NCBI GenBank assembly: GCA_017504435.1
Contig: JAFVRD010000026.1
Location: forward strand, 1 to 40,979
DNA from: Lentisphaeria bacterium
Lineage (GTDB): Bacteria; Verrucomicrobiota; Lentisphaeria; Victivallales; Victivallaceae
Length of the DNA stretch: 40,979 bases
Reading direction: 5' to 3'
The position numbers and the translations under genes are program-made. The notes under the pieces are model-generated. The model did no database searches and had not been told where the DNA came from. It worked only from the letters and a program-made list of their open reading frames with translations. Of the stretch, positions 1 to 40,979 are shown piece after piece; positions within the stretch are counted from its first letter, which is position 1; the number at the start of each line of letters is the position of its first letter.

Positions 1-417
1 AATATTGCTCATAGAATCTTTCATAGCCAATGCAATAGCCAGACCGACAGTACCGAGGATAGTTAGTATGCTTGCTGTATTGACACCAAACAAATCAAGA
101 ATAATTAAAAGAGCAAGCAGCCAGATAACGCCTCTTACAAATACAAAAACAATATGACTTACAGAGTCATCGATCGTATTGACTTTTGCACTTGTATTGG
201 TAATTATTCTTTTCACAATACGGGTAAAAATCCATGCCAGCAAAACGGTAAGCAATACCAAAAGCATTATTTTACCAAAATGGATAATACTGTCGCCATG
301 GGTACTCCACAGTTGCTTCATAAATTCTCCAAAATTGCCGGATTGAACCGGTTGGGCAATCTGATTGATGATTGTTTCTGTGCTGGAAACTGTTTGAGTT
401 GCAACTTCTTCTTTCAT
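1..417 (-). CDS. MscS-family mechanosensitive channel, N-terminal part (cut by window edge)
   Basis: This is the first 139 codons of a small-conductance mechanosensitive channel, an inner-membrane protein that releases solutes on hypo-osmotic shock. The ATG at 415-417 has a TAGGAG ribosome site about 5 nt upstream. After a polar N-terminus there are three hydrophobic segments, at roughly residues 45-70, 85-110 and 115-132. The last one (ILTILGTVGLAIALAMKDS) has the Gly/Ala-rich pattern of the pore-lining TM3 helix of MscS, followed by the usual Ser-Asn. The conserved beta domain and C-terminus lie outside the window. Family identity is secure from TM3; which MscS subtype it is cannot be decided. 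It reads away from the tRNA and CAZyme genes and has no evident link to them. Confidence 0.85.
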   Translation of the reverse strand, partial: MKEEVATQTVSSTETIINQIAQPVQSGNFGEFMKQLWSTHGDSIIHFGKIMLLVLLTVLLAWIFTRIVKRIITNTSAKVNTIDDSVSHIVFVFVRGVIWLLALLIILDLFGVNTASILTILGTVGLAIALAMKDSMSNI

Positions 418-734
418 ATTAACTCCTATTGCCTGTTGCTGATATAAACTAACTTGTACACCACGTACACCCAATTGTAATGTATCATATTTATTGAGCT
501 TTTGCAAATGCAAAACGGCTTTTTTATTGAAATCCCAAGATAAGGACTTCACTTTGGCAAAATGAAAGACAGAGCAGGAGTTGCGGAAAACCAACTTTTG
601 CACCGTCTTTTTTTTACATCAAGTCCTTGCATTACCACTTTTTGTAAAACATTGATAATAAACAATAATTCTCCAAGGACTTGCGTCCAGCGCGTTTCAG
701 AGACTTTCGCCGTAAAAGTGGTGCAAAATGCCGT
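418..734. other. Intergenic stretch without a credible gene
   Basis: No reading frame here has a ribosome site and protein-like composition. Visible items are a short inverted repeat TGTAC-ACCAC-GTACA about 40 bp upstream of the MscS start, which could be an operator in its promoter region, and a small TTTTGC-AAAT-GCAAAA palindrome near 503-518. Neither can be tied to a function. Confidence 0.4.
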
Positions 735-951
735 TGCCGGTATAACGCTGTTCCGGCTGGGAAAGAGTGCGTAAAATGTAAGTATAGAACATTCGATTTC
801 TCCAATTCTCTGCCGTTAGCCCTCCGTCGCCAAGGTTTTGGAGGGCATCCTTCGCCCGCTCCGTGCACTCCGCTTATTTTTGCAAACAAAAAAAATCTAC
901 GGATAGCAAACCTTACGGCTTGCCATCCGTAGCTTTAGCGAAGGATGGTGG
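735..951. repeat. Dispersed ~216 bp repeat, copy 1, abutting the tRNA-Ala 3' end
   Basis: This block is nearly identical to 3077-3292 (a few substitutions and small indels over about 216 bp). It carries two inverted repeats: GCCCTCC/GGAGGGC around 821-847, and a 16-bp-arm hairpin at 897-912/917-932. Outside the two copies the flanks differ. The right edge, ending in GAAGGATGGTGG, runs into the CCA and acceptor end of the tRNA-Ala gene. No open reading frame or transposase is present, so it is non-autonomous or structural. The origin (MITE, REP-like element or mobile terminator) cannot be decided from two copies. Confidence 0.8.
883..932 (-). terminator. Rho-independent terminator of tRNA-Ala(GGC)
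   Basis: On the minus strand a 16-bp stem (arms 932-917 and 912-897, loop of 4) is followed by ATTTTTTTTG. The two A/C mismatches of the plus strand become U-G wobbles in minus-strand RNA, so the stem is complete only in the transcript that leaves the tRNA. The hairpin lies inside repeat copy 1, 14 nt after the encoded CCA. Confidence 0.7.
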
Positions 952-1022
952 AGCAGAAGAGACTCGAACTCTCGACCCTCACACTGCCAGTGTGATGCTC
1001 TAGCCAACTGAGCTGCTGCCCT
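946..1022 (-). tRNA. tRNA-Ala(GGC)
   Basis: The minus strand folds as a full cloverleaf: D-arm GCTC...GAGC, anticodon stem TCACA/TGTGA with loop CTGGCAG (anticodon GGC, alanine), T-arm GAGAG-TTCGAGT-CTCTT, and encoded CCA at 946-948. The alanine identity pair G3-U70 is present. Position 1 is A (1022), which leaves A1 opposite C72; the other tRNA-Ala at 7512-7588 has G1-C72. The gene sits about 135 nt downstream of the GH35 gene and directly upstream of a hairpin terminator. Confidence 0.93.
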
Positions 1023-1157
1023 GTGTTTCAGTATGTTACTTACATATAGCTCGCAGTAAAAAAATGCAAGCGGGATTTTAAAAAATTTTTACGTTTTTTT
1101 GCATTTTTTGGTGTTTTTTTTACCTGAAAGGGGAGAGAGAACTGTTGCTTTATCAAA

Positions 1158-2921
1158 TCATTCAAGAGAAGGTTTTTCAACAAAATAGATATACGGTTTT
1201 GAGAGATGCTCCGTTTCAAATACAACAATTTCGTTGCTGCCCCGTTGCAAAAACGGTGCCGGAACATACATGGTATTGCCCGGACCGAGATTCCAGTAAC
1301 GTCCGAGATTGTGTCCATTTACCCAAACGATCCCTTTGACTCCGGGGAAACGGATAAATGTGTCGGCAACATCCTGGATTTCCAGTGTTGCCCGGTAAAA
1401 TGCCGGAATGTTCTTGTATGTACGGACAAATTTTTGAAACGGAATGGCTGATAACTGCCGCTGATCCAATGGCAGGGAAAATATCTGCCAGTCAAAAATC
1501 TGCTGATAGACGTGGGTTACTCCGGAACAAATCCCTTTGAAATCTTTGCCGACAGCAGGACCGTAATTCACGCGTCCCATGTTTTCCACCAGAATATCCA
1601 GTTGTGCCCCCTCTGCCGGGATGTCAAATTCCGGGCTCTGATTGCCGGGATCATTCCGGTAATAAGTGAAAACATGTTTCCCGTTGACATAGACCAATGC
1701 CCGGTCTTTTACCTCCCAGAGATTCAACCACGCACGTTGCGGTCCCTGGAGACGGGCTCGGTAGTTGATGAAACCGAAATTCTGTCCCAGTTCTTCCATG
1801 CTTTTTACTGAAACACTGTTGACGGGTACAGAAATATCCTGAAGACAATCGTATAAACTGCAACATTCCGTGACATCGATTTTGCCGTAACCGATTTTGC
1901 GGGAAGATTCCGGAGTCCCAAATGGTGCATCCGGGCGGTATTTTTTTATAACCTGCTGGATTTTCAGATATTTTTCAGTAATATCACCGGATTCAGAAAG
2001 CGGTGCATCGTAATCATAACTGGTGATGTCCGGTTTGTACTGTTCTCCGGGGATGCCGTTGGCACCATTGAGAAATCCAAAATTTGTGCCTCCGTGGAAC
2101 ATATAAAAATTCACATTCCCTCCCGAACGCAATATATCATCCAGCTCTTCAGCGGCACTTTCCGCACTTCTGGTATGGTGTGCTTCTTCCCAGTGATCGA
2201 ACCATCCATCCCAGAATTCCATGCAGAATGGCGGATCATCCGGACGGTATTTGCTTGCCAGCTCAAAATACTCCAATGCCCGAGTGCCGAAATTCAAGGT
2301 AACAGGAGAATCGTCCAGGGTGCCGCCGAGAAGATAGAGTTCCCGCGGACCATCAGCGGTGAACAATGGGACGGTGATCCCGGCATCTCTGATCATTTGC
2401 CGCAAAGAATGGAGATATTTTTTATCACTGCCGTAAGAACCATATTCGTTTTCCACCTGCATGGCTATAATTGGACCGCCATTATCGATTTGCAGTTGAG
2501 CAAGTTTGGGCATGAGCATCTGATAATAGTTGCGTACAGCATCCAGAAAAGGAGCATTCATTCTCCTGATTTCAACTCCCTCTTTGACCATGATCCAGGC
2601 GGGGAGTCCTCCGTTGTCCCATTCCGCACAAATATACGGGGCAGGGCGGACGATGACAAACAATCCCAACTCCTGTGCCAGACGGATGTATGCTTCTAAA
2701 TCAAGCATTCCGGAAAAATCAAAAACTCCCTCCTGCGGTTCGTGCAGATTCCAGCATATGTACGTTTCCAGGCAATTCAGACCGCACATCCGCAGTTTTT
2801 CCAGACGGTCACGCCAAAGTTCCCGCGGGACACGGAAATAGTGTATCGCTCCTGATATGATTTGAACCTTTTTGCCGTCGATCCAGATTGCTCTGTTTTT
2901 GAATTCCACTCGCGTTGACAT
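1158..2921 (-). CDS. GH35 beta-galactosidase
   Basis: A 587-residue retaining beta-galactosidase of family GH35, which removes terminal beta-galactose from oligosaccharides. The TIM barrel occupies about residues 5-330. The family signatures are clear: HYFRVP near residue 27, IICGGLPAWI-like 'DNGGLPAWI' near 102, 'GGPIIAMQVENEYGSYG' with the expected acid/base Glu159, and 'PFCMEFWDGWFDHW' with the expected nucleophile Glu235. C-terminal beta domains follow. There is no signal peptide, so it should act in the cytoplasm on imported oligosaccharides. GAGAGG lies 7 nt upstream of the ATG, and a strong promoter sits at 2969-2997. It is monocistronic: the upstream neighbour is distant and a tRNA follows. 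Confidence 0.93.
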   Translation of the reverse strand: MSTRVEFKNRAIWIDGKKVQIISGAIHYFRVPRELWRDRLEKLRMCGLNCLETYICWNLHEPQEGVFDFSGMLDLEAYIRLAQELGLFVIVRPAPYICAEWDNGGLPAWIMVKEGVEIRRMNAPFLDAVRNYYQMLMPKLAQLQIDNGGPIIAMQVENEYGSYGSDKKYLHSLRQMIRDAGITVPLFTADGPRELYLLGGTLDDSPVTLNFGTRALEYFELASKYRPDDPPFCMEFWDGWFDHWEEAHHTRSAESAAEELDDILRSGGNVNFYMFHGGTNFGFLNGANGIPGEQYKPDITSYDYDAPLSESGDITEKYLKIQQVIKKYRPDAPFGTPESSRKIGYGKIDVTECCSLYDCLQDISVPVNSVSVKSMEELGQNFGFINYRARLQGPQRAWLNLWEVKDRALVYVNGKHVFTYYRNDPGNQSPEFDIPAEGAQLDILVENMGRVNYGPAVGKDFKGICSGVTHVYQQIFDWQIFSLPLDQRQLSAIPFQKFVRTYKNIPAFYRATLEIQDVADTFIRFPGVKGIVWVNGHNLGRYWNLGPGNTMYVPAPFLQRGSNEIVVFETEHLSKPYIYFVEKPSLE

Positions 2922-2968
2922 GGCAGACCTCTCAGTAAGAAAATTTTTTCATCCAGTAATGTAAATAG

Positions 2969-2997
2969 AATATACTTTTAAAAAAACGAAATGTCAA
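2969..2997 (-). promoter_or_regulatory. Sigma70-type promoter of the GH35 gene
   Basis: Minus-strand TTGACA (2997-2992), 17-bp spacer and TATATT (2974-2969), about 48 nt upstream of the start codon. It is a near-consensus match in an AT-rich gap. Confidence 0.7.
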
Positions 2998-3076
2998 TTG
3001 TCAACGATTGTAAATTAGATTTTTTGCAAGCAAAAAAAATCTACGGATAGCAAGACGGGATTTCAAATCTGCTGTA

Positions 3077-3292
3077 CTGCCGATATAACGCTGTTCCGGT
3101 TGGGAAATACTGCGTAAAATGTAAGTGTAGAACATTCGATTTCTCCAATTCTCTGCCGTTAGCCCTCCGTCGCCAAGGCTTTGGAGGGCATCCTTCGCCC
3201 GCTCCGTTGCACTCCGCTTATTTTTGCAAGCAAAAAAAATCTACGGATAGCAAGACGGGCTTGCCATCCGTAGCTTTAGCGAAGGATGGTGG
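3077..3292. repeat. Dispersed ~216 bp repeat, copy 2
   Basis: Near-identical to 735-951 and in the same orientation, with both internal inverted repeats kept (GCCCTCC/GGAGGGC, and arms 3241-3254/3260-3273). The right edge again ends GAAGGATGGTGG, but here no tRNA follows. The last third of the unit is repeated a third time, truncated, near 3024-3054. The spacer between the hairpin arms reads ACGGG here and TTACG-like in copy 1. Confidence 0.8.
3229..3273 (-). terminator. Hairpin terminator inside repeat copy 2
   Basis: A 14-bp stem (3273-3260 with 3254-3241, loop of 5) followed on the minus strand by ATTTTTTTTG. One plus-strand A/C mismatch becomes a U-G wobble in minus-strand RNA. It would end transcripts arriving from the membrane-protein gene at 3572-4411. 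Confidence 0.55.
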
Positions 3293-3571
3293 TGGTAACG
3301 CAACTTTGCGGCAAACCTTTCTTACTGCGATTTTTTACGCTCAAACAATAGAAAAGTTCGTTGTCGCAATACCTGATATGATAGAGAGTTGCAGAATTGC
3401 GAAAAAAGTCTCGTAAAATCAAAATCATCAAAAAATAATGCAGAGGACTTTCCCCGTAGAAAGTTCGTTGTTTGAAAGGTGGATTGCAAAAGATATACAA
3501 ACACCAAGCTGAAAAAAAACTGTATATTTTTTACAGTCATTAACAACCGCAAAAGAAAATAGTTTTTGTTG

Positions 3572-4411
3572 TCAGTGGTTGGAATAATCACCGTATAATT
3601 TCTGTTCAGGGACGGAATAACGCATGGTCAAGCCGCCGCCGTTGGCGTGGCGGTTGTTATAGAAATAATATGGTTTCTGCCAGTCATAATCAGAATAATG
3701 CAATGGACCGACATTACTGTCTTCATTAACATCAGTCCGGTTCAAAACAAAATTATATCCACGTTTTTTGCGGAATTTTTCAAAATCCTCTTCTGAAACA
3801 TTGCAGCTCCATTCCGCATAGTTCGTTAAAAAAACACTTTTACCTTTGATTACAAAATTATAAGCTCCATCAGGAAAAAATCGTTCCTGCATAAAATGGG
3901 GCATTTCATAACTTATTGGCAGTTTATTGCCGGTAAAATCGTAATCAGAAACATTATGAAGCTCGGAAATAAAAAATAACAGCACGCCAACAATGATGCC
4001 TGTGATTCCGAATGAGCTTCCTTTTTCGTGTTTTTTGAAAGGACGGAAATATATTGCAGCAGCTGCCATCAAACACAGCGGAATAAAAAAATACTTCACA
4101 TTGATCCCGCAGAAATAGCTGGTTTTACCAACGCAAAAAAAGAGCAGTCTCAAAGCAGAAAATACGATCAATATGATCCCGCTCCAAATCAACGCACTTT
4201 GTTTTTTGGAAAAGCCAACCGGTTCAGAAAGAGTATCTTTTTTTATCTTGCGTTTCCAATTGTAAAAAAGTAATCCACCGTAAATCAATGGTAAAATTAT
4301 CAAACTCCAAAAATCAAGGGTAAGAACAATAAAAGGCGCAAAAATCAACATCAGCAAAAGCCATGCCGTTCCCGTTATGATCCAGGTAAGTATTCTGTAA
4401 ACGATTTCCAT
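3572..4411 (-). CDS. Polytopic membrane protein of unknown function
   Basis: A 279-residue protein with an intact frame and a GGAGAG ribosome site 5 nt before the ATG. Residues 1-155 contain about five hydrophobic segments (around 8-31, 34-51, 72-95, 106-121 and 132-150), with basic stretches such as NWKRKIKKD between the second and third. The remaining ~120 residues are hydrophilic and rich in Tyr, Asn and Phe, and probably form an extracytoplasmic or cytoplasmic domain. I recognise no family. The gene is alone: the upstream neighbour is about 230 nt away and a repeat with a terminator follows. Codon use is AT-richer than in the CAZyme genes. Confidence 0.65.
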   Translation of the reverse strand: MEIVYRILTWIITGTAWLLLMLIFAPFIVLTLDFWSLIILPLIYGGLLFYNWKRKIKKDTLSEPVGFSKKQSALIWSGIILIVFSALRLLFFCVGKTSYFCGINVKYFFIPLCLMAAAAIYFRPFKKHEKGSSFGITGIIVGVLLFFISELHNVSDYDFTGNKLPISYEMPHFMQERFFPDGAYNFVIKGKSVFLTNYAEWSCNVSEEDFEKFRKKRGYNFVLNRTDVNEDSNVGPLHYSDYDWQKPYYFYNNRHANGGGLTMRYSVPEQKLYGDYSNH

Positions 4412-4641
4412 TATCTCTCCGATTCAAGCTCAAAGATAATATATCATTTGTTGCAAGCAGTTACAACTGCTGGATGCGGATTTTTGACGTAATTACGGCA
4501 TCCAAAGTCTACCGATATAACAATCTGCGAACTTTTGTCTGGAAATTTATAAGACTGTTTGAAGTTTGATGATTTGCATAGCAAATGTGTGAATTTCTGA
4601 AAATCAAAAATGACGGTTAGAGAATGATCTGCCGCAATGGG

Positions 4642-5001
4642 TTATTTAAGATTCTGTTTCGTGGTGTTGATTGAGGCGATCAGAGTTATTCTGATTTCCC
4701 GGCAGAGATTTTCCAACCGATCATATTCTGCAGAAGAAAGGATATTTGTTTTTCCTAATAGTAGCAACCAGTAACTTGTTTCATTGGCTTCTTTCAAGGA
4801 AATTTGCAATTTTGAAACAAAATCAGCTTTCCCGTGAGCATATTGCGCTTCGTGGATGTTGGCTCCGATACTTGTTCCGGCTTCATTCACCATTTTTGCA
4901 AAGCAAAAATGGTGGAGGTTAACAAAACAAAACGTCAAAATTCTCCCACCCGCAAAAACAGCCAAAAGTTCGTAAGGTGAGGGACAATGCTTCAACACCA
5001 C
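4642..5001 (-). pseudogene. 5'-truncated four-helix-bundle protein (S23 family), probably broken
   Basis: The last 83 codons match the C-terminal two thirds of the four-helix-bundle (23S rRNA intervening-sequence, S23/TIGR02436) family: 'GTSIGANIHEAQ', 'ADFVSKLQISLKEANETSYWL' and 'LCREIRITLIASI' are family signatures. Normal members have about 35 extra residues at the N-terminus with the first helix. Here that part is replaced by unrelated residues encoded by a perfect 12-bp-arm palindrome (4888-4914) and the sequence beyond it. The frame stays open to 5001, or could restart at the ATG at 4891-4893, but the first helix is missing either way. No clear ribosome site is visible. The family often occurs near rRNA or as a solitary accessory gene; function is poorly known. 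Confidence 0.6.
4888..4914. repeat. Perfect palindrome at the break point of the four-helix-bundle gene
   Basis: CACCATTTTTGC, a 3-nt loop (AAA), then GCAAAAATGGTG: 12-bp perfect arms. It sits exactly where similarity to the S23 family begins, which suggests that insertion or rearrangement at the palindrome removed the gene's 5' end. Confidence 0.65.
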
Positions 5002-5133
5002 AATCGCAGATTTTTATGGTGTAAAATTCCGTGGCACCTGCACAGCGTAACAGAATGGGCGGAGGAACGCCGGCAACGTAAGCACCCTTGCAAAAAAGTA
5101 TAATATTTATCTCTCTGTAACGGGAACTGAGCC

Positions 5134-5161
5134 TTGTAAAAAAATTTTTGAATGCTAAATT
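5134..5161 (+). promoter_or_regulatory. Sigma70-type promoter of the CE15 gene
   Basis: TTGTAA, 16-bp spacer, TAAATT, ending 30 nt before the start codon. The leader is short and contains the GGAG ribosome site at 5179-5182. Confidence 0.5.
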
Positions 5162-5191
5162 ATCAAAAAACCTTCAACGGAGTTTATTATT

Positions 5192-6391
5192 ATGGTTGAA
5201 TTTCATAAAAACACTGATGAATCACTTGTGCCTGATTATGTTCTGCCCGATGTGCTTATGACTGCTGACGGGAAAAAAATCGAAAACGCTTTTGACTGGA
5301 TACAGACCCGCCGGCCGGAAATTCTTGCTCTTTATAAAAAAGTAATGTACGGTAATTTGCCGCCCCGTGCCGTCAAAACTGAATTTGAAACAATATCATG
5401 CAAAGAAGATGCCCTCAACAATACCGCAGTCCGCAAAGAGATACAACTCACTTTCTCCATGGCTGACGGCAAAAGTCATTCTTTCGTCATGCTTCTTTAT
5501 ATTCCCAAAAATCTTTCTGCTCCCGCACCGGTTTTCATCGGTCTCAATTTTAACGGAAATCAGAATTGCACATCTGAAGATGATGTAATGATGACTGGCA
5601 GACTTCTCAACGGAGGACTTGTAGCAAATGAACGTTCAAATCAGGTTCAGCGATGGCAGTTTGAGGAGACAATCAAACGCGGTTATGCTTCTGCAACCGT
5701 CTGCTATCACGATATTTATCCTGACGACAAAGATGAAAATTCATGGCGCAATAGTGTATATAATCTCTTTTTTGCTGATGAAAGTAATGAAGAGTTCCAT
5801 TCACATGGTTCCGCAATCAGCGCATGGGCATGGGGCTTGTCAAGAATGCTTGACTGTCTGGAAACTGAACCCATGATTGACAGCTCAAAAGCTTTCGTTC
5901 ACGGTCATTCACGTCTGGGCAAAACTTCACTCTGGGCAGGTGCAAACGATACCCGCTTCAAACTGGTAATCACCAACGATTCAGGCTGCTGCGGTTCAGC
6001 AATCGCACGCCGTGACTTTGGAGAAACTGTCGAAATCATTACTCACAAATTCCCTCACTGGTTTGTAAGTTCATTCCCCAAATATTCCAAGCGTGAAGCA
6101 GAACTTCCTTTTGACCAGCACTTTTTCGTTGCATTGACTGCGCCGAGATATCTTGCAATCGCCAGTGCGGAACTTGATTCACACGCTGACCCCAAAGGTG
6201 AATTTCTTGCAGGCGCACATGCAGGTGCAGTTTATAAACTTTTCGGCATTGACACTTACACTCCCGACACCCCGCACCCTGTTGATTCATATATTACAGG
6301 TGCAGTAAATTATCACGTCCGCAGCGGCGGTCACGACCAGAATCTCGCCGACTGGACGCATTACTGGGATATTGCCGCAAAAATCAAATAA
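5192..6391 (+). CDS. CE15-type glucuronoyl esterase
   Basis: A 399-residue alpha/beta hydrolase matching carbohydrate esterase family 15, which cleaves ester bonds between lignin or other alcohols and (4-O-methyl-)glucuronic acid on xylan. The bacterial CE15 signatures are present: 'GHSRLGKTSLWAG' with nucleophile Ser240, 'NDSGCCGSA' near 262, 'GETVEIITHKFPHWF' near 277-291, 'LPFDQH' at 305-310, 'SAELDSHADPKGEF' near 325-338, and 'GGHDQN' with the likely catalytic His381. The ATG has GGAG at 9 nt. There is no signal peptide, which is unusual because CE15 enzymes normally act outside the cytoplasm; it may act on imported esters. Base composition is AT-richer than the 7.6-30 kb CAZyme array, and it is a single-gene unit. 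Confidence 0.88.
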   Translation: MVEFHKNTDESLVPDYVLPDVLMTADGKKIENAFDWIQTRRPEILALYKKVMYGNLPPRAVKTEFETISCKEDALNNTAVRKEIQLTFSMADGKSHSFVMLLYIPKNLSAPAPVFIGLNFNGNQNCTSEDDVMMTGRLLNGGLVANERSNQVQRWQFEETIKRGYASATVCYHDIYPDDKDENSWRNSVYNLFFADESNEEFHSHGSAISAWAWGLSRMLDCLETEPMIDSSKAFVHGHSRLGKTSLWAGANDTRFKLVITNDSGCCGSAIARRDFGETVEIITHKFPHWFVSSFPKYSKREAELPFDQHFFVALTAPRYLAIASAELDSHADPKGEFLAGAHAGAVYKLFGIDTYTPDTPHPVDSYITGAVNYHVRSGGHDQNLADWTHYWDIAAKIK

Positions 6392-6743
6392 ATTTTGGCT
6401 CTGTACTAAATATTGACTGATAATTTGAAAAAAACTGAGGGGGGGGTGGGTATAGTGAGTTGCATAAGCAACGAACTGGTAATACCACAACGTGGCGAAG
6501 TCCGGCGAAAATCGAACATTCCACCGAAAAACAGCCTGACACCATGGATCCCACCCTACAAAACACCTCATCTAAGAGACAGTATGAGCTTAAAACTAAA
6601 AGAGTTATGGACTTTATTTACAGGGGAATTTTAGACATTTCAGCAAATAAAAGAGACGAGGGAACTTAAAATCTCTGTTTTTGAGAAAAAATATAAAATC
6701 CCCTGCTATTTGTTATCAGCTTTCACATCTCTACTGTCAGCAA

Positions 6744-6782
6744 ACAAAAAATGCGGCATCGTAATTGATACCGCATTTTTTT
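6744..6782 (+). terminator. Hairpin terminator (T run on plus, A run on minus)
   Basis: AAATGCGG with ATC/GAT paired around a short loop, then CCGCATTTTTTT on the plus strand; the A-rich 5' flank gives a T run on the minus strand too. It lies 353 nt after the CE15 stop codon and could end transcripts from either side. Confidence 0.6.
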
Positions 6783-7401
6783 AGAAAACTTATTTGGAAT
6801 TAAAAGTCAAGTTTGAGGGATGTACGTATCCGGAAATTCGGGTATTGTGGGACGCTTCCCACAATCTTGAATTGATGATCGCCTACGGGAATAAGCATTG
6901 GGGCAGTCGGAGAAAGACTGCTTAAAAATACGAAAAGCCTCCGGGAATTACTCTTGGATGCTTTTTTACTGTTCGGACACTTCCGGTGAGGTGAAAACAA
7001 CATTTTTTAGGGAATTTCGGGGTTTTGTTACTTTTTGTTGATATAAGACAAGGTAATTGTATTCTCTCCGAAACCGCATCATTAAAATCCGTCCTTTACG
7101 TAAAAAACGGCGATTTTGAGCTCAAATCGGGTAAGGGACGTCGTCCTCCACCCGGAGAGAAAGAGAGAGAAAACACACATTAAAAATGGCGTTTGGCAAA
7201 GTGTAAGGAAAATTTAAGCGGCGAAGCCGCGCTGTAATAACATCACCAACCTTACTCCCGCCAGGGAGAAACTTCACGGGCAGCGGAGCTGACCTCTTCA
7301 CAAGTGTAATGGAGCGTAAGCGGAATGAAATGTCTTCACAAGCAAGGCTTCGGAGATTTTGTGAAGATGTGAAGAAAAACCTTCGTTTTTTGAGTGAAGA
7401 G

Positions 7402-7440
7402 CTTTTGCGATTGCCGCTGATGCGGCAAGACGCAAAAGGC
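7402..7440. repeat. Interrupted inverted repeat downstream of tRNA-Ala(CGC)
   Basis: CTTTTGCG and TTGCCGC pair with GCGGCAA and CGCAAAAG around a TGAT loop, with only single-base bulges. It has no T run and is not a terminator. It belongs to the palindrome-rich area beside this tRNA. Confidence 0.5.
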
Positions 7441-7470
7441 GTGAAGTGAAGCCTTGCGGCTTCGTTCCAC

Positions 7471-7501
7471 CAAAAATAAAAACCGTCGGAAAACCGACGG
7501 C
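7471..7501 (-). terminator. Rho-independent terminator of tRNA-Ala(CGC)
   Basis: Minus strand GCCGTCGG-TTTT-CCGACGGTTTTTATTTTTGG: a 7-bp GC stem with a T-rich tail, 10 nt downstream of the encoded CCA. Confidence 0.85.
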
Positions 7502-7511
7502 TTGAAATTTT

Positions 7512-7588
7512 TGGTGGAGCAGATGGGAGTCGAACCCACGACCTATACGATGCGAACGTATCGCTCTAGCCAACTGAGCTACTGCCCC
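7512..7588 (-). tRNA. tRNA-Ala(CGC)
   Basis: A full cloverleaf on the minus strand: acceptor GGGGCAG/CTGCTCC with the alanine G3-U70 pair, D-arm GCTC...GAGC, anticodon stem ATACG/CGTAT with loop TTCGCAT (anticodon CGC), T-arm GTGGG-TTCGACT-CCCAT, discriminator A, and encoded CCA at 7512-7514. Its sequence is close to the GGC isoacceptor at 946-1022 except in the anticodon and T arms. Confidence 0.95.
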
Positions 7589-7664
7589 TTATTTAATTTT
7601 CATTGGAATAATATACACCGCTTTTGATATTTGTCAAGTCACTGATCGCTGATTTGTGCAACTT

Positions 7665-9716
7665 TCACCAGTTTACAGGCGTTAACGTCGCACCTGCCAA
7701 CGGTTTTTCTTCCGGGAACAGCTTTTCAAACGTCATGCAGATTTTGTGGTAATCGTTGAAATAACCATTGGCCTTCAGAAATTGAGAGTGACTCTCCGAC
7801 CAGAATGCCGGTGCCGCAGTCGTGGTCAAATCGATTGCTAATTCTGATTTGCCCTCCGGCAATTCAATATCCCAAACATACGGTCCCCACGGACATTCAC
7901 CCTGTTTTTTACCATTGACCGACAATTCTGCCAATGCCCGCTGCGCCTGCGGCAATTCCAAACGGAATTTTCCCGCTACCGCAGCATCAGCAACGGCAAT
8001 GTAGCGGAGCGTACCGCAAAAATCCGCATCAATTTTTTCCGGGACCGGAATTTCCACCATCCCGTCTGCCGTTGCAGCAAATGCTTTTTGCGCACCTTGC
8101 AGGGTAAATTCAACCGCCCGGACATCCCCGGACTTCTGTTCCGGAACTGCTCTTTTTTGCGCCCGTCCCGGAATAGTCAGCAGAACCATCGCTCCGCCAA
8201 ACGGCAATTCCAAATTCAACATATTTTCCGCATCAGCTCCGGCAGCTCTGCGTTTACCGGTCGCCGGATCATACCAGACATTGAATCCGGCAGGTGCTTC
8301 AAAACGGCACTGCAATTTTTCAGTACCCGAATTGACCAATATCAGCCGTTCCCCGCGCGGAGATTTCAAATGACGGGTCCGCAATGCCGGACAAGCTTCT
8401 GCCAGCCGGATATCCGCCGCCGGTTCGCCGGATATCTCCGGTGCTTCAGGAACATAATCGTAAGTTACCTGGCGGGCGGCAAGTTTCAAGCCTTCCGGGA
8501 AAAGTTCCCCGTCATATTCCCCCCGGCGCAACGCAGTAACCGGAAACGGTACATGCACTTTTATGATCGGAGTTGTCCGGTCAAGTACTTTGGACATGCG
8601 CCGGGTGAAATCAGCAAAGCAATGATAATATTCCCACCGCGGATCAGGCGTAAACAAATTGGAATCCGTAGTCACCTGACGGCCGCCCCGGTTGGAATAA
8701 TGAAACGCCATGGGCGCAATCAAATTCACCCCCATGATCGTCTGCATTGCCGCCACCTGTTTCATTTCCGCCAGCGAAAGATCCGCCCCGTAAACGCCCA
8801 GAGATTCACTGAGAACCATTTTGCCTCCGGCAGCCGATGAAGTGATCCGGGAGAAATCGGTTTCCGGCATCAGCGGATGGATCTGCCGCCAGATCGCATC
8901 ACAGCCGGGAACATCAAAATATGACAGCGGAGTAAAAATATCTCCGGCAAGCAGTTTTCTCATATTTGCCAAACAGTCATCCCCGTTGAAGTGACCGGTA
9001 AAAAGCAGCCCGTTGGCGTGACACCAGTCGCGGATCGGGATCATGAAATTCTCTACGATCAGCGAATTCCATACCTCGCAATAATCCTGACGTGCCTGCG
9101 GATCGTTGTTTTTGAATATCCGCATGACGGCATCGTAGGCATCATATCCTTTTACTTGCCGGAAACGCTCTGCCAATACCGGTGACCACGGCATATCCTG
9201 TTCCGCGGTATCCGGAGCAAATCTGCCGAAAAACGGTTCATCAGTAAACACTCCGGGAATAGTTTTGCCGAATTCATGGGCAAAACGTTTTTTGTATTCT
9301 TCATGTACCATGGAAATAAACAACTGTACCGTTTCCGGATTGAGCAGATCCGGGTGTCTTTCCAATTCAAGAATCTCTCCGGAAGGGATGACGCGGTGCA
9401 TCCGCAAATGGGGAAATTCCCGGGGGATCCTGCCGTTGACGTTGCCGCTGGGCCAACCGCCTTCATCATATATCCATGCTGCCATATCCAGTTCGCGGGC
9501 GCACTCCACTGCGACGCCGAACATCCGGAAAAATTCTTCCGACAAATACCCTTTCATACCGCCGGGAAAGTCATTTGCCCTGAATTCAGCAGGCATCACA
9601 TGAACAAAAAATCCATCCACATGCTGCCGGTGCATTTCATGTATCTGCCGCCGGATCTCTCCAGGCTCAAGAGCATCGTTCCAAAACCAGAAAATCAGAT
9701 TACGCTTTATTTTCAT
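7665..9716 (-). CDS. GH106-like glycoside hydrolase (putative alpha-L-rhamnosidase family), short form
   Basis: About 683 residues. The N-terminal half resembles the GH106 (alpha-L-rhamnosidase) type TIM-barrel proteins: 'FWFWNDALEPGEIRRQIHEM' at the start, 'YDEGGWPSG' near 83-91, 'VFTDEPFFG' near 156-164, 'TGHFNGDD', and 'VLSESLGVYGADLS'. A C-terminal beta-sandwich (about 540-680) has the sugar-binding pattern seen in GH2/GH106 proteins ('LSVNGKKQGECPWGPYVWDI'). I chose the ATG at 9714-9716; a TTG six codons upstream would overlap the GGGG ribosome-site candidate. There is no signal peptide. It is paralogous to the next gene upstream (9900-12239), sharing the DEGGWPSG and DEP motifs. True substrate unknown; many GH106-like proteins are uncharacterised. 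Confidence 0.75.
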   Translation of the reverse strand: MKIKRNLIFWFWNDALEPGEIRRQIHEMHRQHVDGFFVHVMPAEFRANDFPGGMKGYLSEEFFRMFGVAVECARELDMAAWIYDEGGWPSGNVNGRIPREFPHLRMHRVIPSGEILELERHPDLLNPETVQLFISMVHEEYKKRFAHEFGKTIPGVFTDEPFFGRFAPDTAEQDMPWSPVLAERFRQVKGYDAYDAVMRIFKNNDPQARQDYCEVWNSLIVENFMIPIRDWCHANGLLFTGHFNGDDCLANMRKLLAGDIFTPLSYFDVPGCDAIWRQIHPLMPETDFSRITSSAAGGKMVLSESLGVYGADLSLAEMKQVAAMQTIMGVNLIAPMAFHYSNRGGRQVTTDSNLFTPDPRWEYYHCFADFTRRMSKVLDRTTPIIKVHVPFPVTALRRGEYDGELFPEGLKLAARQVTYDYVPEAPEISGEPAADIRLAEACPALRTRHLKSPRGERLILVNSGTEKLQCRFEAPAGFNVWYDPATGKRRAAGADAENMLNLELPFGGAMVLLTIPGRAQKRAVPEQKSGDVRAVEFTLQGAQKAFAATADGMVEIPVPEKIDADFCGTLRYIAVADAAVAGKFRLELPQAQRALAELSVNGKKQGECPWGPYVWDIELPEGKSELAIDLTTTAAPAFWSESHSQFLKANGYFNDYHKICMTFEKLFPEEKPLAGATLTPVNW

Positions 9717-9805
9717 AACTCTATTTATCCCCAAAAAAATTTATATTTGATATTCGTAATTAAAAACATACCGCAATTCACCCGGAAATACCGGAACGGA
9801 GTATT

Positions 9806-9833
9806 ACAATAGCATCTATTCCTGACTTTTCAA
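9806..9833 (-). promoter_or_regulatory. Possible promoter before the short GH106-like gene
   Basis: Minus strand TTGAAA (9833-9828), 16-bp spacer, TATTGT (9811-9806). It suggests that this gene can be transcribed apart from the 9900-12239 gene, 183 nt upstream. Confidence 0.4.
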
Positions 9834-9899
9834 CTTCATATAGAAATATCATTTTGAAAAATTTGAAAAAGAGTCTGCTGCCGGCAGTATTGCAGATTT

Positions 9900-12239
9900 T
9901 TACATTTGCGGTGCTTTGACCGTTACCGGACCGAATAATCCGGATGGCAGAGATTCCTGCTCGAACCAGCGGGAAAGCCGTTCAAACGGGGAGACAAAAG
10001 TCAACTCCTGCTGCCATTTTTTCCAGATCTCATCCGGAGCGATGGCATTGGCAAGGGTGTTGGTTACCCGGATCTGCAAGCGGTTTTTCCCCGGATGCAG
10101 TATGCCGGTCACATCAAAACAATATGGCGGCGCGATCCGGACTCCCAGAGCAATACCATTCAAGGTCGCCGCCGCAATATAATTGACTTTGCCCAAATCC
10201 AGAAAACTGCCCGTACCGGAAAATTCAAAATCCAGAGTGTATTCAGCTTCGCCGCTGAAATTTTTACCGAGAAATTCCGACCAGCTGCCCGGCGCAGCGG
10301 GAACTGCCGGAGCATCCGTGAATTGCTCAATAACATAATCATCACTGCCGACAGAGTATTGACGGAGTTTTTTCAGTGTCCAGCTGCCGGAAAGTTCCGC
10401 AACGGTATTCCCCGGTTGCCGGGGCATTTCCCGGTCAGCTTCCGCCTCCGGCCCGGAGATCAATACGACCAATTCACCCGGCGCAAATCTATGCTGCCAG
10501 ATGCGTGAATTGTACTCCGGCAGTTTTTGGAAACATCCGGTTTCCGGGTCGGCAATGACCGTTTTTTTATCCGGCAATATACAACCGAAATTTTGCGGCA
10601 GTTGAGAGATATTCAAAATGAAATGGATCAACGTACCGTCACTGCGTTCATGGGTGCGGAGTATGAAATTGAAGTTGGTTTGAGGAATATCCAGCAGCGG
10701 TTTCACGAGGTATGTTTCATCAGAACTGATGATCTCCGCACCGCAGGATCTCAAAAATTCCAACCGCTGCTGTGCCGCTTCACTCATTAGAGCATTGGGA
10801 GGCAGGATTATCCGTTTGTAAACCGCCTGACCGACCCGGATCCCCGCCGGATCAATGACAGCTTCGGCGAGAACATCATCATCTATGTAATCAAAATCGC
10901 ATTGCTGTTCCCGTAAACGCTGGGCAATATGTTCCTGCCGTTCACTGGCATATCCGGCAAGCCGCGGCAAAATCTGCAATGACCGGGTATCATAAAAAAG
11001 CGCATTTTCCACTTTGGGTGTGGAGTTGGCGGCAAGGGTGCAGAGCCGGGATGCCCACTTGTGGAATCCGTCACTGTACTGCCATGCGGGATTGACTGCT
11101 CCGAAAAATGGCCGGAGCCCCTCGATGCGCTGACCCCGGGTCGAGGATGGCAAACTTGATGCGGCCAGAGTATTCACCCCGCAGACGATCACATAAGCGA
11201 CCAGAAATCGCATTTGCTGAAATGTCAATCCGGCACCGTAAATGCTGAATAATTCTCCGATAACGTATTGATTGCCGCACTGATGAGCCACGCTTGAGGC
11301 AAATTTCGGGAAAGTATGCAGCCGGTCGCCCTGCCATATCTGCCGCCAGATCAGATCCACTCCCGGCATATCCAATGTCCGCAACGTCCGCATGATCTGA
11401 CCGTAGGTCTGAAAAACATTCCGGGCGGGTTCATCTTCACCATCCATGTGTCCGCCGGAGATAAGACCATGTTCCCGGCACCATTTTTGCAGCGGCTGTG
11501 TAAAACGTTCGGTGAACAGCCGGGAAAGCACGTCATAATAATCCAGCCGGGCGCGGACGGTTGCCGGGTCCATGTGCAACGCCAGAATATCCGGCAGATA
11601 TGGCAGGATATCATAATTTTTACGGGCGGTAAATTCTTCCGCAAAATCCGCGCACCACGGTATCCGGGTCAAAGTTCCGGGAATGTAACCCGGTTCATCC
11701 ATAAACGCAAATTTGATCACCGTACCGAAATCATCCGGGAAGCGGCGGAAATACTCCTCATGGGTGAATTCAATAAACTTTTTAACTGCATCCGGGTGAA
11801 GCATATCCGGCAGAGGGGCGCGCTGCGGATCAATTGATTCGTATTCGACTTTTACTTTGCCGGGGCCGTTGGAAACGATGAATTGCCGGGTGAATTTTGC
11901 CGGATCACTTGCCCATACTTTGCCGCAGGCTCCACCGGATGGCCAACCACCCTCATCGTAAAGGCAGAGTTTCAAGCCATGTTTCCGGCACTCATCAAGA
12001 ATGATCCCGTAACATTGGAAATACTCTTCTGTCAGATAATCCGGAGCCATGGTTGAACCGATATAAGCCCGGAATTTTACCGGAGTCGGATGCGGATAAA
12101 TAACTTTGGCACCTTTGGCGGCAAATTCAGCAACTGTTTTACGGAGATAATCCGGTGACATCTCACTGTTGATCTGCCAGTAATACCCCGGGGTGTTGAT
12201 TGCCGGCGGTTCGACAAAATTTTTCAGCAAATCGGACAT
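9900..12239 (-). CDS. GH106-like glycoside hydrolase, long form
   Basis: 779 residues, no signal peptide. It shares with the neighbouring paralogue the motifs 'LYDEGGWPSGG' (near 93-103), 'FMDEPGYIPG' (179-188), 'SGGHMDGEDE', 'IWRQIW' and 'VIGELFSIYGAGLT', all in the same order in a GH106-type barrel. A Rossmann-like segment follows ('ALFYDTRSLQIL', about 420-540). The C-terminus (about 640-775) is a jelly-roll sugar-binding domain with 'GKNRLQIRVTNTLAN'. It starts 22 nt after the stop of the large secreted protein encoded at 12262-16074, so the two are almost certainly co-transcribed and probably act on one substrate. The ribosome site is weak (GAGATATG). Expected role: removing a deoxysugar such as rhamnose from oligosaccharides in the cytoplasm, by inference. 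Confidence 0.75.
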   Translation of the reverse strand: MSDLLKNFVEPPAINTPGYYWQINSEMSPDYLRKTVAEFAAKGAKVIYPHPTPVKFRAYIGSTMAPDYLTEEYFQCYGIILDECRKHGLKLCLYDEGGWPSGGACGKVWASDPAKFTRQFIVSNGPGKVKVEYESIDPQRAPLPDMLHPDAVKKFIEFTHEEYFRRFPDDFGTVIKFAFMDEPGYIPGTLTRIPWCADFAEEFTARKNYDILPYLPDILALHMDPATVRARLDYYDVLSRLFTERFTQPLQKWCREHGLISGGHMDGEDEPARNVFQTYGQIMRTLRTLDMPGVDLIWRQIWQGDRLHTFPKFASSVAHQCGNQYVIGELFSIYGAGLTFQQMRFLVAYVIVCGVNTLAASSLPSSTRGQRIEGLRPFFGAVNPAWQYSDGFHKWASRLCTLAANSTPKVENALFYDTRSLQILPRLAGYASERQEHIAQRLREQQCDFDYIDDDVLAEAVIDPAGIRVGQAVYKRIILPPNALMSEAAQQRLEFLRSCGAEIISSDETYLVKPLLDIPQTNFNFILRTHERSDGTLIHFILNISQLPQNFGCILPDKKTVIADPETGCFQKLPEYNSRIWQHRFAPGELVVLISGPEAEADREMPRQPGNTVAELSGSWTLKKLRQYSVGSDDYVIEQFTDAPAVPAAPGSWSEFLGKNFSGEAEYTLDFEFSGTGSFLDLGKVNYIAAATLNGIALGVRIAPPYCFDVTGILHPGKNRLQIRVTNTLANAIAPDEIWKKWQQELTFVSPFERLSRWFEQESLPSGLFGPVTVKAPQM

Positions 12240-12261
12240 TTTTCACATATCTCAATCATAT

Positions 12262-15200
12262 TTATTTGATTCGGAAAATCCGGGTTTCGCCAGGACGCAG
12301 TGATAATTCCGGAGTCCGGGTATTTTCAGCTGCGGTTTTACCGGTGAATGCATCAATAAAGGTATGCGCTTTCGGGAAATTCAATTTTTTCACCCCTCCG
12401 TAAGCACTGTGAATCCCCAGCAGATCACTGCCGATATAAACAATGGCATCCGGATCATTGTCGATATAAAAATGCACTCCTGCCGCTCTGGCCAGTTCCC
12501 TGTATAAATCCAGCGGCATGATCCCCAGCGAACAGTAAAAACTGTTCCAGGTGCCGAAACGTTTGTATGCCATCGGTTTGAAACGGGGATCTTTCACAAA
12601 TTCACCGAAATATTCCGCATCCGGATCATCAGGCACCAGGGCGGAATCAGTATTGCCGCTGGAAGCATAAATAACTTTGCCGATCCGCTGGAACAACGGC
12701 TGTTTACCATTCGGAGCCAACCGCATTACCAATGAAATCTGACCGCTTTCGCGCATTTTGATACCGGTCAGCCGTTCAGCATTGCCGGCGGTGCGGGTCG
12801 TGCCATCGATATATCCGCTGTTATGTAAAAATACCAGCAGTTTGCCATCCCGTTTCAGCGCATCAATGGTACGGCGGTGTTCCGGAGTCGGCGCAATGAC
12901 ATTCAGAAAAACATACATTTTGTATTCCGGAAATCCCGGTTTGCCGAGATCACTGAGAAACCAGACATCATAGGGTGCGCCCAGATAACCGAATGCTGAA
13001 TTCTGCCGCACATTGAATCTCCGGCGACTGCCGAATGTGGTATAAATAAAACTTTTTTCATCCGCGATCAGAGCGATCTCCGCCGGAACTGTCTGCCGTG
13101 ACGGATCAACTCCGGCAATTTTGCGGATATTGGCGATGGTTTTATGCAGACCTTTATTTTCAAACATTCCGCCATGAATATCGTACCAGTGCATCCCCAT
13201 GCCGTTCACCCAGCTTTTGAGGAACATTTTACGTGCCTGAGCGGTAAATTCGTAAAGTGTTTCCGTTTTTGCCCAACGCGACGCTCCGGCGATATAGGTA
13301 CGGATATCGGCTTCATCCACAAAAATTTTGTTATGCATCCGGTAGCTGGCTGCCGGAGCTGCGAGTTCGTGGGGATGGCCGACCGGGCGTTCAATGTAAT
13401 CAACGGCAATCAGATAATCAAAATCGGGAGATTTCAAAATTCTTTCAATATCAAATTCTCCCCACTGCAATATTCCGGCGATAGAGAAAAATTTACCGTA
13501 ATAAGCAGATACCAACCGGGTGCGTCCGGTGGATTTTTTGATAACTGCCGCCAAATCGGTAATAAAATCTGCGACACATGAGGAAAACGCGCGATTGAAT
13601 TCGATGATATCCTGATCTTTGGCAGGATCAAGAAAAACCTGAATTGCACTGCCCTGACGCCGTTTTACTTCGGGAATCGCAATAGCGGCAAAATCCGGAT
13701 AACTGGTGTGCCATTGGGCATTCAAATTGGCAATATCGCCATATTTTTTCTGCAGGCAGTCATGAAAATAATTCTGCATAGGCACGCTGTAATCTCCGAC
13801 ATATTTTCTGCCCGGTCCAGCCCATTGCATGAATTGACCGTCATCACCGCCATCCATGCCGATGCCGGCGATCCGGTTATAGTAAGAGCTTTTTTGCAGA
13901 CATTCGATCAAACGGGCAAGAAATGCGGCGGCATCCCGGTGATATTGCCGGGATGCATAGGAGATCTTGTTGATTGCTCCGCGATTTGAGACGTATCTTT
14001 CGCCGGGAAATTTTTTCAGATACCATTCCGGGGCATCGGTGTTTAAGATCACGATAAGATAACTGTCGGGAGCATAGAAAAGTGCTGATTGCAAATAAAG
14101 ATCCAATTCATCGGTATTGACCGAATCATCCGGGTTCCACAACCGGGAAAAGTTCAAATTCAGCTCCAGCAGCCGGACACCAGCTTGATCCAAACCGGAG
14201 GTAAAACGGTAACTGGTAGTATCATTGCGGACATTTTCCGCCCCGCGCTGGGACATCATGGTTTCCGGTTTGCCGTTGATGTGCAGTGTCGGCGTCCCGT
14301 TGATCTTTTTCAGTTCAGCGGTCAGCGGCGGCAAAACCCGGGTACTTCCGGTAACAGTCAACGTACCGGGTTCGACCGGTACAGTCAGATCACGGCTGAC
14401 CAGATTCACCGCATAAGTACTGTTCAGTGCCGAATCAGGAATATTCAACACCCCGCGTAAATATAATTTACCGTCAGCATAAGATATATGCATCGGCATC
14501 CGGTAAAATTCCCGGTCTTTTTTCATCAACTGCAGCCATACTTCCGCTTCCGGGTGAAGTTTGACTCCCGGAGCAGCCAATTCAAAGACCACAGTTGAAC
14601 CGGCAGTGCCTTGCCAATTGCGGGGTACACCGGCAAATTTCACTTCCGGAACCGGAGCATAGTTCCGGTAACGGGTGGCTCCGTAGGGCAGTTGCGGCGG
14701 ACGGGTATTGCTGATGGCACGGGGCCATGCGGAGTGATCAAATTCCGGTTTGCCCCAACCGGGCTGCAGGGTCTCGGAGTATCCCCAGGAGGTATCCGAG
14801 GCAATATACCGGACACTGCCGTCTTTCATTATCAGAGTGAGTTCTCCCATGAATGTTGCGGAATTATTGGGAATATAAGCATCTCCGGCAAAAACATTTT
14901 TACCGTTCCGCAGCAGCGGCAGTACATCATCCACCGCTTTGGGGGTGGCCCAGCCATAGGTACGTCCGAGGTCGACCCCATTGATATAAGCAGTACCGTT
15001 ATTTGAACCGATATACTGGCAGGCGGCTTTGGCGACCTGCGAAAGATCAAGATCAAATTCTTTGACGTAATACACATATCCGCCCTTGCGCGGCGGAGTG
15101 CCCGGCGGCAGAGCGGGAAGCAGCCAGCTGGCTTGCCAATAGTTCGGTTTTAATTTGGGCATTCCGGAATCGCGGTCGATTTTGCGGATGCGCCACGGCG

Positions 15201-16074
15201 GGAATTTACCCGATCGCTCCTGAACAGTAAATGCCACTTCATGAGTATCGCTCAATGTTGATATCGGCAGAGAAAAAGTATTATCTTTCCGGATGTTCAG
15301 CGGCACTGTACGCTTTTGCACTTGTCCGTTTTCATCAATATATTCAATGTCCGCAACGGCACCGGCGGCGGCAGACATCAATTCTCCGGTCAGAGAATTT
15401 TCCGTATCCGGCAGAAAATTCCGGTCAACATAAGCCCGGTTGCCGGTGAAAAATTTTTCCAGAGCCAGAGCTTCGATTTCAGAAGCGGTCAGTACCCGGG
15501 GAAAGAGCATGCTTTTGCCAAGCGCAGCTTTACCGGATTTTGGGGCTGCCCACGCCGGGGGAGTATTGAGCTGCCAGATACGGGGCCGGTCATTGCCGCC
15601 CCAGACAAAATTCAGCCAATGCGAACCTGCCGGTTTGCCGTTGAGCCACAATTTGGTGATGGTGCTTTTGCCGTTGCTCTGCCACGTCAGAGCGAGATGG
15701 GTCCATTGTCCGGCGGCAATGCAGGGGGAACGTACTATGATCTGTCCGCGTTGAGTTTGCAGATCCCGGAACCACAGTACTTGTAAATCGCCATTGGGCT
15801 GACGGTTGAATTCCACTCCCGGAGCAGCGATATCCCGGGAACCCAATTTGACGATACTGTAGAGATTTTTATCCTGTTCGCTCCAGTCGGCAGGATTCAG
15901 CCAGAGCGACAAAGTTCCGGATTCCGGAGCGGCAGCGGTAAAATTATCCGGCAGATACCATGAAGAAGTTTCCGTTGCTCCCGGCAGTACGGCATCCCGG
16001 ATAATAATCGGCGCGGCGTGGAGAATTTCGCAAAAAAGACATAAACTCAGAATTCCGGTCAAAAATTTTTTCAC
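12262..16074 (-). CDS. Secreted LamG + GH42-like (clan GH-A) protein
   Basis: About 1270 residues. I chose the GTG at 16072-16074 because GGAGG (16086-16082) lies 7 nt upstream; a TTG at 16080 would be too close. The start gives a clean signal peptide (MKKFLTGILSLCLFCEILHA). Domains in order: a concanavalin/LamG-type lectin fold at about 30-210, a GH2-type sugar-binding jelly roll at about 315-460 ('YINGVDLGRTYGW'), then a beta-galactosidase-like TIM barrel at about 590-1000 and a GH42 trimerisation-type Rossmann domain ('YKMYVFLNVIAPT'). The barrel has 'VDEADIRT' with Glu921 at the nucleophile position, but 'DGGDDGQF' (G742-G743-D744-D745) where NE would be expected. It is paralogous to the 33660-36464 gene. 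First gene of a two-gene unit with 9900-12239. Confidence 0.75.
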   Translation of the reverse strand: MKKFLTGILSLCLFCEILHAAPIIIRDAVLPGATETSSWYLPDNFTAAAPESGTLSLWLNPADWSEQDKNLYSIVKLGSRDIAAPGVEFNRQPNGDLQVLWFRDLQTQRGQIIVRSPCIAAGQWTHLALTWQSNGKSTITKLWLNGKPAGSHWLNFVWGGNDRPRIWQLNTPPAWAAPKSGKAALGKSMLFPRVLTASEIEALALEKFFTGNRAYVDRNFLPDTENSLTGELMSAAAGAVADIEYIDENGQVQKRTVPLNIRKDNTFSLPISTLSDTHEVAFTVQERSGKFPPWRIRKIDRDSGMPKLKPNYWQASWLLPALPPGTPPRKGGYVYYVKEFDLDLSQVAKAACQYIGSNNGTAYINGVDLGRTYGWATPKAVDDVLPLLRNGKNVFAGDAYIPNNSATFMGELTLIMKDGSVRYIASDTSWGYSETLQPGWGKPEFDHSAWPRAISNTRPPQLPYGATRYRNYAPVPEVKFAGVPRNWQGTAGSTVVFELAAPGVKLHPEAEVWLQLMKKDREFYRMPMHISYADGKLYLRGVLNIPDSALNSTYAVNLVSRDLTVPVEPGTLTVTGSTRVLPPLTAELKKINGTPTLHINGKPETMMSQRGAENVRNDTTSYRFTSGLDQAGVRLLELNLNFSRLWNPDDSVNTDELDLYLQSALFYAPDSYLIVILNTDAPEWYLKKFPGERYVSNRGAINKISYASRQYHRDAAAFLARLIECLQKSSYYNRIAGIGMDGGDDGQFMQWAGPGRKYVGDYSVPMQNYFHDCLQKKYGDIANLNAQWHTSYPDFAAIAIPEVKRRQGSAIQVFLDPAKDQDIIEFNRAFSSCVADFITDLAAVIKKSTGRTRLVSAYYGKFFSIAGILQWGEFDIERILKSPDFDYLIAVDYIERPVGHPHELAAPAASYRMHNKIFVDEADIRTYIAGASRWAKTETLYEFTAQARKMFLKSWVNGMGMHWYDIHGGMFENKGLHKTIANIRKIAGVDPSRQTVPAEIALIADEKSFIYTTFGSRRRFNVRQNSAFGYLGAPYDVWFLSDLGKPGFPEYKMYVFLNVIAPTPEHRRTIDALKRDGKLLVFLHNSGYIDGTTRTAGNAERLTGIKMRESGQISLVMRLAPNGKQPLFQRIGKVIYASSGNTDSALVPDDPDAEYFGEFVKDPRFKPMAYKRFGTWNSFYCSLGIMPLDLYRELARAAGVHFYIDNDPDAIVYIGSDLLGIHSAYGGVKKLNFPKAHTFIDAFTGKTAAENTRTPELSLRPGETRIFRIK

Positions 16075-16094
16075 AATCAAGCCTCCGTTGGGAT

Positions 16095-16110
16095 ATTTAA
16101 ACGTTTTAAT
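16095..16110. promoter_or_regulatory. LacI/AraR-type operator in the leader of the LamG/GH42-like gene
   Basis: ATTTAAACGTTTTAAT is a 16-bp near-perfect palindrome with a central CG, as in LacI-family and GntR/AraR-type operators. It lies 10-25 nt downstream of the -10 box at 16120-16125, at about +3 to +18, a classical place for repressor binding. The GntR/LacI-type regulator at 29358-30455 is the obvious local candidate, but binding is inferred. Confidence 0.55.
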
Positions 16111-16119
16111 GGCATCATA

Positions 16120-16148
16120 AATTTACCACAAATACATTGATTTGTCAA
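16120..16148 (-). promoter_or_regulatory. Sigma70 promoter of the LamG/GH42-like gene unit
   Basis: Minus strand TTGACA (16148-16143), 17-bp spacer, TAAATT (16125-16120). Consensus -35, one mismatch at -10. It should drive the 16074-9900 two-gene unit. Confidence 0.75.
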
Positions 16149-16235
16149 GTCAAAAACTGATTTTTTTAACAAATCAACTTATCTGATCTGTTGTCCGGAA
16201 TTCAGGTGATGCCGCCACTTTGGAACAACTGGAAA

Positions 16236-16340
16236 TCACTCAAAAGGCAATTCAGGTTGGTAACACCGTTTCTGTATCGGCGGGGTGTACGGTTTTTTCG
16301 GAACAGAACGGCTGAACAGGGCAATGATTTTCTTCAACAT
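16236..16340 (-). CDS. Small basic peptide, second of a tandem pair
   Basis: 34 codons, encoding a peptide beginning MLKKIIALFSRSVPKKPYTP and ending QPELPFE. AAAGGA stands 9 nt before the ATG, and the start is 18 nt after the stop of the upstream 25-codon gene, so translation could be coupled. The first ten residues form an amphipathic basic segment; the rest is Pro/Lys-rich. I recognise no family. It shares its promoter region with the divergent WYL regulator. Shortness keeps confidence low. Confidence 0.4.
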   Translation of the reverse strand: MLKKIIALFSRSVPKKPYTPPIQKRCYQPELPFE

Positions 16341-16358
16341 AAGGCAAAATCCTTTCAT

Positions 16359-16436
16359 TTATCTGGTGTTCCATTTGAAAAGCAGCGCGAAAATAAAGAT
16401 AATCCCAAAAATAAAATTGAATATACTTTTTAACAT
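16359..16436 (-). CDS. Single-pass membrane micropeptide, first of a tandem pair
   Basis: 25 codons: MLKSIFNFIFGIIFIFALLF followed by KWNTR. Residues 5-20 form one continuous hydrophobic segment, with a Lys near each end, typical of small membrane proteins (regulatory micropeptides, type I toxins). AAAGGAG lies about 13 nt upstream. A palindromic TATAAT-bearing promoter at 16480-16516 faces this gene with a leader of roughly 45 nt. Function unknown; the second small gene follows 18 nt downstream. Confidence 0.45.
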   Translation of the reverse strand: MLKSIFNFIFGIIFIFALLFKWNTR

Positions 16437-16479
16437 TTTTCTTTTTCAACTCCTTTCCCTGTTTGTATTTTGCTTTTGT

Positions 16480-16516
16480 CTATAATATATTATAGGCAAG
16501 TGGACATCTTGTGTCC
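16480..16516. promoter_or_regulatory. Divergent palindromic promoter/operator between micropeptides and WYL unit
   Basis: CTATAATATATTATAG (16480-16495) is a perfect 16-bp palindrome that puts a TATAAT on each strand. For the minus strand, AGGACA lies at 17 bp spacing, giving a promoter for the micropeptides. GGACA-TCTTG-TGTCC (16502-16516), a perfect 5-bp-arm inverted repeat, covers that -35 box and is a natural candidate operator for the WYL regulator. The promoter prediction is from sequence; regulator binding is inference. Confidence 0.5.
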
Positions 16517-16567
16517 TGTCTTGTTATGAACATAAAAATTTTTGAAATTTTTTTCCGGAGATATGTT

Positions 16568-16705
16568 ATGGCGACCGATAAAAATTGGCTTGATAGTAAA
16601 AATAGACGATTCAATCAACGAAAATCAAGTTTTGCAAGTATCAGGCTGACAGAGTTAACCGGATACGCGCAAGGCTTGACTTTTACAATTGAGCGTCATT
16701 TTTAA
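16568..16705 (+). CDS. Possible 45-residue protein upstream of the WYL gene
   Basis: The ATG at 16568 has CCGGAGA 6-8 nt upstream. The product begins MATDKNWLDSKNRRFNQRKS, is basic, and ends 31 nt before the WYL start. No family is recognised. It could instead be untranslated leader of the WYL transcript. Confidence 0.3.
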   Translation: MATDKNWLDSKNRRFNQRKSSFASIRLTELTGYAQGLTFTIERHF

Positions 16706-16736
16706 TCCAAGTTCCCCATTTTAGGAGGTCGCCAAA

Positions 16737-17711
16737 ATGCCGATGCAGAAATCACAACTTCACCGTCTGATGCGGATCGCCGCTTTGCTGAAAGAAAACC
16801 GCTATCCGAACTCCGAAACGCTGGTAAAAGAGTTCCGGCGCATCGCTGTTGAGGAAGAGTTGGAAATCGACTGCGGAAAAAAGACCATTCTGCGCGATAT
16901 GAAGGTGCTTGAGCATGAATTTAATTGTCCGCTTGCCTTTGACCGCGCCAGAAACGGCTACTATCTCAAACACCACGGCTGGGATTTCATTGCTCCGGCA
17001 CTCCTTGACGAAAACGAAATGCTCGCCGCCGTCATCGGGGCGAGGATCGCCGAAGAGATTTTTCCGTCGCCGCTGAAAAACAAGATCCGCAATGCCGTGG
17101 ACTACCTTTTGCAGAACAACAATCCGGACTTTCTGGACACCGCCAATATGGAAAGTTTGAGCATTCTTTCCGGGCTGTATGCCAATATTGAGCCGGAAAT
17201 TTTTCAAACACTTTTTCAAGGGTGGCAAACCAATCACTGCGTAAAAATCGCCTACGCCGACTGGCAGGGCGAAGTTACCGAACGCATCATCGAGCCGCAT
17301 ACGCTGGTCTTTTTCAACAATTCGTGGTACACCAAAGGTTTATGCCACCTGAAAAATCAGCCCCGCACCTTTGCTTTGCGGCGAATCAAAAAAGCGGAAC
17401 TCCTGAAAAGCAATTTTGAGCCTGATAAAGAAATAATTTCTTCGGTAAATCCCGATGACTTCCTCGGCTTTGAGAAGATAAAAAATGTGAAACTGCACGC
17501 CGTAAGCTACGCTCTTGACCGCTTGAAATCAGCTCCGCTGCATACCCATCAAATCATCCACGATGACGGCACAGTAGAGATCCCGGCAGTTGCAAAAGAG
17601 GTACTGTTCCCGTTTATTTTGTCGCAGGAAGGCAATGTCCGGCTTATTGAACCGGCGGAGTTACAATCTGAATTCAAAATCAGATTGCAGGCTATGCTGG
17701 AACAATACTGA
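16737..17711 (+). CDS. WYL-domain transcriptional regulator
   Basis: 324 residues. The N-terminus (about 5-75) is a winged helix-turn-helix of the HTH_11/DeoR-like type found in this family ('QLHRLMRIAALLKENRYPNSETL', then 'GKKTILRDMKVLEHEFNCPL'). Residues about 165-235 form the WYL domain, here with 'FNNSWYTKGLCHLKNQPRTFALRRI', and the C-terminal extension (WCX) follows. WYL proteins bind nucleic-acid-derived or other small ligands and control defence, DNA-damage or metabolic genes. AGGAGGT stands 7 nt before the ATG. It is the only sizeable plus-strand gene between 7 and 30 kb and diverges from two micropeptide genes, which are its most likely local targets. Codon use differs from the surrounding CAZyme genes, so this could be a separately acquired module. 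Confidence 0.88.
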   Translation: MPMQKSQLHRLMRIAALLKENRYPNSETLVKEFRRIAVEEELEIDCGKKTILRDMKVLEHEFNCPLAFDRARNGYYLKHHGWDFIAPALLDENEMLAAVIGARIAEEIFPSPLKNKIRNAVDYLLQNNNPDFLDTANMESLSILSGLYANIEPEIFQTLFQGWQTNHCVKIAYADWQGEVTERIIEPHTLVFFNNSWYTKGLCHLKNQPRTFALRRIKKAELLKSNFEPDKEIISSVNPDDFLGFEKIKNVKLHAVSYALDRLKSAPLHTHQIIHDDGTVEIPAVAKEVLFPFILSQEGNVRLIEPAELQSEFKIRLQAMLEQY

Positions 17712-17852
17712 AAAAAACGTTTGCATTTTCAATACCATGCCCCGACCGGAATTGGACAAATACAGGGCGGTTACGGTTGCCTCCGGGGAATTCGGATGGT
17801 GATTTTTTGCGCTTGACATCAATCCCGGTTATTTCGCCAAAATGGTCAAAAC

Positions 17853-18644
17853 TTAATCCAACTGCTGCAATATGGTGCAGATATCTTCAAACGCCTCCAG
17901 CTGGGCGCGCCGTTTCAATTCATAGAAAAAGCCGTGTTCCATTTTTTCGTAACACTTCCAGCGGGTATTTATGCCCCATTGCCGGTGCAGTTCCGCAATT
18001 TTGGCAGTATGTTCGGATAAAAACATGTTTTCCAATTCAGCCTCCATGAAAAACAGCGGTGGATTAGCCGGGGAAATATAATTTTTCAATGATAATCTCC
18101 CGTAAACTTCCGGAGCCTGATCATAGGGGACCCCGGCAATATTCTGCATTATGCTCCAAGTTTGCGGCATCATTCCGTCCCACGGCAGAAAATCAACCGG
18201 CGTCGCCTGCAGAATTCCCATAACCGGTTTTACCCATGGATCTGAAAAATCATTTTTCTCTCCGCACGCTCCCGGGGCGGCACAAACCAGCAGCGATGCC
18301 AGATGTGCTCCGGCAGATTCACCGAAAACGGCGATTTTTACCTGCCGCCCGGAATTCCGGATCCAGGTTGCAAAACTGCTGTATGCCGCCCGGACATCAC
18401 TCAACTGCTCAAACGCATCCCTGGCATAAAGCCGGTAATCCGTCGATGCCGTGATAAACCCGCGTTTGCCGAATGCCTCCATAATGGAGTGAAACTTCTG
18501 CCGCGAACCGTTGCGCCAGCCGCCGCCGTGAATAAAGAAAACCGCCACTTGCTGTTCCGGCACATCGGGGGCTGCTGTAAATAAATCAAATACCCTGCCG
18601 GTTTGAAGCGGATCATCCAGATAAAAAGAACGGAATTCACTCAT
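17853..18644 (-). CDS. Alpha/beta-hydrolase esterase (acetyl-esterase/BD-FAE-like)
   Basis: 263 residues in the hormone-sensitive-lipase/acetyl-esterase part of the alpha/beta-hydrolase fold. The oxyanion motif HGGGW is at 39-43, the nucleophile elbow GESAGAH at 108-114 (Ser110), and the catalytic His is probably His237 in 'KMEHGF'. There is no signal peptide, so it would act on imported acylated sugars. The ATG has AAGGG about 10 nt upstream. It follows the metallophosphoesterase gene after a 117-nt gap, on the same strand. In CAZyme clusters such proteins usually deacetylate or deferuloylate oligosaccharides; the exact acyl group cannot be read. Confidence 0.85.
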   Translation of the reverse strand: MSEFRSFYLDDPLQTGRVFDLFTAAPDVPEQQVAVFFIHGGGWRNGSRQKFHSIMEAFGKRGFITASTDYRLYARDAFEQLSDVRAAYSSFATWIRNSGRQVKIAVFGESAGAHLASLLVCAAPGACGEKNDFSDPWVKPVMGILQATPVDFLPWDGMMPQTWSIMQNIAGVPYDQAPEVYGRLSLKNYISPANPPLFFMEAELENMFLSEHTAKIAELHRQWGINTRWKCYEKMEHGFFYELKRRAQLEAFEDICTILQQLD

Positions 18645-18761
18645 TTTAACATGCCCTTTTCACCGTATCTGAAGGATATTCACTCCGGCTGTCAATGCGA
18701 TATTGCAGATAACTTTGCAGTATGATGCTCATAACATATTGGCTATAAATGTTTACGATTT

Positions 18762-20153
18762 TCAGCGTTCAAAAATAAAAGTGTTTCTGGTTTCCCCGAT
18801 GGAGTTGTCATCAAAACCAACTCCGGCAAACACCAGTTGCAATTTTTTGCCTTCTGCAGGGACTTTTACCAGGCAATCCCGGTATTTCCACGGACAGCTT
18901 TCTGTAAAGGTAAAACCTTCACACTTGATGATGCGTTCACTGTCATCCAAAATCCGCACGTGGAGATTGAAAGAACTTTTCCTGCCTGCGGGCAGTTCTG
19001 CCCGGATCGCAGAAACTATCTGCAGAGTTTTGCCGCCGACAGACGGATGATCGATATCAATAACTTTGGAAACCACCTTTTGTCCTGCCGTTTTTTTGCC
19101 GGAGAGCGTCAGTAAATTGCCATCGATTTGGAAAAACTCATTGCCGGTTCCGCTTTTCAGCTTGTAAGTATCGACAACTGCCCGCCACGGTTTGCCTGGA
19201 TCGCTGACAAATGGTTCCGTATCAAGTATTTCAGAATAATGACGTTTGATCGTTTGGGCGGTTGTCACATCATCGCTGAGAATGCCATCCAACAGAATAT
19301 TGGCAACCGTTGGACCGTTTTCTGTCACCGTCACCCAGGTGATATGGTCAAATTCCCCATAGTCGATACCGCGCATCTGGGAAACGCCTCCCGCTGTGGC
19401 AAGTACATAATAATCATGTCCGTAACGCTTGAATTTGATATAATGATGCCAATCTCCGGCAAAACTTGTGTATTTGCGCTTATGCAGAACTTTTTGGATC
19501 TTTATATAATTTTCACTGATCCACGCGCTCGGATTGTGCACAAAAACCATCGTCCAACGTACATCCGGATGTTTTTTCAGCACGTCGATCGCCCAGTCGG
19601 CCTGCCGGTCGGTGATCCCGATTTGCGGAACTCTGGAATCCCGCCCCTCCATGCTGTTAAGACAGAGAAAAAGAACATCTTTATAAATGAAACTGTAATA
19701 AGTGTTGTTACCGGCAAACTCTTTCCACACCATGGTGCTGTCTTCATTGGCACGCGGAAAACCTGCCCGGGTACGGGATATGTCATGATTGCCGACGATG
19801 TAGAAAAATGGCGCCTGCGATTTTTCAGTGAAACCAATTAATTCTTGCCACTGTTCACGCAAATGATCGGAAGATTGCTTATCTTTCCGGGTCGGCCCTT
19901 GAATCAGGTCACCGACGCTCATTATGAAGTCCGGCTGCAGCAAATTTGCTTTTTTCAGAGCCTGCTCAAAAACTCCCGGTCGTTCGCTGCCGGTACGGTC
20001 AGGAATAATGACAAAAGAAAATTTTTTGTCACCGGAAATGAAATTTTCATGAGTCCACGGCTTTTTGCCATCAGGCAATGAGTGGCGGAATTCTGCGGCT
20101 TCAACAACTGCAAAAGCCGAGAGGCAAAACAGAAACAAGAGGATTTTCGGCAT
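18762..20153 (-). CDS. Secreted calcineurin-like metallophosphoesterase
   Basis: 463 residues with a signal peptide (MPKILLFLFCLSAFAVVEA). The metallophosphoesterase core spans about 45-290: 'IIPDRTG' at 49-55, GD at 81-82, GNHD at 121-124, 'VFVHNP' and 'FAGDWHHY'. The first metal motif is DRT in place of DxH, a variant I recall from related planctomycete and PVC proteins; the later Asp, Asn and His ligands are intact. The last ~130 residues form a beta domain ('GKTLQIVSAIRAEL'). It probably removes phosphate or sulfate-like esters outside the cytoplasm, but the substrate is unknown. Two hairpins lie in the 137-nt gap before it. Confidence 0.82.
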   Translation of the reverse strand: MPKILLFLFCLSAFAVVEAAEFRHSLPDGKKPWTHENFISGDKKFSFVIIPDRTGSERPGVFEQALKKANLLQPDFIMSVGDLIQGPTRKDKQSSDHLREQWQELIGFTEKSQAPFFYIVGNHDISRTRAGFPRANEDSTMVWKEFAGNNTYYSFIYKDVLFLCLNSMEGRDSRVPQIGITDRQADWAIDVLKKHPDVRWTMVFVHNPSAWISENYIKIQKVLHKRKYTSFAGDWHHYIKFKRYGHDYYVLATAGGVSQMRGIDYGEFDHITWVTVTENGPTVANILLDGILSDDVTTAQTIKRHYSEILDTEPFVSDPGKPWRAVVDTYKLKSGTGNEFFQIDGNLLTLSGKKTAGQKVVSKVIDIDHPSVGGKTLQIVSAIRAELPAGRKSSFNLHVRILDDSERIIKCEGFTFTESCPWKYRDCLVKVPAEGKKLQLVFAGVGFDDNSIGETRNTFIFER

Positions 20154-20174
20154 GATTTATTCCTTTATTTTACG

Positions 20175-20244
20175 ATGCTCCATTGCGGGAACCAATGGAG
20201 CATAAAAACGGTTTGGACTTATCCGCATAACCGCTACCGGATAA
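20175..20244 (-). promoter_or_regulatory. Two tandem hairpins in the leader/intercistronic gap before the metallophosphoesterase
   Basis: In minus-strand order: TTATCCG/CGGATAA (20244-20238 with 20225-20219), then ATGCTCCATTG with its perfect complement (20203-20193 with 20185-20175, 7-nt loop). Neither is followed by a T run, so they are not ordinary terminators. They could be an mRNA processing or stability element between 20291-23707 and 18762-20153, or a regulatory leader. Confidence 0.55.
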
Positions 20245-20290
20245 ATTCAAAAGCTCAATACTTATCTCTTTTTTTTGAAATTCAGTTGCA

Positions 20291-23200
20291 TTAATTTTCC
20301 GGGATCATAAAATCCCAGAATTTATGATCCAGTGTCTCTCCGGCAGCACGCATCTCCCCGGCAAGGAATTTGCCCCATTCGCCGGGGGCGTTGATTTGGC
20401 GGGCACTGCGGAAAGGTTCTGCGGCAAAGTAAACGACACTGCCTTTGCCGACATTGCGTTCAAATGCCGCCGGGGTATTGTCGGCATAAACCGCAATGAT
20501 TTTTGCATCCGCAGGAGCTTTCACACTGTAAGCGGCTTCAACAACACTTTCTTTGCCATTAAAAATCACCGATTTATCGCTGCGGCGTCTACCGATTTCA
20601 GCACCGATGAGTTTTTGCCGCTGAGCGGCAAGAGGATTACCGTCATTGGCAAAAGCAAAAGCTTCTGCATCCATGATGATAAGTCTGCCGCCGTTTTCCA
20701 CATATTCAACCAGTTTGTCGGCAACGGTACGGGTGAGATATTTCAGATTGGGGGCAATAATAAGTTTGTAATCCGCAGTTGCGGTGCGGCCGTCAGCGAC
20801 TTCATAATCGGAAATGAATTTGAAATTGCCTTTGAGTTTTTCACCCATAATGGCATAAAGAGCATATTCCGCATTCTGTTCGATATCGAATTTGCCCCAG
20901 TGTGCGACATAACTGTACAATATGCCCACCGGAGATTTTTCCGGTAATGCCAACGGTTTCATTTTGCGGACGATGCGTGAGATCCGGATCATTTCTTCGT
21001 AGCATCCGGGAGCTGTTTCCAAATTGGCATCAGTATACCAGCGCAGGATATCGGCACCATTTTTCAACGCCTGACTTGCCCATTCCCGCAAATTTTCCGC
21101 CACCGGTGCTCTGCCGCAGTAGTTGAATGCCTGGATATAAACCGCGGTAAGTTTGCCGCGATTCATATCGTGGAGTGTTTTGGCACTGAATCCGGTATGG
21201 TAAAGTGCGCGTTCCCTGCCGCATTGGGCGAGAGTACTGGTCGGGTAGGGGTCAACGCAGCCGATATCGGAAACCCCGGCAAAATCGGGAAAAACTTCGA
21301 TCCCGCGGAAAGTCGAAACGGTGTTGAACGCATTTACCGCCATAAACGGGACTTCCGGAGCATAATGTTTTACCAGATCCCTTTCATTACGCTTGAAGGC
21401 GATGACTTTTTCATTCCAATACTTCAAAAATGCGATCCGGCGGAATGGCGCATCCGCATCATCATTGGGCGCGAAATTATCAAATAATCCGTATTTTCCG
21501 AAGCCATGCTCCTTTTTGATCTCTTCACTGATCTGATTGAGTTCGGCTGTTTTGTCGACGTTTTTCGTTACACTGTGGGATTCATAAATCGTATTGGTAG
21601 GTTCATCGGTACTGACGACCCATGCCAGATGCGGAATGATCCAGGCATCTTTTTTGAATCTGTCATGTCCCCATGCCATTGTTATTTTGTGCAGCAGCGG
21701 ATCAGCGGCATTGACCAGATTGGCACGCACTTTAAGTACGGCCCCTTCCCGGATCGCCTGACGATCCTGACTGCTGTTGTGCAGATTGCAGGTGAATTTC
21801 CAGTTGTTTTTTTGGAGCAGTTCCAACAATTCCTCCCGGGTGCCGAAACAGCTCAGCCAGGGATAGCCGATGGGAGTGGCATCGGTGGCATCTTTCATCT
21901 CTTCAAGCATTTGTTTCTGCCGCAAATGCCAGGTGGAAGCGTTCTCTTTTTTGAATTTCGGACTGTAACTGTTGATAAGAAAAGCTCCCAGACTATAGAC
22001 CTTGTATCCGCCTTCTGCTTTGCGCGGCAGTTGAGCAAAGAGTTTTTCTTTGCGCTCGACTTTCAGCGGATCGGTCAACATCTCTTCCCGGTAACGATTA
22101 AGCACACCGAATTCATCATTGAATTCCAGTGTGCCGAATTTATCCACATTTTTGAGGCTTCCCGACTGCATGTTCCATTGAGTACTGCCTCTGGCAGCTC
22201 CCGGGACCCGCCGGTTTCGCACGATATTTATTCGCCACTTCTGACCGGGTTTCGGGGTGAGACCGAACTCCTTGAACGGCAGCACCAATTCTGCTGTCCA
22301 GCGGTCTTTTTCGACTGCCGCTCCGGTCTGCCAGGAGTAATTGCGCTCCCCCATGCCGCGCCACGGATCACCCGGCACCCGCTGATACAATTCACAATCA
22401 TAGTGTCCGCCGATCGTATTGAAAACCAACTGCATAGCACGGTTATTGGGAGATGCGACAAACAATTCGACCGAGTCATCATGCCAGACCGGGCTGTCAT
22501 GTTTGGTTTCTCTGGCAACGATTTTTCCGGCTTCCGGTTCAAAACAACACACGCCCAGATACAGATTTTTATCATCGTAAGCTATATACATTTCGCTTTC
22601 GACTTCCTGAACCTGACCGGTTCCGAAACGGTAGAACCGGGTTATTTTACCGGATTCGCTCCAGACCGGCTCGGTAAGTTTGCCATCGGGAACGATGGGG
22701 TCAGATGTTCTGGCGACGACAACGGAATCTGCAATCGGTTCCACATAGAGGTCCTTGATAATAAATTTCCCTCCCATACCTTTGAGGCGCAGTATGTGCA
22801 TGCGGGCACTTTCAGAATTGCCGGGTGCGGTGAATTCAAAATTGTATTCACGGGTCTGACCTTGGGCAGGCAGATCCAGTTTCCACTGCACGGGGGCATC
22901 ACCGCTGGCTTTACCGGCTTTGGTATGGAAATCCAGCGTGAGCATTGCACTGCCGCCGGGAGTTCGGATGATATTTTCACAGCTCAACTTGAATCTTATC
23001 GAATAAGTAACCCGTTTTTGCAAAGAAAGATAAGTATAACACGCTGCATTGTCACCCGGTTGGGCCGCAGTAAAAATCGCACCGCGGCGGTCTGCTGAAC
23101 GCTCCAGAGTAATGGCATTGTTGCGCGGCCAGTTGCTCCAGTAGGCAGCGGTTTTATATGCGCTTTTAAGTTCAGCGGGCAGATGATCTGATACCGGAGT

Positions 23201-23707
23201 GATATTGACATTGGTGATCTCAAATTTTCCGGCGATGTTATTCAAATTCAAAAGTACCGCCTGAATCCGGGAGGCATTGGCAGGAACTGTAAAAACCGTA
23301 CTGGCTTTAACATAACTGCCGGCGGTATTTTTCAGTTCCAGATCAAATTTGTAAGGAGGAAGCCCTTTGATCCCCAATCCTTTTTCATTCTGGAAATTGA
23401 TTTGGATCCGTGCGGCAGTCCGTTTGCCTTCAGCCATTTGCAAACCGGAAAGTTTATAGAGGTAGCTGACCATATACTTTTTGCCCGGTTCCACCGGAGA
23501 GTAGGTATAGATCGAACTCATCGCTTTAGGAGCTGTGACATTGAAAATCAGTACCCGGTTGGAACCGTTGCGTTTGCTCTGCACCGTGACGGCAGGGTCT
23601 TTGGGGTAGCCCCGGAAAGGGACTTTCAAATAGTTGAATTTGCTTTCTGCTCCGCATAAAACACACACGCCAAAGAGAATCAGCAAGATCAAAAGTGATT
23701 TTTTCAT
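20291..23707 (-). CDS. Secreted multidomain glycoside hydrolase-like protein with CBM9 and GH42-type domains
   Basis: 1138 residues with a signal peptide (about 20 residues, ending LCGA). Two jelly-roll domains fill about 25-330. A CBM9-like domain follows at about 335-545, recognised by 'VPDGKLTEPVWSES', 'MYIAYDDKNLYLGV' and 'WHDDSVELFV'. The next ~360 residues look like a TIM barrel. A GH42 trimerisation-like Rossmann domain ends it ('LIIAPNLKYLTRTVADKLVEYVENGGRLIIMD'). No canonical acid/base or nucleophile pair could be assigned with confidence. It has its own near-consensus promoter. A cell-surface or periplasmic role in binding and cutting polysaccharide is inferred from the domains. A 530-codon frame on the opposite strand is a shadow. 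Confidence 0.75.
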   Translation of the reverse strand: MKKSLLILLILFGVCVLCGAESKFNYLKVPFRGYPKDPAVTVQSKRNGSNRVLIFNVTAPKAMSSIYTYSPVEPGKKYMVSYLYKLSGLQMAEGKRTAARIQINFQNEKGLGIKGLPPYKFDLELKNTAGSYVKASTVFTVPANASRIQAVLLNLNNIAGKFEITNVNITPVSDHLPAELKSAYKTAAYWSNWPRNNAITLERSADRRGAIFTAAQPGDNAACYTYLSLQKRVTYSIRFKLSCENIIRTPGGSAMLTLDFHTKAGKASGDAPVQWKLDLPAQGQTREYNFEFTAPGNSESARMHILRLKGMGGKFIIKDLYVEPIADSVVVARTSDPIVPDGKLTEPVWSESGKITRFYRFGTGQVQEVESEMYIAYDDKNLYLGVCCFEPEAGKIVARETKHDSPVWHDDSVELFVASPNNRAMQLVFNTIGGHYDCELYQRVPGDPWRGMGERNYSWQTGAAVEKDRWTAELVLPFKEFGLTPKPGQKWRINIVRNRRVPGAARGSTQWNMQSGSLKNVDKFGTLEFNDEFGVLNRYREEMLTDPLKVERKEKLFAQLPRKAEGGYKVYSLGAFLINSYSPKFKKENASTWHLRQKQMLEEMKDATDATPIGYPWLSCFGTREELLELLQKNNWKFTCNLHNSSQDRQAIREGAVLKVRANLVNAADPLLHKITMAWGHDRFKKDAWIIPHLAWVVSTDEPTNTIYESHSVTKNVDKTAELNQISEEIKKEHGFGKYGLFDNFAPNDDADAPFRRIAFLKYWNEKVIAFKRNERDLVKHYAPEVPFMAVNAFNTVSTFRGIEVFPDFAGVSDIGCVDPYPTSTLAQCGRERALYHTGFSAKTLHDMNRGKLTAVYIQAFNYCGRAPVAENLREWASQALKNGADILRWYTDANLETAPGCYEEMIRISRIVRKMKPLALPEKSPVGILYSYVAHWGKFDIEQNAEYALYAIMGEKLKGNFKFISDYEVADGRTATADYKLIIAPNLKYLTRTVADKLVEYVENGGRLIIMDAEAFAFANDGNPLAAQRQKLIGAEIGRRRSDKSVIFNGKESVVEAAYSVKAPADAKIIAVYADNTPAAFERNVGKGSVVYFAAEPFRSARQINAPGEWGKFLAGEMRAAGETLDHKFWDFMIPEN

Positions 23708-23755
23708 TTTTTTATTCCTTCAGTTGTCATTAATGATATTCCGTCCGGTTAATGT

Positions 23756-23784
23756 AATATACAACACCTGCGACAGTTTTTCAA
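23756..23784 (-). promoter_or_regulatory. Sigma70 promoter of the CBM9/GH42-like gene
   Basis: Minus strand TTGAAA (23784-23779), 17-bp spacer, TATATT (23761-23756), 49 nt before the start codon; GAAGGA serves as ribosome site. Confidence 0.7.
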
Positions 23785-23832
23785 GATTTAACGGCATGAT
23801 TCACATATTTTACAAATGCGTTTTCAGCGATA

Positions 23833-25905
23833 TTATCTGTTAAGTTTGACCGAAAAAAATCTTTTAAGACCATCCAATTCAATGTTGGCAGTACCGTTTT
23901 TCACCTCGTACGTTCCGGGATTTTCGATATCTGCAGAATAGAGTACTGCATTTTTGAAACTGCCGGATATCTCAACTTTACCGCAAAGCGGTTCATAGTT
24001 GAGCGTTTCCACTACCGGGTTGCCGATTTTATGCAATCTGACCGTGGGATGGTAATTTGCGGTGACTCCGGTCGGCATGAAATGCACCACGTAATTGCCC
24101 GCTTTATCGGTGTAAACCCGGTATTTAAGTGAATCAGGCACTTTGATATCCAGCGGTTTTGAAGTCAGCGATCCGGTCAAAGCGGCGATTTTTTCCGTCT
24201 GTCCTTCTGCGTGCGGACGGAATGGCGACCAGTAGAAATTATCCGCCAGTTTGCAGAAATTGTATTCATCAAAGGTTAAGTCTCGGTCTGACTCATATTT
24301 TATTTCCAGCGGAGAATGTCCTTCCGCGAAACAGAATGTCTGCGAGAAAAACGCTTCGCGTGAAGCTTTATCCAAGGTACGGTTCACCTCCGGCCGCAGC
24401 GGTCTGACTCCGAATTTATCAAGCAGCGAACCGCATTGGGCATCAGCACCTCCGGCATCACGTCCACCGCACAGACCGGTGGCTATGACCGTTCCTCCGG
24501 ATGCCAGATACCGGTCGATGGCAATACGTTCTTCCGGGGCGAGGCAATCGCAGTCGGTCAGTATCAGCACTTTGATTTTTGCTGAATTTTCCGGCAGACG
24601 GCAGATCACATTGGAGACGATATTTGCCCGGTAAAGCCCACGTACCGCAGCGGCAAAACCATTGGCATAATCATCGGCGAAATTGCCGTTGAAGTTTCGG
24701 GATGCACTGGAAAAATAAACTGCCGTCTGTGCTGTGTCGGTCAACTCTTCCAGTTCCGGGAACCGGGCATCAAAATTATAGGCTTCATGGACGATTTCAG
24801 CCTCGTCGGGCAATTCGCACTGTTCAGCAAAGGTCAGACCGCAGCGGGCCTTGTGAGTGGAGATCCAGCTGTCGCTGTTGAAAAACTTATTCAAACTCCA
24901 GGTGCGGAAACCTTCATCGGGAAAAAAGGCATAGCCCAAACCGAGACATGCCATATTACGGCGTTCAGCGATCCCGCAGTTGAGCTGCATATCCGGGATA
25001 CGGGATTCTATGCCGTCTTTGCCGCCGGAAATATTGCCGCACATCTCCAGCATGACCGTATTCAACGAATCCTCCCAAACCGACAAGTCCAAACCGACGC
25101 AGTCATTGTAACGCCCGGTTGAACTTGAACAGCAGGAGGTCAATATCGCATCTCCGGGAATGACCTCCCGCACCATAGCCAGAAAATCTCTGCCGTCACG
25201 CAGATGCTGATCCACCCAGCAGCGGAAATCCGGATTCTCATAATTGCCCCAGAAAGTGAAATCAGTGGACGGAGGAAGGCTCCTGCCGGTTGTCTGCCGG
25301 TATTTGTCCCGGCAATATTCACACCCGCATGATCCCCAGCGGCCGTAGTGACCGACATCATCACACATCAGACCATCAATGCCGGTTTCCGCAAAAAGCC
25401 GCTGAACATAAGCACGGTAAGCATAACGGAAATCAGGATTGTTGGTACAGAAACATTCGCTGTGATAGCGGGGCAGATAAACCGGAGAACCGTCATCGAC
25501 CCGCAACTGGCGGAAACTGTTGAGTTTTTTTCCGGCATAACAGAGATCTCCGATGATCGCCGGATCCGGAGTCATCGGCACATGATGGTGATTCCGGTCA
25601 AAATTTTCCCGGCGGTCCTCCCAGCTGCGGGGACGGTAGTTGAGTACCGCTGAATGATGGTCGATAACTTTGATACCGTATTTATGATATTCATCAACCG
25701 TAAAGGCGATAAGTTTGTGTACCAGGTCAAAATTGTAAATGAAGTCCCAGCGGAAGTGAAACCCGAATATTACCGCCAATTCAACTTTGGCAGCGGCGGC
25801 GGCAGCGGCTTTCCGGCGGATACGCTCTTCCACGCCGGGATTGGGAAAATCCAATTCCTCCCAATTGAACCAATGACTTACAGTACGGTAATGATTTGTA
25901 CGCAT
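23833..25905 (-). CDS. Putative GHL6/GH42-type glycoside hydrolase
   Basis: About 690 residues, no signal peptide. I chose the ATG at 25903-25905 with AAGGGA 6-8 nt upstream, not the TTG seven codons earlier. The first ~380 residues form a TIM barrel of the hypothetical-glycosyl-hydrolase (GHL6-like) type: 'YGIKVIDHHSAV', then 'GIDGLMCDDVGHYGRWGSCGCEYC', where a Cys-rich CxCxxC follows the Asp-Asp, then 'DLSVWEDSL' with a possible catalytic Glu. Residues about 410-540 are a Rossmann/trimerisation-like domain ('IKVLILTDCDCLAPEERIAIDRYLASGG'), then a small beta domain. The next gene upstream (25969) ends 63 nt before, so the two probably share a transcript. Substrate unknown. Confidence 0.7.
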   Translation of the reverse strand: MRTNHYRTVSHWFNWEELDFPNPGVEERIRRKAAAAAAAKVELAVIFGFHFRWDFIYNFDLVHKLIAFTVDEYHKYGIKVIDHHSAVLNYRPRSWEDRRENFDRNHHHVPMTPDPAIIGDLCYAGKKLNSFRQLRVDDGSPVYLPRYHSECFCTNNPDFRYAYRAYVQRLFAETGIDGLMCDDVGHYGRWGSCGCEYCRDKYRQTTGRSLPPSTDFTFWGNYENPDFRCWVDQHLRDGRDFLAMVREVIPGDAILTSCCSSSTGRYNDCVGLDLSVWEDSLNTVMLEMCGNISGGKDGIESRIPDMQLNCGIAERRNMACLGLGYAFFPDEGFRTWSLNKFFNSDSWISTHKARCGLTFAEQCELPDEAEIVHEAYNFDARFPELEELTDTAQTAVYFSSASRNFNGNFADDYANGFAAAVRGLYRANIVSNVICRLPENSAKIKVLILTDCDCLAPEERIAIDRYLASGGTVIATGLCGGRDAGGADAQCGSLLDKFGVRPLRPEVNRTLDKASREAFFSQTFCFAEGHSPLEIKYESDRDLTFDEYNFCKLADNFYWSPFRPHAEGQTEKIAALTGSLTSKPLDIKVPDSLKYRVYTDKAGNYVVHFMPTGVTANYHPTVRLHKIGNPVVETLNYEPLCGKVEISGSFKNAVLYSADIENPGTYEVKNGTANIELDGLKRFFSVKLNR

Positions 25906-25968
25906 ATTATATCCCTTATTTTTCAAGACATCCTGCCGGATGCCATATATACTGCAATCCCGAAAATT

Positions 25969-27960
25969 TTATCCTTCCGCGAAACCGCCGGCGAGAGCAG
26001 TGCTGATGAATGTCGTCGTACCGCGGCTGGTCACTGACGGCATCAGCGGAGTAAACATCATTTGTGCCACTTCATCGGCGAGTTGCTGATAAACATCTGA
26101 ATGTTTCCGGCAAAGCAATGGACGATTGAGTTTACGCAGGGCAAGAGTCGCAGCGATCCACGCATTTGTCCAACCGGTTTCAACACACCACGGTCCCCAG
26201 CCGGAGTCTGAAGCACTGCCGAAAAATTCCCACAATTCGTAATCAAATCCCCGCAGCCATGCTCCGTCGATATAGCTCTGGGCAGTTGATGTTGCCTGAA
26301 TGCGGCAGAAAAATTCTGCCATTTTATCGACCGCAGCTTTGTATTCAACATTTCCTGTAGCCATATAAGCTTCATGCAGACCGATAAAGCCGTAGTTGAT
26401 ACTGTACAGCAGATCGCAAGCCGGGTCACCGTTGAATTGAATAAGTGCAGATTCTCCCCTGCCGTGATCCGCATTGCATGAGGGTGACGGGTAATGTCCG
26501 AGTTCACGTTTGCCCATGAGTTCCGGGACGGTATTGTATTCATTGAGTTTACTGATGAAAAATTCAGCGGCTTTGTCGAGCCACCGGCGGTGTTCCGGAG
26601 TATCATCGACCTCCACCAGCATAGCGTAAGGCAGCAGGATCCGGCACCAGTCTCCGGTAGCTCCATTCTGCCAGTAAAAATCGGGGAAACACTTGTTGGC
26701 TTCCTGCATTGCGGCGATTGCCGAATCTAAAAAACGTCTGTCCCCGGAAAGTGCATAAAGCTGACAGTTGAGAGCCCAATGAAATGCCTGATAGTGAGGA
26801 TGACATTTTTCGTAATTGTTTTCATGATAGTATACCCAGGTTTTCTGATCCTGAAAATGTTTCGGATGGATCAAACTGGGGGGACGCAATCCATTCGGCC
26901 CGGTGGTGCGGAGCAGGGAATAGCCGAGCTGCAGAAGTTTTTTGGCATGTTCAGGGTCATCCAGCAGTTCTTCAGTCAGGATGGCTCCCAGTGCCGCCCG
27001 GGAATTATCATCCCCGTATACTGAACGGTTACTGTCGTCAAAGAAAAGCGAACCGAAAGTCTGGCTTGCCTGACAGCAGTCACGCACTTTGGGCGTATCG
27101 AGCATGGTTTTGACCAGACCTTCGGCAATGGCACGTCCCATACGTTCACCATTGATAACATAATCAAGGGCTCCGACTGCTGAAGATTCTCCCAGGCAGT
27201 CTCCGCGCAGAGCCGGCATCACCCATTGCCGTCCGGTAACGTCAATGACCGAAGTGAGACCTTCAAAGACACCGATATCGCCGTGGTGATTGTAAACCAT
27301 TTCGCGGTAGAACCATTCGGCATTGCGTTTGAAAGCGGTTTCTTCCGCATTTTCCGGCAGAAGATCTTTTGCCTTGTAGGTCGGCCGGACAGAAAGTTCA
27401 TAATCCACCGGCAGCTGCCGGTCACAGCCGCTCAGGAATCCCAGTAATTTGCCGATAATGATTTTCCAATCCGCTGCCGGAGCAAAACGGCTTTGAATAA
27501 AACTTGCCAGAGGTGTGACTGCGATCAAAATGCTGCTGCACTCCGGATCTTCAAAAAGCAGAGGATATTTTTCGGCATCCTCGAGACCGAAACAGGCATC
27601 GCGGTAACCGGCGACTCTGGCGGCAGTCAGATGGGATTTGACCGGAGTTTTGACCGTCCGCAACACAAAATTGTGCTGGGTGAGGATCCGGCACAGAGGC
27701 AACTTGTCACCGAACCAGTTGTCAGCGACCACACTGCGGGCTTTGAAACTGTCGGCATAGATCTCATCGCCGAATTCGATTCCCGGATATGTAGATGGAC
27801 ATTCGAGCAAAACCCGTGCTTCTCCGCGGCGGGCGGCTGACAGAATATTCTCCAGATCTGCCGGGACAGGATTTTTTACAAACGTAACATTGCCGGGGAA
27901 AAAATGTTTGACATCATTGGCTGCCCGGGGGGTAAAAAGTTCGATCCAGTAACCTTGCAT
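25969..27960 (-). CDS. Six-hairpin (alpha/alpha-toroid) glycosidase-like protein
   Basis: 663 residues, no signal peptide, ATG preceded by GAAGGAG. The N-terminal ~190 residues are a Rossmann-like domain ('ARVLLECPSTYPGIEFGDE'). The rest is helical with repeats typical of (alpha/alpha)6 barrels: 'WFYREMVYNHHGDIGVFEG', 'HPHYQAFHWALNCQLYALSGDRRFLDSAIAAM', 'LLYSINYGFIGLHEAYMATGNVEYKAAVDKM', and 'WGPWCVETGWTNAWIAATLAL' near the end. This layout is seen in GH127, GH88 and related six-hairpin glycosidases; I cannot place it in one family. It has a promoter at 28165-28193 and a long structured leader, and is probably co-transcribed with 23833-25905. Confidence 0.68.
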   Translation of the reverse strand: MQGYWIELFTPRAANDVKHFFPGNVTFVKNPVPADLENILSAARRGEARVLLECPSTYPGIEFGDEIYADSFKARSVVADNWFGDKLPLCRILTQHNFVLRTVKTPVKSHLTAARVAGYRDACFGLEDAEKYPLLFEDPECSSILIAVTPLASFIQSRFAPAADWKIIIGKLLGFLSGCDRQLPVDYELSVRPTYKAKDLLPENAEETAFKRNAEWFYREMVYNHHGDIGVFEGLTSVIDVTGRQWVMPALRGDCLGESSAVGALDYVINGERMGRAIAEGLVKTMLDTPKVRDCCQASQTFGSLFFDDSNRSVYGDDNSRAALGAILTEELLDDPEHAKKLLQLGYSLLRTTGPNGLRPPSLIHPKHFQDQKTWVYYHENNYEKCHPHYQAFHWALNCQLYALSGDRRFLDSAIAAMQEANKCFPDFYWQNGATGDWCRILLPYAMLVEVDDTPEHRRWLDKAAEFFISKLNEYNTVPELMGKRELGHYPSPSCNADHGRGESALIQFNGDPACDLLYSINYGFIGLHEAYMATGNVEYKAAVDKMAEFFCRIQATSTAQSYIDGAWLRGFDYELWEFFGSASDSGWGPWCVETGWTNAWIAATLALRKLNRPLLCRKHSDVYQQLADEVAQMMFTPLMPSVTSRGTTTFISTALAGGFAEG

Positions 27961-28027
27961 AAAGACTCCTTCATCTGATGCAACTTTGTCGTTTTTGACT
28001 GTTGCAGTAATAATTTGACAGTGAAAA

Positions 28028-28134
28028 TTTCAGCGGCTGCAACTGATAATTTATGCTCAAACTGATACATTTAACCAGTTTGAGCATCCTTTGCCGCGTT
28101 TTGTTACCGGATTACGCCGTTCCTGCCGCTGAAA
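28028..28134 (-). ncRNA. Candidate structured leader RNA of the six-hairpin/GHL6 unit
   Basis: The minus-strand leader (about 28158 to 27961, roughly 200 nt) contains a closing stem TTTCAGCGGC/GCCGCTGAAA (28134-28125 with 28037-28028). Nested inside are a 12-bp perfect stem ATGCTCAAACTG/CAGTTTGAGCAT (28087-28076 with 28064-28053) and a weaker GCGT...ACGC hairpin near 28100-28120, which together make a three-way junction. No terminator tail is seen. A riboswitch-like or processing role is a hypothesis; I match it to no known RNA family. Confidence 0.45.
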
Positions 28135-28164
28135 AATATATCTCCGTGTAACATAGCCCGTAAT

Positions 28165-28193
28165 AATTAAAATGCAAGCCTGGTTTATGTCAA
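28165..28193 (-). promoter_or_regulatory. Promoter of the six-hairpin/GHL6 unit
   Basis: Minus strand TTGACA (28193-28188) overlaps the stop codon of the SGNH gene; 17-bp spacer, then TTAATT (28170-28165). It makes this unit independent of the SGNH gene and gives a ~200-nt leader. Confidence 0.55.
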
Positions 28194-29233
28194 TCAAAAT
28201 ACTTTTTGCCGGTCAGTACTTCCAGTACCACTGAAGCATAGATCCGGTGGCCGTAATCATTCGGATGATTCACCCCGTTCCCGGTGAGATCGTAAAAGTC
28301 TTTGCGTTCCAGAAATTCACTCCATATTTTGTGGACGTCGGCAATTGCGATGTGATTGCCGACGGCAGCGGCAAACTCCCGCATTTTCTGAGCATAAAGG
28401 AGATCCGGACCCGGAACTGTCGGTCTCCAATCCGGATTTCCACTCATGGAGGAAACTATCAGATATTCCGTGTGCGGATTCACTGCCTGACATCCGGATA
28501 TCAAAATCTGCATCCGGCTGATGAATTCATCGACCGGCATCCCGGCAAAGTTGTTCATCCCGTAAGCAATCACCAGCAGATCCGGCGCATCTCCCAGATA
28601 ATCCGCCTCAATGTCGGATACCCGGTGTATTCCGGTGCTGCGGATGGCACGATTACGCAAAGAGACATTCTCTCCCAGTTCCATTACGACCTGTTCCATA
28701 TAACACGGTGCAAACGGCGGCACATCAACAAACTTGGTGGCATTGAATCCTTCACTGATACTGTCGCCGATCAAGGTGATTTTCAGCGGTTCGCGCTTCG
28801 CACATTTTTGCCGGAATCCCGGCAGCTTTTCCGGTTGCGGAGCCAGTTTTGATTTGATTCCGGCGTTGCCGCAGCAGTAGGAAATATCCACCTGATTGAA
28901 GGCAAAAAATGCTCCGCCGTCAAAAATCAGATTGCCGCCGTCCACAGCATTATCAATGGCATTTTCTCCTTCTTCCGGATGAAGTATCACCCCTTCGCCG
29001 GTCGGCCGCAGAGCCTCCGGAGGCAGATACGGGATACGGGAATTTTCTGTCCGGGTGATAAAATCATCTCCGGGAGCATGGCAGTAATCTTTCCCCGCTT
29101 CAAAAACTTCTCCCGAACTGTGCAGGGCGACCTGCAGGATCTTTTGCGCCGGAAACATCAGATCGATCCGGGATTTCCCGGCAAACATGCCGCTTTCATT
29201 GCGGACAATACCATTTTGCCACAAACGTTCCAT
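28190..29233 (-). CDS. SGNH/GDSL-family hydrolase (carbohydrate esterase-like)
   Basis: About 347 residues. The ATG at 29231-29233 has GGTGA 5 nt upstream; a GTG three codons earlier is the alternative. Residues about 1-140 form a beta-sandwich of the kind placed before SGNH2/CE2-like domains. The SGNH domain follows: 'LIGDSISEGF' with nucleophile Ser158, 'YGMNNF' (block III Asn) near 224-229, and 'NHPNDYGH' near the C-terminus with the catalytic His. No signal peptide. Likely role: sugar deacetylation in the cytoplasm. It has its own promoter and lies next to the GntR/LacI regulator gene, which probably controls it. Confidence 0.85.
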   Translation of the reverse strand: MERLWQNGIVRNESGMFAGKSRIDLMFPAQKILQVALHSSGEVFEAGKDYCHAPGDDFITRTENSRIPYLPPEALRPTGEGVILHPEEGENAIDNAVDGGNLIFDGGAFFAFNQVDISYCCGNAGIKSKLAPQPEKLPGFRQKCAKREPLKITLIGDSISEGFNATKFVDVPPFAPCYMEQVVMELGENVSLRNRAIRSTGIHRVSDIEADYLGDAPDLLVIAYGMNNFAGMPVDEFISRMQILISGCQAVNPHTEYLIVSSMSGNPDWRPTVPGPDLLYAQKMREFAAAVGNHIAIADVHKIWSEFLERKDFYDLTGNGVNHPNDYGHRIYASVVLEVLTGKKYFD

Positions 29234-29277
29234 AAATTTCACCGTATTGCTTTGACTTTATTTGATATTCGGAGTAG

Positions 29278-29306
29278 AATTTATCACACCAATAACAACT
29301 TTTCAA
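29278..29306 (-). promoter_or_regulatory. Sigma70 promoter of the SGNH gene
   Basis: Minus strand TTGAAA (29306-29301), 17-bp spacer, TAAATT (29283-29278), 45 nt before the ATG. Confidence 0.7.
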
Positions 29307-29357
29307 GGCAGAAAAATGAAATTTTCAGGAATGCCCGGCTCCGGAAAATCTGCCGTT

Positions 29358-30455
29358 TCAGATTTTCAGTGACCGGCAGCTGCTGCGCTGTACCACTTCG
29401 CTTGCCACCCGGATCGAATCCCAGACAAAATTATCCGGATGACGGGAAATATCAAGAAAAAGTTTGCCGATAATTTCCCCCAGCGCCGCTTTTTTGACCC
29501 GGGTGGTGGTCAGTTGACAATTGGCGAATTCAGGATTGTCATCAAATGAAACCAAATTGAAATCCACTCCGGGGGTCAGGTTTTTCTCTGCCGCCTGTTC
29601 CAGGATTTTCCGGGCAAAACAGGGATGGATCGCTGCAATGATCAGACTTTTGTCAGCGACTGCCCGGTTCAGACAATATTCGGCTTCGGTGGGGGATTTT
29701 TCCGGCAGTTCCGGTTCCGAAATGCCTTCACCGCGGAAACCCAATTGCAATCCGGTCACGCGGGTGCGGCTCCATTTGCAGTTCTCATAGTGATTCGCTC
29801 CGGGGACAAGCATCTTTTTGAAACCGTTTTTACGCAGAATCACCCCCATGCGTATCGCATCTCCCATCACATCGATATTTGCTGAACTGATAAAATCCAG
29901 CCGGGAAATATCATTGCCCCGGTTCAGCATGATTATCGGCGTGGAAATATCCACCAGCAAATCGCTGTTTTCATCCAGAAATTCGCTGTCATCGCTGTCC
30001 GGGAAAATGATCAGGCCCGCCACACCGAAACGCATGGTGTCGGTAATGATCCGGGCAAAGTCCTCCCGTTTGTCCGGCAATGTCAGCAAACGCAACTGAA
30101 AATGCTCTTTGGTCAGACGTTTTTCCAATACGTTCAAAGTCTCATTGTCCCAATGGACAAACTGCGGCGTACCGGAGCGCAGACAGTAAACTGTCCGGCT
30201 GCTGTCATTGAGCAGCTGCTGACTCAATTCCGGGTCCGGAATGGATATGACCACCGTCCCGGCACGTTTGCGGCTGTTGATCAGACCGCATTTTTTCAGA
30301 CGTTCCAACGCACGGAATACATCGATTCGCGATGTGCCGAAACTTTTTGCCAGTTCTTTGTCGGTCGGCAGACGCTGACCGATCTCATATTTACCGGAAA
30401 CGATACCTTCGACCAGACTCCGGAATATGGCATGTATTTTGTTGTTGCCTATCAT
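29358..30455 (-). CDS. GntR-type DNA-binding / LacI-type ligand-binding transcriptional regulator
   Basis: 365 residues. Residues about 1-70 are a GntR winged helix ('GQRLPTDKELAKSFGTSRIDVFRALERLKKCGLI', then 'RAGTVV'). Residues about 85-355 are a LacI/periplasmic-binding-protein-like sensor ('FGVAGLIIFPDSDD', 'ISTPIIMLNRG', 'DFNLVSFDDNPEFA'). This is the AraR-like architecture that senses a sugar and represses CAZyme genes. GGAG lies 11 nt before the ATG, and a promoter sits at 30494-30521, back to back with that of the plus-strand operon. It is placed to control both the SGNH side and the divergent 30673-40979 operon. The 16095-16110 palindrome is a plausible distant target. Confidence 0.88.
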   Translation of the reverse strand: MIGNNKIHAIFRSLVEGIVSGKYEIGQRLPTDKELAKSFGTSRIDVFRALERLKKCGLINSRKRAGTVVISIPDPELSQQLLNDSSRTVYCLRSGTPQFVHWDNETLNVLEKRLTKEHFQLRLLTLPDKREDFARIITDTMRFGVAGLIIFPDSDDSEFLDENSDLLVDISTPIIMLNRGNDISRLDFISSANIDVMGDAIRMGVILRKNGFKKMLVPGANHYENCKWSRTRVTGLQLGFRGEGISEPELPEKSPTEAEYCLNRAVADKSLIIAAIHPCFARKILEQAAEKNLTPGVDFNLVSFDDNPEFANCQLTTTRVKKAALGEIIGKLFLDISRHPDNFVWDSIRVASEVVQRSSCRSLKI

Positions 30456-30493
30456 CGGCGGAAATTCTCCAATTCAGTTGTAAATCATTGCAT

Positions 30494-30521
30494 AATATAG
30501 CACCGGAATAGAAAAATACAA
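30494..30521 (-). promoter_or_regulatory. Promoter of the GntR/LacI regulator gene
   Basis: Minus strand TTGTAT (30521-30516), 16-bp spacer, TATATT (30499-30494), 38 nt before the ATG. Confidence 0.6.
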
Positions 30522-30539
30522 AAATTTATATTAATGCTC

Positions 30540-30568
30540 TTGACATCGCAGCATTTTTAGTATATATT
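30540..30568 (+). promoter_or_regulatory. Strong promoter of the pseudopilin-to-Pmp operon, with overlapping inverted repeat
   Basis: TTGACA (30540-30545), 17-bp spacer, TATATT (30563-30568). An inverted repeat AATGCT-(11)-AGCATT (30533-30555) encloses the -35 box and is a natural operator for the divergent GntR/LacI regulator. The start site should be near 30575, leaving a leader of about 100 nt. Confidence 0.8.
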
Positions 30569-30606
30569 CTAACCGAAATCTGATAAAAAGTGTGGATGGT
30601 CAAAAA

Positions 30607-30631
30607 TAATGCTCTGCCAAGTGGGGCATTA
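30607..30631 (+). promoter_or_regulatory. Leader hairpin of the pseudopilin operon
   Basis: TAATGCTC pairs with GGGCATTA (one U-G) around a 9-nt loop, about 40 nt before the start codon. No T run follows. The ATGCTC stem echoes the hairpins at 20175 and 28053. Confidence 0.45.
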
Positions 30632-30672
30632 ATAAAAGTGCTTGAAAACGACAGTTTTAGGCAGGAGGATAT

Positions 30673-31638
30673 ATGAAACATCTCTTATCTCAATGCATGG
30701 AGAGGGAAAAACTGAATTTCACTTTGATAGAATTGCTTGTGAGTAAAACTTGTCAAACAGGTGTTTCGCTGTTGGGTTATCTCAAAAAAAGTATTCCGCT
30801 TTTCTTGAAAAAGGAAGAGGGGTGCGGGGAGAGGGGAAAAACCTCTTTTCCCGTGAAAAGAAGTTTTTCTCCTCTCTCAGCGAGCCGTTTCACTTTGATA
30901 GAATTGCTTGTCGTAATTGCGATAATCGCCATATTGGCGGGGATGCTGCTGCCGGCATTGCAGCAGGCCCGCAGCCGTGCTAAAACCAGTGCCTGTTCCA
31001 GTAATCTCAAACAGATGGGGATGTTGATGGGGCTTTACTGCGACAAAAACAATGATTTTTTTGCTCCGATGGACAATGAAGGCTGGACCCAGAGTAACGC
31101 CAAATACCGTACCTGGGCAAATTTCCTGCTCGATGCTTCACCTGACAATGACGGCAATCAGATGAAAGCACTGAATCAGACCCGGGGCAAAATATTTGAA
31201 GATTCCGCATTGCAAACTGAAGTAAATCAGCTTGCAGGATGGAATGGCGGACTTAACAATGTCGGCTACGGTTATAATTTTATGAATATCGGTTCATCTT
31301 TCCGGGTCACCGGCGTTGGGACCCGCTTCCCGCCCGCCAAAAGTACATCATTGCGGTATCCTGCCAAAACATATTTGATCATGGACACATATACCGTTAA
31401 ATCCCGTAATGCCGGTTGTTACCGGGTACTGGATTCTTATGATTTGAGTTACAATGACCAGTACGGTATCGCCGATCCGAAACGGCACAACCGGAGTGTT
31501 AATATCCTCCATGCGGATTCTCATGTTGCCTCCCGTCAGACCAATAATGATTCTGATGCCTACGCAGTCATCGGCAGCCGCGGCAGTGTATCATGGACCG
31601 GCGGCAGAAAAGATGTGAACACAGATTATTCTTTGTAA
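30673..31638 (+). CDS. Type II secretion-type pseudopilin (DUF1559-like) with duplicated processing motif
   Basis: 321 residues. Start ATG with AGGAGG 4 nt upstream. Two copies of the prepilin N-methylation/cleavage motif FTLIELLV occur, at residues 16-23 and 73-80. Only the second continues into the normal hydrophobic helix ([20 protein letters not shown]). After it comes the globular domain of the PVC pseudopilins, ending with '[15 protein letters not shown]', an H-X9-D variant of the TIGR04294 motif. The 57 residues from the first motif to the second are an insertion (see 30717-30911). Prepilin peptidase would cut before the Phe of the working motif. First gene of an operon with the beta-helix protein (32-nt gap). 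The role is probably cell-surface or secretion-linked. Confidence 0.88.
30717..30911 (+). repeat. 24-bp direct repeats flanking a hairpin-bearing in-frame insert
   Basis: The identical 24 bp at 30717-30740 and 30888-30911 encode the FTLIELLV core. The period is 171 bp (57 codons), so a simple recombination between them would remove the insert cleanly and leave one normal motif. The insert holds a long imperfect hairpin: GAGAGGGGAAAAAC (30829-30842) with GTTTTTCTCCTCTC (30863-30876), and inner CTCTTTTC/GAAAAG arms. From memory, inserts beginning 'SKTCQTGV' after FTLIELLV recur in other Victivallis pseudopilins. Confidence 0.8.
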
Positions 31639-31670
31639 ATTTTATCTTTATTTTGTCAAAAGGAGTTGTG

Positions 31671-33659
31671 ATGAGAAAAATTTTATTGATGGCGGTATTC
31701 ATTGCCGGTTTTGGCACATTGTGCGGAGCCAACGCCCCTGATGCCGAAAAAATCGCAGCGGTAAAAAAAGGTGAACTCAAAGAAGCCAGAGCTTCATGGT
31801 GGGGGTTTGATCCGGTGGACAGTACCGGGATTTTGCAGGCGGCACTGGACAGCCGCGTCCCCCGGTTGATCATCGACAAACAAAATTCGCCGTGGATCGT
31901 CCGCCCGTTGAAAGCCTACGGTAATATGGAGATCATTTTTGAAGACGGTGCCGAGATCGTCGCCAAACGCGGTGAATTCAAACCGCTGTACGACAGCCTT
32001 TTTACTCTGGAAAAAGCTGACAATGTCATTATCCGCGGTTTGGGCAGCGGCGGTATCCTGCGGATGTATAAAAAGGATTATCTGGACAGAAAACAGTATA
32101 AACACGGTGAATGGCGGCATTGTCTGAATGTTATTGAAGCCAAAAATCTGCATATCGAAAATATGAAATTTTTCAGCAGCGGCGGTGACGGCATCTATCT
32201 GCGCACGGTGGATAATGTCGTGGTTCGTAATGTGCTTTGCGATGACAACAGCCGTCAGGGCTGCAGTATCATCGGAGGTCATAATGTTTTGATCGAAAAC
32301 AGTGTATTCAGCAACACCCGCGGCACCAGTCCCCAATCAGGTCTGGATATCGAGCCGAATTATCCGGAAGAACCCCTGAGCGGTTTTGTGGTGCGCAACT
32401 GCAAATTCATCAACAACTTCCGCTGGGGCATCCTGGTCGCCGCCACCAGGCAGAACAGCGATCGCGCCGGTAATATTAATATCAAATTTGAAAACTGTAT
32501 CGCTGAAAACAACCGCGAAGGTGATATTTACGCCTACACCCGCACTGAATTCAAAACCGGAGATCCGATCCGCGGCAAAATCGAATTCATCAACTGTCAG
32601 GCGGTGAGCGACCGTCAGGATCCTTTTGTCCGTCCTCCGGTGGAAGTCGATCTTGATCTGCACCACCAGCTGCAGGTATATTTCAAAAATCTGCTTGTCA
32701 AGCGCGGCAAAAACACCTCCAAAGCCGTACAGATCAACTTCAATCACCCCCTGAGTGCCAATTCTGCACCGCAGGGAAAAATCATTTTTGATGATCTGAA
32801 ACTGGCGGATGTTACTGCGAAAGATGCGTTCCAGATCAACGATTACAGTTTTTCCGGCACCTCCGGCTGGATTTCCGGTACGGTTACTGACAGTACCGGC
32901 AAAAAACAGCAGATCACGGCTGAGGTTCTGAAAAAATCCGGTCAGCAGAGTGAAAAAGAATACGGTTTTGATTATACCAACAAAACTTTCTCCGCGACCG
33001 GTTACGGCGACGGTAAAAGCGAAACTTATCCGGAATTCCCCTTTATTCTCAGTGCCGATTATTGGCTGCTTGCCAAAGCCGGGGAACAGGTCAACTTTAC
33101 ATTGAAATACACCAAAAACGGCCGCTGGTCACGGGATCCCGCCCAAGTGACCCTGATCGCTCCGGACGGCAGCCGCACTCCGTTGGGCAGTGTCGCTCCT
33201 GCCGGCGAAAACACATTCGCATTCACCGCGAAATCAGCCGGCATCTACAAAGCGGAAGTACGGGGCTTCTATCTGAAAACCGCACTGATCGCTTCCAACG
33301 TACCTGCCGGACCGATCGCCAAAGATTTTGAGACCGAGCTTGACCGCGTGACCGGTTCACTTTATTTCTTTGTCCCTGCCGGAACTCCGGAATTTGCCGT
33401 CCGGGTCTGGGGACGGGGCTTTGTCAATTCAGTGGGCGTGCAGCTTACTGATCCGCAGGGCAGCGTGGTTTATAACAATCCATTTGTCTGCGGCGGCGGC
33501 GTGCAGTACAATGTTTCCGGGGCAAATGTCCGAAACGGGATCTGGAAAATAACTTTCTCCAAACCCCGCCGCTATTGGTATGACCGGTGCTTTTTCCGGT
33601 TGATGGGAGTACCGCAGTATCTCGGTTTACGTCCTGACCGGATGTTGGAGTGCAAATAA
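31671..33659 (+). CDS. Secreted parallel beta-helix (pectate-lyase-like) protein
   Basis: 662 residues from the ATG at 31671 (AAAGGAG 5 nt upstream), with a signal peptide MRKILLMAVFIAGFGTLCGA. Residues about 70-320 are a right-handed beta-helix of the pectin-lyase superfamily, with coil repeats such as 'NVIEAKNLHIENMKFFSSGGDGIYLRTVDNVVVRNVLC' and 'SGFVVRNCKFINNFRWGILVAA'. The remaining ~300 residues are beta-rich domains ('AGEQVNFTLKYTKNGRWSRDPAQVTLI') that may bind polysaccharide. No catalytic residues can be assigned, so a lyase, hydrolase or epimerase role is open. Its stop codon is immediately followed by the next gene's ATG. Confidence 0.8.
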   Translation: MRKILLMAVFIAGFGTLCGANAPDAEKIAAVKKGELKEARASWWGFDPVDSTGILQAALDSRVPRLIIDKQNSPWIVRPLKAYGNMEIIFEDGAEIVAKRGEFKPLYDSLFTLEKADNVIIRGLGSGGILRMYKKDYLDRKQYKHGEWRHCLNVIEAKNLHIENMKFFSSGGDGIYLRTVDNVVVRNVLCDDNSRQGCSIIGGHNVLIENSVFSNTRGTSPQSGLDIEPNYPEEPLSGFVVRNCKFINNFRWGILVAATRQNSDRAGNINIKFENCIAENNREGDIYAYTRTEFKTGDPIRGKIEFINCQAVSDRQDPFVRPPVEVDLDLHHQLQVYFKNLLVKRGKNTSKAVQINFNHPLSANSAPQGKIIFDDLKLADVTAKDAFQINDYSFSGTSGWISGTVTDSTGKKQQITAEVLKKSGQQSEKEYGFDYTNKTFSATGYGDGKSETYPEFPFILSADYWLLAKAGEQVNFTLKYTKNGRWSRDPAQVTLIAPDGSRTPLGSVAPAGENTFAFTAKSAGIYKAEVRGFYLKTALIASNVPAGPIAKDFETELDRVTGSLYFFVPAGTPEFAVRVWGRGFVNSVGVQLTDPQGSVVYNNPFVCGGGVQYNVSGANVRNGIWKITFSKPRRYWYDRCFFRLMGVPQYLGLRPDRMLECK

Positions 33660-36464
33660 ATGAGACGTTTCTTCAGTACGATTTTTACTTTAACAGCTTT
33701 GACTGCCCTGACTGCCGACCTCTCTTTTGAGCGGGACGGCAGTTGGACTTTACGCAAGCTTGACGGTGCTGAAGGATACATAACTTATGATACTGATCAG
33801 AAACTTGACGGTGAAAGATCATTGAAACTGGTCAAAACCAACAGTCGCGGCACTTTGGTGCTGACCAGCAGTGAGCCGGTGACTGCGCCTGCCGGTAAAA
33901 TCATGCAGTTCGGCGGCTGTTACCGCACTGACCATTCGGCTTTTGATGCCATGCTGCTGTTCCGGTTCTCCGGCTCGGCAAAAGAAAAAGATTTTCCCTA
34001 CAATTCCTCTCTTGACCGGGGGTGGGGATTGATGTCCCAGAGCTTTTTCAGAGCATTGCCGCCGGGACAATGGGCACGGCGGATCATGCACCAGAAGTTC
34101 GGTTCTGAACAAAAAGTTTATCTCAATATCCTGCTGACCGGAAATCCGGCAGAAATTTATTTGGATAAACTTAATTTTTCCGAACCGGAATACTGCCGTT
34201 ACCAGGCTTCTCTGCGCCGGGATGTTCCCTATGGATATACCCGCGAAGAGGCGTTGGCACAGCTTGCCGCCCGTCCGGAGGAAGTTTATACGATCAATGC
34301 CAGAGGTATGTTCTGCAACGGCAGAAAAGTTCTGCCGCAGCTCTACAAACCGGAACACTATTTTATGGATATGCCGTGGAACCGTTATGCGGATTTTCAC
34401 CGGGCTGGTGTCCGGCTGCAGCACCGGCCGCTGCCGCTGTCAGGCATGAAATCCGATCCGGGTGTGGTCAAAGCTCCGGGAGTTTATGATTTTGCCCTGG
34501 TGGATAAGGCATTGGAACACACGCTGCGTTCCGATCCGCAGGCACGGATAGTTATTCAATACGAGATCAATGAACCGTATCCCGACTGGGGTAAAGATCA
34601 TATCGATGAAGTCTGGCGCGATGCCCGGAACAACTTCGGTTACGGTACCTGGAGCAATATTACCGGATTCGTGCCGTCGCTGGATAAAGTCCGGCTCCGG
34701 GGCGATGCCAGGAAATTCCGCCCGTGGCTCTATCCGTCCTATGCTTCCAAATCATATCAGGAGATCCATTGCCGTTCTCTGACCGATGTGACCCGTTACA
34801 TTATGAGTTCACCTTACGGCAAAGCGGTAGTAGGTTTCATGGTTTCCGGCGGTCATGATTTCCAGTTTCAGCCTGCCCGTCCGGATTTTTCCGAACCGGG
34901 CAAACAGGCGTTCCGCCAATGGCTTAAAAAATATTACCGTAATGATATTCAAGCTCTCAACCGGGATTTGAAAACATCTTACCGGGATTTTGCGGAAATA
35001 AATGTTCCCGGACATCAGCGGTATGAAAATGAGATCGCCATTCCGCTGGGAGCAGATATATTCACCCGTTACAATGAATTTCAAAATGAGCTTTCCTGGC
35101 AGGTCAAACATTTGTTTGCCGATACGGTGCGCCAGGCTGCCGGGAAACCGGTTTTTGTGGCGGCATACGGTAATCCGCCGCAGTTTTTCGCCGATAAAGG
35201 GTGTGAACACTCCGGCGGCGTGGATTCTATCATCGATCAAGGGGGTTACGGTCAGCGGCTGCCGGGGTATCCGGTGGGCTGGCGTCCGGCGGACACCTAT
35301 AAACTGCACGGCAAAACTTTCTGCTGGGAGTGCGATTTGCGTACCTGGACTTATCCGGAACGCGGCGAAATGTACGATCACTGGGTGGGCGTGGCACTGA
35401 ATCCGGAAATGTGGCGTTCAGTCAACCGCAAATATGTGGGCATGGCACTGGCGAATGATTCGGCATGGCATTATCTGTCCATGAACCGTTATTTCGATGC
35501 CCCGGAAGTGATGGCGGAGATCGCCAAAACTACTCAGGCGGCACAGAAAGTATTGAATGCTCCGGAAGTTCCGCTGAATAAAGAAGTATGTATCATCCGC
35601 AGTGAAAAAGGCAATTTCCAGTACCGGGCGCGGCAGAGTATTCTGATGGAGCGTCCCAACAATCCGGTTCAATTCATGCAGCTGGAAACCTCCGGCGTAC
35701 CGTATGATATGCATTCATTGCATGATTTGGTGCGCAATAAAGAACTGCAGAAAAAATACAAAATGTACGTCTTTTTGCACACTTACATCATGGATGAAGC
35801 TGAACAGCAAGTCGTCGATTCGCTGAAAAAATCCGGCAACACCCTGATTTTTGTCTATGTTTCCGGTTACGGTCGAACCGGATTTGAATACCGTACTGAC
35901 GGCAGATACAGCCGCGGAGAAGGAATTTTGAGTGACCACGAGTTGACCGCCGGTTTGCGCGGATTCACCTCCATGGGCGAACTTTTCTGCCGTTCTCTGC
36001 GGTTGCGTGGGGAGACCAGAGAATATGCCCGCTATCAGCGGTTCTATCTGGCAAATGTCCCAAACAGTGAGGTTTTGAGCAAATATGCTGACGGCAAAAT
36101 CGCCGGAGCGATGAAAAAGGAGAACAACTGCCGGATCGTGGTATTGAGTGAACCATTCAGCTTGTCAGCAGGATTACTGCATAAACTGGCGGTGAGTGCC
36201 GGAATTTACACCTTTGCCGAACCGGGAGAAATTGCCGCATTTACCAACGGCAAATTCATGTCGCTTCATGCCGTGGGCAACGGGAGGGTGACCGTTACGC
36301 TGCCGCCGGGGGCGGAAACTGCGGCAGATATGTTTGCTCCGGCAGATAAACAGCAGCTGGCGGTAAAAGATGGCAAAGTGACATTGATGATGAATGCCGG
36401 AGAGAGCAAATGGCTGCTTTTCGGCAGAAAAGATATTCGTAAACAACAAAAACATTCAACATAA
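33660..36464 (+). CDS. Secreted GH42-like (clan GH-A) protein
   Basis: 934 residues with a signal peptide (MRRFFSTIFTLTALTALTA). A jelly-roll domain at about 20-190 is followed by a beta-galactosidase-like barrel at about 215-640 and a GH42 trimerisation-type domain ('YKMYVFLHTYIMDEAEQQVVDSLKK'). 'CWECDLRTW' supplies Glu557 at the nucleophile position. At the acid/base position stands 'SGGHDFQFQ' (G397-G398-H399-D400), with no NE pair. The same features occur in its paralogue at 12262-16074, which also shares 'TSYxDFA'. The ATG directly follows the previous stop; a GGAG in the upstream coding end serves translation. Extracellular or periplasmic action expected; substrate unknown. Confidence 0.77.
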   Translation: MRRFFSTIFTLTALTALTADLSFERDGSWTLRKLDGAEGYITYDTDQKLDGERSLKLVKTNSRGTLVLTSSEPVTAPAGKIMQFGGCYRTDHSAFDAMLLFRFSGSAKEKDFPYNSSLDRGWGLMSQSFFRALPPGQWARRIMHQKFGSEQKVYLNILLTGNPAEIYLDKLNFSEPEYCRYQASLRRDVPYGYTREEALAQLAARPEEVYTINARGMFCNGRKVLPQLYKPEHYFMDMPWNRYADFHRAGVRLQHRPLPLSGMKSDPGVVKAPGVYDFALVDKALEHTLRSDPQARIVIQYEINEPYPDWGKDHIDEVWRDARNNFGYGTWSNITGFVPSLDKVRLRGDARKFRPWLYPSYASKSYQEIHCRSLTDVTRYIMSSPYGKAVVGFMVSGGHDFQFQPARPDFSEPGKQAFRQWLKKYYRNDIQALNRDLKTSYRDFAEINVPGHQRYENEIAIPLGADIFTRYNEFQNELSWQVKHLFADTVRQAAGKPVFVAAYGNPPQFFADKGCEHSGGVDSIIDQGGYGQRLPGYPVGWRPADTYKLHGKTFCWECDLRTWTYPERGEMYDHWVGVALNPEMWRSVNRKYVGMALANDSAWHYLSMNRYFDAPEVMAEIAKTTQAAQKVLNAPEVPLNKEVCIIRSEKGNFQYRARQSILMERPNNPVQFMQLETSGVPYDMHSLHDLVRNKELQKKYKMYVFLHTYIMDEAEQQVVDSLKKSGNTLIFVYVSGYGRTGFEYRTDGRYSRGEGILSDHELTAGLRGFTSMGELFCRSLRLRGETREYARYQRFYLANVPNSEVLSKYADGKIAGAMKKENNCRIVVLSEPFSLSAGLLHKLAVSAGIYTFAEPGEIAAFTNGKFMSLHAVGNGRVTVTLPPGAETAADMFAPADKQQLAVKDGKVTLMMNAGESKWLLFGRKDIRKQQKHST

Positions 36465-36477
36465 AACGGAGGACATC

Positions 36478-37686
36478 ATGAAAAAATTTATGGCAATGAT
36501 CATGGCAGGAGCGGTATTGAATGCTTTTGCCGCAGACAAACCGATCAATTTCGGCAAGGAACTTTTCAACGTACCGGAAACCACCCCGGCGGCAGTGAGT
36601 TTCACTCTGCCAGCCAGAGTAAAAAGTGTTTATATTACCGGACCGGAATACAACGGCAAACCGACTAAAGTTTTTGCCTGCTACGGTGTCCCTGCCGGTA
36701 AAGACGGTAAAAAAGTTCCCGGAGTTGTACTGCTTCACGGCAGCGGCGGTACGGCATTTGCCAATTGGGTCGCACTCTGGAATTCCCGTGGATATGCCGC
36801 GATCGCAGTAGATTACCACGGCAGGATGCCCCGGGGCGGCGGCTGGAAAAGCAGCTCAGCCAATGTCGCAAATCCCGCAGGCGGTCCCTCTGAAAACAAC
36901 CGTTATAAAATGGGAGTTCCCCATGCGGAAAGTTTTACCTATCATGCAGTTGCGGCGGCATTAATGGCTCATTCCGTACTTGCCGCACAGGATGGGGTCG
37001 ATGCGGACAAAATCGGGGTCGTTGGTATTTCCATGGGCGGCGTGCTGGCATTGCGGGTGGCTGGTATCGACCACCGGCTGAATTTTGCGACAGCCATTTA
37101 CGGCTGCGGCAATATGATGCGCGGCACAGTTTTTGGCGACCGTTCCCGGAAAAATTATAAAATGAGCGAAGCCGGAGTCAGAGAATACATTGAAAGTCAC
37201 GACCCGCTGGTCTATCTTCCTGCCGCCCGCTGTCCGGTATTTATGGTCAACAACACCAACGATCCGTTTTTCCGTACCAAACCGTGGCTGGAAACTCTCG
37301 CAGCGGTCAAAAGCGGTGCATATCAATCCATGCGGATGAATTTCAAACATGGTCATGTAAATTCTGATGTTCCGGAAATCAAACTTTTTGCGGATTGGGT
37401 GAATGGTAAAAATGTTGAGCTCCCGCAGCTCTCCGCTCCGGTCAGAATCGGTGATAAACTCGGTGCTGCGGTTTCCGGTATCAAAGCTGCCAGCTGGACA
37501 GCCGAATTGATCTGGACGGCTGATAAAGGTTACGGAGTCAACCGCAAATGGCAGAGTTCTCCGGCGCAGTTCAATGCCTCCGGCAATCAGCTGGAAGCTG
37601 AATTTCCGGCAGGATGCAAACATGCGTTTTTCCGTGTTTCCAACAAAAACGGAGCGGGATTTACCACTCCGCACATTCTGTTTTAA
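36478..37686 (+). CDS. Secreted alpha/beta-hydrolase (acetyl-xylan-esterase/dienelactone-hydrolase-like)
   Basis: 402 residues from the ATG at 36478 (ACGGAGGA 5 nt upstream), with a signal peptide ending near AFA-A. The alpha/beta-hydrolase core is at about 50-310: 'VVLLHGSGG' (oxyanion loop) near 83-91, the nucleophile elbow GISMGG at 183-188 (Ser185), the likely acid Asp262 in 'NTNDPF', and the His in 'FKHGH' (291 or 293). A C-terminal ~80-residue beta domain ends it. Resembles AXE1/CE7-type and DLH-type esterases in PVC CAZyme clusters, which remove acetyl groups from polysaccharides. It starts 13 nt after the preceding stop and belongs to the same operon. Confidence 0.85.
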   Translation: MKKFMAMIMAGAVLNAFAADKPINFGKELFNVPETTPAAVSFTLPARVKSVYITGPEYNGKPTKVFACYGVPAGKDGKKVPGVVLLHGSGGTAFANWVALWNSRGYAAIAVDYHGRMPRGGGWKSSSANVANPAGGPSENNRYKMGVPHAESFTYHAVAAALMAHSVLAAQDGVDADKIGVVGISMGGVLALRVAGIDHRLNFATAIYGCGNMMRGTVFGDRSRKNYKMSEAGVREYIESHDPLVYLPAARCPVFMVNNTNDPFFRTKPWLETLAAVKSGAYQSMRMNFKHGHVNSDVPEIKLFADWVNGKNVELPQLSAPVRIGDKLGAAVSGIKAASWTAELIWTADKGYGVNRKWQSSPAQFNASGNQLEAEFPAGCKHAFFRVSNKNGAGFTTPHILF

Positions 37687-37719
37687 GTTTGCGATACTGA
37701 CAGATAGGAGGATTTGATT

Positions 37720-40700
37720 ATGAGTGATGAAACGAAAATGATGGTTGAAGCAGTTATTTATGCTCCGGAACAAATAAACGAAATTTCTGTCGGCGACGTT
37801 GTTTTTGCAGGAGAATGGGTGGATTCCGCTTCCGGGAATCCCTCATCGGTATCCGCAAACACGGCATTTTCCGACTTTACTGCGACGCAGAAAAGCTACG
37901 TGACCGCCGGGACAGTCGGTTTTTCCGGTATGACCTTTTCCGGCATGACCAATTCGTACGGAGGTGCGCTCCGCTTTGAAGCCGGTGCAAATGTCACGAT
38001 TTCCGGCAGTACTTTTTCCGGGAACAGTTCTGAATATGGCGGCGGTTTTTACAGTGCCGCAACCAATTTAACGGTCATTGATACGCTGTTTGATGGCAAC
38101 CATGCTGCAACCAAAGGCGGCGGAGTGATCATCAACGGAGCTGGTACGGTCAAATTCAGCGGGGTGACATTCAGCAGCAACACCAGTAAAAGTGAAGGAG
38201 CCGCGCTGCAGCTCAATGATTATCGGGCAAAAGTGGAAATTTCCGGTACGACATTTGCCACAGCCAGTGATACTCTTTTTGCTTCCGGAGGATCCAAAAA
38301 TCACTATAATGATGTAACTTTTACCGGACGCAACGTGATCAATGCCTCCATTTATGTTTATTGCGCCACGATCAATGCTTCTGATGCCCAGCTGGTATTT
38401 GACAACGATCAGGCGATTGATATCAAATCCATGGTATTTGTTACTCCGGAAAATGCTGAAAACAGCAACAGTGTGACTTTCTCCGGCAGTAAAACCGTAA
38501 AATTCACCAATGCCGATGCCGATGTCGAATTGAAAGATGTTGCAGTCAATATCTCCGTTGATTGTCTGACTGAATTTGTTAAAGATACTGATGCGGAAAA
38601 TTACACATTCACCATCGCTTCCGGTATCACCGCTATGGATCAGACGATCACCGTTGACGGCAAAACAGTTGAACTCGGTGAAGCTGTTGAAATCGGCGGG
38701 AGCAGTTTTACATTCAACTTCGCGAACGGTAATCTTTCTGCCGTTTGGAATGACCCTGAAACGGCAAATATTTATGCGCCATCCGCGCTTACCGGGGCGA
38801 TGATCGGCGGTGAAATGTTCAAAGGTTCGTATGTTTCTGCCACGGTTCCGACCAGTCACCTTGAAACGCGGACTGCGATCGTCGGCATTGAAACTTCCAG
38901 CCGGATATCTTTCAAAAATACCATTGGCGGCATGAAAGATGTCACGGTGTCCGATATCACATTTTCAAACGATTACGGTGCACTGAAAATCCAGATAAAT
39001 ACCAATACTCCGCAGGAAACGCTGATTTTTATTGATAATTCAAAATTTTTGAGTAATTACAATACCTCTCACAGCGGCGGTGCGATCGGACTGTTGACCG
39101 GTGCGGTCAATATCAGCAGCAAAACCGTTTTTTCCGGTAACACTTCTGCGGTGCATGGCGGCGCGATCTTCACTAACGACAGCAGCTGTTCAGCAACGGT
39201 CAGTAATGCACTGTTCACTGGTAATATTGCCAATTCATCCGCCGGAGCGTATTACATCAATGGTATTGCCACGATCGACAATGCGGTGTTCAGCGGCAAC
39301 AGCTGCAAAACTTTCGGCGGTGCGCTTTATAACGGTGGAACGACCACGATAACCGGCTCCACATTTACCGGTAATATTGCCGGTCAGCGCGGTGGTGCAA
39401 TATTTACCAACTCGATATTGAATCTGAAAGATTCTTTGTTTATAGAAAACACGCTTTCAGAAAAAGTGAATACGGATTACAGCGGCGGAGCGTTGAGTAT
39501 CAATTCCAGCAGCAAATACGTTACGATCAGTGGTTCCACGTTTGCATCGAATACCACCGGACAGTTGGGCGGCGCGATCAATTCAGCCAAAGACCTGACC
39601 ATTACCCGTTCGGAAAAACATCTCACGGTATTTACCGGAAACAGTGCCGGCAAGTATGGCGGCGCACTGTATAACAGTTCTGTCATGGATATTTCCGGTG
39701 CGGAATTCACCGACAACATTTCCGGCAGCGGCGGTGCAGTGTACAACGGCGGTACTGCGACACTTTCCGGAGTGAAATTTATCAAAAACTTTGCGGCTGA
39801 TAATGGCGGAGCATTCTACGGTGGTACGAATACTTTGACCGATCTCCTTTTCTCCGGCAATACCGGTAAAAACGGCGGCGCGATCTATAATGATAAATTT
39901 ACTGAAATTACCGGGACAGTATTTTCCGGCAATACTTCAACTGCTCACGGTGGAGCCATTTATAACAGCGGTGCTGCCACGATAACCGGCTCCACATTTA
40001 CCGGTAATACGAGTGCTGCCCGCGGCGGTGCCATATATTCCAATAAAACTCTGACGGTAATTGATACCGTATTTGCCAATAACGGCAGTGTGTCCACCAA
40101 TGAAAGCGGCGGTGCCATAATCGTTGATAAAGGAACTGCCACGGTCACCGGATGCACTTTTTCCGGCAACAAATCCGGTTATGGTGCATTATTCGCACAT
40201 AACAACGATGTAGTGATCAATATTTCCGGCTCGACTTTTGCCACTGCCAGCGACTATATCCACTCTTACGCCGGGGTGGTCAATTTCACCGGAACCAACG
40301 TCATGAATGCCCAAATCATCAATTCGAGAGGCGCAATCAATTTGACTGATTCGGTGATGATTTTTGACAATGACAAAGCTGTTAATATTGCCGGAATGAC
40401 TTTTTATGGCAGCAATACATTGAAGTTGACCGGTGCGCAGGTCAACTTCACCGGTTTGGATGTGGAAGATGTCACCATTGTGGTCAATGGCGCAGATCTC
40501 ACTGCCGGTGCGGTCGTTGCCGCCGGAGTCAGCGGTGCGCTTGATGATGACAAAGTTATCAATAACAGCGCACTGTATCTCGCTGTCGAAAACGGCAATC
40601 TGGTGCTCAAAGCGAAATTGGCGGAAAACTCCACCGGTTCAGTATATGGCGGCGGTTCAGAGACCAATGACGGTACCAATATCACCCAGACGATCGCTTC

Positions 40701-40979
40701 CGGGTTGAAACAGGGAACGGTCTTTGCCGGAAGTGAAAAAGGCACGGACGGCAAAATCACCACCACCGTTACCGGCGGTGAAATCGTTAAACACCTTTAT
40801 GGCGGCGGCAAAGTTTCCGCCGACTCCACCAAATTGACGGTCGAAGGCGGCACGGTCGGTCAGGATGTTTACGGCGGATTGCTGATCAAAAACGCGACCG
40901 ATGCGATTTCGCTTGGCGAAAGCAATTTGACGGTTTCCGGCGGTACTTTCAATCAGTATGTGGTCGGCGGCAGCCGGGT
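37720..40979 (+). CDS. Giant Pmp-like repeat protein (adhesin/autotransporter passenger), 3' end missing
   Basis: 1086 codons, open to the window edge; start ATG with TAGGAGGA 6-8 nt upstream. No classical signal peptide is seen at the N-terminus (MSDETKMMVEAVIYAPEQIN). Residues about 75-830 carry roughly fifteen GGA[ILVF] and about seventeen FxxN motifs in alternation (for example FSGNTSTAHGGAIYN), the repeat pattern of Chlamydia polymorphic membrane proteins (PF02415). Such repeats form beta-helix passengers. Modules at about 173-280 and 834-930 are duplicates of one another (both contain STFATASD and FDND). From about 975 a second repeat type appears, with GG..VYGG/LYGG. A C-terminal beta-barrel, if any, lies beyond the window. 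Last visible gene of the pseudopilin operon (33-nt gap). Confidence 0.82.
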   Translation, partial: MSDETKMMVEAVIYAPEQINEISVGDVVFAGEWVDSASGNPSSVSANTAFSDFTATQKSYVTAGTVGFSGMTFSGMTNSYGGALRFEAGANVTISGSTFSGNSSEYGGGFYSAATNLTVIDTLFDGNHAATKGGGVIINGAGTVKFSGVTFSSNTSKSEGAALQLNDYRAKVEISGTTFATASDTLFASGGSKNHYNDVTFTGRNVINASIYVYCATINASDAQLVFDNDQAIDIKSMVFVTPENAENSNSVTFSGSKTVKFTNADADVELKDVAVNISVDCLTEFVKDTDAENYTFTIASGITAMDQTITVDGKTVELGEAVEIGGSSFTFNFANGNLSAVWNDPETANIYAPSALTGAMIGGEMFKGSYVSATVPTSHLETRTAIVGIETSSRISFKNTIGGMKDVTVSDITFSNDYGALKIQINTNTPQETLIFIDNSKFLSNYNTSHSGGAIGLLTGAVNISSKTVFSGNTSAVHGGAIFTNDSSCSATVSNALFTGNIANSSAGAYYINGIATIDNAVFSGNSCKTFGGALYNGGTTTITGSTFTGNIAGQRGGAIFTNSILNLKDSLFIENTLSEKVNTDYSGGALSINSSSKYVTISGSTFASNTTGQLGGAINSAKDLTITRSEKHLTVFTGNSAGKYGGALYNSSVMDISGAEFTDNISGSGGAVYNGGTATLSGVKFIKNFAADNGGAFYGGTNTLTDLLFSGNTGKNGGAIYNDKFTEITGTVFSGNTSTAHGGAIYNSGAATITGSTFTGNTSAARGGAIYSNKTLTVIDTVFANNGSVSTNESGGAIIVDKGTATVTGCTFSGNKSGYGALFAHNNDVVINISGSTFATASDYIHSYAGVVNFTGTNVMNAQIINSRGAINLTDSVMIFDNDKAVNIAGMTFYGSNTLKLTGAQVNFTGLDVEDVTIVVNGADLTAGAVVAAGVSGALDDDKVINNSALYLAVENGNLVLKAKLAENSTGSVYGGGSETNDGTNITQTIASGLKQGTVFAGSEKGTDGKITTTVTGGEIVKHLYGGGKVSADSTKLTVEGGTVGQDVYGGLLIKNATDAISLGESNLTVSGGTFNQYVVGGSR
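39344..40009 (+). repeat. 33-bp identical in-frame direct repeats within the Pmp-like gene
   Basis: 39344-39376 and 39977-40009 are identical over 33 bp and are 633 bp (211 codons) apart, in phase. Recombination between them would delete or duplicate about five GGA/FxxN repeats while keeping the frame. Confidence 0.75.

Follow-up and report, generated by a model that had tools for sequence, protein, structure and literature searches.

A family of Pmp-repeat β-helix proteins in Lentisphaeria lacks an autotransporter barrel and shares a portable C-terminal cap that may direct it to type I secretion

Introduction

The repeat described by PF02415 takes its name from Chlamydia, where it builds the passengers of the Pmp autotransporters upstream of a type V barrel (PF03797). 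Its occurrence beyond Chlamydia is already known: the repeat has been found in more than 100 non-chlamydial species, in Phycisphaerae, an archaeon and Trichomonas (PMC10715098). The same study describes its conserved tetrapeptides as buried structural motifs and challenges their part as adhesion sites. A different export system, type I secretion (T1SS), handles large cargo of its own: ABC proteins of the CLD type export large proteins with uncleaved C-terminal signals, normally RTX proteins (PMC8277102). RTX cargo of T1SS is characterised by [FLI][VAI] ends, enrichment in β-strands and depletion of Pro and Arg (PMC8861453).

Here we analyse a stretch of DNA of 40,979 nucleotides (the window) from a gut bacterium of the Lentisphaeria, the lineage to which the cultured Victivallis vadensis also belongs. 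The window is the entire contig C18 of an assembly of 61 contigs and 2.26 Mb, 95.5% complete, and it ends inside a gene for a Pmp-repeat protein. Judging from sequence, what appears to be new is that several features come together: a family of about 20 mosaic genes, Pmp passengers free of a barrel, a conserved C-terminal cap that is portable, and export that is likely to be of type I.

Results

The Pmp-repeat gene starts with an ATG at 37720 on the forward strand and occupies 37720..40979, with 1086 residues present. Direct reading of the sequence places a Shine-Dalgarno motif, AGGAGG, at 37706..37711 and an in-frame stop, TAG, at 37705-37707. The latter leaves only four codons upstream of the ATG, so that a longer N-terminus is impossible. 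At the other side the frame stays open up to the final base of the window, where the contig also ends; the missing 3' part is an assembly break caused by repeats and not a matter of window choice.

The gene closes a run on the same strand that encodes a right-handed β-helix protein of polysaccharide-active type (31593..33659; PF13229, 48.6 bits), a GH42-like secreted glycosidase (33660..36464; PF02449, 24.5 bits, cut-off 21) and a secreted esterase of AXE1/DLH type with a hydrophobic N-terminus (36475..37686). The esterase gene lies 33 bp upstream of the Pmp-repeat gene and the two are probably co-transcribed. Other copies of the family adjoin genes for GH13, AXE1, a β-helix protein, a DUF6259 protein or a GntR/LacI-type regulator. 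Together, the neighbouring genes may point to use in polysaccharide-rich settings. Elsewhere, the window carries two tRNA-Ala genes on the minus strand, at 946-1022 and 7512-7588, with anticodons GGC and CGC.

A sequence-only reading of the window had claimed a repeat of the Pmp type, and the family profiles bear this out: the protein scores 86.5 bits with PF02415 (cut-off 20.6) over seven stretches, and 93.7 bits with TIGR01376 (cut-off 15) over nine. It contains 14 GGA[ILVFY] and 21 FxxN motifs, far above the counts in 2000 residue shuffles (mean 0.5 and maximum 4 for GGA[ILVFY]; mean 4.8 and maximum 14 for FxxN). The majority of FxxN motifs sit 8-9 residues ahead of a GGA, a pairing comparable to that of chlamydial Pmps (PMC10715098). 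The motifs form a first GGA/FxxN block at residues 81-155 (37960..38184), where β-strands are predicted with pLDDT of 70-85, and a main block of paired FxxN and GGA at residues 437-828 (39028..40203), predicted as a regular β-helix with pLDDT mostly of 85-97. The second glycine-rich repeat proposed in the same reading is also present, as VYGG, VFAG, LYGG and VYGG at residues 975-1053. It opens a conserved C-terminal β-helix domain, of which the window holds the start (40642..40979) and which is complete in relatives. A phmmer search of the window protein against the PDB gave no significant match.

The presumed origin of the DNA is likewise supported: the T1SS ABC protein of the genome has its best named relatives in Lentisphaerae MAGs, with which it shares 85-87% identity. 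What is not supported is the use of PF02415 as a link particular to Chlamydia and the PVC phyla: an E. coli control genome gives PF02415 matches as well, and the family is documented far outside PVC.

By Kyte-Doolittle hydropathy, the sole criterion applied here, the N-terminus of the window protein is polar and free of a signal peptide, and none of the paralogues and relatives whose start is available has a strong hydrophobic N-terminus. This sets the family apart from its neighbours in the window, whose products do have one. The earlier claim of a missing classical signal peptide is robust, given the in-frame stop four codons before the ATG. An autotransporter barrel is absent by Pfam from the complete C-termini of paralogues and relatives, the window protein's own C-terminus lying beyond the contig. 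PF03797 was found in none of the eight genomes tested from the genus and family (the source genome and seven relatives). Of 137 genomes of the order, 40 contain PF02415 and two others PF03797, with zero overlap; the only barrels in this set are at G036:C1:2434384-2435139, G036:C1:1113665-1114417 and G048:C56:16320-17072. The Pmp middle region gave no Pfam match in the window protein or in complete relatives at E values up to 1 or 0.5. With neither middle region, barrel nor signal peptide, the protein is therefore not a Pmp autotransporter, and the suspicion that its export and architecture differ from those of chlamydial Pmps was well placed.

The window gene belongs to a family of at least 19-20 paralogues in the 2.26-Mb genome; the sequence-only reading had overlooked both this family and the repeat-induced nature of the break at the window's end. 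Nineteen fragments, the window's included, have their start and run off the 3' side of a contig, while seven run in from a contig edge and have their C-terminal end; the family accounts for 26 of the 122 contig ends of the assembly. The 3' parts of different copies share 80-98% DNA identity over about 100-900 bases, and it is because of this near-identity that contigs break within the family. The first 400 residues of the paralogues, in contrast, are only 26-34% identical, at or slightly above a shuffled control (24-30%). In the window gene, 40410..40567 is 93-94% identical in DNA to the paralogues on contigs C58 and C59, which stop before 40597, and 40597..40979 is 93% identical to those on C38 and C2, which do not align to the preceding segment. 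The switch of partner between 40567 and 40597 reads as a mosaic junction, and we infer recombination among paralogues. We also considered joining the window to the C-terminal fragment on contig C12 (97.3% identity over the terminal 75 bases), and rejected it as C38 (99.2%) and C2 (95.1%) overlap that end as well.

Two C-termini complete to their stop codon are available on contig C12 of the source genome (G000), and full-length family genes are plentiful in genomes of the same genus (G033, G007, G020 and G030). All full-length relatives are without a signal peptide, by inspection and hydropathy. Their passengers are of several types: Pmp repeats in G000, G033, G010 and G020, AIDA repeats (PF16168) in G030 and other Gly-rich repeats in G007. 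Common to them are the conserved C-terminal β-helix, with GGWA, YGG and MGGR-like motifs, and a final segment of about 100 residues, the cap, in which one Trp is invariant. A profile of the cap also matches fragments in G009, the end of one giant protein of Victivallis vadensis DSM 14823 and, in G006 and G026, proteins of 600 residues that have unrelated N-termini and lack a signal peptide. Being present on otherwise unrelated passengers, the cap is a portable module.

Cap-bearing relatives end mostly in Leu-Ala or Thr-Ala. Leu-Ala closes 20 of 41 complete relatives and 3 of 328 background ORFs; the window protein's own end falls beyond the contig. The last 60 residues of the family are devoid of Cys and contain hardly any Pro or Arg. 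They show no depletion of Lys and Glu, unlike the C-terminal 20 residues of RTX proteins. In G033:C165, a 3990-codon open frame (L104) has the same cap at its end.

The cap covers only some PF02415 proteins within the order, since others, for example in G018, G031, G038, G140 and G145, carry different C-termini and do not match the cap model. The PF02415-rich proteins L312-L317 of G018 belong to these, with C-termini off the cap model; several share a different N-terminus, beginning MGLD. Two further PF02415-type proteins (L318 and L319, in G038 and G145) have an N-terminal LEDRVLFEA motif, which we take to be LEPR-XLL-like and which points to yet another handling route for such proteins. Separately, a large open frame of the source genome (L061:1-3231, contig C47, minus strand), cut by the contig end, has the N-terminus MEQQNIANGGVQYVPQIAVQYVYLDFDGE without a signal peptide; its product may be another exported protein of this kind.

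AlphaFold2 models the complete C-terminal domain with a pLDDT of 92.4 and a pTM of 0.92. In VIA alignments, the model superposes on UpaB (Z 14.5; 259 residues, rmsd 5.0), pertactin (Z 13.3), Ag43 (Z 11.6) and the Caulobacter S-layer protein RsaA (Z 11.0), the latter being type I secreted. Several of these alignments extend to the last residue of the domain and to the C-terminal parts of the matched passengers. Foldseek found nothing below an E value of 0.001 in the PDB for the C-terminal model; for the window model, only Ag43 passes, at 9.1e-4. The predicted fold of the C-terminal domain is a generic right-handed β-helix with a cap, not a membrane barrel. The window protein is modelled with a pLDDT of 69.7 overall and 277 residues below 50, and we used that model only for residues about 440-960. 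As PMC11795689 describes, AlphaFold2 gives confident but unrealistic solenoids for repeat proteins; in view of this warning, we do not count the solenoid models as proof.

A single adjacent pair of HlyB-like and HlyD genes occurs in 22 of 24 genomes of the genus tested. In the source genome it is placed on contig C40, and a TolC-like gene, whose product scores under the TIGR01844 cut-off, on C7; TolC-like proteins are found in all eight genomes tested. HlyD reaches 276 bits against a cut-off of 208.65. For the ABC protein (G000:C40, L160:8403-10964, minus strand), the best NCBIfam model is TIGR01846, at 657 bits and thus below its cut-off of 725.55, and in the PDB it matches HlyB best (1e-156). 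It has a C39-like domain (PF03412), by its sequence an inactive one, in which the catalytic Cys is changed to Ser and the His to Tyr. An extra N-terminal module of about 140 residues aligns to the C39-like domain of the same protein (hhalign, E value 9.6e-5, 58% probability) and is possibly a tandem C39-like domain. The module is present in Lentisphaeria, and the span of tblastn matches suggests that some Akkermansia and Desulfovibrio MAGs share it. No family gene was seen beside an hlyBD pair. A cap is detectable in only about half of the T1SS-positive genomes, and just two genomes have no HlyD match above the cut-off, so that the co-occurrence of T1SS and cap is weak.

Discussion

From fold and architecture, we infer an adhesin or glycan-binding role for these proteins, at the cell surface or in secreted form. 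The Pmp repeats are passenger repeats of chlamydial autotransporters and the C-terminal model is similar to the ends of such passengers, as would be expected if the window encoded a type V Pmp with an overlooked signal peptide and a barrel that the contig end has cut off. The upstream stop rules out a longer N-terminus, however, complete paralogues and relatives terminate without a barrel, and PF03797 is missing both from the source genome and from all examined members of the order that have PF02415; we regard this account as barely credible. It is just as hard to believe that the repeat-rich ORFs are decayed or assembly-chimeric and without function: every copy in the source genome is indeed broken at a contig end, but at least 19 frames there stay open, the longest for 1675 codons, and several other genomes have full-length, intact copies of about 790-1900 codons.

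Two other accounts concern the route itself. The C39-like domain of the ABC transporter could mean that the cargo carries an N-terminal double-glycine leader, as used by C39-peptidase ABC exporters. Yet Ser and Tyr occupy the positions of the catalytic Cys and His, the N-termini have no common leader or GG site, and active C39 transporters move small cargo (PMC8277102), which makes such a leader very improbable. The other account is an atypical or otherwise signal-peptide-independent exit (an unrecognised N-terminal signal, holin-like release or lysis, or outer-membrane vesicles), with the cap serving in folding. The resemblance of the C-terminal model to a β-helix cap, the lack of RTX repeats in the cargo and the many T1SS-positive genomes without a detectable cap all speak for it; still, the cap is kept across otherwise unrelated passengers that end like type I cargo, and an HlyB/HlyD pair of the C-terminal-signal type is near-universal in the genus. 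We consider this exit unlikely, though a serious candidate.

Type I secretion with the cap as its signal remains the most likely export route, to which we assign a probability of roughly 60%. In this mechanism, Pmp-type passengers would have been detached from the type V barrel and would exit unfolded, C-terminus first, through an HlyB/HlyD/TolC-like system, with the cap, or its last ~60 residues, acting as an uncleaved secretion signal. Folding would take place outside the cell, where the cap could nucleate the helix, a part played in autotransporter passengers by the autochaperone. The variable N-terminal rungs might then bind other cells or glycans of the host or of plants, and recombination between the near-identical 3' halves would shuffle N-terminal modules among paralogues.

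More broadly, and with slightly less than even confidence, we propose that Pmp and AIDA β-helix passengers across gut Lentisphaeria were freed from the type V barrel and rerouted to an HlyB-type transporter by a portable cap, giving each genome a repertoire of some 20 variable surface proteins that is subject to recombination. If true, they would be a new class of non-RTX cargo for transporters with a C39-like domain, breaking the reported pairing of these transporters with RTX cargo, and the Chlamydia-named repeat would be an export-independent β-helix building block that fits type V or type I secretion. Near-identical 3' halves joined to divergent N-terminal halves resemble module shuffling for surface variation in a gut symbiont; the family also explains the fragmentation of such genomes in short-read assemblies.

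Among known systems, the RTX proteins and their HlyB/HlyD/TolC exporters are similar in the large size of the cargo, its lack of a signal peptide, the hydrophobic-small end seen in complete relatives and the β-rich C-terminus, as well as in an HlyB-like ABC protein with an inactive C39-like domain and an HlyD partner. The Lentisphaeria family differs from them in having essentially no RTX nonapeptides (GGxGxDxUx; one motif in 66 family proteins and no array) and in cargo genes that are scattered and not placed by the transporter, which itself bears the additional N-terminal module of ~140 residues, in appearance a second C39-like domain. The passengers of AIDA-I, Ag43, UpaB and pertactin are right-handed β-helices to which the C-terminal model aligns at Z 11-14, and some Lentisphaeria relatives bear their AIDA repeats (PF16168); unlike them, the family is made without a barrel or a signal peptide. 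With chlamydial Pmps it shares the alternating FxxN and GGA[ILV] motifs at β-helix rung spacing, the multi-copy organisation and the large predicted β-helix, whereas the signal peptide, a matched Pmp middle region and the type V barrel are absent and the C-terminus is another conserved β-helix with its cap. The FxxN/GGA β-helix outside Chlamydia is, finally, common to the PF02415 proteins of Phycisphaerae, Methanobrevibacter and Trichomonas (PMC10715098); compared with these, the Lentisphaeria proteins end in a defined C-terminal cap, form a large mosaic family within one genome and have a proposed export route.
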